Origin: Desulfurococcales archaeon
Lineage (GTDB): Archaea; Thermoproteota; Thermoprotei_A; Sulfolobales; Desulfurococcaceae
Reading direction: 5' to 3'
Assembly (NCBI GenBank): GCA_015520735.1
Contig: WAPN01000033.1
Span: forward strand, 1-64,000
Length of the DNA: 64,000 bases
Each line of letters starts with the position of its first letter. Position 1 is the first letter of the stretch. The translations under genes were made by a program, and so were the position numbers. Under the pieces are notes generated by a model. It ran no database searches. It saw only the letters and a list, made by a program, of their open reading frames with translations, and was not told where the DNA came from. This document shows, piece after piece, positions 1 to 64,000 of this stretch.

Positions 1-1457
1 TAATCTGGATTCTTACCCTTTGATTAGATCTTAATGCCGTGTTAAACCAACTACTAGAGACTGTGAGTCTGGTGTAAAGATTAAGGATGGTAAGAGGCGT
101 GTGATTGTTATGCCTAAAGGCTATTTCTGATGCTATGAAAGATCGGTGAGGATAGAGGATTTTGGATCAGGTGGTGGAAGGGAAGATTTTAATAGAGAAA
201 TTGGGAAGGGGAGCCTCCATTGACAGAAAAATCTCAAGACAATAATAAATTATTAATTGGTACATCGTTTCTCCTCTCAATTATTTGATTAGAGACCTCG
301 GACAAAGTCATAGGGCTTTCAAAAAGCTTGGCTCGTGTGGTCTATGTTACAATGATATATAGGTACATTGGAGGATTGGAGGTGCTGCAGAAAGCAGTAA
401 AGCCGGTTAAGGAAGCAAGAGAGGAGGAACTTACACGTAAAGAGGAAGGCGCTGCGGCTATAGGGGAAACTATGGGGCACATGGCAATAGATTGAGAACC
501 CTTAAGAAAGCCATACATGTATAGGATAGGCCATAAGGATATGATAGGGAATCTGCTATACTCAATAGTCACATTCAGAGGCTCCAGGTTCTCTACGATG
601 GTTAGGATACAAAAAGCTTCTTAGAGAAAAATAATTTAGCCAAGAATATTATCGTCTTATCCGAAAAGCTAAAATAAAGCATAGACATGCTGTCCATAAG
701 ATCCGGAATAGCGTTGGATGGCCTAATAGGAATACTACTCATTATTTGGCCAGGGACTTCAAAAAGATTTCTCTTGATAAAGAGTCTTTGATCCCTTGCT
801 ACTACATCGACATAGGTTTCAAGGAAATTTCTTTGACTATAATCCATATTGTGGTAAAGGATAAACGGTACCTAAGTATTTTATTGGCTCGAGAATGTTC
901 TTGGGCCTTCTAATTGGAGGAGAATCTGACCAAGTATGAGCCATATGTTTGATGGGTTAATCTATATTTTAAAGTTGCTATATATTACAGAAAATCGGCG
1001 TCCCACGCGTTATCTCCACTAAGTTTATATGGTCAATATGTACTTTCCAACCTAAAAGTCCTAAGTTTAGACGGGGATGAATATATTCATACGGCAGACA
1101 TGTTATTGGAACACTGCTTTGTGCCAATATGTCCTGTACATTGATGTAGCAGAAACGATAAAATCTCCATTATAATCGGCGAGAATAAGGAATAAGCTGA
1201 GTATTCATGATAAAAGACTAAATTTGGATCATTTAAGGAGTCTAATGGGCGTCTAGGCTTTAAGGCCCTTGCCAGGCAAAGAAGCACAGCCCTAAGCCAC
1301 ATAGGATAAAACATTGTTAAATATAGGGTCTATTCATTTTTGAACACGGCTACAAACAATCTAATAACTCATAAGGTCGAACATAGTTATGCTATACCTT
1401 CCGCTAAGGCTTAAGAATAATTTGACCTATAGTTAAATATTATTTAGGAATATAGGC
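1..1457. other. Non-coding stretch with decayed reading frames
   Basis: No intact gene is convincing in the first 1.45 kb. On the plus strand, protein-like stretches are interrupted by stops: about 222-600 (Lys/Glu-rich, two in-frame stops), about 610-770 (hydrophobic stretch), and about 1100-1313 (a frame containing CFVPICPVH and later GRLGFKALARQRS, broken by five in-frame stops). The minus-strand open frames of 68-81 codons lack promoters or ribosome sites and look like shadows. I infer old gene remnants, but no family could be named. Confidence 0.4.
1433..1442 (+). promoter_or_regulatory. TATA box of cobT
   Basis: TTAAATATTA is centred about 21 nt before the ATG at 1458 with no ribosome site between. 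This is the spacing of a leaderless archaeal transcript and supports 1458 as start. Confidence 0.5.
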
Positions 1458-2603
1458 ATGATCAATTGGTGGGCGATGTCTGCATTGAGTGTAGATAGGT
1501 CTAGTAGATGTCCTCATGAGGGAACTTTTAAGGGCTTAGAGGTCATCGGTTCTAGATCCCGTGCAGAGAAGATAATCGGGTGTATTAATAAGCCCTTGTT
1601 CTTGATAGTTATTGGTAATACATATACGTCTACTATTCCAGGCATTAGCATAGCTGGACCCTCCCCGGAGGCAACACTTTACACACCAACTCTTGACGCC
1701 GAATATCTTGTTAACGGAAGGCCTATCACACTTGATGTTATCCCCGTTTCTCCCGAGGGTTTTCCAACCCCCGCCATTATCACCAGAGCTATTCTAGGCA
1801 CTATCGGAGTACCAGCTATAGTGATTGATGCTGGGTGCGTTTATAGTCCTAGGATCCCCCATGTTGTTCTCCCCTCGAGAATCCCCGGGGCCCGAATAGA
1901 CGAGGAGCAGGCACTTCCTGGAGGGAGGGCTCGCTCACTGTATCAAGAGAGTAAACTGCTTGGAGAAATCTTATCTAGGCTGGGAAGATGCTTCTTCATA
2001 GGTGAAAGTATCCCAGGAGGAACAACTGTTGCAGCCGCGTTACTCGAAGCACTGGGCTTCAATGGGCTCGAGAAGATTAGTAGTAGCTCTCCTAATAATC
2101 CCCGTGGCTTAAAAGAGACTGTTGTTAGGAGGGCCTTGAGAAGGATCAATACTGGCCTCGATGTGTTCGAAATAGTGGATCGGGTTGGCGATCCTGTTCA
2201 CATATCCATAGCCGGCTTAGCATCAGGTCTACTTAGCCGGGGGAAAACCGTAATCCTTGCAGGTGGCACCCAGATGGCAGCTGTACTAGGAATCATGGCT
2301 AAAATCATGCTAAGCATACCTGATAACCTTGCAATAGCTACAACCCCGTGGATAATGAACGATAAATCATCCGATCTACCAGGACTTGTCAGGGAGATAT
2401 CACCTAGTACACCAGTGATTTATACCAGGCTCTCGTTCAGGAGCTCTAGGTATTCTGGCCTCAGGAAGTATGAGGAAGGTTATGTGAAGGAGGGTGTTGG
2501 TGCTGGTGGAGCGCTGGTTATCGGGGCTGTAAACAATCTATGTGAGGATGAGATGCTCGGTATTATTGAGGAGGAATATGAGCGTATTAGGAGAACGGAT
2601 TAG
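1458..2603 (+). CDS. cobT: CobT-like nicotinate-nucleotide:dimethylbenzimidazole phosphoribosyltransferase (UPF0284 type)
   Basis: The 381-aa protein matches the archaeal CobT/UPF0284 family, which activates the lower-ligand base of cobamides as its ribotide. Recognisable parts are the N-terminal IGNTYTSTIPGISIAGPSP stretch, the TPTLDAEYLVNG segment, the GESIPGGTTVAAALLEALG loop and the C-terminal LVIGA segment. Length is normal for the family. The ATG at 1458 is preceded by a TATA box at leaderless spacing; an ATG at 1476 is an alternative. The gene is the first of the cobamide locus and converges with the minus-strand PP-loop pair. The base used as lower ligand cannot be read from sequence. 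Confidence 0.85.
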   Translation: MINWWAMSALSVDRSSRCPHEGTFKGLEVIGSRSRAEKIIGCINKPLFLIVIGNTYTSTIPGISIAGPSPEATLYTPTLDAEYLVNGRPITLDVIPVSPEGFPTPAIITRAILGTIGVPAIVIDAGCVYSPRIPHVVLPSRIPGARIDEEQALPGGRARSLYQESKLLGEILSRLGRCFFIGESIPGGTTVAAALLEALGFNGLEKISSSSPNNPRGLKETVVRRALRRINTGLDVFEIVDRVGDPVHISIAGLASGLLSRGKTVILAGGTQMAAVLGIMAKIMLSIPDNLAIATTPWIMNDKSSDLPGLVREISPSTPVIYTRLSFRSSRYSGLRKYEEGYVKEGVGAGGALVIGAVNNLCEDEMLGIIEEEYERIRRTD

Positions 2604-2614
2604 CATGTCATTAG

Positions 2615-3394
2615 TTAAATATATATCCTCGTCAGCCTTAGACCCGTGATCCTCTCAAGCTCCTCCTTACAAAGCATATCAGTACCACCTCCCTGCTCAG
2701 CAGGGGTCTTTCTTCTAGATGCAACCGCGTATATGCCAGCTTCTTCAAGTAGTTCGCGGAGTATATGCTTACCCTCCAGCCTCCACCCTCTTATACAGTT
2801 AGGGTCAGTGTTCATAATTATCTCGATAACCTCATCAGATAGGAGAGGGGCGTGTGCTTCCACATTTATACACTCGGCTAGTTCAAGGCCTGGGTAACGA
2901 CCCCTAACACCGAGTTTAATGAATGATTCCCGGACCTCCTTACTGAGCAGGCCTCGTGTAAAGCCATATCCAGCAAACAATTCATCTCCACCATCACCCG
3001 TGTAGATGCACCTACATCCAAGCCTGGACGCCTCCTCTAGAACCCTGAGAAATACTAGGTCATTCCTTACCTCGATATAGTCATTGATGCCTGTACAGTC
3101 CACTATAAGGCTAGCCTTACTCCTAATGTATTCGTCATCTATAGTTACTAGATGAAGATCGATTCCCAGTTTTCTTGACACATATATCGAGTAGGGAAGA
3201 TCCCTTGGGATACCACCTTTATAAAATACAACTATCCCCTTCATATGCATGTGCTCAAGGCTTGCAACATAGGCTATGAATGATGTATCAATCCCGCCGC
3301 TAAGAGCTATACAGTCACAATAGGTGGATCTAAGATACCTGCGGACAGCATCGATGAGCAGGCTCTTGGATAATGAGCAATTATACCGGCTCAT
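2615..3394 (-). CDS. Stand-alone asparagine-synthase-like PP-loop ATPase
   Basis: The 259-aa protein is the ATP-pyrophosphatase half of asparagine synthetase B without the N-terminal glutaminase domain. The PP-loop SGGIDTS lies near residue 32 and the signature GDGGDELFAGYG near residue 133. Such domains adenylate a carboxylate and transfer an amine; with no glutaminase, ammonia would have to come from solution or a partner. It sits 5 bp downstream of the DUF71 gene, so the two are probably one operon, embedded between cobT and cbiS. The substrate is unknown. A corrinoid or side-chain carboxylate is possible from context, but ordinary asparagine synthesis is not excluded. Confidence 0.8.
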   Translation of the reverse strand: MSRYNCSLSKSLLIDAVRRYLRSTYCDCIALSGGIDTSFIAYVASLEHMHMKGIVVFYKGGIPRDLPYSIYVSRKLGIDLHLVTIDDEYIRSKASLIVDCTGINDYIEVRNDLVFLRVLEEASRLGCRCIYTGDGGDELFAGYGFTRGLLSKEVRESFIKLGVRGRYPGLELAECINVEAHAPLLSDEVIEIIMNTDPNCIRGWRLEGKHILRELLEEAGIYAVASRRKTPAEQGGGTDMLCKEELERITGLRLTRIYI

Positions 3395-3399
3395 AGAAT

Positions 3400-4020
3400 C
3401 TACACCACCCTAAGGATATAATAGTTATTATAGACGAGTTTCTCAACAATCTTATAGTTGATCCTCTTTTTATGTATAGGGCTATCAATGATAAGTGTAT
3501 GGTATTCTCCCATCTCGCCCAGAGGATCAATACCGTGCTTCTTCGCCTGCTGAATGAATACATCGACGTTATCTATAGTAATATGTTTGCCTAGCCACCT
3601 AGTAAGTTCTCTTTGACAGCCGATGATCAGGGGGTTCAATCCATGCTTTATCTCCTCATATAGGAGCTCCTCCGGATCCATCCCCCACAGAGGTTCATAA
3701 AGCCTTGCACCACACTCCTTTGCCAAGGACTCCATGTACCGTAGGTGATCTTCTACATAAACATCTCCTGCAACCAGCCCGTCAGCACTAAGCATTCTCA
3801 ATAATTTAACTGTACTGTCTTTTTCTCTTCCCTTAGGTAGCTCCGCGATAACAACAGGTATCCCGGTAGAAGTGATGCTCTCAATAGATTTACCCATGTT
3901 TATTAGGTGCGGGCTCGGCCTTGGGAAATCATATATTAGAAACAATGCAAGATCAACGTCGCCGGTTTTTATCATGGCATATAAGGATTCCTTCCCACCA
4001 GATGATAATGCGACCCTCAT
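3400..4020 (-). CDS. DUF71/COG2102 PP-loop protein, probable cobamide-salvage subgroup
   Basis: An ATP-PPi loop SGGKES at the N terminus and a C-terminal GEMGEYHT followed by DSP place this in DUF71/COG2102, the family of diphthine-ammonia ligase Dph6. Published comparative genomics split the family into a diphthamide branch, with an EGGE-type motif, and a branch linked to B12 salvage; as I recall, the latter carries GExGE(Y/F)H, which is what is seen here. Location between cobT and cbiS fits the second branch. I chose the ATG at 4020, just before RVALSSGGKES, preceded by GTGAT; the frame stays open to an ATG at 4056 beside an AT-rich TATA-like run. The reaction is not established. Confidence 0.75.
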   Translation of the reverse strand: MRVALSSGGKESLYAMIKTGDVDLALFLIYDFPRPSPHLINMGKSIESITSTGIPVVIAELPKGREKDSTVKLLRMLSADGLVAGDVYVEDHLRYMESLAKECGARLYEPLWGMDPEELLYEEIKHGLNPLIIGCQRELTRWLGKHITIDNVDVFIQQAKKHGIDPLGEMGEYHTLIIDSPIHKKRINYKIVEKLVYNNYYILRVV

Positions 4021-4127
4021 ATTCATCACTATATTCTTTGTAGCAATATTAACCATTTAATATAATATAATAAAAGAACCTAGTCCATATACAAGACTAG
4101 GACCTTCGATCACTGTATGAATCTTCT

Positions 4128-4328
4128 TTATGGAGAATAATTAAATATTCCGAGCAGTCTGTATAGCATTACTGATATAGCTGAAATTACAAATATCATA
4201 GACAGCAATGTTTTCAGATAGTATCGTGGGCGTCTCGAGACATGATGGTTCTGTCTCTGCTTGAAAATTGGTAGGGCTACGAAAGGGAGGGTGTCTACAT
4301 TAACTGTTTCACTGGGAGAAACAACCAA
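4128..4328 (-). CDS. Possible small single-helix membrane protein
   Basis: A 66-aa frame starts with TTG at 4328. A TATA-like ATTATTAAAG lies about 20-25 nt upstream (4341-4357), as for a leaderless transcript. The product has a polar basic N-terminal half and one hydrophobic segment near residues 42-61 (LLSMIFVISAISVMLYRLLG). No family is recognised. It sits downstream of nothing obvious and upstream of the DUF71 operon on the same strand, so it could be cotranscribed with it. It may also be a chance frame. Confidence 0.3.
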   Translation of the reverse strand: MVVSPSETVNVDTLPFVALPIFKQRQNHHVSRRPRYYLKTLLSMIFVISAISVMLYRLLGIFNYSP

Positions 4329-4503
4329 GAGACCCCAGAGAAGCCTTTAATAATTCCTAGAAGGTTCTCATCGGGTAGCATAGGCCAAAGAATAATGGTG
4401 GCTTCTTGGATTTAGTTGGAGAGAACTAGTGGTTCCGAGCAATATATCTTTAGACTAGGAAATAATCATACCTAAGTAGAAAGTATTATAATGGTGATGA
4501 TTT
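4329..4503. promoter_or_regulatory. Upstream region of cbiS operon
   Basis: AT-rich intergenic DNA carries TATA-like CAATATATC near 4440-4449 and ATTATAATG near 4485-4493. GGTGATGATTT immediately before the GTG at 4504 is a strong ribosome site of the type used throughout the window and fixes the cbiS start. Confidence 0.45.
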
Positions 4504-5589
4504 GTGAGCCTAATAAGTAGTTTGACTACTAGTGGCACCGCCTTGATCATAGAATTTTCAAGGCCTATTGAGATCATATCATCGATTCCTCCAGGACACG
4601 CCATTGTGAAGAAGGCTGTGTTTAGAACAGTGAAGCCTACTTTCGATCATTCGAAATACAATAGAATTATAAGTGAGACCAGACAATTGATTAAGGACTC
4701 CAATGCCCCAGTTCTCCTTACGGCAGTTGATGTAAATAACTTTATATATAAAAAGACAGATAATCCTGAAACCCATGTTATCCTAACCATAGGATTAGGT
4801 CACCCAGCATGCATTGAGGGATCTGGACAGCCTCCAGGATCACAGAATACAATTAATATTCTAGTAGTAACCAGCACTGGCTTATCGCTTTCTGGCCTTG
4901 TAGACCTCTTCAAAACTACCGTGGAGGCTAAAACAGCCGCATGTGCTGATTTATTACTAAAGTGTAGCTCACGAAGTATAGGCACTGTCACGGACGCAGT
5001 TGTTGTAGGGAGACCACTGTCTAGTCAGTCAGGAGAGCACTTCGCCGGTATAGCTACTAGGATTGGTAGAATAGTATCCAGGATGATCTATGATGCCATA
5101 ACCAGTAAAGGTAGATCACGATCTTTGGATAAACTGCTCTACGACCTATTAGGAGTTGATAGGAAGTGGCTAGTTAACAAGGCTCTTGAAATTTACAAGG
5201 AGGCTGAGATCCCTGGGATCTCGATCGATGAAGTGGAGAGTCTTATAAAACAGTATATCGACGAATTATTTAGAGATCCAAATATATGGGCATTCATAAT
5301 CGGCGCTAGGGAAATAGACATACATGGTATCTCGAACACTTACCCCTTGATCACCAGGGAGGAATTCCTACGCGACCCACACTGGATAATAGCTGATGAT
5401 ATAATTGGTGCATCTTTATCAATGTATTTGACAGGCTTTAAAGGTTTATTTATGTTGTACTGGATCGAGAGGCTGAAGAAGACAAGGAAAATATTTCCTG
5501 AGAAGGGAGTGTTCACAGACGATATAATATCTGCATTACTAGCCTCAATACTTACTAGGGTATACGATGTTGTCGCGAAGAATGATTAG
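4504..5589 (+). CDS. cbiS: CbiS: adenosylcobinamide amidohydrolase (CbiZ) fused to alpha-ribazole phosphatase (CobZ)
   Basis: Residues 1 to about 180 match CbiZ, which cleaves the aminopropanol side chain of adenosylcobinamide to give adenosylcobyric acid. The diagnostic segment EAKTAACADLL...GTVTDAVVVG is visible near residues 140-175. Residues about 195-361 resemble the PgpA/YutG-like CobZ phosphatase, which dephosphorylates alpha-ribazole phosphate, with IIGAREIDIHGISNTYPLI and a segment starting DIIGASLSMY. The same fusion is known as CbiS from Methanopyrus. Start is the GTG at 4504 behind GGTGATG. The 3' end overlaps cobY, and cobY-cobD-cobS-cbiB follow in one apparent operon. One protein thus supplies both precursors needed by its neighbours. 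Confidence 0.85.
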   Translation: MSLISSLTTSGTALIIEFSRPIEIISSIPPGHAIVKKAVFRTVKPTFDHSKYNRIISETRQLIKDSNAPVLLTAVDVNNFIYKKTDNPETHVILTIGLGHPACIEGSGQPPGSQNTINILVVTSTGLSLSGLVDLFKTTVEAKTAACADLLLKCSSRSIGTVTDAVVVGRPLSSQSGEHFAGIATRIGRIVSRMIYDAITSKGRSRSLDKLLYDLLGVDRKWLVNKALEIYKEAEIPGISIDEVESLIKQYIDELFRDPNIWAFIIGAREIDIHGISNTYPLITREEFLRDPHWIIADDIIGASLSMYLTGFKGLFMLYWIERLKKTRKIFPEKGVFTDDIISALLASILTRVYDVVAKND

Positions 5590-6127
5590 AGTAGCAGTCA
5601 TCATGGCTGGTGGAAAAGGAAGTAGGTTCGGAGGCCCAGAGAAGCCTTTGGCAAAAATATGTGGTAGGCCAATGATCTCATGGGTTGCTTATAAGGCTGA
5701 GAAAGTATCACGCAACATTATACTGGCTGTATCGGGAAGAACAAGGGATCTCTGCCGCTTATTCACTTACGATCACCATGTAATATGCATAGAAACAAGC
5801 GGGAATGGATACGTAGAAGACCTCGCATTACTTCTCCGAATACTGCAAAAGCCGGTACTTGTTCTTCCTGCTGATACGCCGTTAATACCACTTGATATCC
5901 TCATGGATTTTGTCGGAAAAGCCTTAAATACAAATAGTGATATTGCTGAATTTACTATTGTTAAGGATGATAGTAAGAGAGAACTGATCGGTGTATCTGT
6001 TTTCTTCAAGGATGCTGGAAGGGAAGAGGAAATAACTTATCCATACTCAATAGTATTGAGCGATATAGATACCCAGGAGGAGTTATCTATTGCTCGGCAG
6101 AAATGCACGGATACACGGTGGATGTAG
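5582..6127 (+). CDS. cobY: CobY: GTP:adenosylcobinamide-phosphate guanylyltransferase
   Basis: This 181-aa protein has the nucleotidyltransferase start AVIMAGGKGSRFGGPEKPL and the aspartate-containing VLPADTPLIP strand typical of CobY, the archaeal non-orthologous replacement of bacterial CobU. It converts adenosylcobinamide phosphate to the GDP form, the substrate of CobS. The ATG at 5582 overlaps the cbiS stop by 8 bp and gives the conserved N terminus; an ATG at 5567 would add five residues. The 3' end overlaps cobD by 38 bp, implying translational coupling. Context separates it from MobA-type molybdopterin enzymes. Confidence 0.85.
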   Translation: MIRVAVIMAGGKGSRFGGPEKPLAKICGRPMISWVAYKAEKVSRNIILAVSGRTRDLCRLFTYDHHVICIETSGNGYVEDLALLLRILQKPVLVLPADTPLIPLDILMDFVGKALNTNSDIAEFTIVKDDSKRELIGVSVFFKDAGREEEITYPYSIVLSDIDTQEELSIARQKCTDTRWM

Positions 6128-7175
6128 ATATAAGGGAATTATCGACTTTAGCTCGCCCCAATCACCGCTCGAGCCGCCTCATCCATTAAAAGAGCTCCTT
6201 TTAAAATGTGTTGAGGAGAAAGTATACATGATATATCCAGATCATAGCTATACTTCTCTTAGGAAGGCGATTGCCCATTTCTACCATATGGACTATAATA
6301 AGATACTTCCTCTTAACGGCTCAGCTGAGCTCTTAAGTCTCCTAATACCTGCGTATAGGCCTTCCAGACTAATCAGTATAGAGCCTAATTTTGGAGATCA
6401 CCACTTGATGTCGAGGGCTTTGGATCTCGAGATTATAGACGTACCGTATGTGGTGAGCGGTGATGAGTACTTATTCCCGATAGATCGACTATTATCGCTC
6501 CCTAAAAGTCTCTATCACCGCGCTATAATAGTGTTTTCAAACCCGAACAATCCCAGCGGATGCTTTGCGGACTATAAGTTAATATATGAACTACTGCACT
6601 ACCTTCCAGACAGCTCGGTAGTGGTCTTGGATGAAGCATTTATTGAGTTCATAGATGATGTTCCACGCATCATAGATGATCATAAACTTATACTGCTAAG
6701 AAGCTTCACCAAAATATTCAGTACGCCAGGCCTGCGTCTTGGGTTTGCATATATTAACAATGCCAGGCTATTGGAGAAAATGGAATTGATAAGGCAGCCA
6801 TGGAATGTTAGCTCCATTGCGGACTGTGTTTTCTCGCGGTTGCTTGGAAGTGATGAATACATTTCTGAATTGAGGGCCTATATTGAACATGTTAAAAGAA
6901 TAGTTGCGAATGAAAGGATATGGCTCACAGAGAAGCTGTCATCGATAGGACTAACAGTATACCGATCCCATGCCCCGTTCATTCTAGTGAAGCATCCTAT
7001 GATAAAGCACCCGTATCTCCAGAGGCTTCTCATTGGAAAGGGGTTTTATATTAGGGATGCATCATCATTTAAGTATTTATCGAGAAATCATAGCAGAATA
7101 TCTGTTCGTCTAAGAAAAGATAATGTCAAGCTTGTTGAAGCCCTCAAAGAGATCATAGAGGGATCGCGATGTTGA
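6090..7175 (+). CDS. cobD: CobD: L-threonine-O-3-phosphate decarboxylase (PLP, fold type I)
   Basis: A 361-aa aminotransferase-like protein with FSNPNNPSG near residue 150, DEAFIEF near 185 and the PLP-lysine region RSFTKIFSTPGLRLGF near 208. The N-terminal HGGCRYKGIIDFSSPQSPL resembles CobD and separates it from HisC. CobD makes (R)-1-amino-2-propanol phosphate for the corrin side arm, used by CbiB two genes downstream. The TTG at 6090 is preceded by CCAGGAGG at good spacing; the gene overlaps the end of cobY and the start of cobS. Histidinol-phosphate aminotransferase is the alternative, made unlikely by the operon. Confidence 0.82.
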   Translation: MLGRNARIHGGCRYKGIIDFSSPQSPLEPPHPLKELLLKCVEEKVYMIYPDHSYTSLRKAIAHFYHMDYNKILPLNGSAELLSLLIPAYRPSRLISIEPNFGDHHLMSRALDLEIIDVPYVVSGDEYLFPIDRLLSLPKSLYHRAIIVFSNPNNPSGCFADYKLIYELLHYLPDSSVVVLDEAFIEFIDDVPRIIDDHKLILLRSFTKIFSTPGLRLGFAYINNARLLEKMELIRQPWNVSSIADCVFSRLLGSDEYISELRAYIEHVKRIVANERIWLTEKLSSIGLTVYRSHAPFILVKHPMIKHPYLQRLLIGKGFYIRDASSFKYLSRNHSRISVRLRKDNVKLVEALKEIIEGSRC

Positions 7176-7945
7176 AAGGACTAAGGGCTCTTATATCCTT
7201 TTTAACGAGAATACCTACCGGGATATTCGATCTTGACCTCGCATCTAAGTCCTTCTACATGGTGCCGATTATCGGAGCCATTGAAGGTGCAGTAGTTTCT
7301 GCAGTAGTTATTGTTTTGAATGCTTTTTTGGATCCCGTAATGGTGTGTGTTTTCTATGTTATTGCTCATCTAGTATTAACAGGTGGGCTGCACTTTGATG
7401 GATTTGTAGACTTCACAGAAGCTCTATGGTCAGGCCGGAGAGGAGATGAAATGCTTAAGATCATGAAGGATCCTCGGAAGGGGGTTTTCGGTGTAGTCTC
7501 TGCCATCGTTAACTTACTGATTAGTGTCGTCGGAACCTACGTGGTCATAAGTTATTATCGATCTATGTCTCTGGCCATTGTATTGTTCTACCTTGTACTA
7601 TATATTTTATCAGCTGAGAGTATGTTCATTTTATCATATATAGGGGATCCAGAGCCTTATGATGGTCTTGCCAGAAAAATCGTCGTCATGGCGTCAAAAA
7701 GAGTATGGAGAAACTTTTCATTAGTGATTGTACTGCTAATCCCATTATATTATTTCTCATATCTATTGGATCCTTTATTCATGTCAAAACAATTACTCAT
7801 CGTTGTATCAATGCTATTAGTTATACTCTATACTGGCCATGAGGCAGAAAGGAGACTTGGCTATATCAATGGAGATATACTTGGTTTCACATATGAATTG
7901 GTTAGGATAATCGGGCTAATAATTATGGGAGTCGTAGTACATTGA
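7169..7945 (+). CDS. cobS: CobS: adenosylcobinamide-GDP ribazoletransferase
   Basis: This 258-aa polytopic membrane protein joins the activated lower-ligand nucleoside to adenosylcobinamide-GDP, completing the cobamide. The N-terminal RALISFLTRIPTG and the acidic motif GGLHFDGFVDFTEALWSG (about residues 71-88) are characteristic of CobS; several hydrophobic helices follow. Length is normal. It overlaps cobD by 7 bp and cbiB by 4 bp. Confidence 0.88.
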   Translation: MLKGLRALISFLTRIPTGIFDLDLASKSFYMVPIIGAIEGAVVSAVVIVLNAFLDPVMVCVFYVIAHLVLTGGLHFDGFVDFTEALWSGRRGDEMLKIMKDPRKGVFGVVSAIVNLLISVVGTYVVISYYRSMSLAIVLFYLVLYILSAESMFILSYIGDPEPYDGLARKIVVMASKRVWRNFSLVIVLLIPLYYFSYLLDPLFMSKQLLIVVSMLLVILYTGHEAERRLGYINGDILGFTYELVRIIGLIIMGVVVH

Positions 7946-8901
7946 TTGATCTAGCATTTTTCTATCCATATAATCCGGCTTATATGATCATAGTGCTTAT
8001 AGTCGCCTTGATGCTTGACTATCTCTATCCTTTTCATAAAGGCTTACTGCTCCGGATACACCCGGTCCATACATCTTTTATACTTGCACGAATGCTTGGT
8101 AAGAAGTACTCCTCCAAATTGAGGGGAATTTTGACTTGGATCTTTGTTGTTTCAATACATATTGTATTGTACTCCCTTATTCTCTATGTTTCGTGGCGCA
8201 TATCTATTTACTTATGGATAGCTATATCAGCATATATTCTCAAATTATCTTTCTCGCTGAGACTATTACTCGATATAATAGGTAATATACAGAGCTGCCT
8301 TCTCAAGGGGGATCTTGACGGTGCAAGGAGATGGACGCAGATCATTGTTAGACGTGACGTCTATGAGCTTGACAAACCCCATGTTATATCTGCTGCTATC
8401 GAAAGTCTTGGTGAAAGTATAGTTGACGGCTTTATATCTCCTCTTTTTTGGTACATGTTCCTCGGCCCAATAGGCGCATTGATGCAAAGACTGGCTAATA
8501 CCATGGACAGTGCCTTAGGATATAAGACGCCCGAATACATAGACGTTGGCTGGTTTTCCGCTAAGATAGATACCATTATAAATTATGTACCTGCCAGGAT
8601 CACTGCCCTCCTATATTTAGTTATATGTTTAGCCTATAGGAATTGTAATTTGCACAGGGCATATATGATCTGGAGAAAATACCATGGTGCAACTGAGAGC
8701 TTTAATGCTGGCCATCCAATCTCAGCTCTTGCTGGTCTGATTGGAGCGAGGCTCGAGAAGCCCGGCCATTATAATATAGGCGTAGAGCACCCCCTTCCAG
8801 GATCTAGGCACTTATACTTGGCAAGGATTTATACGATTGGCGTTACCATGTCATGGCTAGTCATAGTAAACTCAGGCATAATATTGATCAGCACCTTGTG
8901 A
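7942..8901 (+). CDS. cbiB: CbiB: adenosylcobinamide-phosphate synthase
   Basis: A 319-aa membrane protein of the CbiB family, which attaches aminopropanol phosphate to adenosylcobyric acid. Motifs include LDYLYPFHKG near residue 25, the GDLDGARRWTQIIVRRD stretch and AAIESLGESIVDGFISPLFW with NTMDSALGYKTPEY. A C-terminal SFNAGHPISALAGLIGARLEKPG is also typical. The TTG at 7942 overlaps the cobS stop by 4 bp. With CbiS hydrolysing cobinamide to cobyric acid, CbiB closes the salvage loop. It is the last gene of the operon. Confidence 0.88.
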   Translation: MIDLAFFYPYNPAYMIIVLIVALMLDYLYPFHKGLLLRIHPVHTSFILARMLGKKYSSKLRGILTWIFVVSIHIVLYSLILYVSWRISIYLWIAISAYILKLSFSLRLLLDIIGNIQSCLLKGDLDGARRWTQIIVRRDVYELDKPHVISAAIESLGESIVDGFISPLFWYMFLGPIGALMQRLANTMDSALGYKTPEYIDVGWFSAKIDTIINYVPARITALLYLVICLAYRNCNLHRAYMIWRKYHGATESFNAGHPISALAGLIGARLEKPGHYNIGVEHPLPGSRHLYLARIYTIGVTMSWLVIVNSGIILISTL

Positions 8902-8934
8902 GGTACTGTCAGCTTAATAATGGTATATGTCCGT

Positions 8935-8972
8935 GTTATACTTATAGTGTAGAAAGACCTTATCATTAAGGT
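8935..8972 (+). promoter_or_regulatory. Promoter with inverted repeat before the sulfur-carrier operon
   Basis: TATA-like GTTATACTTATAG (8935-8947) is followed by a perfect 6-bp inverted repeat with a 4-nt loop, ACCTTA-TCAT-TAAGGT (8957-8972), lying about where transcription would begin. GGGATC precedes the ATG at 8990. The repeat could be an operator or a small hairpin; both readings are inference. Confidence 0.4.
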
Positions 8973-8989
8973 AAAAATAAGGGATCAGT

Positions 8990-9196
8990 ATGACCGTTAT
9001 AGTAAGGATTATTGATACTGATAAGATCTGGCAATTAACAGGAGTTTCCGGAAAAACGATCAGAGAGATCCTGAAATCTATTGGTCTAATCATCGAAGAA
9101 TATGTTATCTCGAGGAATGGAGAGATAGTGTCGGAAGATGAGATCGTGGGAGAAGATGATTATATAACTCTTTATCCGGTGGTCTCCGGTGGCTAG
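8990..9196 (+). CDS. Ubiquitin-like sulfur carrier (MoaD/ThiS/SAMP type)
   Basis: The 68-aa protein has the beta-grasp carrier pattern: TIREILKSIG helix, the central VSRNGEIV-like strand region (ISRNGEIVSEDEIVGEDD), ITLYPVVSGG and a terminal Gly-Gly for thiocarboxylation. It overlaps the TtuA-type gene by 8 bp, so it most likely hands sulfur to tRNA thiolation, as TtuB does for TtuA. A role in protein conjugation or molybdopterin synthesis is also possible for this fold. The activating E1 enzyme is not in the window. Confidence 0.85.
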   Translation: MTVIVRIIDTDKIWQLTGVSGKTIREILKSIGLIIEEYVISRNGEIVSEDEIVGEDDYITLYPVVSGG

Positions 9197-10196
9197 GTGC
9201 AGTATTTGCGGCAAAAGAGCAGTCTATATATCGAGAGCCTTGGCTAAGGGCTACTGTAAAAAACATTTCCTCGAATACTTTGATAGAAAGGTCAGACGCA
9301 CGATCAGGAAGTACAGGATGTTCAGTGAGAAAGAAACAATAATTGTCGCCGTGTCTGGTGGAAAAGACTCTCTAGCTCTTCTCCACTACTTGGTGAAGCT
9401 GTCCAAACGTGTTCCAGGCTGGACGATTAAGGCATTACTCGTGGATGAGGGGATTAGGGGTTACCGCGAGACAACGATCAAGGACTTCCTACGGGTAGCG
9501 GGGGAACTTGGCGTAGAGTATAGGATCGTGAGGTTCAGAGACGAGCTGGGATACACGCTTGATGAGATAATAGAGATAGGTAGGCGGAAAAAACTGCCCT
9601 ACCACCCATGCAGTTACTGCGGAGTATTCAGGAGATACCTGCTCAACAAGGCGGCGAGAGAGATGGGCGGAACAGTTATCGCTACAGCCCATAATCTTGA
9701 CGACGTGATCCAGACTTACCTGATGAATATAGTCAAGAATAGCTGGGAGAAGATAGTCAGGCTAGGCCCGGTGAGCGGTGTAACAGGTCATCCTAGATTT
9801 GTGAGAAAAGTAAAGCCTTTCTACGAGATACTTGAAAAGGAGAGCGCTCTTTACGCTGTCCTGAACAATCTCTACCCAAAATTCGTAGAGTGCCCATATG
9901 CGCAGCAGAGTATGCGCTGGTATCTACGAAAACACATCAATAAGCTCGAGGAAATGTATCCTGGGACTAAATACTCTATGTTACGAAGTCTCCTCCGAAT
10001 AATACAGCTTCTAGAGGACAAGACGGACAAGATCATAGAGGGCGAGATCAGGAGTTGCCGCATATGTGGAGAACCCGCATCCCACGATCTATGCAGAGCA
10101 TGTACATATAGGTTAGAACTGGGAATCATGGACGAAAACGGCAACATTATCAGGGACATAGATACAGGAGCTTCAGGGAACCAGTTATCTAGATAA
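9189..10196 (+). CDS. ttuA: TtuA/Ncs6-type tRNA 2-thiouridine synthase
   Basis: This 335-aa PP-loop enzyme has an N-terminal zinc finger (CSICGK...CKKH), the ATP loop VAVSGGKDSLALL near residue 55, the central PCSYCGVFRR cysteines and a C-terminal zinc finger (CRICG...CRAC). This is the architecture of TIGR00269/TtuA, which thiolates U54 of tRNA in thermophiles; Ncs6/NcsA, acting on wobble U34, is close. Catalytic cysteines usually ligate a 4Fe-4S cluster. GTG start at 9189 lies inside the end of the sulfur-carrier gene. Confidence 0.85.
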   Translation: MARCSICGKRAVYISRALAKGYCKKHFLEYFDRKVRRTIRKYRMFSEKETIIVAVSGGKDSLALLHYLVKLSKRVPGWTIKALLVDEGIRGYRETTIKDFLRVAGELGVEYRIVRFRDELGYTLDEIIEIGRRKKLPYHPCSYCGVFRRYLLNKAAREMGGTVIATAHNLDDVIQTYLMNIVKNSWEKIVRLGPVSGVTGHPRFVRKVKPFYEILEKESALYAVLNNLYPKFVECPYAQQSMRWYLRKHINKLEEMYPGTKYSMLRSLLRIIQLLEDKTDKIIEGEIRSCRICGEPASHDLCRACTYRLELGIMDENGNIIRDIDTGASGNQLSR

Positions 10197-10287
10197 TAAT
10201 TAACACATATTCCTTAGACACTATTAATAACCAGTATAACTCAGAAACAATACAAAGACTTCTTGCATAGATAAAGGGGGTAAATCT

Positions 10288-11241
10288 ATGAAGCCTGACC
10301 CAAGACACCGTGTTTTCATGAGCGTCATAGAGCTCATACCACATATATGGCCTACACCTTTAGTCAGATTATCCTCGCTTTCAACGGGAGAATATAACAT
10401 ATGGGCTAAGCTCGAATTCTTCAACCCATTTAGTCACAGCATAAAGGATAGACCCGTCTGGAACATGGTTGTCAAGGCACACGAGAGATGTATTGAGTGC
10501 GGAAAACTCTACGAGGCAACATCCGGCAACGTAGGCATAGCCCTGGCATCCATATCCAATATTCTCGGGATAAAGTTTAGAGCATATATCCCAAGACCAA
10601 CCCCTCGAATAACAGAGGTACTGCTCAAGATATTAGGAGCAGAGATCATCAGGACAAACTACGACACAATATCTCCCGAAATGGTTGATATGGTGAAGAA
10701 AGAGGCAGAAAAAGATGGTGCAATGAACCTCAACCAGTTCGAGAACGATGATAATCTAGAGGCTCATCTGAAATATACTGCACCAGAGCTTGACGAGCAG
10801 CTCTCAAGCATAGGGCGGAGCCCACCCCACGCCATAATAGCTGGTATAGGGACATCAGGCCATATTAGCGCATTATCAATGTATTTCAAGAAGAAGTATG
10901 GCGGTAGGGTCAGAGTAATCGGGGTCATACCCGCAATGGGATCATCGATACCCGGGATAAAGAGAGTTGAAGCCAGACCAAAATGGCTTGCTGAAGCGGA
11001 TATAGATGAGATAGTCGAAGTGAGTAGGGATGAGGCTATAGAGGCCTCGATCCTGGTGGCCAGGAAAGAGGGGTTACTCGTAGGCCTTAGCTCAGGTGCG
11101 GTGCTAAGCGCGTATGGGAAGATCAAGGAGAAATATGGTCCGGGAGACTATGTCCTCATATTCCCAGACGACATATTCAAATACATAGAATATTTCGATG
11201 ACTACTTCTCTAGAAAAGGAGATACAAGGCTTTTCTGCTAA
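10288..11241 (+). CDS. Cysteine synthase family enzyme (probable O-phosphoserine sulfhydrylase)
   Basis: A 317-aa PLP fold type II enzyme. The PLP lysine lies in NPFSHSIKDRPVWNM near residue 53, the substrate loop is EATSGNVGIAL, and the phosphate-binding glycine loop is AGIGTSGH. The family makes cysteine from an activated serine and a sulfur donor. Archaeal and actinobacterial members often use O-phosphoserine. Ribosome site AAAGGGGGT precedes the ATG at 10288. It lies 91 bp behind ttuA on the same strand, which leaves open whether the sulfur carrier at 8990 also feeds it, as CysO feeds CysM in mycobacteria. Substrate is not determined by sequence. Confidence 0.75.
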   Translation: MKPDPRHRVFMSVIELIPHIWPTPLVRLSSLSTGEYNIWAKLEFFNPFSHSIKDRPVWNMVVKAHERCIECGKLYEATSGNVGIALASISNILGIKFRAYIPRPTPRITEVLLKILGAEIIRTNYDTISPEMVDMVKKEAEKDGAMNLNQFENDDNLEAHLKYTAPELDEQLSSIGRSPPHAIIAGIGTSGHISALSMYFKKKYGGRVRVIGVIPAMGSSIPGIKRVEARPKWLAEADIDEIVEVSRDEAIEASILVARKEGLLVGLSSGAVLSAYGKIKEKYGPGDYVLIFPDDIFKYIEYFDDYFSRKGDTRLFC

Positions 11242-11290
11242 AAACACCCATCATTACTTCAAATAATACTTGGTGCGTGTTTTGTTTTAT
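11239..11290 (+). terminator. Possible terminator after the cysteine synthase gene
   Basis: AAAAACACCCA right after the stop can pair imperfectly with TGG-GTGTTTT about 30 nt later, followed by the T-rich GTTTTGTTTTAT. A T-rich tract alone could serve in archaea. Confidence 0.3.
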
Positions 11291-11330
11291 CCTAAATACA
11301 ATAATATTATTGATAAGTGCCTACTAGGTA

Positions 11331-13139
11331 TTGATTCATAGCAAAGATATTGACACATGCTGGGGAGATGCCGGCGGAGTGATGGGCCCTTACATTGAGA
11401 AAAAGATCGTTTATGGTCTTCTGATAGGGATAGTATCTGGTCTCGCGGGCGTCGGGTTTTACTATATGGCCTCGCTAGTGGCACATATCGTTGGCTATGC
11501 CATGATGTCCAGTTATGGGGGATGGACACCTGATCTCTCCATATACGCCCTCGAGGCCAGTAATAGGATTATAATACTGTTCGTATTACCTATTGCAGCC
11601 CTCATTAGTGGACTAATAGTCTATGGATTTGCGCCTGAAGCTGAGGGCCCAGGAGTAGATCCTACTATAGAAGCATACCATCATATGAGAAAACTACACT
11701 TACACTTACCCATAGTCAAGGCCGTGGCATCCTCAATAATGATAGGTTCAGGTGGGAGCGGCGGTCTTCAAGGTCCTGGTCTGCAGATAGGGGGCGGGAT
11801 AGGCTATTCCATTGCAACGATCATGAAATTGGGGCTAAGGTACAAGAGAATACTAATGGTCGCGGGCATGGCTGGAACGCTCTCAGCAGTATTTCATAGC
11901 CCTATAGGAGCAGCATTATTCGCTGTCGAGGTACTATACAGGAGGGATATCGAGGTAGAAGGAATAGTTTCATCGCTAATATCATCTATAACTGCTTATG
12001 CTATATCAACACATATTATGGGTTATACGTGGTTCTTGCCCCGCCTGGTATACAGTATGGTCAAGCTTTTCACACCAGTCATGATCATGAATTATATCGC
12101 GCTGGCATTCTTGTCAGCTGTTTTCGCATGGTTATATATTCAGTCTTTCCATATGGTGAAGAAACTCGTCTCCAAAGCAGGGATATCTGGTTTAAAAAGA
12201 GCAGTCATTCCTGCAGTCATGGTCGTACCTGTAGCCATTATAGGCTACTATGTACCGTACATCCTTGGAAGCGGAACTGGAATGCTGTCCCAAATACTGA
12301 TAATAACACATAACAATAATCTAGATGTAAACATATGGGGTCTCGGAACAGCGGTGAGCCTCCTTCTCCTCGTACTTCTCAAAATACTTGCAACAAGCCT
12401 CAGCATGGGAAGTGGTGGAAGCGGCGGCTTATTCGCACCCGCAGTATTTATTGGTGGAACGCTGGGTCTTTTCTACGGTATAGTATTGGGATCACCAACC
12501 ACAGGGATACCGCCATACTTCTTCGCATACATGGGGATAGCATCATTTTTCGGAGCGGCAACAAATACTCCGTTCGCAACATCATTCATGGTCGCCGAGA
12601 TGAGCGGTGATTACTACATTTTGCTACCTGCTCTTATATCATCCCTTATATCAAACGAGATCATAAGATACGATACACTATATAGGTCACAACCCATAAG
12701 AAGACCTCCAACAATACTAGTCACACCAAAAGAACTGCTAAGCCTGATCGATAAGAATGTGCTCAGCAACATAAAAGTATGGGAACTAACCATTAGGGAC
12801 GAGATAGTGCTAGATAAAATAACCGATCTAGAAAAGATCAGAGAAGAAATTATCCGCAGATATGGCGAGACAATTATCCCCATAATCGTAGACAATGAAT
12901 TCTATGGAGTGATAGATCTTAGGAAACAAGCGATCAAACAATATGTCCCACGTATAGATTACCTAGCATCCATTATTGATGCTCTAGAACTAATGAGTAA
13001 AGAACAAATAGATTATCTCGTAGTGACCAAGGGAGGCGAGGTAATAGGTGTTCTTACACTATGTGAGATAATAAAGCTCCTCTCATCACTAATATATGAG
13101 TATCAGTTACGTGGGTTTATCAGATCAAGAAATGCCTGA
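11331..13139 (+). CDS. CLC-family chloride channel/transporter with two CBS domains
   Basis: 602 aa: a CLC membrane core (to about residue 450) and a C-terminal CBS pair (about 460-590). The second CLC pore motif is intact (SMGSGGSGGLFAPAVFIGG). In the first, the usual GREGP is GLQGP, so the gating glutamate is glutamine; the position of the internal proton glutamate of ClC-ec1 appears to be valine (FAVEVLY). This suggests passive anion conduction instead of proton-coupled exchange, by analogy with known mutants. TTG at 11331 lies about 26 nt behind ATAATATTAT and may be leaderless; ATG at 11382 is the alternative. The 3' end overlaps the convergent gene by 37 bp. Confidence 0.88.
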   Translation: MIHSKDIDTCWGDAGGVMGPYIEKKIVYGLLIGIVSGLAGVGFYYMASLVAHIVGYAMMSSYGGWTPDLSIYALEASNRIIILFVLPIAALISGLIVYGFAPEAEGPGVDPTIEAYHHMRKLHLHLPIVKAVASSIMIGSGGSGGLQGPGLQIGGGIGYSIATIMKLGLRYKRILMVAGMAGTLSAVFHSPIGAALFAVEVLYRRDIEVEGIVSSLISSITAYAISTHIMGYTWFLPRLVYSMVKLFTPVMIMNYIALAFLSAVFAWLYIQSFHMVKKLVSKAGISGLKRAVIPAVMVVPVAIIGYYVPYILGSGTGMLSQILIITHNNNLDVNIWGLGTAVSLLLLVLLKILATSLSMGSGGSGGLFAPAVFIGGTLGLFYGIVLGSPTTGIPPYFFAYMGIASFFGAATNTPFATSFMVAEMSGDYYILLPALISSLISNEIIRYDTLYRSQPIRRPPTILVTPKELLSLIDKNVLSNIKVWELTIRDEIVLDKITDLEKIREEIIRRYGETIIPIIVDNEFYGVIDLRKQAIKQYVPRIDYLASIIDALELMSKEQIDYLVVTKGGEVIGVLTLCEIIKLLSSLIYEYQLRGFIRSRNA

Positions 13140-13537
13140 ATATCGGCTTTTACCAAGGAAAACTTTTTAATAAGAACATTAATGTTATCGTCTGGATTTT
13201 CCAAGATATTTGTTATCTCTGTATTTATATGGTCAAGTAATTGTTTTCCTCTCGAATAATAGATTGATACCTTATTCTTTAACATCCAATTACCTATCCT
13301 ATCGACATCCTTCCTGATCTTCTCCAGATCTTTTAGTGCGGATTCAATGTACATTATCGCCATCCCTCTAGAGCTTATAGGCATGCCGGCAAAGGCTGTC
13401 ATAAGCAGGACACGGTCTTGTTTTTCTCTCTTTAATTTCTCGAGAACATTTCTTGCTATCAATAATTTCCCAATAGCTATGTCGAGTCTATCAATGATTT
13501 TCGACATCCTCTTTATCGGGTTTTTCTTAAATAGCAA
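13103..13537 (-). CDS. Helical protein of unknown function
   Basis: The 144-aa product is Lys/Arg/Glu-rich and predicted almost entirely helical, with possible coiled coil over residues 10-40 and 60-115. No family is recognised. A TTG start at 13537 follows GGAGGAAATAATAC, where the ribosome site lies inside the last codons of the malQ gene 3 bp upstream, so the two are cotranscribed. The 3' end overlaps the CLC gene on the other strand. A relation to helical ESCRT-III/Snf7-like proteins crossed my mind but nothing diagnostic supports it. Confidence 0.7.
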   Translation of the reverse strand: MLFKKNPIKRMSKIIDRLDIAIGKLLIARNVLEKLKREKQDRVLLMTAFAGMPISSRGMAIMYIESALKDLEKIRKDVDRIGNWMLKNKVSIYYSRGKQLLDHINTEITNILENPDDNINVLIKKFSLVKADIQAFLDLINPRN

Positions 13538-13540
13538 GTA

Positions 13541-15040
13541 TTATTTCCTCCCATAAAGTTCTGCTAGTTCGCCTAACTCATGGAATTTAGGGCTTTCGAG
13601 CTCGGATAATAGCATTCTCCACTGCCAGTTCCCCTTAATTGTTCCTGGCTTGTTCATACGAGCCTCCGAACCTAGACCTAGAACGTCCTGAGCAGGTATT
13701 ATTGCGAGTCTCGAGACACTCATTAATGCAAGCCTAATAAATATCTGCGATACATTCTGGGAGTTTATCGCGAGGCCAGTATATGATGCTAGGAATTTCT
13801 TCTGTTTCTCGGTGGCTTCCTCAATATACCATCCCTTAACCGTGTTTGTATCGTGTGTTGAGGTGTATACGATGTAGTTTTCTTCATGATTATGGGGGAG
13901 GTATGGATTCCCTGGATCGCTCCAGGCAAAAACCAATACCTTCATGCCCGGCAATCTATATTTCCTCATTACTTCTCTAACATCAGGTGTTATGACACCG
14001 AGATCTTCGGCGACGAAGGGAAGTGTTGGAAAGAACTTCGTAAGGGTCTTGAAGAAGTCCTCGTAAGGTACTTCTACCCATTTACCATTGACGGCTGTCT
14101 CTGCATCGCCTGGTACTTCCCAATATGCTATAAGTCCTCTAAAGTGATCAATCCTTATGAGGTCATATAGGTCATTCATTCTCCTAAGCCTTTCGATCCA
14201 CCACTTGAACCCGGTATCTCTTAGTTTTTCCCAATCATAAACCGGTGTTCCCCATAACTGGCCCGTAGGACTAAAATAGTCTGGCGGGACACCACTCACG
14301 TACGCTGGCCTTCCATTGCTTCTGAGCTTAAATATTTCCTGGTTGCTCCATACATCGGCACTGTCCAAGCTGACATAGATCGGGATATCACCCAGTATAT
14401 TGATACCCTTCTTATTCGCATAGTCTTTTAGACGCTTCCACTGTCGTTCAAAAACATATTGTTCGAAACAATAGTACTCGATCAGCGTTCTATGTTTTTC
14501 CCTTACCTCGGATAAAGCCTTCATGTCACGTCTCCGAAGCTCGTCTGGCCATTCGTACCACGGCTTTCCCAAAATTTTCTTCAATGTCATGAACAATGCG
14601 TAGTCGTCGAGCCAGTATTTATTCTCATCGACAAAGTCTTCGTAGCCTGGAAGCTTAGAAAGGCCTTCTTTCACAGCTTCTCTATATGCCATATCTAAGA
14701 AGTATTCTTTCTCACGGTACGCTTCCTTATAACACACTTTTCTCTTACACTTGTCAGCCCTAGAAGTAACTGGGACATCTTTTAGGAGTCCCTCTTCTGC
14801 AAGCATGTCAGGGTTTATCAAAAGAGGATTTCCGGCGAAGGCTGATACACTACTGTAAGGTGAATTCGCTGTTTCAAGGCTGGTAGGGTTTAATGGGAGT
14901 ACTTGCCAATAAGATGCACCGGTCTCTGCTAGGAGATCAATGAATCTGTAGGCATCCTTTCCAAGATCTCCTACAGAGTATTTCCCGGGAAGGCTTGTTA
15001 CGTGAAGTAGTATCCCGAAACCCCTACCCACGAGCACCAC
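13541..15040 (-). CDS. malQ: 4-alpha-glucanotransferase (GH77, MalQ/amylomaltase)
   Basis: 499 aa, the usual GH77 length. Visible are GILLHVTSLPG near the N terminus, YWQVLPLNPT, NSPYSSVSAFAGNPLLI, the nucleophile region LIRIDHFRGL, the acid/base region PFVAEDLGVITPDV and STHDTNT. The enzyme moves alpha-1,4-glucan segments in maltodextrin or glycogen metabolism and is cytoplasmic. GTG start at 15040. No other sugar genes are nearby; the following helical gene is its only operon partner. Confidence 0.93.
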   Translation of the reverse strand: MVLVGRGFGILLHVTSLPGKYSVGDLGKDAYRFIDLLAETGASYWQVLPLNPTSLETANSPYSSVSAFAGNPLLINPDMLAEEGLLKDVPVTSRADKCKRKVCYKEAYREKEYFLDMAYREAVKEGLSKLPGYEDFVDENKYWLDDYALFMTLKKILGKPWYEWPDELRRRDMKALSEVREKHRTLIEYYCFEQYVFERQWKRLKDYANKKGINILGDIPIYVSLDSADVWSNQEIFKLRSNGRPAYVSGVPPDYFSPTGQLWGTPVYDWEKLRDTGFKWWIERLRRMNDLYDLIRIDHFRGLIAYWEVPGDAETAVNGKWVEVPYEDFFKTLTKFFPTLPFVAEDLGVITPDVREVMRKYRLPGMKVLVFAWSDPGNPYLPHNHEENYIVYTSTHDTNTVKGWYIEEATEKQKKFLASYTGLAINSQNVSQIFIRLALMSVSRLAIIPAQDVLGLGSEARMNKPGTIKGNWQWRMLLSELESPKFHELGELAELYGRK

Positions 15041-15524
15041 TTAACCCCAGTAGCATTATTGGAGCCTATACAGAATATAGTTATACCTCGGACTATTCAT
15101 TTTGTTGACGATGCTCTTGTTTCCTCGGTTACTAAAGCTATTTGCTGATAGTCTGGCATTATCATTGTTGCGGCTTTGACTTTTCTCCCAGGGAACTGTT
15201 TGATTCTTGATATTCCCTGGATGAGAATACTAGGTATCTTCTCCGCCATACTTCATTTTCTTGGCTTCAAAACTACACACATAACTAATATTACCACAAG
15301 GCAAACAGTTTGGGGACTTTATTATTATAATTGTTGGTCTCCTATATTCTCAGCATTAATCTTCGAGGACTTTGTACCATGAGCGTTTTTGACCTGATGG
15401 CTAAAATTGTTCGTGGAGTGAGGTTCTTTTGCAGAAACAATTGAATTTTTGTTTAATTCGTAACATGATATTACCTACTATGGAGTAAAGTATTTGCTTT
15501 CTAGCATAAGTGCTTTTAAGTGAA
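15041..15524. other. Gap between malQ and copper ATPase genes
   Basis: About 480 bp without a clear gene. It holds the 50-codon minus-strand frame described at 15097-15249 and a 21-codon plus-strand frame at 15379 (MSVFDLMAKIVRG...), which may be a fragment. The segment before 15525 is T-rich (TTTTTGTTTAATTC near 15446). Confidence 0.4.
15097..15249 (-). CDS. Possible small protein or gene fragment
   Basis: A 50-aa frame from ATG at 15249 (MAEKIPSILIQGISR...) has protein-like composition, including GRKVKAATMIMPDY and ALVTEETRA. It is upstream of malQ on the same strand. There is no clear ribosome site. No family is recognised; it could be the remnant of a longer decayed gene. Confidence 0.25.
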   Translation of the reverse strand: MAEKIPSILIQGISRIKQFPGRKVKAATMIMPDYQQIALVTEETRASSTK

Positions 15525-17933
15525 TTAGATACGGCTTCTGAGAATTGTCAGCGAATTAAGTATCACAGATATATCGCTGGCCATCATTGCTAGTGCTGCG
15601 AACTCGGGTCTTAGTGCGATTCCGAATGAGCTATATAATGCTCCCATGGCTACTGGTATGAGAGTCCCATTGTATATGAATGCCCATATGATATTTTGTA
15701 TCATTTTCTTACGGGCAATCTTGCTAAGCTTATGGAGATCTATTAGGGAGGTTAGTTTATCATTGGTTATTATAACTTCTCCAGCTTCCTTCGCTATATC
15801 TGCGCCTCTTCCCATTGCTATTCCTAGGAATGACTCTGTAATTGCTATTGCGTCATTTATGCCGTCGCCTACATAAGCTATTCTTTCTCCTTTACTAATA
15901 AGTTGCTTTATGAGCTCAGCCTTATCCTCCGGCCTAAGTTCTGCTCTAACTATATCGATTCCGAGCTCTCTGGCTACTGCTTCGGCTGTTTTCCTATTAT
16001 CTCCGGTTATTAGTATGGTCTTTGCACCGATAACTCCTCTAATATATTCTATTACTTTTTTGGACTCAGGCCTTATTTTGTCCCCTATAACAATTGATCC
16101 GGCGAAAGAATGGTTGAGCAATACCATTACGACAGTTTTGCCTCTCGATCTATATCCATTGATTTTTTCAGCTATGTGTTTTGGTATCTTGACACCAAAT
16201 TCTCTGATCATTTTCTCGGAACCTATAGCTATTTCGAGGCCGTTCCAAGAACCAATTATGCCTAGGCCTGGCAGGTGCTCGTAGTTATCGGGTTCCTTTG
16301 CCTCAATCCCTTTTTCAAGGCAATACCTTCGTATAGCCTGTCCAAGAACATGCTCACTCCTCTTTTCGAGGACACATATAGCCTCTAGAAATAATTTCGT
16401 GTCTATACCATCGGCGGGTATTACTTCTTCGACAACGGGCTCGCCATGGGTCAATGTACCAGTTTTATCGAAGCCGAACATATTCACCATAAGCATCTTC
16501 TCGAATACCCTGCTGTCTCTGATTAACAGGCCGTGTCTTGCCGCCTTGCCAACGGTTATCGCTACCACTAACGGAATAGCTATCCCGAGAGGGCATGGAC
16601 ACGTTATGGCCAGGACAGATGCCGCGAACATAACGGCTACACTAACACTTGCTCCACCGATCGTTACCCAGTAAATAAACGTTGCAATGCTAAGACCAAT
16701 AACTAGCCATGTCAGGACACCAACAATCCTATCGGCGAGCTTCTGGAACTCCGGCTTTGACATCTGAGCATTTCTAACATACTCTATTATATGTGCTAGA
16801 GATGTGTCCTCGCCAACCCTGGTCACGCGGACCCTTATATATCCCTCTCTCAGTATGGTTCCAGCCAGCACAGGATCCATTCTCTCGGCAGATTTTTTGA
16901 CAGGCAATGGCTCTCCAGTGAATGTTGATTCATCAACATATCCTGCGCCCTCAACAACCACGCCATCAACAAGTATTCTCCCCCCTGCCCTAACCTCAAC
17001 AACGTCTCCAACCTTTACCTCACTAGAATCAACCTCTACGAACTTCTCACCTCTTAGAACTCTGACTTTTCCACGCTGAAGCTCCATGAGCTTCTTTAAC
17101 GCCTCACCAGCTCTTGCCCTCAGTCTCGACTCTATGTATTCACCCATGGAAACAAAACCTAGTACTCCAGCAGAGGCTTCAAAATAAGTCTGACCTCCAC
17201 TTATAAGTCCAGTCATGACGATAACACTGTATACAAATGTTGTTGTAGACGATAATGCTATCAGAGAGTCCATTACAGGTGAACCGAGGAACAGAGATTT
17301 CAGACCTCTGATGATCAGTTCCTTGTTAAGGATTAGGACTACGCTAGCAATAATGAAGCCTATGATGTCGTGGTAGTTCCATAGGAAGAGCTTTACGCCT
17401 ACTAGGCTGAGACCATAATATAATACTAGGAATATGCCGAGTAGGAAAGATATTACTCTATAATATAGCTCTCTTTTCTCATGCCTCCTAGCTTCCTCCT
17501 CCATCCTACGGATATGCTCTCTCGAGATTTTCTCTGTCCTAAAGCCGAGTCTTTCTAATGTCTTAATAATATCATGCTCACTAATGCCGTAGGGATTAAT
17601 TATAATCCTGGCCACACCTGTTAATGGGGAAACACTACACTCTATAACGCCTGTTCTAGTTCTCAATGCTTTTTCAATAACTGCCGTATTCTCACCTGCA
17701 TTAGTCATTAGTAATATTTCTCTCTTCTCAACGTCATAACCTGCATCCCTTATTGCCTTAACAATATCTCTCGTGGATATTTTATCACCATCATAAACTA
17801 TCACTGCCTCGCCGGTGGCTGGATCACTATTGAATTCGATTACATATCCAAGTTTCTTTAGAGATCTATTTATTGAGAGAATACATGATGGACAATTGAT
17901 ACCTATTATTCTGTATCTCTCCTTAATCTTCAT
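15525..17933 (-). CDS. copA: Copper-transporting P1B-type ATPase
   Basis: 802 aa. The N terminus has one metal-binding HMA domain with CPSC (residue about 15) and a second HMA-like repeat (about 73-135) whose CxxC is replaced by NAGENT. Then come the membrane helices, the TGEPLPV actuator motif, the ion-binding TCPCPLG, the phosphorylated DKTGTLTHGEP and the hinge GDGINDAIA. It exports cytosolic monovalent copper (or silver) using ATP. ATG start at 17933. The YHS gene lies 26 bp upstream in the same direction and probably forms an operon with it. Confidence 0.92.
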   Translation of the reverse strand: MKIKERYRIIGINCPSCILSINRSLKKLGYVIEFNSDPATGEAVIVYDGDKISTRDIVKAIRDAGYDVEKREILLMTNAGENTAVIEKALRTRTGVIECSVSPLTGVARIIINPYGISEHDIIKTLERLGFRTEKISREHIRRMEEEARRHEKRELYYRVISFLLGIFLVLYYGLSLVGVKLFLWNYHDIIGFIIASVVLILNKELIIRGLKSLFLGSPVMDSLIALSSTTTFVYSVIVMTGLISGGQTYFEASAGVLGFVSMGEYIESRLRARAGEALKKLMELQRGKVRVLRGEKFVEVDSSEVKVGDVVEVRAGGRILVDGVVVEGAGYVDESTFTGEPLPVKKSAERMDPVLAGTILREGYIRVRVTRVGEDTSLAHIIEYVRNAQMSKPEFQKLADRIVGVLTWLVIGLSIATFIYWVTIGGASVSVAVMFAASVLAITCPCPLGIAIPLVVAITVGKAARHGLLIRDSRVFEKMLMVNMFGFDKTGTLTHGEPVVEEVIPADGIDTKLFLEAICVLEKRSEHVLGQAIRRYCLEKGIEAKEPDNYEHLPGLGIIGSWNGLEIAIGSEKMIREFGVKIPKHIAEKINGYRSRGKTVVMVLLNHSFAGSIVIGDKIRPESKKVIEYIRGVIGAKTILITGDNRKTAEAVARELGIDIVRAELRPEDKAELIKQLISKGERIAYVGDGINDAIAITESFLGIAMGRGADIAKEAGEVIITNDKLTSLIDLHKLSKIARKKMIQNIIWAFIYNGTLIPVAMGALYSSFGIALRPEFAALAMMASDISVILNSLTILRSRI

Positions 17934-17959
17934 ATAAATAAACCCAGCTCGCTATTATC

Positions 17960-18151
17960 CTACATCTCGATCTGTGGGCCTCTAGACAAATATAGCTCCG
18001 GATTCTCCTCAAACATTCTTTTACAATGCTGGCTACAGAAGTAGTATATTTTCCCCTTGTAGAGTGTTTTATATGGAGTCTTTTTAGGATCAACATTCAT
18101 ACCACACACAGGATCAACGACCACGCTAATACCCCTCCACGGCTCTTTCAT
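17960..18151 (-). CDS. YHS-domain metal-binding protein
   Basis: A 63-aa protein with VDPVCGMNVDP, the conserved YKGKIYYFCSQHCKRMFEENP and Cys/His ligands of the YHS domain, often fused to or next to copper ATPases. It may sense, carry or buffer metal for CopA. The ATG at 18151 has a TATA-like TTATAAGG about 20 nt upstream. A GTG at 18124, preceded by GGAGGGG, would start directly at VVDPVCGM and is a real alternative. Confidence 0.85.
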   Translation of the reverse strand: MKEPWRGISVVVDPVCGMNVDPKKTPYKTLYKGKIYYFCSQHCKRMFEENPELYLSRGPQIEM

Positions 18152-18215
18152 ATCTATTATATCCTTATAATTTATTACATCATACCCAGCTTGTTACAGT
18201 GATAATATGTGATCA

Positions 18216-18560
18216 TCATGAAACCTTACCTCTTTCTTCTTTTAATCTCTCCTCGTACATTTTCTTTAGATCCATCTCCTTTATTCCCGGTGCTAGAATG
18301 CCGCGTTTTTCTGGATGTTTGATGAAGTAATAGATCGAGTAGCTACATACAGGCTTAATTAAAAGTCCTTTCTTCATAGCTAGGCATATAGCGTATTCCA
18401 TTAATTTTTTGGCGATACCTCTCCCTCTATACTTAGGCGGTGTATATGTACTAATTATCTCCATTACACCGTTACTGACTTTGTATTTAATGTATGCCTT
18501 CGAACCGTCTGGAAGGCGTGCATATATCACAGTAGAAGTATGTCTTATATCTAGCTCCAT
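18216..18560 (-). CDS. GNAT-type acetyltransferase-like protein (YjdJ group)
   Basis: 114 aa with the short GNAT fold: beta strands, then the acetyl-CoA loop in TYTPPKYRGRGIAKKLM and the C-terminal VCSYSIYYFIKHPE typical of the YjdJ/NATD1-like group. Substrate unknown. GGGTGGC before the ATG at 18560 decides this start over an ATG at 18575. It follows the cysteine desulfurase gene and may be the tail of the Fe-S operon. Confidence 0.8.
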   Translation of the reverse strand: MELDIRHTSTVIYARLPDGSKAYIKYKVSNGVMEIISTYTPPKYRGRGIAKKLMEYAICLAMKKGLLIKPVCSYSIYYFIKHPEKRGILAPGIKEMDLKKMYEERLKEERGKVS

Positions 18561-18576
18561 TTGGATGCCACCCATG

Positions 18577-19818
18577 TTAGTTATCAGTATTCTTCTTGGA
18601 TATTAATGGACTTAGTCTTCGAAGCCTTTCCACGGCAACTGGAAGCTGTTGTAGTACATAGTCTATATCGGCGAAACTATGGTATCTTGTGATCTTGAAG
18701 AGTATGCTACCGTGCGCCTCCTCATATTTTCTCCCGATAGCTAGTAGTACGTGACTGGGTTCCAAAACTCTGCTGGTACACGCACTACCACTTGATACAT
18801 AGATTCCTCTGAGGCTTAATTCTACTGTTAAAGCCTCCCCCTCCACATATAAGAAGCTTATATTAACATTGTCAGGGACGCGATCCCTGCCTCGTGGGCC
18901 ATTAAGAATGGCTCCGTCAATGCTTCCGAGAATCCCATTTATGAGGCTATCCCTTAGCGTGGTAACATAACTCATGTACTTATTCATACCTTCAATGGCT
19001 ATTCTAGCCGCCTCATGAAAGCCGACAATTGCCGGGATATTTTCGACACCGGGCCATAGTTTCTGAGTACTAAGAGCTCCGTAAACTATTTTCTTGATCT
19101 TGGTCCCTTCCCTGACAAAGAGTGCTGCCGCCCCTTTTGGACCCAATATTTTATGGCTACTAATGCTTAGCAGGTCAACGTCTATCTTTTCTACATTAAT
19201 GGGTATCCGGGTATAGGCATCGATGGCGTCCGTGTGGATTACTGTATTGGGGTTCTTGTCCCTGATTATCTCGACTGCCTCACGTAGTGGCTGTATGGTT
19301 CCGATTTCATGATTAACCATTTGTATGCTGACGAGCACCGTCTCCTTATCTATGAGGGATGATAGTACATCTGTATCTATTCTCCCATCCTTATCTACGG
19401 GTATCTGGATGGTTCTGAAGCCGTGTTCGGCGAGCTCATTGGCTGGTAGCATAACGCTATAATGTTCAATGCTAGAGACAACTATTTTTCTCCCCCTTGT
19501 CTTATTTGCTAGTGAAGCCCCGATAATGGCTAGATTATTTGCTTCAGTACCACTATGGGTGAAGACTATTTCAGACGAGTTTGCACCGATACTGGAAGCA
19601 ATGTATTCCTGGGCCTCAAGTAGGGCCTCCAGGGCCTCCCATCCAGGTTTATTCGTAATTGATGGATGCCCATAGCCCTTTACATTAAAGTACGGCAACA
19701 TAGCCTTGAGAACCTCGTCTGGAACCCATCCACTATTCTCTAGATCGAAGTAAACCTCTCGTGGAGGTTTCCCATGGGCCTTTAGGAGATTCTTGACCCT
19801 TTCAAGATCCCTGCTCAA
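18577..19818 (-). CDS. Cysteine desulfurase, IscS/NifS type
   Basis: 413 aa class-V PLP enzyme. The PLP lysine is in SISSHKILGPKG, THSGTEANNLAI is the family signature, and the active cysteine is in SSGSACTS. It removes sulfur from cysteine as an enzyme persulfide. TTG start at 19818 lies inside the end of the TusA-like gene, a 17-bp overlap. It is the second desulfurase in the same operon, with IscU between them. NifS-type members can supply Fe-S clusters or thionucleotides; the TusA-like neighbour suggests relay of persulfide sulfur. Confidence 0.88.
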   Translation of the reverse strand: MSRDLERVKNLLKAHGKPPREVYFDLENSGWVPDEVLKAMLPYFNVKGYGHPSITNKPGWEALEALLEAQEYIASSIGANSSEIVFTHSGTEANNLAIIGASLANKTRGRKIVVSSIEHYSVMLPANELAEHGFRTIQIPVDKDGRIDTDVLSSLIDKETVLVSIQMVNHEIGTIQPLREAVEIIRDKNPNTVIHTDAIDAYTRIPINVEKIDVDLLSISSHKILGPKGAAALFVREGTKIKKIVYGALSTQKLWPGVENIPAIVGFHEAARIAIEGMNKYMSYVTTLRDSLINGILGSIDGAILNGPRGRDRVPDNVNISFLYVEGEALTVELSLRGIYVSSGSACTSRVLEPSHVLLAIGRKYEEAHGSILFKITRYHSFADIDYVLQQLPVAVERLRRLSPLISKKNTDN

Positions 19819-20050
19819 TCCCTTGGCACCTCCTTGTGATCAAGATCGTTACTGTGTTGTTTATTTCATCAATAGTCTCTATCATTCTTTCATATTTTCT
19901 GGCTATGATCTCTATTGTTTTGATAGGAATTATCTCGGGATCCGTGATCACCATTACCTCAGCGTCGTTGTTTTCAAGGAATCTCTTTAACCGAATAAGC
20001 GGATGGGATGTGCATCCCTTTGGTTGCCTCCTCAGGTCTATGATCTCCAT
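19802..20050 (-). CDS. TusA/SirA-like sulfur-carrier protein
   Basis: The 82-aa protein follows the TusA pattern: IIDLRRQPKGCTSHPLIRLKR with a cysteine at the expected strand-helix junction, a VMVITDPE strand and a C-terminal VTILITRR strand. The canonical CPxP is replaced by GCTSHP. TusA proteins receive persulfide sulfur from cysteine desulfurases; a desulfurase gene overlaps its 3' end and IscU precedes it. Assignment rests on pattern and context. Confidence 0.6.
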   Translation of the reverse strand: MEIIDLRRQPKGCTSHPLIRLKRFLENNDAEVMVITDPEIIPIKTIEIIARKYERMIETIDEINNTVTILITRRCQGIEQGS

Positions 20051-20062
20051 ATTTCATGTCAC

Positions 20063-20563
20063 CTATTCTTCGATCTTGAATCTTCCATAAAGTTTCTCGA
20101 TCAGCTTCTCCTCCTCGATCGCCTGAAGCTCTTCCTTTGTGAGCTTTTCAGACAACCAATCAGGCATAGTGCCTTTCTTTTTATAGTAGGCTCTGATGGC
20201 ACGTTTTAACGCTCCTACTGCTAGTATACTGCAGTGGTACTTTATGGGTGGAAGGCCTCCGAGCTCGTCCGAGATCATTTTCCAACTAATGTTCCATGCC
20301 TCATGTATTGTTTTCCCTTTGATCATTTCCGTCATTATGCTCGCAGCCGCTATGTTGGCAGCACAGCCGTAACTCTCAAAGCTCGCTTTTTCTATTACCT
20401 CTTTTTCATCATTGATCTTAAGGTAGAGAGTTATGACGTCACCGCATGCAGGACTGCCGGCGGTAGCACTTATTGTCGCGTCCTTCATCCTTCCAGCATT
20501 TTTAGGATTTCTGAAAAGATCTAAAACCTTAGAACTATATGGTAGAGGTATTCTTGTACTCAT
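20063..20563 (-). CDS. iscU: IscU/SufU-type Fe-S cluster scaffold
   Basis: 166 aa with the three scaffold cysteines in GSPACGD, SYGCAA and YHCSILA, the aspartate after the first, and normal spacing. It assembles Fe-S clusters from desulfurase sulfur. The C terminus is extended by about 30 mostly charged helical residues. The ATG at 20563 overlaps the stop of the upstream desulfurase gene as ATGA, so translation is coupled. The motif spacing is nearer to SufU than to classical IscU only if the long insert is real, so I use the general name. Confidence 0.88.
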   Translation of the reverse strand: MSTRIPLPYSSKVLDLFRNPKNAGRMKDATISATAGSPACGDVITLYLKINDEKEVIEKASFESYGCAANIAAASIMTEMIKGKTIHEAWNISWKMISDELGGLPPIKYHCSILAVGALKRAIRAYYKKKGTMPDWLSEKLTKEELQAIEEEKLIEKLYGRFKIEE

Positions 20564-21840
20564 GTATTCCTCACCTCTAAGAGAATCCTCTTCAATGACT
20601 CAATAAAGTGGTCTATTTCCTCAAGCGTGTTGTATAAGTAAAGACTTACACGTACACTTCCACTACGAAATCCTAGCTTCTCATGAAGTGGCTGTGCACA
20701 ATGATATCCGCTTCTAACTGCAATGCCATCCTCGCTTAATAACAGTGCGGTTGCATGTGGATCCATTCTTCCAAGGGTGAAGGAGAATATGCCTAACCTA
20801 TCCCTAGGGCTTGTGTCTCCAAGGACTCTTAACATGTTGAGAAGACCTGTCTCTTCAAGTCTTTTGAGCAGGTATTGCGTGAGTTCCTCCTCGTACTGCA
20901 TAATGTTATTCATACCTATCTTCATGAGGTACTTGGCCGCTTCAGCCAGTCCAATGGCACCAGCGATATTCGGTGTGCCTGCTTCAAATCTCCATGGGAG
21001 ATCATGTAATCGGATATTCAATCCTCGTTCCCCTAAGTGAACCTCCTTAACAGCTCCACCTCCAATAATTGGGGGATCGAGTTCATCGAGGATCTCCTGC
21101 CTAACGTATAATACGCCTATTCCTGTAGGGCCTAACATCTTGTGGCCACTAAATGCGAGGAAGTCTATATCCATGTCCTTTACATTGATCGGTATATGGG
21201 GTACGCTCTGTGCCCCGTCAACTAGTACGTATGCTCCATGCCTATGGGCAATCTTCGCTATTTTCTTAACATCATTAATGTGGCCTAGGACGTTGCTGAC
21301 GTGTGTCACAGCTATGAGCCTCGTATTATCATCAATAATGTCCTCTAGCTCATCGATCATCAGCCTACCATTACTGTCTATATTGAGAATCCTAACATCT
21401 ACATTCTTTTTTGAAGATATTCTGAACCAAGGGATTAGGTTACTGTGGTGTTCCATTATCGTGGTAATTATGTTGTCTCCGGAAGAGATGATGTTGTCAG
21501 AGACAATGTAAGCTACGAGGTTTATGGCCTCCGTTGTATTTCTGACGAATATTATCTCCTCGGCTCCTTTTGCCCCTATGAATCTAGCGATTATTTCATG
21601 TGCTTCCTCATATAGCTTGCTTGCCTCCATGCTCAGATGATGAATTCCACGGTGGATGTTAGAGTTGTATTTTTGGTAGAACCCTGACACGGCATCTATG
21701 ACTTGTCTTGGTTTCTGAGAAGTAGCAGCGTTATCAAAATATATGATCTTCTTCCCATTTATCTCCCTATTAAATATAGGGAAGTCGCTTCTAATTAAAT
21801 AGGGATCCAGCATATGGAACAGCCTGTTTTCCAATTGCAT
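20560..21840 (-). CDS. sufS: Cysteine desulfurase, SufS type
   Basis: 426 aa. N-terminal FPIFNREINGKKIIYFDNAATSQKP, PLP lysine in AFSGHKMLGPTG and active cysteine in VRSGYHCAQP define the SufS/group II branch. SufS-type enzymes usually pass sulfur to an acceptor such as SufU. First gene of the operon sufS-iscU-tusA-iscS-GNAT. ATG at 21840; an internal ATG at 21813 (MLDPYLIRSDFP) is possible. AT-rich TATA-like DNA lies at about 21875-21905. Confidence 0.9.
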   Translation of the reverse strand: MQLENRLFHMLDPYLIRSDFPIFNREINGKKIIYFDNAATSQKPRQVIDAVSGFYQKYNSNIHRGIHHLSMEASKLYEEAHEIIARFIGAKGAEEIIFVRNTTEAINLVAYIVSDNIISSGDNIITTIMEHHSNLIPWFRISSKKNVDVRILNIDSNGRLMIDELEDIIDDNTRLIAVTHVSNVLGHINDVKKIAKIAHRHGAYVLVDGAQSVPHIPINVKDMDIDFLAFSGHKMLGPTGIGVLYVRQEILDELDPPIIGGGAVKEVHLGERGLNIRLHDLPWRFEAGTPNIAGAIGLAEAAKYLMKIGMNNIMQYEEELTQYLLKRLEETGLLNMLRVLGDTSPRDRLGIFSFTLGRMDPHATALLLSEDGIAVRSGYHCAQPLHEKLGFRSGSVRVSLYLYNTLEEIDHFIESLKRILLEVRNT

Positions 21841-22456
21841 AGCCTATGCAATGCACAGATTTTCCTGTTAGATGTTATATATAGGTCTTAATAAATATAT
21901 TGAAAATAAGATAAAAAATCAAAATATGTCCATATATATCGATGGATAAATCTAAGGCAATCTACTATTGATGTAACCGTTCATAAGACTAGTTGTCCTA
22001 AATATTAATCCTATGATATCTCAAAGCCGCTATCTCCGAAAAATAACTTTTCAATGCAAGTGTTTCCTATGCAATGGAGGAAAGGGATTCCATGATGTTC
22101 AAGATCTAGTAAGGCTTCTTAAGAAGGACATTAACTTCCCAAGAGAATCAGAAAATATTTGCGTGGTTCAACATATAATGTAATGAAATTTATGATTGTG
22201 ATATGGTCATTGTATATGGATAAGAGATAAGGGTCGATACATTAAAACAATACAATGTGCCAAAAATAATACAAGCGTATGAGAGCGCGTCATAGGGATC
22301 ATGATCGTTAGTACAATTTAGTCTTTTGCATAATTCATAATAAGTACAGATGTATGTCAAATCGCATTACTATTATCCATGTTAATAATTCACACAGAAT
22401 GTGAATAGATACAGTATCTTCACCCTTGAGATTTTTTGCGAAACGGAATTGATGAA
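21841..22456. other. AT-rich intergenic region with one decayed frame
   Basis: More than 600 bp separate the Fe-S operon promoter from the end of the ABC operon. Apart from TATA-like DNA near 21875-21905 for sufS and the decayed frame at 22013-22295, I see no gene, hairpin or repeat. Confidence 0.5.
22013..22295 (+). pseudogene. Decayed gene of unknown family with a cysteine cluster
   Basis: A 56-codon frame from ATG at 22013 (MISQSRYLRK...) contains QCKCFLCNGGKGF, then DLVRLLKKDI. After a frame change near 22180 the reading continues in another frame as DCDMVIVYG, a stop, and IRVDTLKQYNVPKIIQAYES. The two parts look like one domain broken by a frameshift and a nonsense codon. No family could be named; sequencing error is the alternative. 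Confidence 0.35.
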
Positions 22457-23239
22457 CTAAATGATGGGCACGAGGATATATTTATTATTATATCTAATAA
22501 TGTTGAAATTCACTCCGTAGACCTGGCTCAACTTATCTGGAATGAGGGCTTCGCGGGGGCTACCGTATATCTCGACTCTGCCTTTATTTAGCAATAATAT
22601 CTTGTCGCAATAAAGGGAAGCCATTAGTGGATCATGAAGGGTCACTATCGCACCAAGTATTCTTTTTTCTTCTACTAGTTTTCTGATGAGGTTCATTGTT
22701 TTCACAGCATTAGATATGTCTAGATGAGATACTGGTTCATCCATTAACAGTATCTTTGCTTCTTGGACGAGGGTTCTAGCGATCAGTACAAGCTGGAACT
22801 GGCCCCCACTGATCTCGGTTATGGTTTTATCGGCAAGGCTGCCTAGGCCTAAATCGTCAAGCACGCGGTATGCTTTGTCATAGTCTTTTCTCGAGGGTAC
22901 GGAGAACATCCCGTGGTGTGGGGCTCTGCCCATGATGACGTAGTCTATTACCTTGTACGGGAACACGATGTGGTGTTCTTGGGGAACATAGCCGATGATC
23001 TTTGCAAGACTCTTCGGGGATACGGACGCTACATTCCTTCCTAGTATCCTAACCATGCCTGTACCTTTAAGTATTCCTAGAAGTGTCTTTAGCAGGGTGG
23101 TCTTGCCGGCCCCATTAGGGCCAAGGACGCCAAGTATCTCTCCCTTGTGTAGCTCGAAGGATACGTTATCTAGGACTTTCTCGGCTCCATTATATGAGAA
23201 GTTTAGGCCCTTTACCTCGATAACGGGATTTACCTCCAT
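22457..23239 (-). CDS. ABC importer ATPase, Fe3+-siderophore/corrinoid type
   Basis: 260 aa with Walker A GPNGAGKTT, Q-loop YVPQEHH, signature ISGGQFQL, Walker B ILLMDEP and a switch histidine in VTLHDP. This is the FepC/BtuD group that energises FecCD permeases. The ATG at 23239 overlaps the permease stop by 10 bp. Last gene of the minus-strand binding protein-permease-ATPase operon. Substrate could be corrinoid, iron chelate or another tetrapyrrole; the divergent chelatase genes favour the tetrapyrrole reading. Confidence 0.88.
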   Translation of the reverse strand: MEVNPVIEVKGLNFSYNGAEKVLDNVSFELHKGEILGVLGPNGAGKTTLLKTLLGILKGTGMVRILGRNVASVSPKSLAKIIGYVPQEHHIVFPYKVIDYVIMGRAPHHGMFSVPSRKDYDKAYRVLDDLGLGSLADKTITEISGGQFQLVLIARTLVQEAKILLMDEPVSHLDISNAVKTMNLIRKLVEEKRILGAIVTLHDPLMASLYCDKILLLNKGRVEIYGSPREALIPDKLSQVYGVNFNIIRYNNKYILVPII

Positions 23240-24231
23240 ACTTTTCCAGCCCTCCTTAGCAGTATTATAAGTATAGGAGCACCCATGATCGTCGTCAATA
23301 TCCCTATAGGGATAACCTGGCTCGTCATAGCTCTCGAGAGATCATCTGCTAGGACAAGGTATGTCCCTCCCAGGAAGAAGCTATAGATGATAACCTGCCT
23401 TGAATCACTGCCCACCATGAGCCGTACAATATGTGGTACCAATAAGCCGACCCAACCAATAATCCCTGCATAGGAGACGGCCGAGGCGGTAATTAATGCA
23501 GCTACACTGGCAAAGAATAGTCTTTCGAAGACCGGGTTAGCTCCGAGCGATCTCGCCTCATCGTCGCCGAGCGATAATATGTTGAGCCTCCACCTAGCCA
23601 TTACAAGGACTATGCTACATGGGATGATGATAAGCGCCATCCTAATTATATCCGGCCATTGGCCCGCTTGACCAACATCTCCCATGAGCCAGAACACAAT
23701 GGCTGCCACTTTATCCGGGTTTGGCGCGAAATACTCCGCCAGGGAGAGTCCTGCAGAGAACAGCGCGTTCACAACTATTCCCGAGAGAACGAGTGATATT
23801 ATTGATCCTCTACCCCACCCCCATGCAATCGCCACCACGATCAGATACGCAACTATAGCAGTAATCATCGCAACTAGCTCTACAGGAATGAATAGGGGCA
23901 GAAAAGCTAGGGCAACGGCTGCTCCAAGCGCCGCACCACTAGTTATGCCGAGAACATATGGGCTGACAAGAGGATTTCTCATCATGCATTGAAGGCTTGC
24001 ACCAGAAATGCTTAAGGCTATACCGATAAGCGCCGCTGCTAGCACCCGTGGTAATCTGTAGTAGAGAACTATTCTAGAAGCCGCAGAGCCTAGTTGCGGA
24101 TTGCATACAAGAGCATTGAATAGTATCTGGAGAACCTTGCCTGGGGGGATAGGATACGGGCCTATGAAAAGCGATAATATTATGGCTGCAGGTAGAGAAA
24201 AAACGATCAGTATCTTATATATGTTTTCCAT
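23230..24231 (-). CDS. ABC importer permease, FecCD/BtuC type
   Basis: 333 aa, about ten hydrophobic segments, with the family features LPRVLAAALIGIALSISGA and GLLVPHIVRLMVG plus the C-terminal EIPIGILTT-like SQVIPIGILTTIMGAPI. It forms the membrane channel for the tandem binding protein encoded 4 bp upstream and the ATPase downstream. ATG start at 24231. Confidence 0.9.
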   Translation of the reverse strand: MENIYKILIVFSLPAAIILSLFIGPYPIPPGKVLQILFNALVCNPQLGSAASRIVLYYRLPRVLAAALIGIALSISGASLQCMMRNPLVSPYVLGITSGAALGAAVALAFLPLFIPVELVAMITAIVAYLIVVAIAWGWGRGSIISLVLSGIVVNALFSAGLSLAEYFAPNPDKVAAIVFWLMGDVGQAGQWPDIIRMALIIIPCSIVLVMARWRLNILSLGDDEARSLGANPVFERLFFASVAALITASAVSYAGIIGWVGLLVPHIVRLMVGSDSRQVIIYSFFLGGTYLVLADDLSRAMTSQVIPIGILTTIMGAPILIILLRRAGKVWR

Positions 24232-24235
24232 GGCG

Positions 24236-26332
24236 TCATCCCGTCATAGCGGTTACGCTAATGTAAGGGACACCATACCATTCTTGATAATAATTGTTCG
24301 CTATCTCTGTAAAGTTAGTATTCGACCATAGGCTTGGGTAGAGCTTCATTGAGAGCCACAATATGAATATCGATGCACTAACACCCCAGTGCTCGTAGTA
24401 TGGCTCTTTGTATACCCTGCCATTCTTTACCGCGTCAATACTCTTTAATGCCGGATTGTCTAGGATGTCTTTGGGCCCGTATCTCGCGTAATACCATATT
24501 ATTATGACCTGGGGATTCCAGCCGATGATCTTCTCTAGATCTACTGATACATAGTCTTTATTAGGGTAGTCCTTAGCAGCAACGTTTATCCCGCCTGCCA
24601 GAACTATGAAATCATTAACAGTTCCATGGCCTCCCTGTACCATTGTTTCTTTGCTCCATAGATAAAGCACTCTAACCCTCTTATCACTAGGTATATCTGA
24701 AACTCTCGACTGCACCAGTGTAATGATCTTGTCCATATCGTTTACTAATTGATAAGCCCTGCTTCTTTCATCGAATACTACTCCGAAGAGCCATACAAGT
24801 CTCTTAATGTCATTGAAGCTATAACATTGGACCTTGATAACCGGTATTCCCTGGGCCTCTATTTCTTTCACCACTTTTTCATTGTATGGCCATGTTATCA
24901 CCACTTGTGGCTTGAGGGCCAGTAAGTCTTCTATGTTGACTGAGAAGCTGCTTCCAGGTGATGGTATCTTGGTGATGTTCGGGTATGCTTTCAGCATTAT
25001 GGGATTATACTTAGCGTATTTGGAGATACCGACTATTTTGTCCATGGCGTGCAGGGCGAGAACCAAGGTGTATGATATAAAGTCGACGGCTCTAGTGATC
25101 TTTGGTGAGAGCTCCACTACTTCTCCTGTCATATCCACTATTTTCATCCATCTAATGCTATAGGAGGCGAATGCTTGTGCAGGTATGAACTCGTGGTAGA
25201 AATGAGTGAACAAGTATTCTGCATCGTCTCTCCAGTTAATATCCTTATATATGTCTGGGTATAGTAAGGAGGCGATGTACTCTATACCAATTATACTTCT
25301 TGGGCCCCAGTCGAGAACTCCCCCTATTTCAGACCAGCATGGAACAATGTATATATGGCTGCTTTTATAGGCCTTAAGGGCTTGCCATTTAGGATCACTC
25401 TTTATCTTCTCAATTACGCTATTTATCGAGGATACCGATGATGTGACCAGTATGGCGTCAGGATTCCATGATGCCAGCGTCTCAAAGTCTATCTTAGGCC
25501 ATTTCTTACTTGGGAAATTCTTGAGCGCCAGGTTAACAGCACCGGCTTCTTCTACTGCGTGCCCCCAGCTAGTATTGGAGTAGAGGAGTATGCTTCCTTT
25601 TAGTAGCGAGTATCCGTCGATCATCACTGCTGATATCTTGTCCTTAATGCTACTGGCGAGGCTCTTAATTTTTTGATAGTGGGATAACAGGTATTCTGAT
25701 AGCTCGTTTGCCTGGCTAGTATGCCCAGTTATTTCGCCCAGTATCTTGATCGCTTTTAGCTCGTCGTTGAAGCCGTGCATGAATAAGCCAACAACCTTTA
25801 TACCCATCTGTTCTATCTTAGAAGCTATTTCCCCGGCTTTACCGTAGCCTATATCCATGATTACAACATCAGGCTTTAGAGCAGCGATTTCTTCTATGTT
25901 GACCCCGGTGAAAACACTCCCAACGGATATCTTATTCCTAATATCCTCCGGAAGGTATTGGTCGTACTTGACATACTTTCCTATCCCGACAATAAGGTTC
26001 CCAGCCCCTATTGCGAGGAGTGTTTCAGCCCAGTATGATTCTAGAACTACTATTCTTTCGACGGGCTTATTGAAAACGATCTTTTTGCCTCTGAAATCCG
26101 TGACTATTATCGGTTTTACTTTTGATGTTCTGGTAGTAGTGGTTGTGTGTGGGGCTGTTGTGGTTGTTGTGGATGTGCTTGTCTGTCTCACAGTATTTAT
26201 TGATGTTTGTGGAGCTGTTTTTGTGGGCTTATTTATGTACGTGTAGTATAGTGTTATACTGCTTCCTACGCCGACTATTATTATTAGTATTATTAGCGCG
26301 GCGGCGGCCTTCGTGATCCCCTTATATTCCAA
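24236..26332 (-). CDS. Lipid- or membrane-anchored binding protein with two BtuF/FepB-type domains
   Basis: 698 aa: a hydrophobic N-terminal helix (about 8-30), a Thr-rich linker (about 38-70), then two complete Fe/B12 periplasmic-binding domains, about 75-365 and 375-690. The first starts IVTDFRGKKIVFNKPVERIV, the second VDMTGEVVELSPKITRAVDF, and each has its own IVGIGKYVKY / IVGISKYAKY element. Members of this family normally have one domain. TTG at 26332 is preceded by GAGGTG; a TATA-like TATTTATTTC lies further upstream in the region shared with the divergent chelatase gene. Ligand probably a corrinoid or related chelate, by context only. Confidence 0.85.
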   Translation of the reverse strand: MEYKGITKAAAALIILIIIVGVGSSITLYYTYINKPTKTAPQTSINTVRQTSTSTTTTTAPHTTTTTRTSKVKPIIVTDFRGKKIVFNKPVERIVVLESYWAETLLAIGAGNLIVGIGKYVKYDQYLPEDIRNKISVGSVFTGVNIEEIAALKPDVVIMDIGYGKAGEIASKIEQMGIKVVGLFMHGFNDELKAIKILGEITGHTSQANELSEYLLSHYQKIKSLASSIKDKISAVMIDGYSLLKGSILLYSNTSWGHAVEEAGAVNLALKNFPSKKWPKIDFETLASWNPDAILVTSSVSSINSVIEKIKSDPKWQALKAYKSSHIYIVPCWSEIGGVLDWGPRSIIGIEYIASLLYPDIYKDINWRDDAEYLFTHFYHEFIPAQAFASYSIRWMKIVDMTGEVVELSPKITRAVDFISYTLVLALHAMDKIVGISKYAKYNPIMLKAYPNITKIPSPGSSFSVNIEDLLALKPQVVITWPYNEKVVKEIEAQGIPVIKVQCYSFNDIKRLVWLFGVVFDERSRAYQLVNDMDKIITLVQSRVSDIPSDKRVRVLYLWSKETMVQGGHGTVNDFIVLAGGINVAAKDYPNKDYVSVDLEKIIGWNPQVIIIWYYARYGPKDILDNPALKSIDAVKNGRVYKEPYYEHWGVSASIFILWLSMKLYPSLWSNTNFTEIANNYYQEWYGVPYISVTAMTG

Positions 26333-26437
26333 GGTAGTGCACCTCGCAAACTTAGGGGGTACATTCCTTTAGAAATAAATACTTTGGCTCGGGGATATAA
26401 AATTGGTGCAGTACCTCCCGATAAATGGTGCACTAAA
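26333..26437. promoter_or_regulatory. Divergent promoter region, binding protein / CobN
   Basis: AGTATTTATTTCTAAAG (26367-26385, minus sense) precedes the binding-protein gene. On the plus strand GGGATATAAAATTGG (26393-26404) is a TATA box, and GGTG at 26427-26430 precedes the TTG at 26438 by 7 nt. The two operons therefore share one short control region and are likely coexpressed. Confidence 0.5.
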
Positions 26438-29400
26438 TTGACGAGGATATCCTTCATAATAGGCTATAGTGCCTCAATGGCGGCAACGCTCACCGAAACA
26501 GCGCGAAAGCTATCCAGGAGATTTGGCTTCGAGTACAAGATAATAACACCCTACAGGCTGGGAGGAGGAGAAAAAGACTTCATAAAAGGATCGGATTTCA
26601 TACTCATTTATTCCTCGAGGCTTCCAGACGACTATGAGGAAGTTCTGGAAAAGATCAAGGAAGAAAAGATGATTGCAGGGCTAGAGGACACACATTCTTA
26701 TCTTACTAATATTGGAGCTAAGCACTATGCTTGCCTCATCAAGTACCTAAAGATGGGTGGGCGTGAAAACCTAGAATCGCTGATATATTACATACTCAAA
26801 TTATTAGGATATAATGTAGATGTCCCTCAGCCCAAGCCAGTTCCATGGCATGGAGTATATCATCCAGCCTTAGGCGTGTACGGGACGGCCCAAGAATATC
26901 TTCGAGCCTATAAGTTCTCTAATAAGCCCCTAGTAGGTATACTATTCTATAGGAATGACTGGCTCTATGGAAGAACACATCTCGTGGACGAGCTCATCAA
27001 AACAATAGAGGCTGAGGGCCTAGGTGTCCTTCCTGTTTTCACGTACGGTTTCAAAGACAAATACCTGGGAACGCCATCCTCAGAGGACACTATAAGGAAG
27101 TTTTTCATACAGGACGACAGACCGATAATAGACGTACTAATCAATCTCACGAGTTTCTTCATACTAGATCATGGGAGAAGCAGGGAGTGGAGCACTAAAG
27201 GCTATGGGCTTGCCGGTGGACTGTGTCTACTAAAGAAAATGAACATACCAGTGCTCGAATACCTGACTATGTATGATAGAAGCCCCGAGCAGTGGAGGGA
27301 TGATCCAAAGGGATGCGGGTACATGACACTAGTATATAAGATAAGCATGTCTGAAGTCGACGGAGCGATAGAACCAATACCAGTTGCCGCGACAAGGCCA
27401 AACGAGTACGGAGGCAAAGACATAGTTCCTCTACGAGAACAAATAAGGATTATTGCTAGGAGGATCAAGAAATGGGTTAGACTAAGACATAAACCACCGA
27501 GTGAGAGAAGGATAGCGGTCATACTGATAAACCCGCCCTGCAAAGGCCTAGAAGCAAATGTTGCGGTGGGCTTCGGCCTGGACGTCCCCGAGAGCGTTGT
27601 CGAGTTCCTTAAGAAGCTAAGGGAGGCAGGATACAATGTCGGCGATGAGATCCCTGAAACGGGAGAAGAACTCATAAAGATGATCATGGAGAAAAAAGCC
27701 GTAAGCGAGTTCCGATGGACGTCTGTCGAGGACATAGTGAGGAACGGCGGAGCCCTAGACATCCTTCCTCTCGATAAGTATCTCGAATACTATCGAGAAC
27801 TGCCCGAGAAGGCCAGGAAGGAGATAGAATCCTCATGGGGCGACCCCGTTAGAGTGGTTAAGGAGAAGCCACCGGGACTGGCAGGCATGATCCATGACGG
27901 CGGCTTCGTGATCCCCGGCCTCAGGTTCGGCAATGTAGTTATTATACCGCAGCCTAAAAGAGGATGTGCGGGCCCTAGATGTGATGGGACTGTGTGTAAG
28001 ATACTTCACGATCCAAATGTCCCGCCGCCTCATCAATGGCTGGCCGTCTACTGGTGGATAACAAGGGTATTTGACGCGGATATCATGATTCATTTCGGGA
28101 CACATGGTTATCTCGAGTTCCTGCCAGGCAAGAATGCTTGTCTCTCGAGTTCTTGCTGGCCGCTGATAAGCATCGATGATACGCCCCACCTATATGTCTA
28201 CGTGGTATCAAACCCTATGGAGGGCTCGATCGCTAAGCGCCGAGGGATGGCGGCACTAGTAGATCATCTCTACCCGCCCATGGCTGCTGCCGATGCAATG
28301 AGTGAGCTCGACGACCTTGTCAACCAGTATCTTAAAGCCAAGAATATGGGGGATGAGACGCGTAAGAAAGAGTTACTGGAGATGATAAAGGAACTGGCGA
28401 TTAAACATGATATAAAGCTACGAGAAGATATGGGTGCAGACGAGATCATAGAGGCCGTGCACAAGAAGCTCCATATGATAGGGGAAACAGACATAAATCT
28501 CGGACTACACGTCCTGGGCAGGCCGCCAACCCCCGGATCAAAACTAGCCAAATACGTGGTAACAATCGATACAAGACTCCCTCCAGAACAATCTCTTGTG
28601 AAAAATATTTCTCACATCATAGGCGTAAAGTACGAGGAACTCGACGAGTACCCCTTGGAAATTCATGAAAAACTAGGGATACCATATAGAGAGTTGAAAA
28701 AGAAGATCAGGGAGGCCGCCGAAAAAATACTAGAGAAAACCCTAGAGTCAAAGGAACCAGCAGATCCTCTTAAGACACTTGAGGAAATTATTATGGAGTA
28801 TTTTCCGGGAACAAGGATTAGGCCCTCAAATGACCGTATATATGCCCTTAAAAACGCTCTAAGAATAGCTGAGCTGCTAACGGATACGGACAAAGAGGTA
28901 GTCTCCCTTCTAAATGGAGTAGCCGGAGGATATGTGGAACCGGGCCCTTCTGGTAACCTCTATAGAGGTAAGACCAGCGTACTCCCTACTGGGAGGAACT
29001 TCTACCTCCTAGATCCACGGACACTCCCAACGAGAGCAGCCTGGATGGTAGGCGTCAAATCAGCTGATCTTCTTATTAAGTACTATGTTGAGAAGCATGG
29101 GAGAATGCCTGAGACCATAGGACAAGTACTATGGAGTATTGACGCCTTTAAGGCTGATGGAGAGCAGCTGGCCCAGATACTATACCTGCTAGGCGTCAAG
29201 CCTGTATGGGATGACGGAGGAAATGTTGTGGGCCTGCAACCCATACCGCTGGAGAAGCTGGGTAGACCGAGAATAGATGTGCTGGTAAGAATAAGTGGTA
29301 TAGTTAGAGATCTCCTACCAAACTATATAGAGCTAATCGATAAGGCTGTCTCCATCGTTATCAGTCTTGATGAGCCCCTCGAAATGAACTATCCAAGGAA

Positions 29401-30298
29401 ACACTATCTCGAAGACATAGAGAAGCTGGTTAGCCTCGGGCATAGTAAGGAAGAAGCCGAAGAGATCGCGAAGCACCGTGTTTATGGTTCGCCTCCGGGC
29501 AGTTATGGAGCGGGAGTAAATCTGGCCGTGGAAGCATCAGCATGGAAGGACAGGGGTGATCTTGCCAAGATATGGGTGCAATGGAGCGGGTACGCCTATA
29601 CACGAAGCAAATACGGCGTTGAGTCCCACGAACACCTCGTCCTCAGCCTTCGACGCGTAGACATGGTTAACAGGAACCATGTAAGCGATGAACACGACAT
29701 ACTCGGTTGCTGTTGCTACTTCTCATACCATGGAGGATTCTATAACGCTGCTAAGAATCTGTCGAGCCGCGAGGTAGAGGCTGTTACTGTAGACACCCGT
29801 AACGTGTACAGATTAAGGATTAGGGGGATGGACGAGGAAATAGAGCGTGTGCTTCGGGCCAAACTACTCAATGATCAATGGATAGCGGAGATGAAGAAGC
29901 ACGGCTACCGTGGAGCCAGCGAGTTCCAGCGTAAAATACTCCATTTCTATGGATGGGCGTCGGTATCTGGGCTAGCCGAGGACTGGATGTTCGAGAAAAT
30001 CGCCGAGAAATATGTTCTGGATGATGATATGAGGGAATGGTTCCTAGAGCATAACAAGTGGGCTCTAGAGGAGATCGCTAGGAGGCTTATCGAGGCGGGA
30101 CTTAGAGGGGTCTGGAAAGCTTCTCCCGAGCTTCTAGATAGATTAAGACAAGTCTATTCCGAGATAGAGGGTTATCTCGAGGAGGAACTCGGCGCTGGAG
30201 AAGTGCAGGGAGGCGCTATAGATGTGATAAGCTATGATGAAGTAGAGGAATGGAGGAAGAAAATGGAGAAAATCGATAAAATATTGGAAGAGATATAG
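26438..30298 (+). CDS. CobN/BchH-like large subunit of a metal chelatase
   Basis: About 1286 aa, the length of CobN-type subunits that bind the tetrapyrrole and insert metal with ATP. Features seen are the IHFGTHGYLEFLPGKNACLSS region, VSNPMEGSIAKRRG, PTGRNFYLLDPRTLPTRAAW and YAYTRSKYG near the C terminus. Start TTG 26438 is supported by a TATA box and GGTG; the open frame extends to a TTG at 26384. A ChlI-ChlD fusion follows 40 bp downstream. Aerobic CobN inserts cobalt into hydrogenobyrinate diamide, a pathway not evident here; nickel, magnesium or metal exchange on scavenged tetrapyrrole are all open. I keep the family name only. Confidence 0.87.
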   Translation: MTRISFIIGYSASMAATLTETARKLSRRFGFEYKIITPYRLGGGEKDFIKGSDFILIYSSRLPDDYEEVLEKIKEEKMIAGLEDTHSYLTNIGAKHYACLIKYLKMGGRENLESLIYYILKLLGYNVDVPQPKPVPWHGVYHPALGVYGTAQEYLRAYKFSNKPLVGILFYRNDWLYGRTHLVDELIKTIEAEGLGVLPVFTYGFKDKYLGTPSSEDTIRKFFIQDDRPIIDVLINLTSFFILDHGRSREWSTKGYGLAGGLCLLKKMNIPVLEYLTMYDRSPEQWRDDPKGCGYMTLVYKISMSEVDGAIEPIPVAATRPNEYGGKDIVPLREQIRIIARRIKKWVRLRHKPPSERRIAVILINPPCKGLEANVAVGFGLDVPESVVEFLKKLREAGYNVGDEIPETGEELIKMIMEKKAVSEFRWTSVEDIVRNGGALDILPLDKYLEYYRELPEKARKEIESSWGDPVRVVKEKPPGLAGMIHDGGFVIPGLRFGNVVIIPQPKRGCAGPRCDGTVCKILHDPNVPPPHQWLAVYWWITRVFDADIMIHFGTHGYLEFLPGKNACLSSSCWPLISIDDTPHLYVYVVSNPMEGSIAKRRGMAALVDHLYPPMAAADAMSELDDLVNQYLKAKNMGDETRKKELLEMIKELAIKHDIKLREDMGADEIIEAVHKKLHMIGETDINLGLHVLGRPPTPGSKLAKYVVTIDTRLPPEQSLVKNISHIIGVKYEELDEYPLEIHEKLGIPYRELKKKIREAAEKILEKTLESKEPADPLKTLEEIIMEYFPGTRIRPSNDRIYALKNALRIAELLTDTDKEVVSLLNGVAGGYVEPGPSGNLYRGKTSVLPTGRNFYLLDPRTLPTRAAWMVGVKSADLLIKYYVEKHGRMPETIGQVLWSIDAFKADGEQLAQILYLLGVKPVWDDGGNVVGLQPIPLEKLGRPRIDVLVRISGIVRDLLPNYIELIDKAVSIVISLDEPLEMNYPRKHYLEDIEKLVSLGHSKEEAEEIAKHRVYGSPPGSYGAGVNLAVEASAWKDRGDLAKIWVQWSGYAYTRSKYGVESHEHLVLSLRRVDMVNRNHVSDEHDILGCCCYFSYHGGFYNAAKNLSSREVEAVTVDTRNVYRLRIRGMDEEIERVLRAKLLNDQWIAEMKKHGYRGASEFQRKILHFYGWASVSGLAEDWMFEKIAEKYVLDDDMREWFLEHNKWALEEIARRLIEAGLRGVWKASPELLDRLRQVYSEIEGYLEEELGAGEVQGGAIDVISYDEVEEWRKKMEKIDKILEEI

Positions 30299-30337
30299 CT
30301 TGATTGGTACACAGCCTAATGATAATAGGTGCAGATA

Positions 30338-32242
30338 ATGGACGATACAACTAGAATAGCTACCTTCCCGTTTACGGCGATCGTAGGTCTAGATGATGCT
30401 AAGGCAGCATTGCTCGCCGTTGCCGTAAACCCCCTCATAGGGGGCGTACTTCTTAGAGGAGACAAGGGGACAGGTAAGACGACGCTGGTGAGATCATTAG
30501 CGAACCTACTCCCAGAGATCAAGGTCGTTGCGGACTGCCCGTTCAACTGCGACCCGGAAAACCCTAGCATGATGTGCGATAATTGTTACAGGCGGTGGAT
30601 CCGGGGAGAAAAACTATCTGTAACCACACGAAAGATGCGCGTAGTCGATCTCCCCTTGAGCGTCACCCCGGACAGATTGATAGGGACGATAGATGTAGAG
30701 AAGTTCCTCAGAGAAGGAGTAAAAGCAGTGAGTCCTGGACTTTTGGCCGAGGCAAACAGGAACATACTCTACATAGATGAAGTAAATCTGCTCGACGACT
30801 ACATAGCTGATCTAATACTTGATGCCGCGGCATACGGCTGGAACATTATTGAGAGGGAACATGTTTCCTTCAAACATCCTTCAAGATTCATACTAGTTGG
30901 GAGTATGAACCCGGAGGAAGGTGAGCTAAGGCCTCAGCTACTGGACAGGTTCGGTCTAGTGGTAGATGTCAATGCTCCAATGGATCCGGAATTAAGAGCA
31001 GAGATAGTTAGGCGTGTCGAGGAATACAGTATTGACCCTATATCGTTCTACAAGAAATATGAGCCCCTCGAAAACGATCTCCGTGAAAAAATAGCGCAAG
31101 CAAGGAAAATACTGTGTGAAGTAGTCATAGACGATGAACTACTCAGAGCAGTTGCTGAGAAGATAGCAGAGATGAAGATAAGGACCTGTAGAGCGGAGAT
31201 AACGGTTGTTAGGACGGCTAAGGCATTAGCAGCGCTTGATGGTCGGAGAAAAGTTAGTGAGGACGATATAGAGAAAGCCATGAGACTAGCCCTACCCCAT
31301 AGGATAAGGCTGAATCCCTTCGAAGAAGCGGGTAAAAGAGAACACCCTTTCGAGCAAAAATCCTCTGGGCGGACTAAGCCACACAGTCATACCCATCATT
31401 ACTTCAGGGATGATAGCCTGGCTCAGCAAGAAGGACGGGGAGATAGTCCGGGTAGTGGGAAAGAGCTGAGGCTAGGCTCACTAAGACCTGGTACCTCACT
31501 ACCCATTCTTCCCATAAGGAGGGCTAGTAGCAGGAAATGGATAGATTATGGAAGGAGAAGCAGGAAAACGTTTAGGACTAGAATAGGGGGTTTCGTCGGA
31601 GCTCCTATAGGGTATATCTATCCTGCTCCGAGGCCGAGAGACATAGACCTCGTAGGCACTCTTATCGCATCAACGATCATAGGTGATCGTGGTAATTGCT
31701 TAGCTGAGAAAATAAGGCGTAGTCCTGTCCCTGTCCTGACTATGATCTGTCTGGATGCTAGCGGGAGCATGAATTACCGGAAAAGGATAATGATCGCGAA
31801 GGCTGTTGCTCATATGATCACTAGGAGAAGCTATACGCTAAAAACATGGTTGTCGCTCCTTGCCTTTAGAGGCGAAGGCGTTAAGGAATATATTCCGCCT
31901 ACTAGGAACTACAGAAAGATAATCGAGTTGATCGAGAAGATTCCATCAGGTAGAAAAACACCATTGTCCGCATGCCTATACCGAGTACTTGAGGAAGTAT
32001 CTATCTTTCGTAAAAAATACAGGGACTCCGAGGCAGAGGTTTTCCTCATCACCGATGGCAAAGCCAACGTCTCAATTACCGAAAAGGATATTAAGAAAGA
32101 ACTAGCGAGCTTAGCCAGGGAGATCAGGAGAAGGAGAATAAGACTTTACATCATTGATCCGAGAGGAAGAACCGTAGATCCCGGCATTGACTATATAAAA
32201 TTAATAGCTCACCATTCGGGTGGAAAGGTGATCAGGATCTAG
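30338..32242 (+). CDS. ChlI-ChlD fusion: AAA+ and VWA subunits of a metal chelatase
   Basis: 634 aa. Residues about 1-340 are an AAA+ ATPase with Walker A RGDKGTGKTT, four cysteines in the CPFNCD/CDNCYR insert typical of this group and Walker B ILYIDEVNLLDD. A low-complexity His/Ser/Gly linker (about 345-395) follows. The C-terminal VWA domain (about 460-634) has the MIDAS CLDASGSMNY. It is the motor for the CobN-like protein upstream. AGGTG before the ATG at 30338 supports that start over a GTG at 30329. Short linked promoter DNA only; cotranscribed with CobN. Confidence 0.88.
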   Translation: MDDTTRIATFPFTAIVGLDDAKAALLAVAVNPLIGGVLLRGDKGTGKTTLVRSLANLLPEIKVVADCPFNCDPENPSMMCDNCYRRWIRGEKLSVTTRKMRVVDLPLSVTPDRLIGTIDVEKFLREGVKAVSPGLLAEANRNILYIDEVNLLDDYIADLILDAAAYGWNIIEREHVSFKHPSRFILVGSMNPEEGELRPQLLDRFGLVVDVNAPMDPELRAEIVRRVEEYSIDPISFYKKYEPLENDLREKIAQARKILCEVVIDDELLRAVAEKIAEMKIRTCRAEITVVRTAKALAALDGRRKVSEDDIEKAMRLALPHRIRLNPFEEAGKREHPFEQKSSGRTKPHSHTHHYFRDDSLAQQEGRGDSPGSGKELRLGSLRPGTSLPILPIRRASSRKWIDYGRRSRKTFRTRIGGFVGAPIGYIYPAPRPRDIDLVGTLIASTIIGDRGNCLAEKIRRSPVPVLTMICLDASGSMNYRKRIMIAKAVAHMITRRSYTLKTWLSLLAFRGEGVKEYIPPTRNYRKIIELIEKIPSGRKTPLSACLYRVLEEVSIFRKKYRDSEAEVFLITDGKANVSITEKDIKKELASLAREIRRRRIRLYIIDPRGRTVDPGIDYIKLIAHHSGGKVIRI

Positions 32243-32340
32243 TATAGCCCAGTTAACAATTATTGATCGATCTAAGCTATTACTAATATTTCAATAAAAA
32301 TTAGGTACGCAGTACTTTATCCCTTCTCCTTGGAACTATC

Positions 32341-32421
32341 ATGGTTTTAACGTATGAAGATTATAATGAAATGAGAAAATTCATGAAACAAACTAATAAA
32401 AAGAACGCCTGTTCACACTAG
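32341..32421 (+). CDS. Possible 26-residue small protein
   Basis: A short frame MVLTYEDYNEMRKF... ends at 32421. A TATA-like ACTTTATC lies about 25 nt upstream, so it could be a leaderless message ahead of the nucleotidyltransferase-like gene. Length makes chance likely. Confidence 0.2.
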   Translation: MVLTYEDYNEMRKFMKQTNKKNACSH

Positions 32422-32455
32422 AACTGGTCTGAGAATATATCAGGTGTATTTAGAA

Positions 32456-33127
32456 TTGCGAGCCGCGATTTTGCTCAATATTTCATCCAATTATAGTCTT
32501 AGGAAAATTATATTCAGTAAGATAAACGGGGTCTCGGTGATCGAAAAAGTTTATGAAAATGTGAAGAACATTTTTGGTGAAGCGAATATTGTTGGTGGAG
32601 GTGAACTGTACGATGAGGTAATAGAATTTCTTGGAATAGAGGGTATTAGAGACGAGTATGAAGAGCCGTATTTCTTATCTAATCTTGCCATAGCCATCCG
32701 CAAGCTGGGTGATGTGTTTGTCTTCTCACCGAATATGCCATGTATAAACCGTAGATTCGTTGAAGTGCTTATACGGATATGGAGGTCTGGAGGTTATCTT
32801 ATCGTAGCTCCTGGTTGGCAAGACAATAGTGTTGTATACGGCCAAGCAATATATTCTAAACTGCTCATCAAAGATATTGAACAACTAATTGAAGCAAAGA
32901 AAGATATTTTCGATCTCTACGATCTCCACTCGGACAAAACATATGTGCTTTACCTAGACAGATTACCTATAGCTTATACGTCTAGCACAGTAGCTATAGG
33001 GAGAGACGAGGATCTAGTATTCTTTAAGGAATTACTCAGCACTAATGACTCCATAGAATATGCATGCAAGGAAATGTTCAAAGAATTATATCTTAGAAGA
33101 AGCCGTTTGACCTTTCCGCCCTCTTAG
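32456..33127 (+). CDS. Degenerate MobA/CobY-like nucleotidyltransferase fold protein
   Basis: 223 aa from TTG at 32456, preceded by AGGTG; a GTG at 32444 is also possible. The N-terminal RAAILLN strand, GVSVIEKVYENVKNIF and DVFVFSPNMPCINRRFVEVL follow the order of MobA/CobY proteins (compare VLPADTPLIP in CobY in this window). The glycine-rich NTP loop and the catalytic aspartate are missing, replaced by NISSNYSLRKI and SPNMP. Catalysis is therefore doubtful; it might bind a nucleotide or have a new role. The 3' end overlaps the convergent gene by 42 bp. Confidence 0.55.
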   Translation: MRAAILLNISSNYSLRKIIFSKINGVSVIEKVYENVKNIFGEANIVGGGELYDEVIEFLGIEGIRDEYEEPYFLSNLAIAIRKLGDVFVFSPNMPCINRRFVEVLIRIWRSGGYLIVAPGWQDNSVVYGQAIYSKLLIKDIEQLIEAKKDIFDLYDLHSDKTYVLYLDRLPIAYTSSTVAIGRDEDLVFFKELLSTNDSIEYACKEMFKELYLRRSRLTFPPS

Positions 33128-33715
33128 AATTTTGTCAATCGTTCTGCGAAACTTTTCATCATTTTTCATTAGCCAAGAATAATTTTTCTTAATCATCTCC
33201 GTGGGTGCCCAAACTATTTCCGGTTTTTCCCCAGAATAATCTAAGACTATGATAATCAGGCCCGAACCCAAGACGATTGGTGATGTATCTGAACCATGAG
33301 GGAAAACAACATTTTTAAGAATATGTAGCGCTCCGTTAAGCTCCCATTCCTCAGGTATTTTCTCCCCCCTTATATTTTCTTCAAGTCTTTTCGGTGCTCT
33401 GAGAACTGGTATAAGGAGTGCTACCCGGAATCTTCTGAAAGTTCTCCTAGCCAGTTCAAGTCTCATTGTCTCAGTCCACTCAAGAGCTTCTCGAAGCAGC
33501 TTTATAGCCTTCTCAGGTTCTACCTTGTTTTTAATCACTAGCTTCCTATCTACAGCTGGCGGGCGCGATCTGTTTTTCTCCGGCTTGAATATGAGCAGGG
33601 CTCTGCGGCAAGGGAAATCCAGTTTGTCATCTATGAAGAACGCATCTAACAAAAACTCCTTGTTTTCTACCCTGATCCTGTACGCTGGTATGATAATTAG
33701 TGCTTTAGGCAACAT
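33086..33715 (-). CDS. Unknown protein, member of a two-copy family in this window
   Basis: 209 aa. Clearly paralogous to the protein at 44828-45418: both start with IPAYR/IPCYK, then LLDAFFID/LLDAYFMN, RRALLIF/RRTLMIY, NGALHIL/NGALYII and finish with IKKNYSWLMKNDEKFRR versus IHKNYMYLYRIDEVFRR. No known family is recognised and no catalytic motif stands out. The ATG at 33715 is preceded by GGGTGA. Both copies stand alone on the minus strand, and each overlaps the 3' end of a convergent gene. Confidence 0.75.
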   Translation of the reverse strand: MLPKALIIIPAYRIRVENKEFLLDAFFIDDKLDFPCRRALLIFKPEKNRSRPPAVDRKLVIKNKVEPEKAIKLLREALEWTETMRLELARRTFRRFRVALLIPVLRAPKRLEENIRGEKIPEEWELNGALHILKNVVFPHGSDTSPIVLGSGLIIIVLDYSGEKPEIVWAPTEMIKKNYSWLMKNDEKFRRTIDKILRGRKGQTASSKI

Positions 33716-33837
33716 TCACCCTCTCTTGTTCCAGAGTTTTCGTTATCTTTCCCTATTATTCATTGACCATTAGAAACGTAAAACAAATGTATGAATATTT
33801 CGCTGTTATATTATTTAGGGGAAAAACGTGGGGTTAG

Positions 33838-33851
33838 ATTTTTATAATCCA
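33838..33851 (+). promoter_or_regulatory. TATA box of the peptide-type binding protein
   Basis: GATTTTTATAATCC lies about 26-28 nt before the ATG at 33874, which would then be leaderless. A GGGGAG site before the ATG at 33901 supports the shorter protein. Both starts remain possible. Confidence 0.5.
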
Positions 33852-33900
33852 ATACCCCCTTTTCTTCACGTAAATGAGAACTGTAATGGGGAGAATAATC

Positions 33901-36144
33901 ATGAGATCCAAATATATGCGTGCCCTGTCTAAGGGGGCAGCTGCAGCCATAGCTATAATTATAATTATAGGTATTATAGCTGGAGCATACTACTACATGC
34001 AGAGCCAGAAGCCCTCCGCAACTACGACATCACCACCCACTACCACTACTACTACCACCCAGTCGCCCACCCAAACCACTAGCCCAACCACAACCCCCAC
34101 TGGCACCCAGACAACTACTTCGCCGCCCAGCCAGAAGCCGCCCATCCACACCACCGTGATATACCTGATTCAGAACGATGCCACAACAAGAGTACTAACG
34201 ATTAAGAAGGGAGTAGCAGATATCGGTGTGGTGCCAGCCGACCAGCTAAATGCATTGGCCGGCACCACTTATGACGGTACGAACTTCAAGATCATAAAGC
34301 AGGAGATGGGCCTAAGCCTCACCATAGTCTACATTGTGCTCAACACCTACAAGCCACCCTTCAACAACCTGCTGGTAAGACAGGCACTAGCCTACGCGAC
34401 ACCATACAAGATGATCTGGGAGACCGTATACGCTGGCACTGTGACCAACCTAGTGGGAGTAATACCCAAGGGCATGCTGGGATGGACAGATTATAAGGTC
34501 ATACAGTACAAGTTCGACCTAGCCAAGGCAAAAGAGCTGATACAGAAGAGCGGTATCAACCCATCAAACTATGTTATAACCATCTACTACAACCAGGGCA
34601 ACACCCAGAGAGCAAAGATCGCTAGCCTATTATCGCAGTACTGGGGACAGTTAGGATTCAAGGTCATGGTACAGTCACTATCATGGCCACAGCTACTCGA
34701 GAAGACCTCCAAGCCTGAGTTCGACGTGTATATCATTGGATGGGCACCCGACTATCTGGACCCCGACGACTATGCTGGACCACTAGTTGGTGGTGGAACA
34801 AAGTTCGACTCAGTAAATGTATATCAGGTCAACTCGGCGGCTGATGTCTCCAAGTACCTGAGCAAAGCGACTGTTATCGACACAAAGGACGCCTACGTAG
34901 TAGTGGGTCCTGCGGGGACTGGCGCAAGCGTAAGTATTAGCGGTAAACCGATCGTCGTCGTCCAGTACAAACTATCAGCGAAGCAGACACCTATACCGAA
35001 CTGCACTGCTTTCACAACCATTGACCCATCATTCTATAGGAATGTAACACTAGATGCTCTAATCCAGGCAGGCAGATACGCTGTAGAGTACAAGGTCAGA
35101 GAGGCAATTTACCAGGCAGTCGAGAGGATATCAAACGAGCAATTACCATGTATATGGCTTGGCCAATACATGGTTGTACGTGACTACTGGGACTGGGTGC
35201 AGGGCAGGTACTACAACCCGATCCTAGCGGAGAGATGGGATCTAATATGGGAGAAGCCCATACCTAATCCACCCAGCATAGGTATAGGCAACTACGTCAA
35301 TGATGCTCATACTCTAGTAATAGCCACTATTGGATGGCCGCAGAGCTTCGACCCGGCCAAGAGCTATGAGACCTTTGGATGGGAGATCTTCCACGAGATA
35401 GGCGACACCCTAGTAACTTATTGGAAGGCCGATACTACTCACATAGTCCCGGACGCTGCAGTTGCATGGGCATACAGCAAAGATGGCACTGAGTGGTTCT
35501 TCGTAATAAGAGACGGGCTAAAGGCGTATGACCCCAACAGCGGCAAGGTATACCCGGTCAACGCAACCGATGTATTATTCACTATATGGAGGATCGCAAG
35601 ACTAGGTCTAGACCCGTCATGGATGATATCCACATTCATAGATGTCAATGCTAGCAGAGTATACACTGAGAATGAATTCAACCAGCTACTCGCTAAGGGA
35701 GGTATCTATGCGACCTATAATGGTAAGACTGAGGAGGTAAAGAGTCTATCACAGCTACTACAGTTCTTCGGATATAGTGGCAAAACCGCAGGGGTGGTGA
35801 TGCTCAAGCTATACAAGCCATACTCAGCCATACTCAACATCCTGGCCGATCCATTCACTATGATAATACCCGCCAAGTACCTCTTCGATAATGTACCGCA
35901 ATTAAAGGGCAAGTACGAGGAGGCAATGAAGGCTGCACAGTGGGGTAAGAACCCAGAAGCCTGGGCCAAGTACATAGGCACAGGTGACAAGGAGCCAACC
36001 CACCAGTTCCTACACACACATCCAATTGGAACTGGGCCATACTATGTGGCCAGCTTCAAGCAGGACTCATATATCATACTAAAGCTCAACCCGTACTACT
36101 GGAACGCAACATTGTGGTACCAGCTGTACGGCTATAAGCCGTAA
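33901..36144 (+). CDS. Family 5 (peptide/oligosaccharide-type) ABC binding protein, apparently circularly permuted
   Basis: 747 aa: membrane helix (about 10-33), Thr/Ser/Pro linker (about 38-80), then a binding domain in rotated order. Residues about 84-450 correspond to the C-terminal two-thirds of a normal family 5 protein (DATTRVLTIKKGVADIG, VRQALAYATPYKM, FDVYIIGWAPDYLDPDDY, AIYQAVERISNEQLPCIWL). Residues about 470-747 correspond to its N-terminal third (TLVIATIGWPQSFDPAKSYE, VPDAAVAWAYSKDGTEW, then GTGPYYVASF and NPYYWN at the end). Family 5 ligands are peptides or sugars. The dppBCDF-type operon begins 3 kb downstream. I chose ATG 33901 (GGGGAG); ATG 33874 is also plausible. Confidence 0.85.
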   Translation: MRSKYMRALSKGAAAAIAIIIIIGIIAGAYYYMQSQKPSATTTSPPTTTTTTTQSPTQTTSPTTTPTGTQTTTSPPSQKPPIHTTVIYLIQNDATTRVLTIKKGVADIGVVPADQLNALAGTTYDGTNFKIIKQEMGLSLTIVYIVLNTYKPPFNNLLVRQALAYATPYKMIWETVYAGTVTNLVGVIPKGMLGWTDYKVIQYKFDLAKAKELIQKSGINPSNYVITIYYNQGNTQRAKIASLLSQYWGQLGFKVMVQSLSWPQLLEKTSKPEFDVYIIGWAPDYLDPDDYAGPLVGGGTKFDSVNVYQVNSAADVSKYLSKATVIDTKDAYVVVGPAGTGASVSISGKPIVVVQYKLSAKQTPIPNCTAFTTIDPSFYRNVTLDALIQAGRYAVEYKVREAIYQAVERISNEQLPCIWLGQYMVVRDYWDWVQGRYYNPILAERWDLIWEKPIPNPPSIGIGNYVNDAHTLVIATIGWPQSFDPAKSYETFGWEIFHEIGDTLVTYWKADTTHIVPDAAVAWAYSKDGTEWFFVIRDGLKAYDPNSGKVYPVNATDVLFTIWRIARLGLDPSWMISTFIDVNASRVYTENEFNQLLAKGGIYATYNGKTEEVKSLSQLLQFFGYSGKTAGVVMLKLYKPYSAILNILADPFTMIIPAKYLFDNVPQLKGKYEEAMKAAQWGKNPEAWAKYIGTGDKEPTHQFLHTHPIGTGPYYVASFKQDSYIILKLNPYYWNATLWYQLYGYKP

Positions 36145-36195
36145 AGAAAAGAAGGGGGTTTGATTAAAAACAATATTTTTTAGTATCCACAATCC
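36145..36195. terminator. Convergent terminator region
   Basis: Between the convergent binding-protein and beta-propeller genes, the plus strand reads AAAACAATATTTTTTAG (36167-36182). The T6 run can end plus-strand transcription; no stable hairpin is obvious. Confidence 0.4.
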
Positions 36196-38364
36196 CTACC
36201 CAAGCCTAATATTCCCTATTTCTTCATAGTTTTCAAGGCTAAGAACAAGTATTTCGCTTGGCGACACAAGGTATAGCTTGTCATCAATATAGAGTGAGCG
36301 GCCACCACCGTTCAGCTCCACTATTTTAACTAGTCCTAACTCGTCATTAGCATAACTCATTATCAAGAAGCCGAAGCATCTGTATCCCCATACGCCAGTG
36401 TTTGTAGTCGATCCCGAAGACCAAGCCCAGCCATGGCTCAATGGAATTATAAATACTTTCTTCTCAGGAACCAAGGTAAAGGCGTGGTAGTCATAGAGTA
36501 CAGGCGATGTCACTAGTTTGCCGATACTGGCTCTTGAAAGCTGGGATACATGTTTTGGATCGCTGATATTGTATAGTGATATGGTTAGATTACCGCTGTC
36601 AACACCGATCCCTAGTAATATGTCGTGCCCGAGGGGATGCAGATAGACGTTATAGCCTGGTATCTTAAGATAACCTATTATCTCTGGGCGATATGGGTCT
36701 GAAACATTAATAGCAAATAATGGGTCTACTCTACGGTAGGTTACAAGAATGTAGATATCGTTGATCAGTCTTCCTGTCTTAATTGTTTCTCCAACAGCTA
36801 TATCGTCGAGTCTTGAAACTGTTTTTAGATTTTCTAAGTCTACAATTGTTAGGGCGTTGGATCCCTTCTTGATCTTTGTCCATATCCATGCGTCTCTAAT
36901 TATGCTAGGATATTTGGTGGAGGTGATCTTATGTATGTAAGTCTCTTTTTCGCCGTTAGGTAGAGTTATCGTAATTCCAATATTCTTCTCTATATTTCCG
37001 ATCTTATATGTATAAATGTTTATAAGTGGTGTGTAATCCACGTAGTTTGTTGCAACTATAAAGTATTTGTCCTTGTACTCTTCCATGCAGAACTGGTTCT
37101 GTAGATATCCCTTTACCTCGAAACTCCCTCTATACTTGATTGATAAACCGTTTATAGTGAAGACATAGAATCTTGATTTTGCAGTGAAAGATTCTTGGTT
37201 AACTAGTTTATTAATCGTCAGGGCAAGATTATCGGCCTCACTCTGAGGTAATGATTTGACGTACTGTCTGAAGAGATTGTAGGCATTCATTATTGTGTAA
37301 TACGTATTGTTTTTGAGTAGCTCTGATATTTTTTCGGATAGGCTTGTTGGTAACATATGTAGGGTTGCTTCGAGAACATGTTTGATCGATATTAAATAGA
37401 TATTTGAAGCCGGCGAGACTACAACGAGATGTTTATAGGACATATATATTTTTGAAGCTGGCCCCGTCATTATTGATAATACATTGTATTTTAGGCTCGT
37501 CAAGTTCGCAGCGAAGATATTGGTATAGTAGTCCGGAGGATTATAAGCTAGAAGTATCCTATCTATTGGGAATGGAATTCCATTAATAATTGGTATCTCC
37601 ACAGGTTCAACGGGTTGACTGGTAACTACGTATAGAATTCCCCGATAGAGACGAGCACTAATCAGGTGACCCGTGATATTATATGTCTGTAGGAGATATG
37701 GGTGCTCAGGCTCTGTTATGTTTATTAATTTGATAATCGTTTGCTCGCTATTGAAGCTTCCAACAGATATTAGCCTTGTTAGGGGCCTAATAACGCCCCA
37801 ATTACTCATCATTACCGCTAGAATATACTGATCTAGGAAGATACCTCTAATGGTACGGTTAAACTTGATTACTGATAACACTTTCTCTTGTTTCGCATCG
37901 ACGACATACGCCTTATCATCATTGACAACGACTATTATCTTTCCATTAGTCTTGACGATATCTGGTTCATCAATACCTTTCACTTGCACATTTGTCGAGG
38001 AATATCCTTGCGTAGTCTCTCTATATTCCATCTTAATAGTGCCTTCGATCTGGTACAGAGGTAGTGTAGTGGTTAATGGTCTTATAGTAGTTGATGTGCC
38101 AGCACTAGATGTTCTCTCTATATTTTCAATATTTTTTAAATATGATATTAGCTCAGTATAGGATTTGAATTTCTGTAACTGTGTAGCATTTATTGGCTTG
38201 GGGATCATACTAGCTGGATTTGTGCTTGGAGTCGGAGATGGGGTTATGACTGGTGTTGTTTCTCTTGTTCCGATTTGGCTTGGCGCCAGATATAGTCCTA
38301 TAATGGGTATGAGAATTCCTGCCATGAGTGCTATGGCTGCAGATAATATCAGACGTTTGTCCAC
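36196..38364 (-). CDS. Secreted beta-propeller protein (COG4880 type)
   Basis: About 722 aa with an N-terminal signal anchor (KRLILSAAIALMAGILIP) and a Thr/Pro linker. The body contains STNVQVKGIDEPDIVKTNGK, the hallmark of archaeal secreted proteins whose C-terminal beta-propeller is distantly related to WD40, and repeated strand-rich blocks such as NTGRLINDIYILVTYRRVDP-like segments. Function unknown; extracytoplasmic binding or protein contact is likely. GTG 38364 follows AGGTGA and is preferred to GTG 38373. It lies between the binding protein and the HTH gene, inside the peptide-transport locus, which suggests a linked surface role. Confidence 0.8.
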   Translation of the reverse strand: MDKRLILSAAIALMAGILIPIIGLYLAPSQIGTRETTPVITPSPTPSTNPASMIPKPINATQLQKFKSYTELISYLKNIENIERTSSAGTSTTIRPLTTTLPLYQIEGTIKMEYRETTQGYSSTNVQVKGIDEPDIVKTNGKIIVVVNDDKAYVVDAKQEKVLSVIKFNRTIRGIFLDQYILAVMMSNWGVIRPLTRLISVGSFNSEQTIIKLINITEPEHPYLLQTYNITGHLISARLYRGILYVVTSQPVEPVEIPIINGIPFPIDRILLAYNPPDYYTNIFAANLTSLKYNVLSIMTGPASKIYMSYKHLVVVSPASNIYLISIKHVLEATLHMLPTSLSEKISELLKNNTYYTIMNAYNLFRQYVKSLPQSEADNLALTINKLVNQESFTAKSRFYVFTINGLSIKYRGSFEVKGYLQNQFCMEEYKDKYFIVATNYVDYTPLINIYTYKIGNIEKNIGITITLPNGEKETYIHKITSTKYPSIIRDAWIWTKIKKGSNALTIVDLENLKTVSRLDDIAVGETIKTGRLINDIYILVTYRRVDPLFAINVSDPYRPEIIGYLKIPGYNVYLHPLGHDILLGIGVDSGNLTISLYNISDPKHVSQLSRASIGKLVTSPVLYDYHAFTLVPEKKVFIIPLSHGWAWSSGSTTNTGVWGYRCFGFLIMSYANDELGLVKIVELNGGGRSLYIDDKLYLVSPSEILVLSLENYEEIGNIRLG

Positions 38365-38443
38365 AAGTCTCACCTGAGGATGATTTTTGGTTTCATTAGA
38401 TATATTATGAAGCCTTGGACAGGGATGTTCGAATACTGGACAC

Positions 38444-38863
38444 TCATTTGGAGCTGAAGAGCTCTTTCTTGATCCTTAGCCCTTCAAGAAGGAAGAGAGC
38501 TGAGGACGCACAAGAGATCATAATAGCTGTCAACCTATCAATGTTGAAGCCCTCTATGATTGAAACAAGTGTTTCGCCTATGAATAGTCCGAGGAAGAAG
38601 AACCCGTAGATCATTATTCGTGGCAGTATCTTCCTGCCTATGACGAAATATCCTTCGATACCAATAATTCTTGCTGGTGCATAGCCCTCAGGAGTCCTCT
38701 TAACTAGTCCTGATTCAATCATTTTCTTGAGATGATAGTGTACACTACTTGGTGCGAGACCTGTGGCCGTCGCTATTTCTCTGACGCTTGCAGGCTTATT
38801 TCTCTCAATTAGATATACATAAATTTTCAATTGATTCTTCTCTAATTTGTTTTCGTTCGTCAA
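38444..38863 (-). CDS. Membrane-anchored winged-helix regulator
   Basis: 139 aa. Residues about 10-65 form an ArsR/MarR-like winged helix (VREIATATGLAPSSVHYHLKKM with SGLVKRTPEGY as wing). Residues about 82-130 contain two hydrophobic helices (RIMIYGFFFLGLFIGETLV and AIMISCASSALFLLEGL), so the protein is tethered to the membrane with its HTH in the cytoplasm. The TTG at 38863 starts next to a perfect palindrome (38872-38883). It faces the dpp-type operon across a divergent region and is the best candidate for its regulator. Confidence 0.8.
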   Translation of the reverse strand: MTNENKLEKNQLKIYVYLIERNKPASVREIATATGLAPSSVHYHLKKMIESGLVKRTPEGYAPARIIGIEGYFVIGRKILPRIMIYGFFFLGLFIGETLVSIIEGFNIDRLTAIMISCASSALFLLEGLRIKKELFSSK

Positions 38864-39110
38864 CTTTTACTATACCATGGTATTAGGTGCACTAAGCTCT
38901 TGATATTTCTTCTTATGTTCGGTTTCTGGACAAGCTTTTTATAACACTGTTATTAGCAAACATGTTAATTGAAACTTTACAGTACAAGAGCCCGGTGATG
39001 TACCGAGAATTAGTTTTATTTAGGAACAACACTCGTTATAAATCGAAATTGTATTACCCGTGGAACAAGTATGGGATACCTTACGTGGGAGTACTTGATG
39101 GGTGAACTGA
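38864..39110. promoter_or_regulatory. Divergent control region, HTH gene / ABC permease operon
   Basis: ATACCATGGTAT at 38872-38883 is a perfect 12-bp palindrome just upstream of the HTH start, a likely operator. Plus-strand TATA boxes are TTTTTTATAAC (38935-38945), spaced for the small frame at 38962, and GTTATAAAT (39035-39043). GGGTGA at 39100-39105 is the ribosome site for the permease ATG at 39111. Confidence 0.5.
38962..39105 (+). CDS. Small 47-residue protein or leader ORF upstream of the dpp-type operon
   Basis: ATG 38962 stands about 22 nt behind the TATA box TTTTTTATAAC, the spacing of a leaderless archaeal message. The 47-aa product is tyrosine- and lysine-rich (MLIETLQYKSPVMY...YVGVLDG). 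Its TGA overlaps the GGGTGA ribosome site of the permease gene, leaving 5 bp to the next ATG, so translation of the two would be coupled. It could be a real small protein or a regulatory leader. Chance is possible because it is short, but promoter, start and stop all fit. Confidence 0.45.
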   Translation: MLIETLQYKSPVMYRELVLFRNNTRYKSKLYYPWNKYGIPYVGVLDG

Positions 39111-40109
39111 ATGGCGGATATCAAGCGGTTCCTAGCCCGTAGAGCACTGACCTTCATACCGACATTAATAGGAGTAACTTTCCTTGCATACATAATTGCT
39201 TTCGCTATTCCTGCCAACCCGGCGCAGGCGTGGGCTGGCGGTATTAAGGCTAATCCAGAAGTTGTCGCACGTATTATCAGAGAGTACCATCTAAACGATC
39301 CTTGGTACGTTCAGTACTACTATTTCATGAAGGGAATACTAACAAACTCGATTATAGATCCCCGTTGGGGATACCCCGTAATGACGTATATGTTGTCGAG
39401 ATTCCCGATTACGTTCCAATTAACATTATTTGCTCTATTCTTCCTCATAGTACTCGGTATCCCCCTAGGGATAATATCGGCGTTGAAGAAAGATTCATGG
39501 ATCGACGCCCTCGTTAGGACTTGGGCGCTCGTAGGAGTATCTGTGCCGATATTCTGGCTAGGATACATATTCATATATATATTCTTCTACCAGCTAGGAT
39601 GGATCAATATTGCAGGTATACCATACCCCAAAGTCCACATCACCGGCGTACCGATAATCGACGCCTTGCTTAGCGGTGAGTGGAACATTGTTTTGGAGAA
39701 CATAAAGAGATTTATACTGCCAGGATTCACTCTTGGGTTCGCGGGCATCGGGGTGATCGCTAGGCTTGTTAGGAACAGCTTCTTAGAGGCGATAAGCAGC
39801 GACTACATATATTTTGCCAGGATGCGTGGACTGAAATATAGGAGGATAATGACACATGCTCTGAGGAATGCCCTAGTACCAGTTGTAACCGTGCTTGGGC
39901 TACAGTTTGGAGGACTGCTAGGTGGAGCGCCGATCACAGAAACAGTCTTCAGCATACCCGGTATGGGCCGCGCAATGGTCGACGCTATCTTCTCGATGGA
40001 CTTCCCACTGCTTATAGCGGGTACTTTTCTTGTGGCTATAATCTATGTTATAACGAACCTGATCGTGGACATCCTATATGCGGTCATTGATCCGAGGGTG
40101 AGATTCTGA
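39111..40109 (+). CDS. Peptide-type ABC permease, DppB family
   Basis: 332 aa, membrane protein with the DppB N terminus (RRALTFIPTLIGVTFLAYII) and the EAA-loop region RLVRNSFLEAISSDYIYFARMRGL. It pairs with the DppC-type permease whose gene overlaps by one base. GGGTGA before ATG 39111. Ligand could be peptides or oligosaccharides; archaeal systems of this kind often import sugars. Confidence 0.9.
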   Translation: MADIKRFLARRALTFIPTLIGVTFLAYIIAFAIPANPAQAWAGGIKANPEVVARIIREYHLNDPWYVQYYYFMKGILTNSIIDPRWGYPVMTYMLSRFPITFQLTLFALFFLIVLGIPLGIISALKKDSWIDALVRTWALVGVSVPIFWLGYIFIYIFFYQLGWINIAGIPYPKVHITGVPIIDALLSGEWNIVLENIKRFILPGFTLGFAGIGVIARLVRNSFLEAISSDYIYFARMRGLKYRRIMTHALRNALVPVVTVLGLQFGGLLGGAPITETVFSIPGMGRAMVDAIFSMDFPLLIAGTFLVAIIYVITNLIVDILYAVIDPRVRF

Positions 40110-41242
40110 TGTCGGCGGAAGAAGTATATGAGAAAAAGATCCTTGACAGGTTCAGCGATGCCCTCATAGCGTTCGTAGTGAAGATAATAACGCTGTTCAG
40201 GAAGGACTGGGCAAAGAGGAACAAGAGCAGGATCGATGAATGGAGGCTCATGCTATACGCTCTAAACAGGAGCCCCATAGGAATTGCGGGCCTAGTACTC
40301 GGCCTTGGCTTCGTAATCGTAGGTATCATAGGGCCCTGGATAGCCCCACACAGCTATGACTTCTCATACATCATGGCGACTGGTAAGTTCAAAGAATATT
40401 ATCTCGCGCCGCCAGGTACTGGTGGAGCACTCCTCGGAACCGACGACCTCGGAAGAGATCTTCTCAGCCTACTACTATACGGTGCAAGAGTATCATTGAT
40501 GGCTACAGTGCTGGTGCTCCCAATAGGCATAACCATAGGTATAATAATAGGGCTCATAGCAGGATACTATGGCGGCGCAGTAGACGAGATACTGATGAGG
40601 CTCACCGACGTATTCCTAGCATTCCCTGGACTAATCCTAGCCCTGGCTTTCAGCAGCGCATTAACGCAGAGAATAGCACTCGCAATAGCTCATAGCCAGT
40701 TCCTGACCAGCCTCATATCATCATTATTCGGTGTAAAACCAGTCGACGCCCTCAACGTGGCACCGATTCTCTCGATCATAGTGGCGTTGTGGATTGTCTG
40801 GTGGCCCGGCTACGCTAGAATGACGAGAGGACTGACACTACAGGAAAAGAATAATGTATATGTAGAGGCATCTAAGGCCCTAGGCCTCAGCTCGCCATCG
40901 ATCATGTTCCGTCATATACTACCCAACGTCCTAGGCCCAATCATTGTTATGATGACTCTTGACATAGGAGGAGTGATTCTCACAGAGGCTGGTCTAAGCT
41001 TCTTGATGGGAGCAATGGTGAAGATACCGGACTGGGGAGCAATAGTACAAGCCGGATCACAGTATCTTGTCCAGGGCAAGTGGTGGCTAGTGATTTTCCC
41101 AGGATTAGCGATACTGATCTCGGTGCTGGGATGGAACCTGTTCGGCGATAGCTTAAGAGATATCCTAGACCCAAGAACCCGTAGAAGCATCGAGTTCAAG
41201 ATCAAGAAGAGAAAGAAGATAGAGAAGGGTGAGAAGCAATGA
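40109..41242 (+). CDS. Peptide-type ABC permease, DppC family
   Basis: 377 aa. A roughly 65-residue basic N-terminal extension precedes the first membrane helix (SPIGIAGLVLGLGFVIVGIIGPWIAP). Downstream are LGTDDLGRDLLSLLLYGARVSL, typical of DppC, and the EAA loop VYVEASKALGLSSPSIMFRHILPNVLGPI. Its start overlaps the dppB stop and its end overlaps the ATPase gene by 4 bp. Confidence 0.9.
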   Translation: MSAEEVYEKKILDRFSDALIAFVVKIITLFRKDWAKRNKSRIDEWRLMLYALNRSPIGIAGLVLGLGFVIVGIIGPWIAPHSYDFSYIMATGKFKEYYLAPPGTGGALLGTDDLGRDLLSLLLYGARVSLMATVLVLPIGITIGIIIGLIAGYYGGAVDEILMRLTDVFLAFPGLILALAFSSALTQRIALAIAHSQFLTSLISSLFGVKPVDALNVAPILSIIVALWIVWWPGYARMTRGLTLQEKNNVYVEASKALGLSSPSIMFRHILPNVLGPIIVMMTLDIGGVILTEAGLSFLMGAMVKIPDWGAIVQAGSQYLVQGKWWLVIFPGLAILISVLGWNLFGDSLRDILDPRTRRSIEFKIKKRKKIEKGEKQ

Positions 41243-42237
41243 GTGGCCCACAGCTCCGTGAACCCCTCATAGAGGTAAAAGACCTGTATGTTTACTTCTA
41301 CACATATGCTGGCATAGTAAAAGCTATCGAGGATATGACGTTCACGATCTACAAGGGCGAGAAATTCTGCATGGTGGGTGAAACCGGTTGTGGAAAATCA
41401 GTGACCAGCAGGGCACTGGCAAACATAGTTCCCAGCCCCGGCAGAATAGTAAAGGGTAAAGTGATCTACTATAGAGACGGAAACCCCGTCAACATACTAG
41501 AGCTCAGTGAGGAGCAACTGAGAGAGATACGTGGAAAGGAGATAGCCTACATAGTCCAAGATCCCTCCAGCGCCTTAGATCCTCTCTACACTATAGGTTA
41601 TCAGATCGTCGAGACAATGATAGACCACTATACGGTTAAGGACTGGAAGGAGGGCTACAAGAGAGCAGTAGAACTACTCAGGGAAGTACTGATGCCCGAC
41701 CCGGAGCAGAGGATCAGGAACTACCCCCACGAGCTCAGCGGAGGACAGAGGCAGCGCGCAGTAATAAGTATAGGGCTGAGCAACATGCCGCGCCTACTAA
41801 TAGCAGATGAGCCGACCAGCAGCTTAGACGTGACGGTACAGGCACAGTTACTGGAACTCCTCAGGAGGCTTGTTAGAGAGCATGGCCTAACACTCTTCCT
41901 GATCACACACGACATGGGCGTCGTAGCAGAGATGTGTGACCGCGTAGCAGTCCTATATGCAGGAAACATCGTGGAACTAGCTCCTGTCGACGAGATATTC
42001 AAGAATCCAAAGCACCCATACACGATGGGATTGCTACGCGCGGTCCCAAACCCCCAGGCAGATATAGAAAAGCTAGAACCAATACCAGGAACCATACCAA
42101 ACCTAATATATCCACCGCCAGGATGCAGATTCCACCCACGCTGCCCATTTGCTAGGGATGCATGTAAGCGGGAGAAGCCCCCACTAGTAGAGGTTAGCCC
42201 GGGACACTACGTGAGGTGCTGGCTCCACGCGGAGTAA
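41239..42237 (+). CDS. Peptide-type ABC ATPase, DppD family
   Basis: 332 aa with Walker A GETGCGKS, Q-loop IVQDPSSALDP, signature LSGGQRQR, Walker B LLIADEPTSSLDV and the C-terminal oligopeptide-transporter motif CRFHPRCPFARDAC, whose cysteines can carry an Fe-S cluster in this group. ATG 41239 behind GGTGAG. It works with the DppF-type ATPase encoded next. Confidence 0.93.
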   Translation: MSGPQLREPLIEVKDLYVYFYTYAGIVKAIEDMTFTIYKGEKFCMVGETGCGKSVTSRALANIVPSPGRIVKGKVIYYRDGNPVNILELSEEQLREIRGKEIAYIVQDPSSALDPLYTIGYQIVETMIDHYTVKDWKEGYKRAVELLREVLMPDPEQRIRNYPHELSGGQRQRAVISIGLSNMPRLLIADEPTSSLDVTVQAQLLELLRRLVREHGLTLFLITHDMGVVAEMCDRVAVLYAGNIVELAPVDEIFKNPKHPYTMGLLRAVPNPQADIEKLEPIPGTIPNLIYPPPGCRFHPRCPFARDACKREKPPLVEVSPGHYVRCWLHAE

Positions 42238-42250
42238 GGAGGTGTGAACC

Positions 42251-43210
42251 ATGGTTGAACCCCTAGTCCATGTCGAGGGCCTCAAGAAATACTTCCCTGC
42301 AGGAGGATTCCTCAAAAAAGTATGGGTTAAGGCGGTTGATGGTATTTCATTCGATATATTTGAGGGAGAAACTCTAGGCCTGGTCGGAGAATCCGGATGC
42401 GGAAAAACAACTACTGGGCGTCTAATACTCAGGCTTATCAAGCCCACCGCGGGCAAAGTATTGTTCGCCGGTAAAGACGTTACCAAGCTAAGGGGTAAAG
42501 AACTGAAGGCCTTCCGTAGAGAAGCAAACATTGTGTTCCAAGACCCGTACACGAGCCTCGATCCAAGGCAGACGGTCTTTAACATAATAATGGAGCCTCT
42601 AAAGACACATGGGATACAAGTAGATGATCCAGAGGGCTTCGTGACTAAGCTACTCTACGAGGTAGGTCTCAACGAGACCCACCTGTACAGGTACCCCCAC
42701 GAGTTCAGCGGAGGACAGAGACAGCGCATAGCAATAGCCAGGATCTTGGCACTCAGGCCGAAATTCATAATCCTAGACGAGCCAACCTCAGCGCTCGACG
42801 TATCTGTTCAAGCGCAAATACTTAACATGCTGAAAAACCTCCAGAAAAAATATGGTCTGACCTATATGTTCATAAGCCACAACCTAGGCGTTGTCAGATA
42901 CATGAGCAACCGCATAGCTGTCATGTACCTAGGCAAGATAGTAGAGATAGCGCCTGCCAAGACCTTGTTCGAGAACCCACTACACCCCTACACAAAGGCA
43001 CTACTAGCATCAATACCCGTACCAGACCCCGAGGCAGCGAGAACAAAGCCAAAAATACAGATAACTGGCGAGCCGCCGAGCCCGATAAACCCGCCACCAG
43101 GATGTAGATTCGCGCCGAGATGCCCGTATGCAAAGGATCTATGCCGCCAAAAGGAGCCCAAGCTTAAAGAAATAGAGCATAATCACTTCGTAGCGTGCTG
43201 GCTCTATTGA
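42251..43210 (+). CDS. Peptide-type ABC ATPase, DppF family
   Basis: 319 aa with Walker A GESGCGKTT, Q-loop VFQDPYTSLDPRQTV, signature FSGGQRQR, Walker B FIILDEPTSALDV and a C-terminal CRFAPRCPYAKDLC cysteine motif. GGAGGTG precedes ATG 42251. Last gene of the permease operon; a hairpin and T-run follow. Confidence 0.93.
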   Translation: MVEPLVHVEGLKKYFPAGGFLKKVWVKAVDGISFDIFEGETLGLVGESGCGKTTTGRLILRLIKPTAGKVLFAGKDVTKLRGKELKAFRREANIVFQDPYTSLDPRQTVFNIIMEPLKTHGIQVDDPEGFVTKLLYEVGLNETHLYRYPHEFSGGQRQRIAIARILALRPKFIILDEPTSALDVSVQAQILNMLKNLQKKYGLTYMFISHNLGVVRYMSNRIAVMYLGKIVEIAPAKTLFENPLHPYTKALLASIPVPDPEAARTKPKIQITGEPPSPINPPPGCRFAPRCPYAKDLCRQKEPKLKEIEHNHFVACWLY

Positions 43211-43211
43211 A

Positions 43212-43240
43212 GCGGTGCTTCGAAAAAACCGTTTTTATTT
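43212..43240 (+). terminator. Terminator of the dpp-type operon
   Basis: Right after the TGA, CGGT and ACCG can pair around GCTTCGAAAAA, followed by TTTTTATTT (43232-43240). Confidence 0.45.
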
Positions 43241-43271
43241 CTAGCTATTCAATATAATGGGCGTGGGCTTC

Positions 43272-43793
43272 TCAGTCGAGGCAGTACTTGTTTATGCATA
43301 TGATCTTTTCCAGTGGTATTCTAGGCCTAGGCTCTGGTTTTTCATCGGGGTACCCAATTGCAAGTATTGATGCCGGAGTAATGTATTTCGGCATACCGAG
43401 GATTTTTCTTATATCATCTATATTCCTCATGGTCTGTATCCAGACCGTTCCAAGGCCTAGGGCATGTGCTACCAGCTGGATATAGATCGTGGCGTTAGCA
43501 CAGTCTAGTAGATAAGAGTCAGGACTGGCCCTCTCATCACACGCGACAACTATTGCTTGTGGAGCGTTCATAAGGGGCTTTCCACCACCGTGTATTCTTG
43601 ATAACTCGTCAAGAATACCTCTATCATCAATCACTATGAACCTCCATGGCTGACTATTGTGTGCGCTGGGGGCATAACGTGCTACATCGAGTATCTTCTC
43701 TATGATCTCCATAGGCACTTTTTCTTTCCTAAAACGTCTAATGCTCCTCCTAGTCTTGAGAAATTCTATCAGGTCATCGGGGCTACAACCCAT
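43272..43793 (-). CDS. Nitroreductase-family flavoprotein
   Basis: 173 aa from ATG 43793. KTRRSIRRFRKEKV near the N terminus, PSAHNSQPWRFIVIDD, NAPQAIVVACDE and GLGTVWIQTM are FMN-binding features of the nitroreductase superfamily. Substrate unknown. The frame stays open up to 44081, but the added residues overlap the divergent UPF0282 gene and look like read-through; a TATA-like AATTATTATAAC at 43809-43820 supports 43793. Confidence 0.88.
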   Translation of the reverse strand: MGCSPDDLIEFLKTRRSIRRFRKEKVPMEIIEKILDVARYAPSAHNSQPWRFIVIDDRGILDELSRIHGGGKPLMNAPQAIVVACDERASPDSYLLDCANATIYIQLVAHALGLGTVWIQTMRNIDDIRKILGMPKYITPASILAIGYPDEKPEPRPRIPLEKIICINKYCLD

Positions 43794-43808
43794 TTCAATA
43801 CACCTGCT

Positions 43809-43840
43809 GTTATAATAATTAGTTAGAGCTACTAATATTT
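43809..43840. promoter_or_regulatory. Divergent promoters, nitroreductase / UPF0282 gene
   Basis: On the minus strand AATTATTATAAC (43809-43820) lies about 20-25 nt before ATG 43793. On the plus strand ACTAATATTTC (43830-43840) lies about 25 nt before ATG 43862. Both are leaderless spacings. Confidence 0.45.
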
Positions 43841-43861
43841 CGGAATAATCGGCGACAAGGA

Positions 43862-44869
43862 ATGATGAGGATACATATCCTGGGGAGCGAGAGTCTGGGT
43901 GTGAGAGGCTTATCCTGCTACGTCGAGATCGATGACCATAAAATATTAATTGATCCAGGTGTGGCCCTAGGATATACCCGGTGGAGACTGCATCCCCATC
44001 CGCTACAAGCAGTTGTAGGGGATATTGTCCGTTCAAAAATAGCAAGGTTTTGGAGAGACGTGGACTATGTGGTTTTAACACATATGCACGGTGATCATAT
44101 ACCCCTCTACAACGCGAACCCTTTCCAGCTAGACCTATATATGCTAGACCATCATGGCGAGAAAAAGATCATAGCGCCCCCGCCCCATATACTCAGCACG
44201 AAGGAAAAAATCAGGCTCGAGAAGATACGTGAGATATACCGTGAGAAACTAATAACGATTAACTGGAGAGCGGCTGAGATAGGCCCAGTAAGAGTCCTTG
44301 GCCCTTATCCTCATGGTCTAAGTCGCTCCGGAGTATATGCAGTATACATTAGTGACGACCTATCGATACTTCACCTTAGTGATACAGGATTGCTTGTTGA
44401 AGACGCCATGAGTCTAGTAAGGGATCTTAGACCAGACATAGTCGTGACCGATGGCCCACCCATATACCGTTACATGCACGACAAAGTAACGGTTAATGAT
44501 CTACTAATAAGGGCTAGACGGAACCTAGAGCGAATGATTGGTTATGCGGGCAAAGTAATAATAGATCACCATATCAATAGATGTGATGAAGGCTACCGAT
44601 GGATAAAAAGTGTTAGGAGAGAATATAGCTGTATTATGACCGCAGCAGAGTATATGGGAGAAAAACCCCTTATGCTGGAGTCATGGAGGAGGACACTGTA
44701 TAGGCTATTACCCGAAGATAATTATTGGTTCCGGGAAAAATACAGGGAGACAATTGAGAAATACAGGGTAATACTTTATGAGCTTATCACAAGGATTAGA
44801 AACGATATGAAGCAGTCAAATGAAGCATCATTCTCCCTCCTGCTCCGCAAAATCCTCACCGAGAAATAA
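43862..44869 (+). CDS. UPF0282-type metallo-beta-lactamase-fold hydrolase
   Basis: 335 aa. The N-terminal HILGSESLGVRGL and IDPGVALGYTRWRLHPHP are signatures of archaeal UPF0282. The metal motif THMHGDHIP and later HLSDTG, DGPP and DHHINR supply likely metal ligands. Substrate is unknown. ATG 43862 and 43865 are both possible. The 3' end overlaps the convergent gene at 44828 by 42 bp. Confidence 0.82.
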   Translation: MMRIHILGSESLGVRGLSCYVEIDDHKILIDPGVALGYTRWRLHPHPLQAVVGDIVRSKIARFWRDVDYVVLTHMHGDHIPLYNANPFQLDLYMLDHHGEKKIIAPPPHILSTKEKIRLEKIREIYREKLITINWRAAEIGPVRVLGPYPHGLSRSGVYAVYISDDLSILHLSDTGLLVEDAMSLVRDLRPDIVVTDGPPIYRYMHDKVTVNDLLIRARRNLERMIGYAGKVIIDHHINRCDEGYRWIKSVRREYSCIMTAAEYMGEKPLMLESWRRTLYRLLPEDNYWFREKYRETIEKYRVILYELITRIRNDMKQSNEASFSLLLRKILTEK

Positions 44870-45418
44870 TTGTCGAGCGTTTCTTCTGAAAACCTCGTCG
44901 ATCCTGTAGAGATACATGTAGTTCTTATGTATTAGCGTGTTCTTGCTTGAAAAGCCCCTGATTTCACCTGATCTTATCTTGGCAGTGACAGGTACATAGA
45001 CTTGCTCAATAATTTTGATTGATGTTTTTAATGGATTATCGCCAAAAGTGCTCAGAATAATGTAGAGCGCCCCATTGATCTCTTTCTCATCTATATCATA
45101 GTAAACTGTGTCTCTTAGCTTCCCAGCAGGCCAGAACAGCTGTACCCCTATTCTTTTAACTGCCCTAATGGCTATTTCTTTCTTCTTATCAAGGCACCAC
45201 TTATACGCGTCAAGCAATAGCTTCAGAGCTTCGTTGCCGGTATATGCGGGCTCAACGGCCTTGTTCTCTACGGACTCGCCGCCGACAGGATATATCATAA
45301 GCGTCCTCCGAGCAGGCAATAGTGTTTTATTCATGAAATAAGCATCGAGAAGATAATAGTTTTCCGCTATCTTGGCTTTATAGCATGGTATCAAGACACG
45401 CTTCTTAGTCCCGAGCAA
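44828..45418 (-). CDS. Unknown protein, second member of the family at 33086-33715
   Basis: 196 aa, sharing the ordered blocks IPCYK, LLDAYFMN, RRTLMIY, NGALYIIL and IHKNYMYLYRIDEVFRR with the copy at 33.1 kb. Conservation of the first 40 and last 25-40 residues with a divergent middle is clear. No known family or catalytic motif is recognised. TTG 45418 follows GGTGAATAGAGA. It is flanked on both sides by plus-strand genes. Confidence 0.72.
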   Translation of the reverse strand: MLGTKKRVLIPCYKAKIAENYYLLDAYFMNKTLLPARRTLMIYPVGGESVENKAVEPAYTGNEALKLLLDAYKWCLDKKKEIAIRAVKRIGVQLFWPAGKLRDTVYYDIDEKEINGALYIILSTFGDNPLKTSIKIIEQVYVPVTAKIRSGEIRGFSSKNTLIHKNYMYLYRIDEVFRRNARQLFLGEDFAEQEGE

Positions 45419-45491
45419 TCTCTATTCACCAATGGGTACAAAACACTATGTTTTATCTACCATAATACTAATTTATACCGGGTATTAAGCA

Positions 45492-45836
45492 TTGGAGGCA
45501 AAAAAGCGAGGAGTCATGCTTAGGATAAACTATGAGGATAAGACCTACTATACTGATGCTATTCTTCACCCCCAAGGATATATGAAGGCAAAATATACTC
45601 ACCTGGACATACCTGCGGATAAGGCTCCTGAAATCCTTGTTGACCTATCAGGGATACGGGGGATAAGGATTCCGTGTAGGTGCGATGATAACTGTATAAT
45701 TTTAATTATATCAGGGCTATCCATGCTAAAGATATGTGTTGAAAAGTATCGCATAATGTGTAGAGAGCATGTTTGGATTTCTAAAAAGAAAGACGGAATG
45801 ATATATGTTGGTCCTATAAAGACTTCTTCTAGTTGA
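45492..45836 (+). CDS. Unknown small protein with a CRCDDNC motif
   Basis: 114 aa from TTG/ATG-like start at 45492 (MEAKKRG...). It has a beta-rich look (VMLRINYEDKTYYTDAIL) and the cysteine cluster PCRCDDNCII with further cysteines at KICVEKY and IMCREH. This suggests metal binding or disulfides but no family is recognised. It precedes rpiA by 40 bp on the same strand. GGAGG-type site is only weakly visible before the start. Confidence 0.6.
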   Translation: MEAKKRGVMLRINYEDKTYYTDAILHPQGYMKAKYTHLDIPADKAPEILVDLSGIRGIRIPCRCDDNCIILIISGLSMLKICVEKYRIMCREHVWISKKKDGMIYVGPIKTSSS

Positions 45837-45876
45837 GCAGGAGGTTCTTTAAAAAACGAAGAAGTATTAAGATCTA

Positions 45877-46620
45877 GTGGTGAACGGGTTGGATGAAGTC
45901 GAGAAAGCCAAGCTTATGGCTGCAAAACATGCTTTCCAACTAATACATCCAAGCCACAGAGTTATAGGTATAGGAACCGGCTCCACCGTCGAAAAATTCA
46001 TTCAGATCTTAAGCGAGAAACGAGAGCTATTCCATGACAAGGTCTTTGTGGCATCAAGTATAGACACTGCCCTAAGACTCAGAGAACATAGTTTCAAAGT
46101 CCTTAATACAACGACCATCGATAAGATAGACGTATATATTGACGGAGCAGACGAAGTAGATCCCGCCATGAATATGATCAAAGGTGGTGGAGCAGCTCAT
46201 GTCCTTGAGAAAATATTAGCCTATAATGCTAAAACAAGAATCTTCATTGTAGACTACACAAAACTTGTGAGACGCCTCGGCGAGAAACACCCAGTACCAG
46301 TAGAAGTCTTACCTGAAGCAGCACTCTTTGTTTATCGAAAGATCATGGAACTTGGGCTCCGGGCAGACATAAGAAGAAGCGGAGGAGGCAAATATGGCGT
46401 AGTTGTTAGCGACACAAGAGGCGTAATAATAGATATTCATCTCGACAAATCAGTTGATGTCTTTAATCTTGAGAGGATTCTACGTGATGTACCGGGAATT
46501 ATAGGAACAGGCTTTTTCATAGGTTTGGCGGACAAAGTTATCATTGGGTACCCTGATCATGTTGAGATCATTGAAAAACCCATGAAAACACGGCATTATA
46601 GCAGCGATTATCGGTTTTGA
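45877..46620 (+). CDS. rpiA: Ribose-5-phosphate isomerase A
   Basis: 247 aa with the substrate loop GIGTGSTVEKFI, the central YIDGADEVDPAMNMIKGGGAAH and catalytic region LVRRLGEKHPVPVEV, all conserved in RpiA. It interconverts ribose 5-phosphate and ribulose 5-phosphate for nucleotide synthesis in an organism that probably lacks the oxidative pentose pathway. GTG at 45877 (or 45880). Confidence 0.95.
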   Translation: MVNGLDEVEKAKLMAAKHAFQLIHPSHRVIGIGTGSTVEKFIQILSEKRELFHDKVFVASSIDTALRLREHSFKVLNTTTIDKIDVYIDGADEVDPAMNMIKGGGAAHVLEKILAYNAKTRIFIVDYTKLVRRLGEKHPVPVEVLPEAALFVYRKIMELGLRADIRRSGGGKYGVVVSDTRGVIIDIHLDKSVDVFNLERILRDVPGIIGTGFFIGLADKVIIGYPDHVEIIEKPMKTRHYSSDYRF

Positions 46621-46705
46621 ATACTTTTTTAGACTTAGATTATAATACAATTATTCATCCGCGCCACCGATGACTATGGATCATGGAATACTATGATCAA
46701 CACTA

Positions 46706-47278
46706 ATGCGGTGGTTGTGCTTGTACAAGAAATCGCAGATTCTATTAGCAATGATTCTGTTTAGTGTAGGAGCTGCTCTCGGAACTATAGGCAGTATATC
46801 GTTGCCCCTAGGCCTAGGCGTAACGGGTTTCTGGCCTGCGGTTGTTGTCCAGGTCGCTGGCGGAATATGGCTTGGTGCTTTAGGAGTACTTGTTGGTGCT
46901 CTTTTCCCATTTGTAAGTAATACCTATGCTGGCGCCCCACTAATCGTTTCCTTTCTCTATCTGCCTTCAAACATAGTTCAGGGCCTTATACCCTATCTTG
47001 TGTTTAAGAAATTAGGTCTGGATCCAGCGCTAAGGAGCCTGAGGAGTCTGATCCACTTTCTATGGAGCGGGGTCTTCGTAAACAACGCTCTAGGCGCATT
47101 ATTGGCTACATTTATGATTATAGTCTCCGGACTACATCTATACGCCAACCCATACATGTTTGCACGAACATGGTTTCTAGGCAATACTATACCAATGCTC
47201 TTTATCGGCCCTCTTACACTGATGTTCTTGACACCGCTCCTTGAAAGAGTAGGTATAATCTCTAGAAAGTCATCATAG
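46706..47278 (+). CDS. Predicted polytopic membrane protein, possibly ECF S-component-like
   Basis: 190 aa with about six hydrophobic segments. LGVTGFWPAVVVQVAGGIWLG, the glycine-rich LGVLVGALFPFVSN and YLPSNIVQGLIPYLVFKKLG recall substrate-binding components of ECF vitamin transporters in style, but no diagnostic motif is present. Ligand and partners unknown. ATG 46706; a hairpin follows the stop. Confidence 0.5.
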   Translation: MRWLCLYKKSQILLAMILFSVGAALGTIGSISLPLGLGVTGFWPAVVVQVAGGIWLGALGVLVGALFPFVSNTYAGAPLIVSFLYLPSNIVQGLIPYLVFKKLGLDPALRSLRSLIHFLWSGVFVNNALGALLATFMIIVSGLHLYANPYMFARTWFLGNTIPMLFIGPLTLMFLTPLLERVGIISRKSS

Positions 47279-47279
47279 G

Positions 47280-47296
47280 GGAAAAACGATTTTTCC
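47280..47296 (+). terminator. Hairpin before glpA-like gene
   Basis: GGAAAAA-CGA-TTTTTCC is a perfect 7-bp inverted repeat 2 nt after the stop of the membrane-protein gene; the T-rich arm may end transcription. Confidence 0.4.
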
Positions 47297-47345
47297 GAAA
47301 AAGAAGTTATTCTATTAACAACAACGACGCTACGGTGTAATAATA

Positions 47346-48836
47346 TTGTACCGTGTAGTGGTTGTCGGTGCAGGCATAACCGGGTTATCGATAGCGCGTT
47401 GGCTGACAAGATACAAGGGCATAGAAATCATTGTTATTGATAAAGAACCAGATGTTGGATGGGGTGTAACGAAGGCCAATACATCCATCATACATCCCTG
47501 CCACGAGGAAAACCCGGACAAACACCCTCTCCGCTCAAAACTATGTCTTGAAGGCCACAATCTATGGTATAAATGGGTGAAAGAACTCGAGATACCGGCC
47601 AAATGGCCCGGCGAGATAATAGTGGCGACAATCGACGAGGAGCTCAAAGGCCTACATAAATATATAGACTACGCTTATAGGATAGGTGTTCCTGGAGTAA
47701 GGCTAATTGATCGAGAGGAAATACTGAGACTCGAACCATGGGTTAACCCCGATGCGATCGGAGGTCTATATGCCCCCACGGCAGGGACTATAAATCCTAT
47801 GATGGCCGCGATAGCTATTGCTGAAAACATAGTTGACAATGGAGGCAAGCTTCTCCTTGGCACTAAGGTTGAAGACATTGTTATAAGAGACGGAAAAGTA
47901 GTGGCCATAGAGACCAGCAAGGGCAGGATCGAAGCCGACATAGTTGTTAATGCCGCAGGGCTATATGCCGACAGGATAAGCAGGATGGCCGGTATAGACG
48001 ATTACAGCATACATCCAAGGCGGGGACAGTACCTACTATTCAGCGACAGAGTAGACGTCAAACCAAGCAAGATACTCCACACAGCCCCAACACCAAAAAC
48101 AAAAGGAGTATACGCAATAACAACTGTTGACGGCAACCTACTCATTGGGCCGACAGCCGAGGACCTTCCGGAAGAAGCAAGAGAAGAGAATACGACAACG
48201 CATCAAGGCTTAGACTTCACCTATAAGATGGCATCGAGGATACTAAGGGAACTACCGCCTAGAAGCAAGATTATCAAAACATTTGCAGGTCTTAGACCAG
48301 AGCCCAGCACCGGGACATTTATTATAAGATTCCATGAAAAGCCATGGGGCTTCGTAGAAGCAGCCGGGATCAGGAGTCCCGGCCTCACAGCCGCACCAGC
48401 AATAGGAAAACATGTCTCAAAACTGATAATCGAGAGACTGGAGAATATTGAGCCTAGAAAGGACTGGAGAAGCAAGAGACAAGCCATACCACGCCCAGCG
48501 TACATGGCTCCCCGTGAGAGGGATAAACTGATACGTGAGAACCCGGACTATGGCTGGATAATATGTGTGTGCAGAAAAGTGAGCCTCGGAGAGATTATGG
48601 AAGCGGTCAAGAGGATGAAAAAGATAGGTGTGCCCGAGATAACCCTCGATGGTATAAAGTTTAGGACACACAGCATGTATGGGGACTGCCAGGGCAGCCA
48701 GTGCCGCCCACACATAGCATACCTTCTCTGGAAACGCCTAGGATTACAGCCCTGGAGGATCACCATTAAGGGTGATGGTTCAAAATATGCTTTCACCGAA
48801 GTCAAAGCCCTCCTAAGAGGTGATCGTGATGCCTGA
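47346..48836 (+). CDS. glpA: FAD-dependent glycerol-3-phosphate dehydrogenase, GlpA-like
   Basis: 496 aa. FAD loop VVGAGITGLSIARWL, TSIIHPCHEENPDKH, RGQYLLF and GLRPEPSTGTFII match the GlpA/GlpD DAO family; the C terminus (about 395-480) is a BFD-like 2Fe-2S domain with CVCRK and CQGSQC. It oxidises glycerol 3-phosphate to dihydroxyacetone phosphate. TTG start at 47346. The gene overlaps a GlpB-like flavoprotein gene, followed by DUF1667, giving a three-part membrane-free oxidoreductase; GlpC is absent. Confidence 0.85.
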   Translation: MYRVVVVGAGITGLSIARWLTRYKGIEIIVIDKEPDVGWGVTKANTSIIHPCHEENPDKHPLRSKLCLEGHNLWYKWVKELEIPAKWPGEIIVATIDEELKGLHKYIDYAYRIGVPGVRLIDREEILRLEPWVNPDAIGGLYAPTAGTINPMMAAIAIAENIVDNGGKLLLGTKVEDIVIRDGKVVAIETSKGRIEADIVVNAAGLYADRISRMAGIDDYSIHPRRGQYLLFSDRVDVKPSKILHTAPTPKTKGVYAITTVDGNLLIGPTAEDLPEEAREENTTTHQGLDFTYKMASRILRELPPRSKIIKTFAGLRPEPSTGTFIIRFHEKPWGFVEAAGIRSPGLTAAPAIGKHVSKLIIERLENIEPRKDWRSKRQAIPRPAYMAPRERDKLIRENPDYGWIICVCRKVSLGEIMEAVKRMKKIGVPEITLDGIKFRTHSMYGDCQGSQCRPHIAYLLWKRLGLQPWRITIKGDGSKYAFTEVKALLRGDRDA

Positions 48837-50100
48837 CAGGATAACCAAGAAGGATTACGACATAGTAGTGATCGGTGGAGGCCCGGCAGGACTAGCAGCG
48901 GCTCTCAAGGCACGGGAGAAAGGCCTAGAAACACTAGTGGTTGAAACCAGGGACAGGCTCGGAGGCATACCATTACAATGCATACATCCAGGTTTTGGCA
49001 TACATTATTTCAAGGAGGACATGACGGGGCCTGAGTTCGTCTATAGGTTCATAGATAAACTATTATCAACGGATATCGACTACACCGTTAAATCCTACGT
49101 TAACATAGCCAAATACGTGTCTCCTATGGAGAAAAAGCTAGAGATCATAACACCGTACGGTACAGAGATAGTTAGAACGAAGACAATAATCTACGCGGCT
49201 GGGGCGAGGGAGAGAACCAGGTACGAGATAGGGATAACCGGGCCAAACCCAGCAGGGATCATGACTGCCGGGGAAGCACAAACGCTCATGGATATGTACG
49301 GGGTCATGCCGGGCAAGAGAATATTGATCGTGGGAAGCGGCGATGTAGGCCTCATAATGGCTAGAAGATTCGTTCTTGAAGGAGCAGAAGTAGTCGGAGT
49401 AGTTGAGATACTGCCTTATCCTAGCGGGCTAATAAGGAACGTCCAACAATGTCTCAAAGACTATGGAATACCGCTCCTGCTAAGCCACATGGTTATCTCA
49501 GTTAAAAAACGTAATGGGAGAGTATCATCCGCAGTAGTAGTCAAAGTGGGCGAGAACTTCAAGCCTATACAAGGGACTGAAACGGAAATAGAGTGCGACA
49601 CGATAGTAATAGCGGCCGGGCTGAAGCCACGGACAAAATTACTAGAGAGTCTAGGAGCACAGATAGACCCCAGGACAAAAGGACCCGTTGTTAACGAATA
49701 CTTTGAGACAACTATCCCAGGCGTTTTTGTCGCGGGGAACGCGCTGATAATAAACGACTATGTAGACTATGCCGTTGAACAAGGAGAACTAGCTGCACTA
49801 GCAGCCACTAAGTATGTGGACGAGAAAGGCATCAGGATAAAGAAGCCTGTCAAGATTATTCTAGGTAGAAACATGAGGCTAATCGTACCCCAGATACTAA
49901 CATTGACGAGCGATGCCCTATTCTATGGACGAGTTGCAAGACCTGAGGACAATGTTTGGCTGAGCTTCAAGGAAATAGGTTTCAAAATTCCACAGCTCAA
50001 AGTCTTGCCGAGCATAATGATACGTCAAAAGATAAGGCTAGATAAGCTCAAGTCAATCGGGACCAATGCGTTAACAGTGGAGGTAATGCCCCGTGACTAA
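48829..50100 (+). CDS. FAD/NAD(P)-dependent oxidoreductase, GlpB-like partner
   Basis: 423 aa from ATG 48829, behind GAGGTGATC, overlapping the glpA stop by 8 bp. Two dinucleotide folds are visible: VVIGGGPAGLAAALKA at the N terminus and RILIVGSGDVGLIMARRF near 165. It resembles thioredoxin-reductase-like flavoproteins paired with GlpA and DUF1667 in anaerobes. It likely passes electrons from the glycerol-3-phosphate oxidase to NAD(P) or a ferredoxin. A GTG at 48820 would add three residues. Confidence 0.8.
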   Translation: MPDRITKKDYDIVVIGGGPAGLAAALKAREKGLETLVVETRDRLGGIPLQCIHPGFGIHYFKEDMTGPEFVYRFIDKLLSTDIDYTVKSYVNIAKYVSPMEKKLEIITPYGTEIVRTKTIIYAAGARERTRYEIGITGPNPAGIMTAGEAQTLMDMYGVMPGKRILIVGSGDVGLIMARRFVLEGAEVVGVVEILPYPSGLIRNVQQCLKDYGIPLLLSHMVISVKKRNGRVSSAVVVKVGENFKPIQGTETEIECDTIVIAAGLKPRTKLLESLGAQIDPRTKGPVVNEYFETTIPGVFVAGNALIINDYVDYAVEQGELAALAATKYVDEKGIRIKKPVKIILGRNMRLIVPQILTLTSDALFYGRVARPEDNVWLSFKEIGFKIPQLKVLPSIMIRQKIRLDKLKSIGTNALTVEVMPRD

Positions 50101-50473
50101 GCAGGTCAAGAAAATAATATGTATTGTGTGTCCAAGAGGATGTGAGATAACCGTCGAGCTTGAAGACGGAAAAATAAAGAGTATAAAGGGATACTCATGC
50201 TCCCTAGGCAAGCAATATGCAGAGAAAGAAGTAGTTAATCCGGAAAGAATACTTATGAGTACAGTTAAATGCGTTGGCGGAGACCTCCCAGTAGTAAGCG
50301 TTAAAACAGCTAAGCCCATACCCCTCTCAAGGATGATAGAGGCCTCAAAAGCACTTGCTGACATAGTAGTAGAGGCCCCCGTAAAAATAGGTGATAAGAT
50401 CGTTGAGAACCTGTTGGGGCTCGGTATTGATGTTATCGCTACAAGGCCTTGTCACAAACAGAAAGAAGAATAG
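50093..50473 (+). CDS. DUF1667 iron-sulfur protein
   Basis: 126 aa with CIVCPRGCEI at the N terminus, YSCSLG and KCVGGDLPVVSVKT, the usual DUF1667 pattern; the cysteines probably hold an Fe-S cluster. GTG 50093 overlaps the flavoprotein stop by 8 bp, and DUF1667 is nearly always found with GlpA/GlpB-type genes. It may be the electron-transfer subunit that replaces GlpC. Confidence 0.85.
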   Translation: MTKQVKKIICIVCPRGCEITVELEDGKIKSIKGYSCSLGKQYAEKEVVNPERILMSTVKCVGGDLPVVSVKTAKPIPLSRMIEASKALADIVVEAPVKIGDKIVENLLGLGIDVIATRPCHKQKEE

Positions 50474-50885
50474 TTCTGTTGGTTTTTCTGTTTGCACTCA
50501 TAATAGGCTATAATTGAAGGCTAAGTTAACTTGATCCAAATCATTTGAAGCCGAAGCCGAATTAGTTCCTCACAAAAGTCTAATTGATTCGAATTGATAA
50601 GGATATCCTACACTTTGGTATTATATATTTTAAATCAACTATTGGATGGGGAAATAAATCATTTGTATAGGGGGTGGATCAAGAATCGGTAAATATAACG
50701 GAACATATGGACGGCTGTTATTAAGGATGCATGCCTTACTAAGGGAAGAGTCGAAGACACATGGTAATACAAAATACTGGTTAATTCTAGGTAGTAGCTA
50801 CTATAGCTTGGCTCAATACAACAATAGCCAAAAACATTAATTATTTATCTGCAAAGGTACTTTCCCTAATGGGTGTAAAGCTGTT
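50474..50885. other. Gap before the DUF4392 gene
   Basis: About 410 bp of AT-rich DNA. A 37-codon frame from ATG 50727 to 50840 (MHALLREESKTHG...) has protein-like composition, but a stop lies upstream and no promoter is clear. TATA-like AATTATTTATC near 50839-50849 lies about 40 nt before the TTG at 50886. Confidence 0.4.
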
Positions 50886-51842
50886 TTGCGAGAATTACAT
50901 GGTTTAACAAAGTCTCTCGAGGAATTAATCATAACAGAAGACCTGGGCCGTCGGGGGGTAATATACTTCTTGGCTGAATCCCTGAAGAGGAAAATAGAGG
51001 ATCCACTCAACAATTCTCTCAGATTATTAGCAGATACTTCTTCATTAATGATAGTAACAGGGTTTAATGTACCTCCAGACTATCATCCCGAGACAGATGG
51101 ACTTATAGGGGCGGCTGTGCTCGCAAGAGCGTTTGTTAACATAGGTTCTAATGAGGTGGTGATAGTTCTTGATGATGAGGAACAGAGAATGATTATGGAG
51201 CATCTTATAAAGATGCTTTTAAATGAAAATACTGCTACAGAAAAAATAACGTTCTTGACCCGTACTGATAACGAGTACTTATTCAGAGAAATTCTCGTCG
51301 AGGAGATCTCCTCTAAAGACATCGGGCTCGGAATATTCATCGAGAAACCATCACCTAATAGGAAAGGAGTAATACATAACATGCGTGGCATCGACGTGAC
51401 GCAACATCATCTCGACCCAAGAATGCTACTAGATGTTTTCAAGGAGATGGGTGTTAAAACAATAGGTATAGGTGATGGTGGCAATGAAGTAGGACTAGGA
51501 ATAATAGAGGAAGATGTAAGGAAATATGTACCATACGGGAACATGTGTGCATGCCCATGCAGATCAGGCATAGCGTCATCAACTATCACAGATACTGTAA
51601 TAGTATCGACAGTCAGTAACTGGGGAGCATATGCACTCGAAGCTCTGCTTCTGGCAATTAACGACAAGTCCGAATACATCCATAGCGGGAAAGAAGAGAT
51701 AATGCTTATCGAGGAAAGTATAAGAGAAGGCGCAATAGACGGTGTTTGCGGCGAGGGCTTCGTAGGTGTTGATGGAATGCCGCCTCATATTCATGCAAAT
51801 ATAGTGGATACCATCAAGACGATCACTTTGTCGCTTTTATAG
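50886..51842 (+). CDS. DUF4392 protein (D-glutamate cyclase-like)
   Basis: 318 aa. NVPPDYHPETDGLIGAAVLA near residue 60, GIGDGGNEVGLG near 200 and a CACPCRSGIAS cysteine cluster near 220 are characteristic of DUF4392, the domain of mitochondrial D-glutamate cyclase. The mitochondrial enzyme makes 5-oxo-D-proline; the archaeal activity is unknown. TTG 50886 is the upstream start. No wall- or glutamate-related neighbours; it stands in the glycerol region. Confidence 0.75.
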   Translation: MRELHGLTKSLEELIITEDLGRRGVIYFLAESLKRKIEDPLNNSLRLLADTSSLMIVTGFNVPPDYHPETDGLIGAAVLARAFVNIGSNEVVIVLDDEEQRMIMEHLIKMLLNENTATEKITFLTRTDNEYLFREILVEEISSKDIGLGIFIEKPSPNRKGVIHNMRGIDVTQHHLDPRMLLDVFKEMGVKTIGIGDGGNEVGLGIIEEDVRKYVPYGNMCACPCRSGIASSTITDTVIVSTVSNWGAYALEALLLAINDKSEYIHSGKEEIMLIEESIREGAIDGVCGEGFVGVDGMPPHIHANIVDTIKTITLSLL

Positions 51843-51938
51843 TTTTCTTAACCGTTTTAAAGCTACTCGACAAGATATTGATATATACAGTTAGTGAAAA
51901 ATGGCACCGAATATTGTTGAATATTCAGGGCGATAATA

Positions 51939-52304
51939 TTGGAGGCACTCATCGACAAAAAGGCAATAAAATACATCAAGGAGCTAGATAATGTCCTCAG
52001 AAAAGCGATTGAATCGTTGAATGATCCTAGCCTAGTCGCTAAGTATCTTAAGAAAGCAGATGGGATCGTCGATAAAATTCATACTGAGTACTGTATAGAA
52101 TCCGAATGCGACAGCCTAGTACTTATGATCGATAATATATATTATAATGCTCTCCAGATCTTAGAGGAAGCGGTTAACAATAACACAGCTTCAGATAAGG
52201 CAGTAGAGCTTGTTGAAAAATACTTGTTAAAGCTTGAAAGACTGATTCCCGAAGAACACAAGGGGAAAGGATCATTGATAAGCAGATTGTTCTGGCTATA
52301 CTAG
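51939..52304 (+). CDS. Small helical protein of unknown function
   Basis: 121 aa, entirely alpha-helical in appearance with heptad-like Leu/Ile spacing (IKYIKELDNVLRKAIESL, AVELVEKYLLKLERLI). A cysteine pair CIESEC is present near residue 51. TTG 51939. No family is recognised. Confidence 0.6.
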   Translation: MEALIDKKAIKYIKELDNVLRKAIESLNDPSLVAKYLKKADGIVDKIHTEYCIESECDSLVLMIDNIYYNALQILEEAVNNNTASDKAVELVEKYLLKLERLIPEEHKGKGSLISRLFWLY

Positions 52305-52774
52305 TAATAGTATCAGAAGAAATAAAACGATAAGCAAACAAAACAATAACAATAATGTCAGACACAATTTTGGAAGCTTATCTTCTTTAGTTCATTACTA
52401 TATATGTTCTATTCCCTACTTACCTATGTCTTGGCGGCATCGAACGGATTGTGCTTAAGGATAAAGATACTATAGCGATATCTATGCATTTTTACTCCTT
52501 GCCAACACCCATATCTTTAAACCTGGAAAAATAAATACATGGTTAGGCTTCTTCGAGATATCAATTCACATCAAAATATTTGGTAATCGCATAAGTTGAT
52601 ATATAAAAGATAGGCTGATGCAGGGATTTATTCTAATGATCTCCATAGTATTTTTACGTCATCCATGTTTTATAGTTCTTAATAACTATTATTGTTATGA
52701 ACATAGTTCACCATGTGGAATCCGATTTAATATGTGTTCGAATATTACATATAGTTGGAGGAATGGTGTTCTCC
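52305..52774. other. Intergenic region before glpK
   Basis: About 470 bp. No gene is supported. AATATTACAT (52741-52750) is TATA-like and lies about 29 nt before the ATG at 52775. Another open frame (52697 onward) would extend glpK by 26 residues absent from the family. Confidence 0.45.
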
Positions 52775-54322
52775 ATGAAATATTTATTATCTGTTGACCA
52801 GGGCACGACTGGTACCAGGGCTGTTATATATAATGAGAAGGGAGAGATGATAGCTTGGTCCTATATTAAGCATCATCAAATACTGCCTAGGCCGGGATGG
52901 GTTGAGCATGATCCTCTCGAAATATGGCATAATACCGTTCAGGTAATGAGAGGGGCTGTAGAGAGAGCGGGCATTGATCCAAGAGAAATTATTGGCATAG
53001 GCATCTCTAATCAGAGGGAAACAACAGTCGTGTGGGAGAAGGAGACTGGTAGACCAGTATACAATGCAATAGTTTGGCAAGACTCCAGAACTATCAATAG
53101 ATGTGACAGCCTTAAATATGAAGGGATAGAAGACGAGATAATAAAGCCTCTCACAGGTCTCTATGCTCACACATACTTCTCGGCAACAAAGCTAGAATGG
53201 ATACTAAAACATACACGCGATGGTGTTGACAGGGCTGAGAAAGGAGAACTATTGTTCGGGACTATAGATACTTGGCTCATATGGAACATGACCAGGGGCT
53301 CAGAAAACATAACTCCGGATCGTGGGGGAGCCCATGTTACGGATCCAAGTAATGCCTCTAGAACGATGCTCATGGACATAGAGAAGCTAAGGTGGAGTCC
53401 CGAGCTACTTGAGGTATTCGGTATACCGGAGAACATGCTCCCGATAATAAAGCCTAGTAGCTACCCTGAATCCTATGGTCTACTAAGAAAAGATATTTTA
53501 GGTGTAGAAATACCTGTTTTAGGAGATCTCGGAGATCAGCAAGCAGCGCTAGTCGGACAAGCAGCCTTTGAGTCAGGAGAAGTCAAGTGTACTTATGGCA
53601 CGGGTAGCTTCATCTTGATGAATATAGGTGGAACGCCTAAACTGAGCAGCCAAGGTCTACTAACTACTGTTGCCTACCAGTTTGCAGGTCATCCACCCCG
53701 TTACGCGTTAGAGGGGAGTATAGCCTATTCTGGAGCAGCCATCGAGTGGCTGAGAGAAGGCCTGGGCTTGATAAAGGATCCTAAGGAAACAGAGGAAATA
53801 TGTATGAAGGCCTATGATGAAGGCTCTGCTGGAGTATACTTTGTTCCAGCCTTTAGTGGTTTGTTTGCACCCTATTGGGACACCAAGGCGAGAGGGCTGA
53901 TAATAGGTATTACGAGATACACTAAGAAACACCACATAGTTTTCGCGGTTCTGGAATCCATAGCTTTTAGGGTTAAGGACGTCGTAGATGCTATGGCGAT
54001 AGACTCCGGTATAGAGCCTTTAGTCATAAAAGTGGATGGCGGAGCATCGAGGAATAACTGTCTATTACAGCTCCAAGCAGATATATTGGGCAAACGCGTT
54101 GTTAGACCAGTAAACATAGAAACCACAAGCCTCGGAGCAGCATTCGCAGCGGGTCTTGCCTCAAGAGTTTGGAAGAGCATCGACGAGCTCAAAAAGATAT
54201 GGAGACCAGACAAGTTATTCGAGCCTAAAATGACGCAGAAGGAGAGGGAAGAAAAGTATAAATGGTGGTTGAGAGCAGTTGAGAGAGCGCTAAAATGGCT
54301 AAATATAGAGGAAGAAGCCTAG
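52775..54322 (+). CDS. glpK: Glycerol kinase
   Basis: 515 aa with the ATPase fold start MKYLLSVDQGTTGTRAV, HHQILPRPGWVEHDP, GISNQRETTVVW, NAIVWQDSRT, FGTIDTWLIW, GDLGDQQAALVGQ and GGASRNN, all canonical. It phosphorylates glycerol to sn-glycerol 3-phosphate, substrate of the GlpA-like enzyme. ATG 52775 matches the family N terminus; ATG 52763 directly after GGAGGA is another option. No obvious facilitator is adjacent. Confidence 0.95.
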   Translation: MKYLLSVDQGTTGTRAVIYNEKGEMIAWSYIKHHQILPRPGWVEHDPLEIWHNTVQVMRGAVERAGIDPREIIGIGISNQRETTVVWEKETGRPVYNAIVWQDSRTINRCDSLKYEGIEDEIIKPLTGLYAHTYFSATKLEWILKHTRDGVDRAEKGELLFGTIDTWLIWNMTRGSENITPDRGGAHVTDPSNASRTMLMDIEKLRWSPELLEVFGIPENMLPIIKPSSYPESYGLLRKDILGVEIPVLGDLGDQQAALVGQAAFESGEVKCTYGTGSFILMNIGGTPKLSSQGLLTTVAYQFAGHPPRYALEGSIAYSGAAIEWLREGLGLIKDPKETEEICMKAYDEGSAGVYFVPAFSGLFAPYWDTKARGLIIGITRYTKKHHIVFAVLESIAFRVKDVVDAMAIDSGIEPLVIKVDGGASRNNCLLQLQADILGKRVVRPVNIETTSLGAAFAAGLASRVWKSIDELKKIWRPDKLFEPKMTQKEREEKYKWWLRAVERALKWLNIEEEA

Positions 54323-54478
54323 CTAACTGTCAAACCTCCCTGCTCATCACCTCTCCAGCCGCGCTATCATCTATTATCCATTTTATCAAAAACCCCATTA
54401 TACGGTACAGTGGATTTAGAAAAATAATTTGGTTGCATTATCGAGGAGATGAGAAAACTTATATCTTAGATTTACACC

Positions 54479-55771
54479 TTATCCGCTCGTCCTCAGCCTC
54501 TTGTAATCTGCCGGATAATATCTTGCCAGCAGTACCCACGCAATAATACATAGGAGCCAGAGGCTCACAAGGCTTACTGCCGCATAGAGTAGTGACAATG
54601 ATTTTGTGAGACCGCTCGAGATGAAGAAATACACTAGTGCTCCATATATTGTCGGCCCTATAGCCCATCCCGCGCTGTTCAGTATATTATATATCGAGAA
54701 TATTGTGCCCCTATATTCCGGCTTCACACAATCACTGATAACTGTGCTTATATTGGGATATGCGAATGTCGTGAACATCATACCGGCCACCGCCAATAAG
54801 GCCGGCGGTAGCAGAGCAGCGAACGATACTTCTCCGTAAGGATACGGATAGGCGAGCATGGCGACCATCGCCAGGTAGCCTATTATAATACCTGCAATGC
54901 TTACCTGCACTCTCCCTATGGGGCCTTTCTTTTTCGCGAGCCTGTCACTGAGGGTTCCGCCGATGATATGTCCGAAAGCTATGCTTATCGTCGCAACGAT
55001 CAGTATCAGACTTGCATAGGTTCTCGGTATCCCCCATCTCGTCATGATGTAATCCACCGAGAAATAAGCCAACATACCCCATGGAATAGTCCACGCTATG
55101 ATCTGTATCATAACAATTAGGACGCTCCTGGTGAGAGCGCCTCTCACGGCTTCGCGTAAACTATACTTATTAGCTGTCTCCGGCGAATCACTATACCCTA
55201 TGGTGACACCCTTACTGGATAAGTATAGACCGGCAACAAATACAAGTACGAACAAGCCAGCGATAAGGTATGCTGTTCTCCAGTTCAGCAGAATACCAGC
55301 CATGAGCAGGCCGAGCACCATGCCGAACACACTAGAAGCATAATATATGGCGTATCCCTTACCCCTCTTCTCGCTCGGCACGACATCAGCGATGAACGCG
55401 TATATGACGGGGCTTATGCCGAGAAGGGCGACACCAAATATTATGAGATAAATCATTATCTCATAGTAGCTCGTCACGCTCGATACAAGTATTAATGATA
55501 TACCCATGGCGAGGCCTAGGACGAGTAATAGTCTCCTGCGCCCAAGCTTATCTCCTAAAACGCCCCATAGGAACGTCAGTGCTAATCCGATGAATCCCGG
55601 CACAGTCTTCAAAAAGCCAGCATAGAGCCTCCACGTCTTCTCATTACCGGGTATAATTCCTTCTTTGTGGAGAGTGTCCAGTATTGGGGCGAGCATATAA
55701 TTGCCAGAGAAGTAGAAGAGTACCATGAGAGCGAGAAATAGAAGTATAAGGCCAGTCTTCACTTCAGCCAT
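54479..55771 (-). CDS. Major facilitator superfamily transporter
   Basis: 430 aa, twelve predicted helices, loop motif WGVLGDKLGRRRLLLVLG between helices 2 and 3 and a second copy GGTLSDRLAKKKGPIG, plus DVVPSEKRGKGYAIYYASS. GGGGTGATAG precedes the ATG at 55771, which decides this start. It follows the alpha/beta-hydrolase gene by 4 bp and is cotranscribed. Substrate is unknown; a glycerol ester or glycerophosphodiester is suggested by neighbours only. Confidence 0.88.
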   Translation of the reverse strand: MAEVKTGLILLFLALMVLFYFSGNYMLAPILDTLHKEGIIPGNEKTWRLYAGFLKTVPGFIGLALTFLWGVLGDKLGRRRLLLVLGLAMGISLILVSSVTSYYEIMIYLIIFGVALLGISPVIYAFIADVVPSEKRGKGYAIYYASSVFGMVLGLLMAGILLNWRTAYLIAGLFVLVFVAGLYLSSKGVTIGYSDSPETANKYSLREAVRGALTRSVLIVMIQIIAWTIPWGMLAYFSVDYIMTRWGIPRTYASLILIVATISIAFGHIIGGTLSDRLAKKKGPIGRVQVSIAGIIIGYLAMVAMLAYPYPYGEVSFAALLPPALLAVAGMMFTTFAYPNISTVISDCVKPEYRGTIFSIYNILNSAGWAIGPTIYGALVYFFISSGLTKSLSLLYAAVSLVSLWLLCIIAWVLLARYYPADYKRLRTSG

Positions 55772-55775
55772 TCTA

Positions 55776-56717
55776 TCACCCCAAGTATTCTTTGAAGAAA
55801 CCAATTACCTTCTCTTCGTACTCACTGGGATGATCCTTTATGGTGCGGACATGACCGCTATCAGTCACCCATAGAATTGTTTTCGGATTATTCCTCCTCA
55901 GCTTATTATAGAATTTCTTGATCTCACTTAAAGCGACTAGGTCATCATTCGTCCCGGCTATTATCATGAAGGGGATCTTTATATTATCGGCGTATTTGTA
56001 CATGATTAGATCATCTATATTAATACGAGCTTTGGAAGCTGTAAACCTAACTATTAATGGGTATACGAGGAGGAGCAACGCCCTCATTATCCCCTTAAGT
56101 CTCATTATCCATCTCCGGCCTGACTCCCTGATATCTATATAGGGGCTATCAGCTACTGCTGCATTGATTCTCTTATCCTTAGCTGACAACATGATCGTGA
56201 CTGCTCCGCCCATAGAGTACCCTATAACCCCGATCTTCCCAGCCTTATCGGGCTTCTCGGATTTAAGCCAATCAATAATCCTCATATAATCTTCAACTTC
56301 CTTCAAACCAAGCGTCGTTATCTCGCCACCGCTATCGCCATGCGCCCTAAAATCGAAGGCTATAACATTATAACCGTTCCTAGCTAGCATGTCTATAACA
56401 GGCTTCATATAGTCCTCTTCATACTTTGAAGCCGTATATCCATGAATCGCTATTATTGTGGTATCTGATCCCTTATCGATAAACCATCCTCTAAGTGTAT
56501 AACCATCGCTCGTCGTAACCTCAACATTCTCGTAATCATGGCCGAGATCCTTTGGTGTCCAGCTCTTCTTTAGGCGTGGCGGGCTCAGCATCTTATATGA
56601 AGCTACTCTAGCTAATCCTACGAGGAAAAGTATAATAGCAATAATAATACTGGCAACTACACCGACAACGATGAAGAGACCCGGCAAGGATATCGCACCG
56701 TTATTAAAATCTACCAC
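55776..56717 (-). CDS. Membrane-anchored alpha/beta hydrolase
   Basis: About 313 aa. An N-terminal hydrophobic helix (LFIVVGVVASIIIAIILFL) anchors a cytoplasmic or external hydrolase. IAIHGYTASK and the nucleophile elbow GVIGYSMGGA are standard; catalytic Asp and His are likely in IAGTNDD and DSGHVRT. Esterase or acyl-hydrolase activity is probable. GTG 56717 is chosen; TTG 56687 and the open frame to 56768 are alternatives. The promoter region is shared with the divergent glycerophosphodiesterase gene. Confidence 0.82.
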   Translation of the reverse strand: MVDFNNGAISLPGLFIVVGVVASIIIAIILFLVGLARVASYKMLSPPRLKKSWTPKDLGHDYENVEVTTSDGYTLRGWFIDKGSDTTIIAIHGYTASKYEEDYMKPVIDMLARNGYNVIAFDFRAHGDSGGEITTLGLKEVEDYMRIIDWLKSEKPDKAGKIGVIGYSMGGAVTIMLSAKDKRINAAVADSPYIDIRESGRRWIMRLKGIMRALLLLVYPLIVRFTASKARINIDDLIMYKYADNIKIPFMIIAGTNDDLVALSEIKKFYNKLRRNNPKTILWVTDSGHVRTIKDHPSEYEEKVIGFFKEYLG

Positions 56718-56724
56718 TAAGAAA

Positions 56725-56750
56725 TAAATTCTCTTTGTATAACCATATCT
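56725..56750. promoter_or_regulatory. Overlapping divergent promoters
   Basis: AATTTATTTC on the minus strand and TTGTATAACC on the plus strand (56735-56744) lie back to back. The latter is about 25 nt before ATG 56767, so that gene is probably leaderless. Confidence 0.4.
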
Positions 56751-56766
56751 AGCATAGGTGCAAGAC

Positions 56767-57474
56767 ATGAAGCCTATTCTAGTTGGACATAGGGGTTTTC
56801 CTGCGAAATACCCTGAAAATACTATTGCCTCATTCCTTGCAGCCCTATACTATGGTGCTGATGGGATAGAGCTCGATGTATGGCTCGATCGAGATAGGGA
56901 CTTGGTTGTAATACATGATCCCGATACACAACGAGTGGCTGGAGAAAAACTTTCTGTCAAAGAAACAAGTACATCAACGCTTAGAAGCCTAGACCTTGGC
57001 TTGGCTCAGAGAATACCTTTACTTGAAGAAGTATTGGATGCTATACCTAGTGCTGTCCCCTTATTTGTAGAGATAAAAGATGTCGAAGCAGCAGTCCCGG
57101 CTTACGAACTCGTAAAGAAGTATGATAGACTTGATAAAACCATGTTTATAAGCTTCCATCCAGAAGCCCTTGAAAAAATAAGGGAAGTTAGTGAAGAGGC
57201 TAGATTAGGCTTTATAATAGGAAGCCTTGAGGCTGCAGAGAAAGCCCCTAGGCTTGCCGAGAGGCTTCGTTTGCAAGCCGTAGCACCTCCAATACTTGGA
57301 GCAAAGTACCTCGGTAAAGAGAAGTTCATCGAGTACCTTAAAACGATCAAGAGCCTGGGTCTGTATACTGCTGTATGGGTCATTAACACAGAGGAAGAAT
57401 ATAGGCTCGTTAAAGACTATGTAGACGCAATTATCACAGATAACATAGAGCATATAAGAACACTTCAACACTAA
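56767..57474 (+). CDS. ugpQ: Glycerophosphodiester phosphodiesterase
   Basis: 235 aa GDPD TIM barrel: VGHRGFPAKYPENTIASF at the N terminus, GADGIELDVWLDRDRDLVVIHDPD with the catalytic and metal residues, and VEIKDVEAA. It hydrolyses glycerophosphodiesters to sn-glycerol 3-phosphate and an alcohol, feeding the GlpA-like dehydrogenase at 47.3 kb. ATG 56767 is preferred to GTG 56758 because of the TATA spacing. Cytoplasmic, with no signal peptide. Confidence 0.9.
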   Translation: MKPILVGHRGFPAKYPENTIASFLAALYYGADGIELDVWLDRDRDLVVIHDPDTQRVAGEKLSVKETSTSTLRSLDLGLAQRIPLLEEVLDAIPSAVPLFVEIKDVEAAVPAYELVKKYDRLDKTMFISFHPEALEKIREVSEEARLGFIIGSLEAAEKAPRLAERLRLQAVAPPILGAKYLGKEKFIEYLKTIKSLGLYTAVWVINTEEEYRLVKDYVDAIITDNIEHIRTLQH

Positions 57475-57589
57475 TTTTTATTCCTTAAGATGAATTTGAG
57501 TATCGATCCATGGGATCTCTTATGGTCGTGATGAAAGTACCATCGAATGACCGGCGAGTCTAGGAGCAAGCACCGGAATTATGCTGAAA

Positions 57590-57799
57590 TTATGCTCGGT
57601 TCTTTTCCTTTATCCTACTATATGGGTCCTCGAGGAAGAATCCTTTCCTGCACCTAGGACATATAACGAGGATAGGCCTCTCACGTTCCTCGTGGAGAAC
57701 CTCGTGGTCAGCCATGTATAGTACGGATTCATACATGTAGTCAAAATCCTTCGGTTCACCCTCATATCCGCAGAATGGACACTTTATCCTATTGATCAT
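57590..57799 (-). CDS. Small Zn-ribbon protein
   Basis: 69 aa from ATG 57799, preceded by GAGGTG. Two cysteine pairs, KCPFCG and ICPRCRKGFF, form a likely zinc ribbon separated by about 40 acidic residues. Function unknown. Confidence 0.7.
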   Translation of the reverse strand: MINRIKCPFCGYEGEPKDFDYMYESVLYMADHEVLHEERERPILVICPRCRKGFFLEDPYSRIKEKNRA

Positions 57800-57882
57800 G
57801 GCTAACACCTCTTAAGATAGGCTCCATGTATAATTTTATGCAATACAGGTTATTACGTGAATGGTTGTATGGATACTTGCAC

Positions 57883-58242
57883 CTATTGCTCGTAAAGCTC
57901 TACTTCGACGAACGGCTTAACCCTAGACTTGATCAAATGCCCTGCGTACACACTATATCCCTTGACCGTATATGTTGCGAGGACGGCGTGTATGTGTATA
58001 CGGAGTCCTTCATCACTATTCCTATAATTTCCCAGAAGCGATCCGATCTCGATAATGAAAGGCTCACGAGGCCTGATCTGGATCTCATGGTACTTTTCTC
58101 CATCGTAAACGCCTATAATAGCTTCACTGAGGCCACCGATGCCTGTTATTGCCCCGTTCCTTAAGCCTAGTCTCTTGATCTCCTTTTCCAGGAATTGGTG
58201 GATGTCTCTGCCTTTCGGAATCCTGATCTTGACGAGCTTCAT
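57883..58242 (-). CDS. DUF296/PPC-domain protein
   Basis: 119 aa with the PPC core: RIPKGRDIHQFLEKEI, GAITGIGGLSEAIIGVYD and LRIHIHAVLATYTVKGYSVYAGHL with the His-rich metal site. In plants the domain occurs in AT-hook proteins; archaeal single-domain versions are uncharacterised. Gene lies 18 bp downstream of the UPF0047 pair. ATG at 58242. Confidence 0.85.
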   Translation of the reverse strand: MKLVKIRIPKGRDIHQFLEKEIKRLGLRNGAITGIGGLSEAIIGVYDGEKYHEIQIRPREPFIIEIGSLLGNYRNSDEGLRIHIHAVLATYTVKGYSVYAGHLIKSRVKPFVEVELYEQ

Positions 58243-58259
58243 CTTCCCGCCCCCATGAT

Positions 58260-58676
58260 CTAATTGTTTTTATCGGTTAATGACTCCTTTCCACGCACGA
58301 GGAAGATGATCTTTCTCCTATGATTATGTACAGGCCTTGTTTCAAGAAAATATAGCCTAGTTCCTCTTAAGAGAGGCTCGCCATTAATTATCAGTATTCT
58401 TTTATGTGTGCCTAGGAGGGCAGATCTTAGGTGAGCATACGCATTACCATGCTTCCATCCCGTGATGGGTATATATTTTTTAATGAATTTATCAAGATGA
58501 TCGAGTACTTCGTTTTTAACGAGCACTAGTGCTGGTGTAGCGCCGACGGCATGTATATCCACTATTCCAAGCCTAACACCGGACTCTGATACTATGTCAT
58601 GTAGAACGCTAGTAAGATCAAAGTATTTCATAGGCCCTCTAGTGATGATCTCAATTTCTGTCGAAAACACCTTCAA
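58260..58676 (-). CDS. UPF0047/YjbQ-family protein, copy A
   Basis: 138 aa. EIEIITRGPMKYFDLT matches the UPF0047 N terminus and WKHGNAYAHLRSALLG the conserved histidine region; the usual NENEPG loop is NEVLDH. It overlaps copy B by 26 bp on the same strand. TTG 58676 is chosen after GGTGATAG; TTG 58682 is also possible. The family has weak reported thiamine-phosphate-synthase activity, but its role is unknown. Confidence 0.75.
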   Translation of the reverse strand: MKVFSTEIEIITRGPMKYFDLTSVLHDIVSESGVRLGIVDIHAVGATPALVLVKNEVLDHLDKFIKKYIPITGWKHGNAYAHLRSALLGTHKRILIINGEPLLRGTRLYFLETRPVHNHRRKIIFLVRGKESLTDKNN

Positions 58677-59049
58677 GAACAACTATCACCTTCTTCTCTC
58701 CATCAGCACCACTAATGTCTACGAGGACAGGGTGCTTGAAGATGCCCTGACATGTCTCCCCATTATCTACGGGCAGTGAAACGTCTTTACCGTATAGGGC
58801 TTCAGCAACATAACATCTTACCTCAGGCTCTATTTTTTCTAGGAGCTGTTCAAGGTCATGCATAAGACCCGGCTCATATTCTGTTAGGACTATGAAGCAG
58901 CACTGATCAGTAGAATAGAGGGTTATGATGCCCTTGAGGAGTCCGTGTTTACTAATGATATCATCTACTTGTTCTTGTAGACTCACAGCTGTATAGCCGC
59001 TGGTTGGGACGATGATACGGTCTATACGTATGTCTAGTGATTCGCTCAT
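58651..59049 (-). CDS. UPF0047/YjbQ-like protein, copy B
   Basis: 132 aa. VSLQEQVDDIISKHGLLKGIITLYS and TEYEPGLMHDLEQLLEKIEP match the first half of UPF0047, including an EPG element lost in copy A. The GNAxAHL histidine motif kept by copy A is lost here (AEALYGKDVSLPVDNG). The complementary losses and overlapping genes suggest a heteromer. ATG 59049 overlaps the thioredoxin-like gene stop as ATGA. Confidence 0.65.
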   Translation of the reverse strand: MSESLDIRIDRIIVPTSGYTAVSLQEQVDDIISKHGLLKGIITLYSTDQCCFIVLTEYEPGLMHDLEQLLEKIEPEVRCYVAEALYGKDVSLPVDNGETCQGIFKHPVLVDISGADGEKKVIVVLEGVFDRN

Positions 59050-59591
59050 TTTTCCTCTTGCTCTCTAATCTTCTCGAGGAACTCGTCTATTTTCTTTGCC
59101 AGTACATCGAGGGACTTACTTCCCTCAAGCTTATCTTTCAGCACCACTTCACCGTTTTTGACGTACAATAGATACGTTGTCGGCGATGCGTGTACATCAT
59201 ATTCTTTGAAGCTGTTCTTCGCGGCCTCTGAATCGCAATTTCTAGCGAACCAATTACAGAGTATTATCACGAACTTCACGTTCTCGAGGTTTCTCCCCAC
59301 GAGCTTGATGTAAGGGTACCAGGAGAGATCATATATTCTGCATGCCGGGCACCTAGTGTTATCAAAATAGATAACGTAGACGCCATCCTCTTCGGGCTTG
59401 AACGCCTCTCCCTCTGTTCTCACTAGCACCCACTTGTCCTTCTTCTTATCGTAGATATAGATGCCATGGGGGGAGTTCACGTCTACTATATCGAGCTCGA
59501 GCGTCTCCTGCTTCATGGATTTCTCATCCCCTTTACCTACTAGTTTTCTGGCGAGCTCCTCAAGTATTCTATCCAGATCATTCTCAACCAT
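59046..59591 (-). CDS. Thioredoxin-like protein with CPAC motif
   Basis: 181 aa from ATG 59591, behind AGGTGAT; a GTG at 59603 is less likely. The thioredoxin fold starts after about 70 charged residues; the active motif is DNTRCPACRIYD, with a cis-proline region HASPTTYLL. It probably handles thiol-disulfide exchange in the cytoplasm. Operon partners downstream are the UPF0047 pair. Confidence 0.85.
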   Translation of the reverse strand: MVENDLDRILEELARKLVGKGDEKSMKQETLELDIVDVNSPHGIYIYDKKKDKWVLVRTEGEAFKPEEDGVYVIYFDNTRCPACRIYDLSWYPYIKLVGRNLENVKFVIILCNWFARNCDSEAAKNSFKEYDVHASPTTYLLYVKNGEVVLKDKLEGSKSLDVLAKKIDEFLEKIREQEEK

Positions 59592-59615
59592 ATAGGGTAT
59601 CACCTACTATATGGT

Positions 59616-59897
59616 TTATCTTACTTGCATACAACTACATGTACACTCAAGATCAAGAACCAGGTAATCCCTTATCCCCCTCTCCTCGGCCAGCCTCAGG
59701 AAATCATATAATTTGCTTACCGGGACGAGATATGTTCCCGGACATAGGCGGATCCCCTCAACGTATTTCAGCATGCCATATGACCTGTATTTTCTACCTT
59801 TGACAATCACGGTTGTCCCGAGGAGAGTCTTGGCTACTTTGCTCCTTGACCGCTTGTCTATTCCTTTCTTCAACCTAATGATGGCATATACTGGCAT
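59616..59897 (-). CDS. Unknown small protein with C-terminal CTCSC
   Basis: 93 aa, basic N-terminal half (LKKGIDKRSRSKVAKTLLG) and a terminal ECTCSCMQVR. The two closely spaced cysteines may bind metal. It lies between the primase-superfamily gene and the thioredoxin-like gene in the same direction. No family is recognised. ATG at 59897. Confidence 0.65.
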   Translation of the reverse strand: MPVYAIIRLKKGIDKRSRSKVAKTLLGTTVIVKGRKYRSYGMLKYVEGIRLCPGTYLVPVSKLYDFLRLAEERGIRDYLVLDLECTCSCMQVR

Positions 59898-59943
59898 TTC
59901 TGCGCGCCGGTGTTACGTTTATGCAACTAGTGGCATAAAAGAA

Positions 59944-61362
59944 TTATTTTGTCTTGCCAAGCCACCTCATTATACCTTCATTATCGCCCCGTTTACGTTT
60001 CAAAACCTTCTCCACGAACCTATCTCTCACGGGCTCGTAGACCTCCTTATAGAACAGCTGTGGATCACGAAGCACGGTCTTGGGGAATCTCTCGATGTAT
60101 TCTAGGGCTGCTTTCCAGGCATCCTCAGCCTTTATTCCGGCTTCCTCGAATCTTCTCAGAACATATCTATCGAAGTCCTCCGGCCTCTGCTCTATTCCTC
60201 CCATAACGAAATAGCCTCTAGGGGAGATCTGTAGTTTTTCTCCGACTTCTTCGACGCGTTTCAACTCCCCGGTTACCTTGATGCCATAGATCCTTCCTCG
60301 GGGCCTATAAGCCGCCACTCCCCTCTTAGCGGGACCATAGTATTTCGCCCATGCATAGAATATTGCGCGGTTCAGCCCGAAACTCTTAGCTTTTTCAAGA
60401 TCACCGGTCAGGAGATAGTATCTTGCAGCCTGTAGTAGAGCCATAACTGGAAACCTGCCCGGCTTCGTCACGTTTTTACTTATAGGTTTCTCCACAGTCT
60501 TGAGTTCTCGAGTTTCAACGCCAATCCTGGTCGCACGAGCTTCTAATAGGCCATGCTTCCGCACAATGCCTACATGCCTGATAGCCTTATATGCTAGCTC
60601 GTCTAGCCCGCCTTTCTCGTAGAACCTCCATGAGTCAGGATCATGTCTTGGGTTCGATGGGTTACTCCATTCTAGCTTGAAATCTTCAAGATCTCTGGGC
60701 TTGAAGAATATAACGGCTCTATCGAGTCTTCTATGAAGGCTTAATGGTGCTGTAAAGACCCTCTTCATTGAGACGAGGTTCTCGATCTTCACTGTTCCCC
60801 CGGATTCCCTGATAGCGTCAATAAGCCTGGGCCTTAATATATCGATAACATACTCAATGAGGCAGAAGCCTACGTCCAGGGGATGGTATTCTTTCAGTGG
60901 CTCATCTATGCATTTCTCATTGAATCTTACATGTATACCCGCTCCACTCCATGCTAGATAGACGCATTTCTCGATATTATTCTCTATCACGTAGTCTGCT
61001 ATGATCTTGGCTGTCCTGACTATGTATACGTATCTTTTATCGAGACTCTCCTCATCGATCAAGTCTATATCGATGAAGGGCGTGACTGTGACAACGTTTT
61101 CCGTGTATTTTTCCGTTACGTCTGCTTTCTTCTCGAGGATTTTGAACACTTCTATAGTTCCGTAGATACTCCGTGGCTTTATGAAATGGTATTTCCTGAA
61201 GAGCCTCGGTATGTCCCCCGGCCTATTGATGATCAGGGGCTTATCGTCTTCCCATCGCACCCATTTCCTATTCTCGCCCTCTAGGCCTATCCATCTACCT
61301 TCCAGATACTCGGTTATCTCCCTTAGTTTTGTGGGATCGCTATAGTACCTAGTAATGTCCAC
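59944..61362 (-). CDS. Archaeo-eukaryotic primase superfamily protein, non-canonical
   Basis: 472 aa. The catalytic pattern of archaeo-eukaryotic primases is present: FIDIDLID near residue 98 (metal-binding DxD), the WSGAGIHVRF segment near 138 for nucleotide binding and KRVFTAPLSLHRRLDRA near 200. The rest, including a long C-terminal domain (about 290-472), does not look like PriS of the replicative primase. It could be a repair or lesion-bypass primase-polymerase. GTG 61362. Neighbours (DUF72 and small unknowns) give no further clue. Confidence 0.75.
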   Translation of the reverse strand: MDITRYYSDPTKLREITEYLEGRWIGLEGENRKWVRWEDDKPLIINRPGDIPRLFRKYHFIKPRSIYGTIEVFKILEKKADVTEKYTENVVTVTPFIDIDLIDEESLDKRYVYIVRTAKIIADYVIENNIEKCVYLAWSGAGIHVRFNEKCIDEPLKEYHPLDVGFCLIEYVIDILRPRLIDAIRESGGTVKIENLVSMKRVFTAPLSLHRRLDRAVIFFKPRDLEDFKLEWSNPSNPRHDPDSWRFYEKGGLDELAYKAIRHVGIVRKHGLLEARATRIGVETRELKTVEKPISKNVTKPGRFPVMALLQAARYYLLTGDLEKAKSFGLNRAIFYAWAKYYGPAKRGVAAYRPRGRIYGIKVTGELKRVEEVGEKLQISPRGYFVMGGIEQRPEDFDRYVLRRFEEAGIKAEDAWKAALEYIERFPKTVLRDPQLFYKEVYEPVRDRFVEKVLKRKRGDNEGIMRWLGKTK

Positions 61363-61426
61363 GGCTTATCCCGTGAAAATAATATTGGATGCATAGAGAT
61401 TTAAGGAAGAGGAGGCCGGGAATTAG

Positions 61427-62119
61427 TCACTTCATGAGGATTTCCATCATGGCCCGGGCATTCTCCAGCATCCAGTGGTCATTATTGAAGAAAACAAATA
61501 TTTTCACGGGATTAAGAACACGTATTTTCTCGGCCACCTCACGGAGCTCTTCCATGGTGTATTCGTGGGCGTACCAGCTACTCCTACCATGCATGCGGAG
61601 ATAGACTATATTGTTACTGCTCCATATCCACACTCCGATCGGACTATCTATGCTGACGAGGGTTACGCCGATCCTTCTACAAAAAGATATGGTTTCCTCA
61701 TCGAACCAACTCGGATCACGGAACTCGACCGCAAGCCTTGGGCCTAGCCTGAATCTCTCTGAGAACTTTATGAGACGATCAATATTTGTCGGACTACGCT
61801 TGAATGTTGGAGGAAGCTGTAAGAGGTAGAAGTCGATCTTACTGTCTAGCGGCTGGAAAAGCCTCAGAAACTTCTCGAATGTCGTATAAGATGTTTCTCT
61901 GAGCCGCTTGTAATGCGTTATTATACGGTTGACCTTGACCGCCCATCGTATGCCCCGGGATTTCCGGGCCCATGATCTAACCTGGCTCGGGAAGGGGAAC
62001 CTGTAAAAACTGGCATTGAGCTCTACGGCGTTGAGGCCTGAGTACTTAATGTACCAGTCTAGATTGCCCCACTCATTCCAGTCGTAGACCCAGCCGCTTG
62101 TTCCTACGTATACCTCCAT
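61427..62119 (-). CDS. DUF72 (YecE-like) TIM-barrel protein
   Basis: 230 aa from ATG 62119, behind GCGAGG; a GTG at 62134 is less likely. YVGTSGWVYDW, NAVELNASFYRFP, LQLPPTF, LAVEFRDPSWF and FVFFNNDH are the DUF72 signatures. Function is unknown; the fold resembles Fe-S- or metal-dependent TIM barrels. Overlap with the upstream gene is removed by the ATG start (11 bp gap). Confidence 0.88.
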   Translation of the reverse strand: MEVYVGTSGWVYDWNEWGNLDWYIKYSGLNAVELNASFYRFPFPSQVRSWARKSRGIRWAVKVNRIITHYKRLRETSYTTFEKFLRLFQPLDSKIDFYLLQLPPTFKRSPTNIDRLIKFSERFRLGPRLAVEFRDPSWFDEETISFCRRIGVTLVSIDSPIGVWIWSSNNIVYLRMHGRSSWYAHEYTMEELREVAEKIRVLNPVKIFVFFNNDHWMLENARAMMEILMK

Positions 62120-62130
62120 GAATCCTCGCT

Positions 62131-62781
62131 TCACGGGGTTGTTGAGGCTTGCTCGGGCTTGCTAAGTATGCTCTCAATTTCGCTGATCTCTATTCCGAGC
62201 TTCTCTGACACTTTCCGGAGAGCCTGCCTCGACAGCATGCTCTCAAGCCTAGATATGATCTTTCTCGTCTCCTTATCAATATTAAGGGCTTCCCGCACTG
62301 CTTCTCTAACACGTGATTCCAGCGGGAAGGTTTTCTCCGCCTCTATGATCAATATCTTTTCCTCGGGGAGAACCTCGACATTGTAGCCGTACTTTTCAGC
62401 CAGGTTTGACGCTATCAATGAGTAGAGGCCCAGGGGCATCCAAGCCCTATACGCGTACTCGTAACCTATTACTGTCTTCTCGAGATATATATGTCCCTTA
62501 TCCTCATCACGCCATAGTGTCAGGTTATCATAGAATTCCAGGCCCTCAACCTTATAGGTATAGCTTTCCTCCTCAAGGACGGCAAGGGGCATTACCTCCA
62601 TTACCACTGGCTCGCCATTAACAGTCTTGAATGGCAGATCCAGAAACTTCATCCTCATAACTGTTCTCATGGGAATGAAGACGTGTATGTGGTTCTCGTC
62701 AACGATCTCAGCAGGATATCTCCGCTTACGGACTTTGACGTATTTTAGAGTCTTATCGATCTCGATTGATCGCTGTGACAT
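62131..62781 (-). CDS. Unknown protein upstream of DUF72
   Basis: 216 aa from ATG 62781 (MSQRSIEID). GGGTGA precedes it and a TATA-like ACTATTATAAGG lies at 62826-62837, giving a leader of about 24 nt; an upstream frame reaches 62844. A mixed alpha/beta N-terminal domain (KVRKRRYPAEIVDENHIHVF) is followed by a helical C-terminal part. No family is recognised. Confidence 0.65.
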   Translation of the reverse strand: MSQRSIEIDKTLKYVKVRKRRYPAEIVDENHIHVFIPMRTVMRMKFLDLPFKTVNGEPVVMEVMPLAVLEEESYTYKVEGLEFYDNLTLWRDEDKGHIYLEKTVIGYEYAYRAWMPLGLYSLIASNLAEKYGYNVEVLPEEKILIIEAEKTFPLESRVREAVREALNIDKETRKIISRLESMLSRQALRKVSEKLGIEISEIESILSKPEQASTTP

Positions 62782-62825
62782 AGATCTTTCACCCAACCCT
62801 AGTCTAGACTTGAGAAACAAAGCCT

Positions 62826-62915
62826 TATAATAGTTACAATACATGCTTCATCGGCCCGTAGCCTCTGAACGAGGCCTCGTTCCACATCAGCACTTCGGTG
62901 GATCAGGCCTTTTCA
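62826..62915. promoter_or_regulatory. Structured, GC-rich promoter-proximal segment
   Basis: Upstream of the TATA box of the 62.1-62.8 kb gene lies an unusually GC-rich, self-complementary stretch. AACGAGGCCTCGTT (62868-62881) is a perfect 14-bp palindrome, GCCTC-TGAAC-GAGGC is a hairpin, and CCAC...GTGG can pair further on. It may be an operator or encode a structured RNA; neither is established. Confidence 0.4.
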
Positions 62916-62936
62916 TAAAACTATTTCTTTCCGATA

Positions 62937-63482
62937 CTATTTAATTTCAATCGCTTCATCAATATCGATCAGCTCTTCATAATCTGCTAGTTCGTCCCCT
63001 ACTCTCTTCTTCCATGCTCTTTTCTTCGCAATGGCATCCATGCTCGACAGGATCGCAAATGCTTTAAGCGCGTATGGTAGTTCTTCAGGGAACACCCTGC
63101 GTGGATCATTTGTTCTTATAAACTCAATGTTCTCTCTCACCCACGGACAACTACTGCTAACACGTAATGTATTGTCTCCCCAGCCTATGATCAATGGATA
63201 CATCTTGCATGCCAGCGGCTTACTATCATGAATTAAACATTTATATTCATTTAGGAACGGACATTTTCCTCTGATGACCCATTTGTAGAGGAGGACATAT
63301 GCTTTACTGCCAGAAACATATCCAGCATATGGTCTGAACTCGAGGCTCCCAACCCCTCTCTCTGCGGCGAGCCGCTCCAATAACCTCTTCTCCCACGGAA
63401 AAACAAGAGGGGCGTCCTCAATATTATTGAAGGTACAACACTCTCTACCGCATATAATAAGGCATTTAAACACATTATTCAT
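62937..63482 (-). CDS. YkgJ-type zinc/iron-chelating cysteine cluster protein
   Basis: 181 aa. The cysteine pattern of YkgJ proteins is visible: GRECCTF near the N terminus, GKCPFLNEYKCLIHDSKPLACKMYPL in the middle and a SSCPWV cysteine near 113. These probably bind iron or zinc. Function unknown. ATG 63482; GGTGAG lies in the end of the upstream gene. Confidence 0.85.
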   Translation of the reverse strand: MNNVFKCLIICGRECCTFNNIEDAPLVFPWEKRLLERLAAERGVGSLEFRPYAGYVSGSKAYVLLYKWVIRGKCPFLNEYKCLIHDSKPLACKMYPLIIGWGDNTLRVSSSCPWVRENIEFIRTNDPRRVFPEELPYALKAFAILSSMDAIAKKRAWKKRVGDELADYEELIDIDEAIEIK

Positions 63483-63491
63483 TTCTAGGGC

Positions 63492-64000
63492 TCACCTGTA
63501 GGGTATTATGCAGGGGCTACCGAATTTGCCCAGCCTTATCTTCGATCCAATGCTTCCGTTAACTGGTATAGCTCTGAGAGCAATAGGCTTCTTCTTCGTG
63601 AGCCAAACCGTGTATGTGTCGAGAATAAAGTTTGCTAGCATCTCTCTATTAGCTGGTACTACCAACATGTCTGGGCCCGCGACACAGGCTATTGATGCTA
63701 GAAGGAAGTCCTGCGCCTTGATCCTACCGCGACACCCCGCGTCTATTAATACCTTGTCCTCGGCGTAAGGAAGCATTACCTCATTGAACCCTGTCACCCA
63801 TGCGATACGGGCTGCAAGCTCTGATATTATCTTGTTCAGGAACCGTATGGCACTGAGGAATCCAGGCTCGAATAGCCCTGCCTTAGATACATTCGTTATT
63901 AGTCCAGCCGTGCTATCGCTCATCCACGGTGAAAGGCTTAGGTCAGCGAACGCCGTGACACCCCTAGATCTAACAATCGATAATGGTTTCTCAAGCATGT
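63492..64000 (-). CDS. UPF0210/DUF711 protein, C-terminal part (cut by window end)
   Basis: About 168 residues of the C-terminal half of a UPF0210/DUF711 protein: AFADLSLSPWMSDST aligns with the DLSLAP motif, and CVAGPDMLVVPANRE and ALRAIPVNGSIGSKIRLG correspond to the family's final conserved blocks. An ATG occurs at 63998, but the family is normally near 450 aa, so the gene continues beyond the window. Function is unknown. Confidence 0.7.
   Translation of the reverse strand, partial: MLEKPLSIVRSRGVTAFADLSLSPWMSDSTAGLITNVSKAGLFEPGFLSAIRFLNKIISELAARIAWVTGFNEVMLPYAEDKVLIDAGCRGRIKAQDFLLASIACVAGPDMLVVPANREMLANFILDTYTVWLTKKKPIALRAIPVNGSIGSKIRLGKFGSPCIIPYR

Follow-up and report, generated by a model that had tools for sequence, protein, structure and literature searches.

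A cysteine-rich, importer-linked CobN in an archaeon that lacks tetrapyrrole ring synthesis: a candidate import-coupled chelatase

Why would an archaeon that makes no tetrapyrrole ring keep a CobN-type chelatase subunit and its motor beside an importer? The role of many archaeal CobN-ChlID pairs has been left open in print (PMC12583661, PMC8305020). In a 64,000-nucleotide stretch of contig WAPN01000033.1 from a heat-loving archaeon (the window), cobN and a gene for a fused ChlI-ChlD motor, both on the plus strand, diverge from a BtuFCD-type importer (26332-22457, minus strand) across 105 bp (Table 1). A preliminary description had already noted that the chelatase genes and the importer share this control region, and we agree, as each gene matches its profile and the arrangement is kept in independent assemblies. 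This conserved synteny rules out a chance arrangement or contamination.

Table 1. Features of the chelatase-importer locus and its context. CobN residues are counted from 26384; HmuS numbering is from PMC12583661.
Feature	Positions	Strand	Basis or remark
Cobinamide salvage cluster: CbiS/CbiZ, CobY-like, CobD, CobS, CbiB	4504..8901	+	context, outside the module
BtuD/HmuV-like ABC ATPase	22457..23239	-	PF00005; corrinoid and heme ABC ATPases are the top NCBIfam profiles, under cut-offs
BtuC/FecCD-type permease	23230..24231	-	PF01032, 281 bits
Membrane-anchored tandem class III substrate-binding protein	24236..26332	-	PF01497, 2 stretches; domain comparison and orthologue alignment
Divergent control region, 105 bp	26333..26437	.	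conserved among four genus relatives
Weaker importer-side tandem box	26336..26365	-
CobN-type chelatase large subunit, cysteine-rich subfamily	26384..30298 (probable start 26438)	+	PF02514, 1175 bits
TATA-like box TATAAAA for cobN	near 26397		within control region
Operator-like tandem box	26405..26434	+	upstream of cobN
Subfamily cysteine C386 (NPPC)	27539..27541	+	invariant in all subfamily rows with the N-terminal half, absent elsewhere
Cx4Cx4C loop (C528, C533, C538)	27965..27997	+	aligned to HmuS gating loop with F502
HFGTHG motif	28091..28108	+	H574 = catalytic His-538 of HmuS (alignment)
CCC box (C1109-C1111)	29708..29716	+	aligned to DSD/SDD of CobN; C1111 = His-1209 of HmuS
ChlI-ChlD fused AAA+/VWA motor	30329..32242	+	AAA lid and VWA domains; TIGR02442, 572 bits

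Using whole-genome profile searches of the host (99.8% complete), we found no match to HemB (PF00490), CbiX (PF01903) or CbiC (PF02570), and the one genome-wide match to the tetrapyrrole methylase profile (PF00590) reads as DphB. Control genomes gave the expected matches. Thus, no corrin or F430 pathway supplies the substrate. The usual escape in such cases, ring synthesis hidden elsewhere in the genome, is excluded here by the same searches; the preliminary description had named a complete corrin or F430 pathway using this chelatase as the finding that would overturn its reading, and none appeared genome-wide. The corrin pathway to hydrogenobyrinic acid diamide, which goes with the CobN equivalog, is likewise lacking. 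The pairing of cobinamide salvage with absent corrin-ring synthesis in that description also stood: the salvage genes are real, and the genome-wide searches agree. Since the genome encodes a corrinoid-protein methyltransferase set with a RACo-like activator, cobamide is needed.

The profile search recovered the operon of PF01497, PF01032 and PF00005 proteins that marks a class III (BtuFCD-type) ABC importer. Because the permease and ATPase belong to it, the importer reaches about 1.8 kb past position 24236, where the preliminary description had set the limit of the locus. The binding protein has an N-terminal transmembrane segment, a Thr-rich linker and two PF01497 domains with ~27% identity between them. 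It scored under every curated cut-off, and the three components fell short of the B12-specific equivalogs (BtuF, 76 vs 234; BtuC, 206 vs 461; BtuD, 126 vs 281); the ligand of a class III binding protein cannot be assigned from sequence. A second complete BtuFCD-type importer, adjoining dphB, is encoded on contig C5, which means that corrinoid uptake may fall to that system and not to the one in the window.

The large subunit is a clear member of the CobN/Mg-chelatase superfamily, with a PF02514 match spanning positions 2-1088 of 1090 (Pfam gathering cut-off 24.5 bits) and PDB matches to CobN (7c6o, E 5e-162) and HmuS (9d26, 9e-116). It reached the cut-offs neither of the CobN equivalogs (NF004646, 1262.6 vs 1468; TIGR02257, 795.1 vs 822.05) nor of the BchH equivalog for Mg-chelatase ChlH (TIGR02025, 776.1 vs 829). 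The motor matched the putative cobaltochelatase motor profile (TIGR02442) over its full length below cut-off (572.5 vs 779.45), and its translation contains Walker A (GDKGTGKTT), Walker B (ILYIDE) and MIDAS (DASGS) motifs.

This CobN falls in a subfamily of single origin with at least 24 Thermoproteota sequences, defined by seven diagnostic cysteines. The Cx4Cx4C loop and the Cys-Cys-(Cys) box are common to the subfamily, and the full motifs were missing from 18 of 18 other CobN/ChlH proteins compared. Outside Thermoproteota, the comparison covered plasmid-borne reference sequences. In the alignment, H574 and the cleft motifs are invariant in the subfamily. HmuS is a CobN homologue that strips heme of its iron; its His-538 is essential and faces His-1209 (PMC12583661). 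Its gating-loop residue F502 aligns to C538. By alignment, the loop and the box are predicted to lie at the HmuS active-site cleft, where their cysteines may meet. The CobN protein is encoded by two separate genes outside the window's genus and is fused within it. Several lineages carry the module together with BtuFCD-type importers; in five others it lies beside an unrelated ECF-type importer (a CbiQ-like T component and a double ATPase). HemB was missing from 15 of the 25 carriers tested and present in 10; CbiC was found in none of the 11 carriers tested within the order, with matches in five carriers among those tested. Thus, in many carriers the substrate must be external. An order-wide link between CobN and loss of HemB was unsupported, since HemB is missing from about half of all genomes.

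Comparison with known systems sets this protein apart. Like the CobN of CobNST (PF02514, TIGR02257, NF004646), it is homologous over its full length, has the HxGTHG motif and is partnered by an AAA+/VWA motor; unlike that enzyme, it has CCC in place of DSDD and an extra Cx4Cx4C loop, scores below the equivalog cut-offs, has mostly two-gene relatives and resides in a host without ring synthesis. With the HmuS/BtuS heme dechelatase of Bacteroidota it shares a homologous fold, a link to import, the catalytic histidine and a host unable to make the ring. However, the His-538/His-1209 pair is incomplete here, with H574 kept and C1111 in place of His-1209; HmuS is also membrane-bound, encoded in an hmu operon and needs no ChlID, whereas the CobN described here has ChlID directly downstream and a BtuFCD importer, with no genes for hmu-type outer-membrane receptors at the locus. 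The profile match leaves the HmuS head domain unaligned, as it starts no earlier than residue 263 of HmuS. The cysteine at His-1209 and the ChlID partner rule out a plain HmuS orthologue. Mg-chelatase (ChlH/ChlI/ChlD) has a ChlID-type motor and a homologous large subunit, but the host has no chlorophyll pathway, the ChlH score is below cut-off and BchH lacks the cysteine motifs. Haloarchaea and methanogens have an equivalent CobN-ChlID gene pair; the two haloarchaeal sequences compared differ in adjoining cbi genes and lacking the cysteine motifs.

The absence of ring synthesis, the cysteine-lined site and the promoter region shared with an importer make removal or exchange of the metal on a scavenged ring the most likely function. 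We tentatively propose, at somewhat less than an even chance, that the module is a chelatase coupled to import, which would use ATP to take the metal out of a scavenged tetrapyrrole or to exchange it. Iron removal by the homologue HmuS is a precedent. A metal-bearing macrocycle (corrinoid or porphyrin-type) that the cell cannot make would enter through the tandem binding protein and the BtuCD-type permease and ATPase, CobN would hold it in the central cleft, and the ATP-fuelled ChlI-ChlD motor would power extraction or replacement of its central metal. The Cx4Cx4C motif in the gating loop and CCC on the opposite face could carry a metal ion or Fe-S cluster beside the macrocycle, standing in for the CobN aspartates and the second active-site histidine of HmuS; they might bind the metal as it leaves or donate electrons to a reductive demetallation. 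The preliminary description's suggestion that an imported tetrapyrrole has metal inserted or exchanged survives as the best class of explanation, given the lack of ring synthesis and the importer linkage, but the protein departs from an ordinary CobN in belonging to a subfamily that is rich in cysteine and mostly encoded by two genes, and the importer may serve another ligand than a corrinoid. A narrower version is doubtful: an ATP-driven demetallase in which a two-part, cysteine-lined (possibly Fe-S) CobN and ChlID would reductively strip or swap the metal of an imported corrinoid, heme or F430. Its hosts would be archaea without tetrapyrrole synthesis, and it would have a regulon of its own. 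Class I ATP-driven chelatases are, to our knowledge, known for insertion and not for removal, which counts against demetallation. Other points against the proposal are that HmuS acts without a ChlID motor and that some carriers have HemB or a CbiC match. If true, demetallation would be a use of an ATP-driven chelatase for salvage and an archaeal counterpart of anaerobic heme dechelation.

Late cobalt insertion, in which the importer would bring metal-free or mis-metallated corrinoids, CobN-ChlID would add cobalt and CbiS, CobY, CobS and CbiB would finish the cobamide, appears unlikely. It fits the salvage genes in the same window, the cobamide need and other lineages (f14) whose CobN shares an operon with BtuFCD-type and CbiZ-like genes. 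However, metal-free corrinoids are rare in nature, the importer on C5 is complete, CCC stands where cobalt-inserting CobN has an acidic DSDDY-type box, and the CobN cut-offs were not reached. A salvage role was already proposed for archaeal CobN-ChlID, with an equivalent cobalt-inserting role guessed for the haloarchaeal pair (PMC8305020), and a salvage role was also proposed by Rodionov 2003, as cited in PMC6460266.

It is quite unlikely, in our estimate, that a non-tetrapyrrole metallophore (for nickel, cobalt or another soft metal) is imported and stripped through the CobN-ChlID cysteines. A CobN1 of Methanothermobacter becomes abundant only when nickel is limiting (PMC12350162), which fits such a role and the import-coupled chelatase alike. 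Domain 2 of the binding protein is near class III proteins for nickel, iron or molybdate complexes, cysteines are soft ligands, and a FeoB-Gate-like membrane protein is linked at about ten loci (two supposed Gate proteins in alignment A4, from G371 and G367, are tRNA synthetases and were set aside); however, the HFGTHG cleft motif is retained, and the class III ligand gives no discrimination by sequence. Every characterised CobN, ChlH or HmuS protein known to us acts on a tetrapyrrole, which also argues against a metallophore. A loss of chelatase chemistry, with the subunits now energising the importer, acting as its chaperone or serving as its sensor, would account for close genomic and promoter linkage to two unrelated importer types, but is very improbable given the invariant catalytic H574 and cleft motifs and the intact motor.

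The import-coupled chelatase we favour would be turned on together with the importer by a dedicated regulator at tandem GGTGCAC boxes. With the subfamily cysteines and the import linkage, an operator-like element confined to a single locus makes the CobN-ChlID question directly testable. We found no B12 riboswitch or other Rfam element within the window and no sigma-70 promoters or terminators; the latter two are not expected in archaea. The 105-bp gap holds if CobN starts at TTG 26438, the start site of its relatives, and not at the earlier TTG 26384 of the ORF list. On the cobN side, GGTGCAGT (26405) and GGTGCACT (26427) are 22 bp apart. The pattern GGTGCA-N16/17-GGTGCA had a single match in the whole genome (reversed-pattern control, 0; window shuffles, mean 0.00). 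With 22-23 bp spacing, the tandem box occurs exactly once per genome in G000, G107 and G130, each time at the cobN promoter, and it sits at the equivalent place in G107, G130 and G007. On the importer side, AGTGCACC (26336) and GGTACATT (26358) are also 22 bp apart; this pair is kept in L002, L003/L051 and L004, and G130 has GGTACACC/GGTGTACC at its position.

The genome that holds the window (contig C33) comprises 1.53 Mb in 40 contigs, is 99.8% complete, and has Desulfurococcales assemblies as its closest named relatives. The 105-bp gap that the preliminary description places between cobN and the importer is exact if translation begins at TTG 26438, the start used in relatives; residue numbers below count from TTG 26384. 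The cobinamide-salvage genes are likewise real.

Features of the window and Gate-like membrane proteins of related loci
Feature	Coordinates	Strand
Cobinamide-salvage genes	4504-8901	
BtuD-like ATPase	22457-23239	-
BtuC-like permease	23230-24231	-
Tandem class III binding protein	24236-26332	-
CobN	26384-30298	+
ChlI-ChlD	30329-32242	+
MobA-like nucleotidyltransferase	32444-33127	
209-aa protein of unknown family	33086-33715	
Gate-like membrane protein	L043:13359-14375	
Gate-like membrane protein	L049:4248-5240	
Gate-like membrane protein	L098:3886-4851	
Gate-like membrane protein	L103:13095-14078	
Gate-like membrane protein	L104:3795-4763	
Gate-like membrane protein	L107:5253-6182	
Gate-like membrane protein	L108:252-1229	

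The preliminary description proposed a salvage-only setting, to be overturned by a complete corrin or F430 pathway elsewhere. Whole-genome searches revealed no HemB, CbiX, or CbiC, and the single PF00590 match is DphB, a diphthamide enzyme. Since uroporphyrinogen and its methylase are missing, the cell cannot make corrin or F430, and the result that would overturn the proposed setting does not occur. The genome does need cobamide, as contig C22 groups a corrinoid protein, a methyltransferase, and a RACo-like activator. The same genome encodes another complete BtuFCD-type importer, beside dphB (L119:4638-7609; contig C5, about 66.6-69.6 kb), which may be the one that serves ordinary corrinoid uptake.

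Alignment of the window CobN and its relatives with reference CobN, BchH, CobN-like, and other archaeal sequences revealed three motifs found only in the former: C386 within NPPC; a Cx4Cx4C loop (C528, C533, and C538) holding a five-residue insertion relative to ChlH and CobN; and a CCC box at 1109-1111, which takes the place of the DSDD of CobN. The CCC box occurs in 24 sequences compared (two read CCS or CCG), and all 20 that include the N-terminal half also contain the loop. Neither the full loop nor the full box was present in any of the 18 other sequences compared; the second box of the Sulfolobaceae-like f11 proteins reads DDSC, with a single cysteine retained. In a maximum-likelihood tree computed without the motif columns, one branch sets the 24 sequences apart from the rest (SH-aLRT 82, or 100 for 23 of these). 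Its members are spread over several classes and families within the phylum. The window's genus has a single-chain CobN, while nearly all other members encode it as two genes (about 800 and 510 aa) split near residue 820 (L048:6948-10855, L049, L043, L050, L041, and L095-L109); the order of the two varies, with G155 and G312 showing the reversed one. In a genome of the same family, what is left of CobN is a short fragment containing a stop codon (L053; G101:C95, 11693-11947), which looks like gene loss.

To place the cysteines, we mapped residues of HmuS, a CobN-homologous heme dechelatase, by bridging via a Runella CobN-like protein. HmuS His-538, essential for heme demetallation, aligns with H574, and His-1209, which faces His-538 across the bound cation, aligns with C1111. 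C538 and H542 correspond to F502 and H506 of the HmuS gating loop, which are predicted above the exposed macrocycle edge (PMC12583661, also for both histidines). Because of these correspondences, both cysteine motifs are predicted to sit at the active cleft.

The chelatase module of the window's genus adjoins BtuFCD-type importers, as do those of genomes G130, G088, G431, G024, G034, G169, and G176. In G007, G028, G155, G312, and G357, the module adjoins a different importer, with a CbiQ-like T component, a double ECF ATPase, and a beta-propeller protein. The entire locus occurs twice on one G431 contig (L096 and L097, C3) in opposite orientation, which points either to inverted duplication of a large segment or to misassembly. 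About ten loci, the window's not among them, encode a membrane protein of 300-338 aa with little annotation, in many cases after ChlID, that gives weak to moderate matches to the Gate domain, which also occurs in two copies in FeoB; it is possibly a metal permease. The MobA-like and 209-aa proteins follow ChlID only in the window's genus.

The cobN promoter contains two GGTGCA boxes spaced 22 bp apart. This exact tandem pattern matches once each in G000 (the window's genome), G107, and G130, always at the cobN promoter; the reversed pattern matched nowhere in these genomes, and window shuffles gave no matches. G028 and G056 carry one-off variants at the corresponding place. The importer side also has paired boxes in the window's genus and G130. 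The linkage and these shared operator-like boxes are observed; that chelatase and importer are co-regulated is inferred, as are substrate, metal, and direction of the reaction. G007 has two exact matches, one in the chelatase-importer promoter and one preceding its second CobN, which is of the non-cysteine type. As tandem GGTGCAC-type boxes precede non-cysteine CobN genes (L041:16955 in G007; L047:7198 in G056), the two CobN types may share a regulator. Family f14 (L111 and L114), whose non-cysteine CobN operons contain BtuFCD-type genes, ChlID, a CbiZ-like gene, and a further ABC ATPase, is a second import-linked CobN type.

The most likely function is import-coupled metal removal or exchange: the importer would deliver a metal complex that the cell cannot make, CobN would bind it, and ChlID would drive removal or exchange, with the cysteines serving as metal acceptor or electron relay. 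The main rival, late cobalt insertion during corrinoid salvage, is weakened by both the changed active-site box and the second BtuFCD-type importer on C5. Another serious rival is that the importer takes up a non-tetrapyrrole metallophore; the appearance of one methanogen CobN1 only under nickel limitation (PMC12350162) suits metallophore uptake and import-coupled removal or exchange equally.

Salvage roles were proposed earlier for a CobN-like protein, BtuS (Rodionov 2003, as cited in PMC6460266), and for haloarchaeal CobN-ChlID (PMC8305020), and the HmuS paper calls the use of archaeal homologues unclear (PMC12583661). In the literature searched, drawn mostly from outside subscription journals, neither the cysteine-rich subfamily nor its two-gene form or operator is described. 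On a Runella plasmid (L059:512-10090), a CobN-like gene shares an operon with genes for a TonB receptor, a urease-accessory-annotated protein, ExbB, and DUF2149 proteins; hydrogenase maturation genes adjoin this operon, a possible nickel acquisition system.
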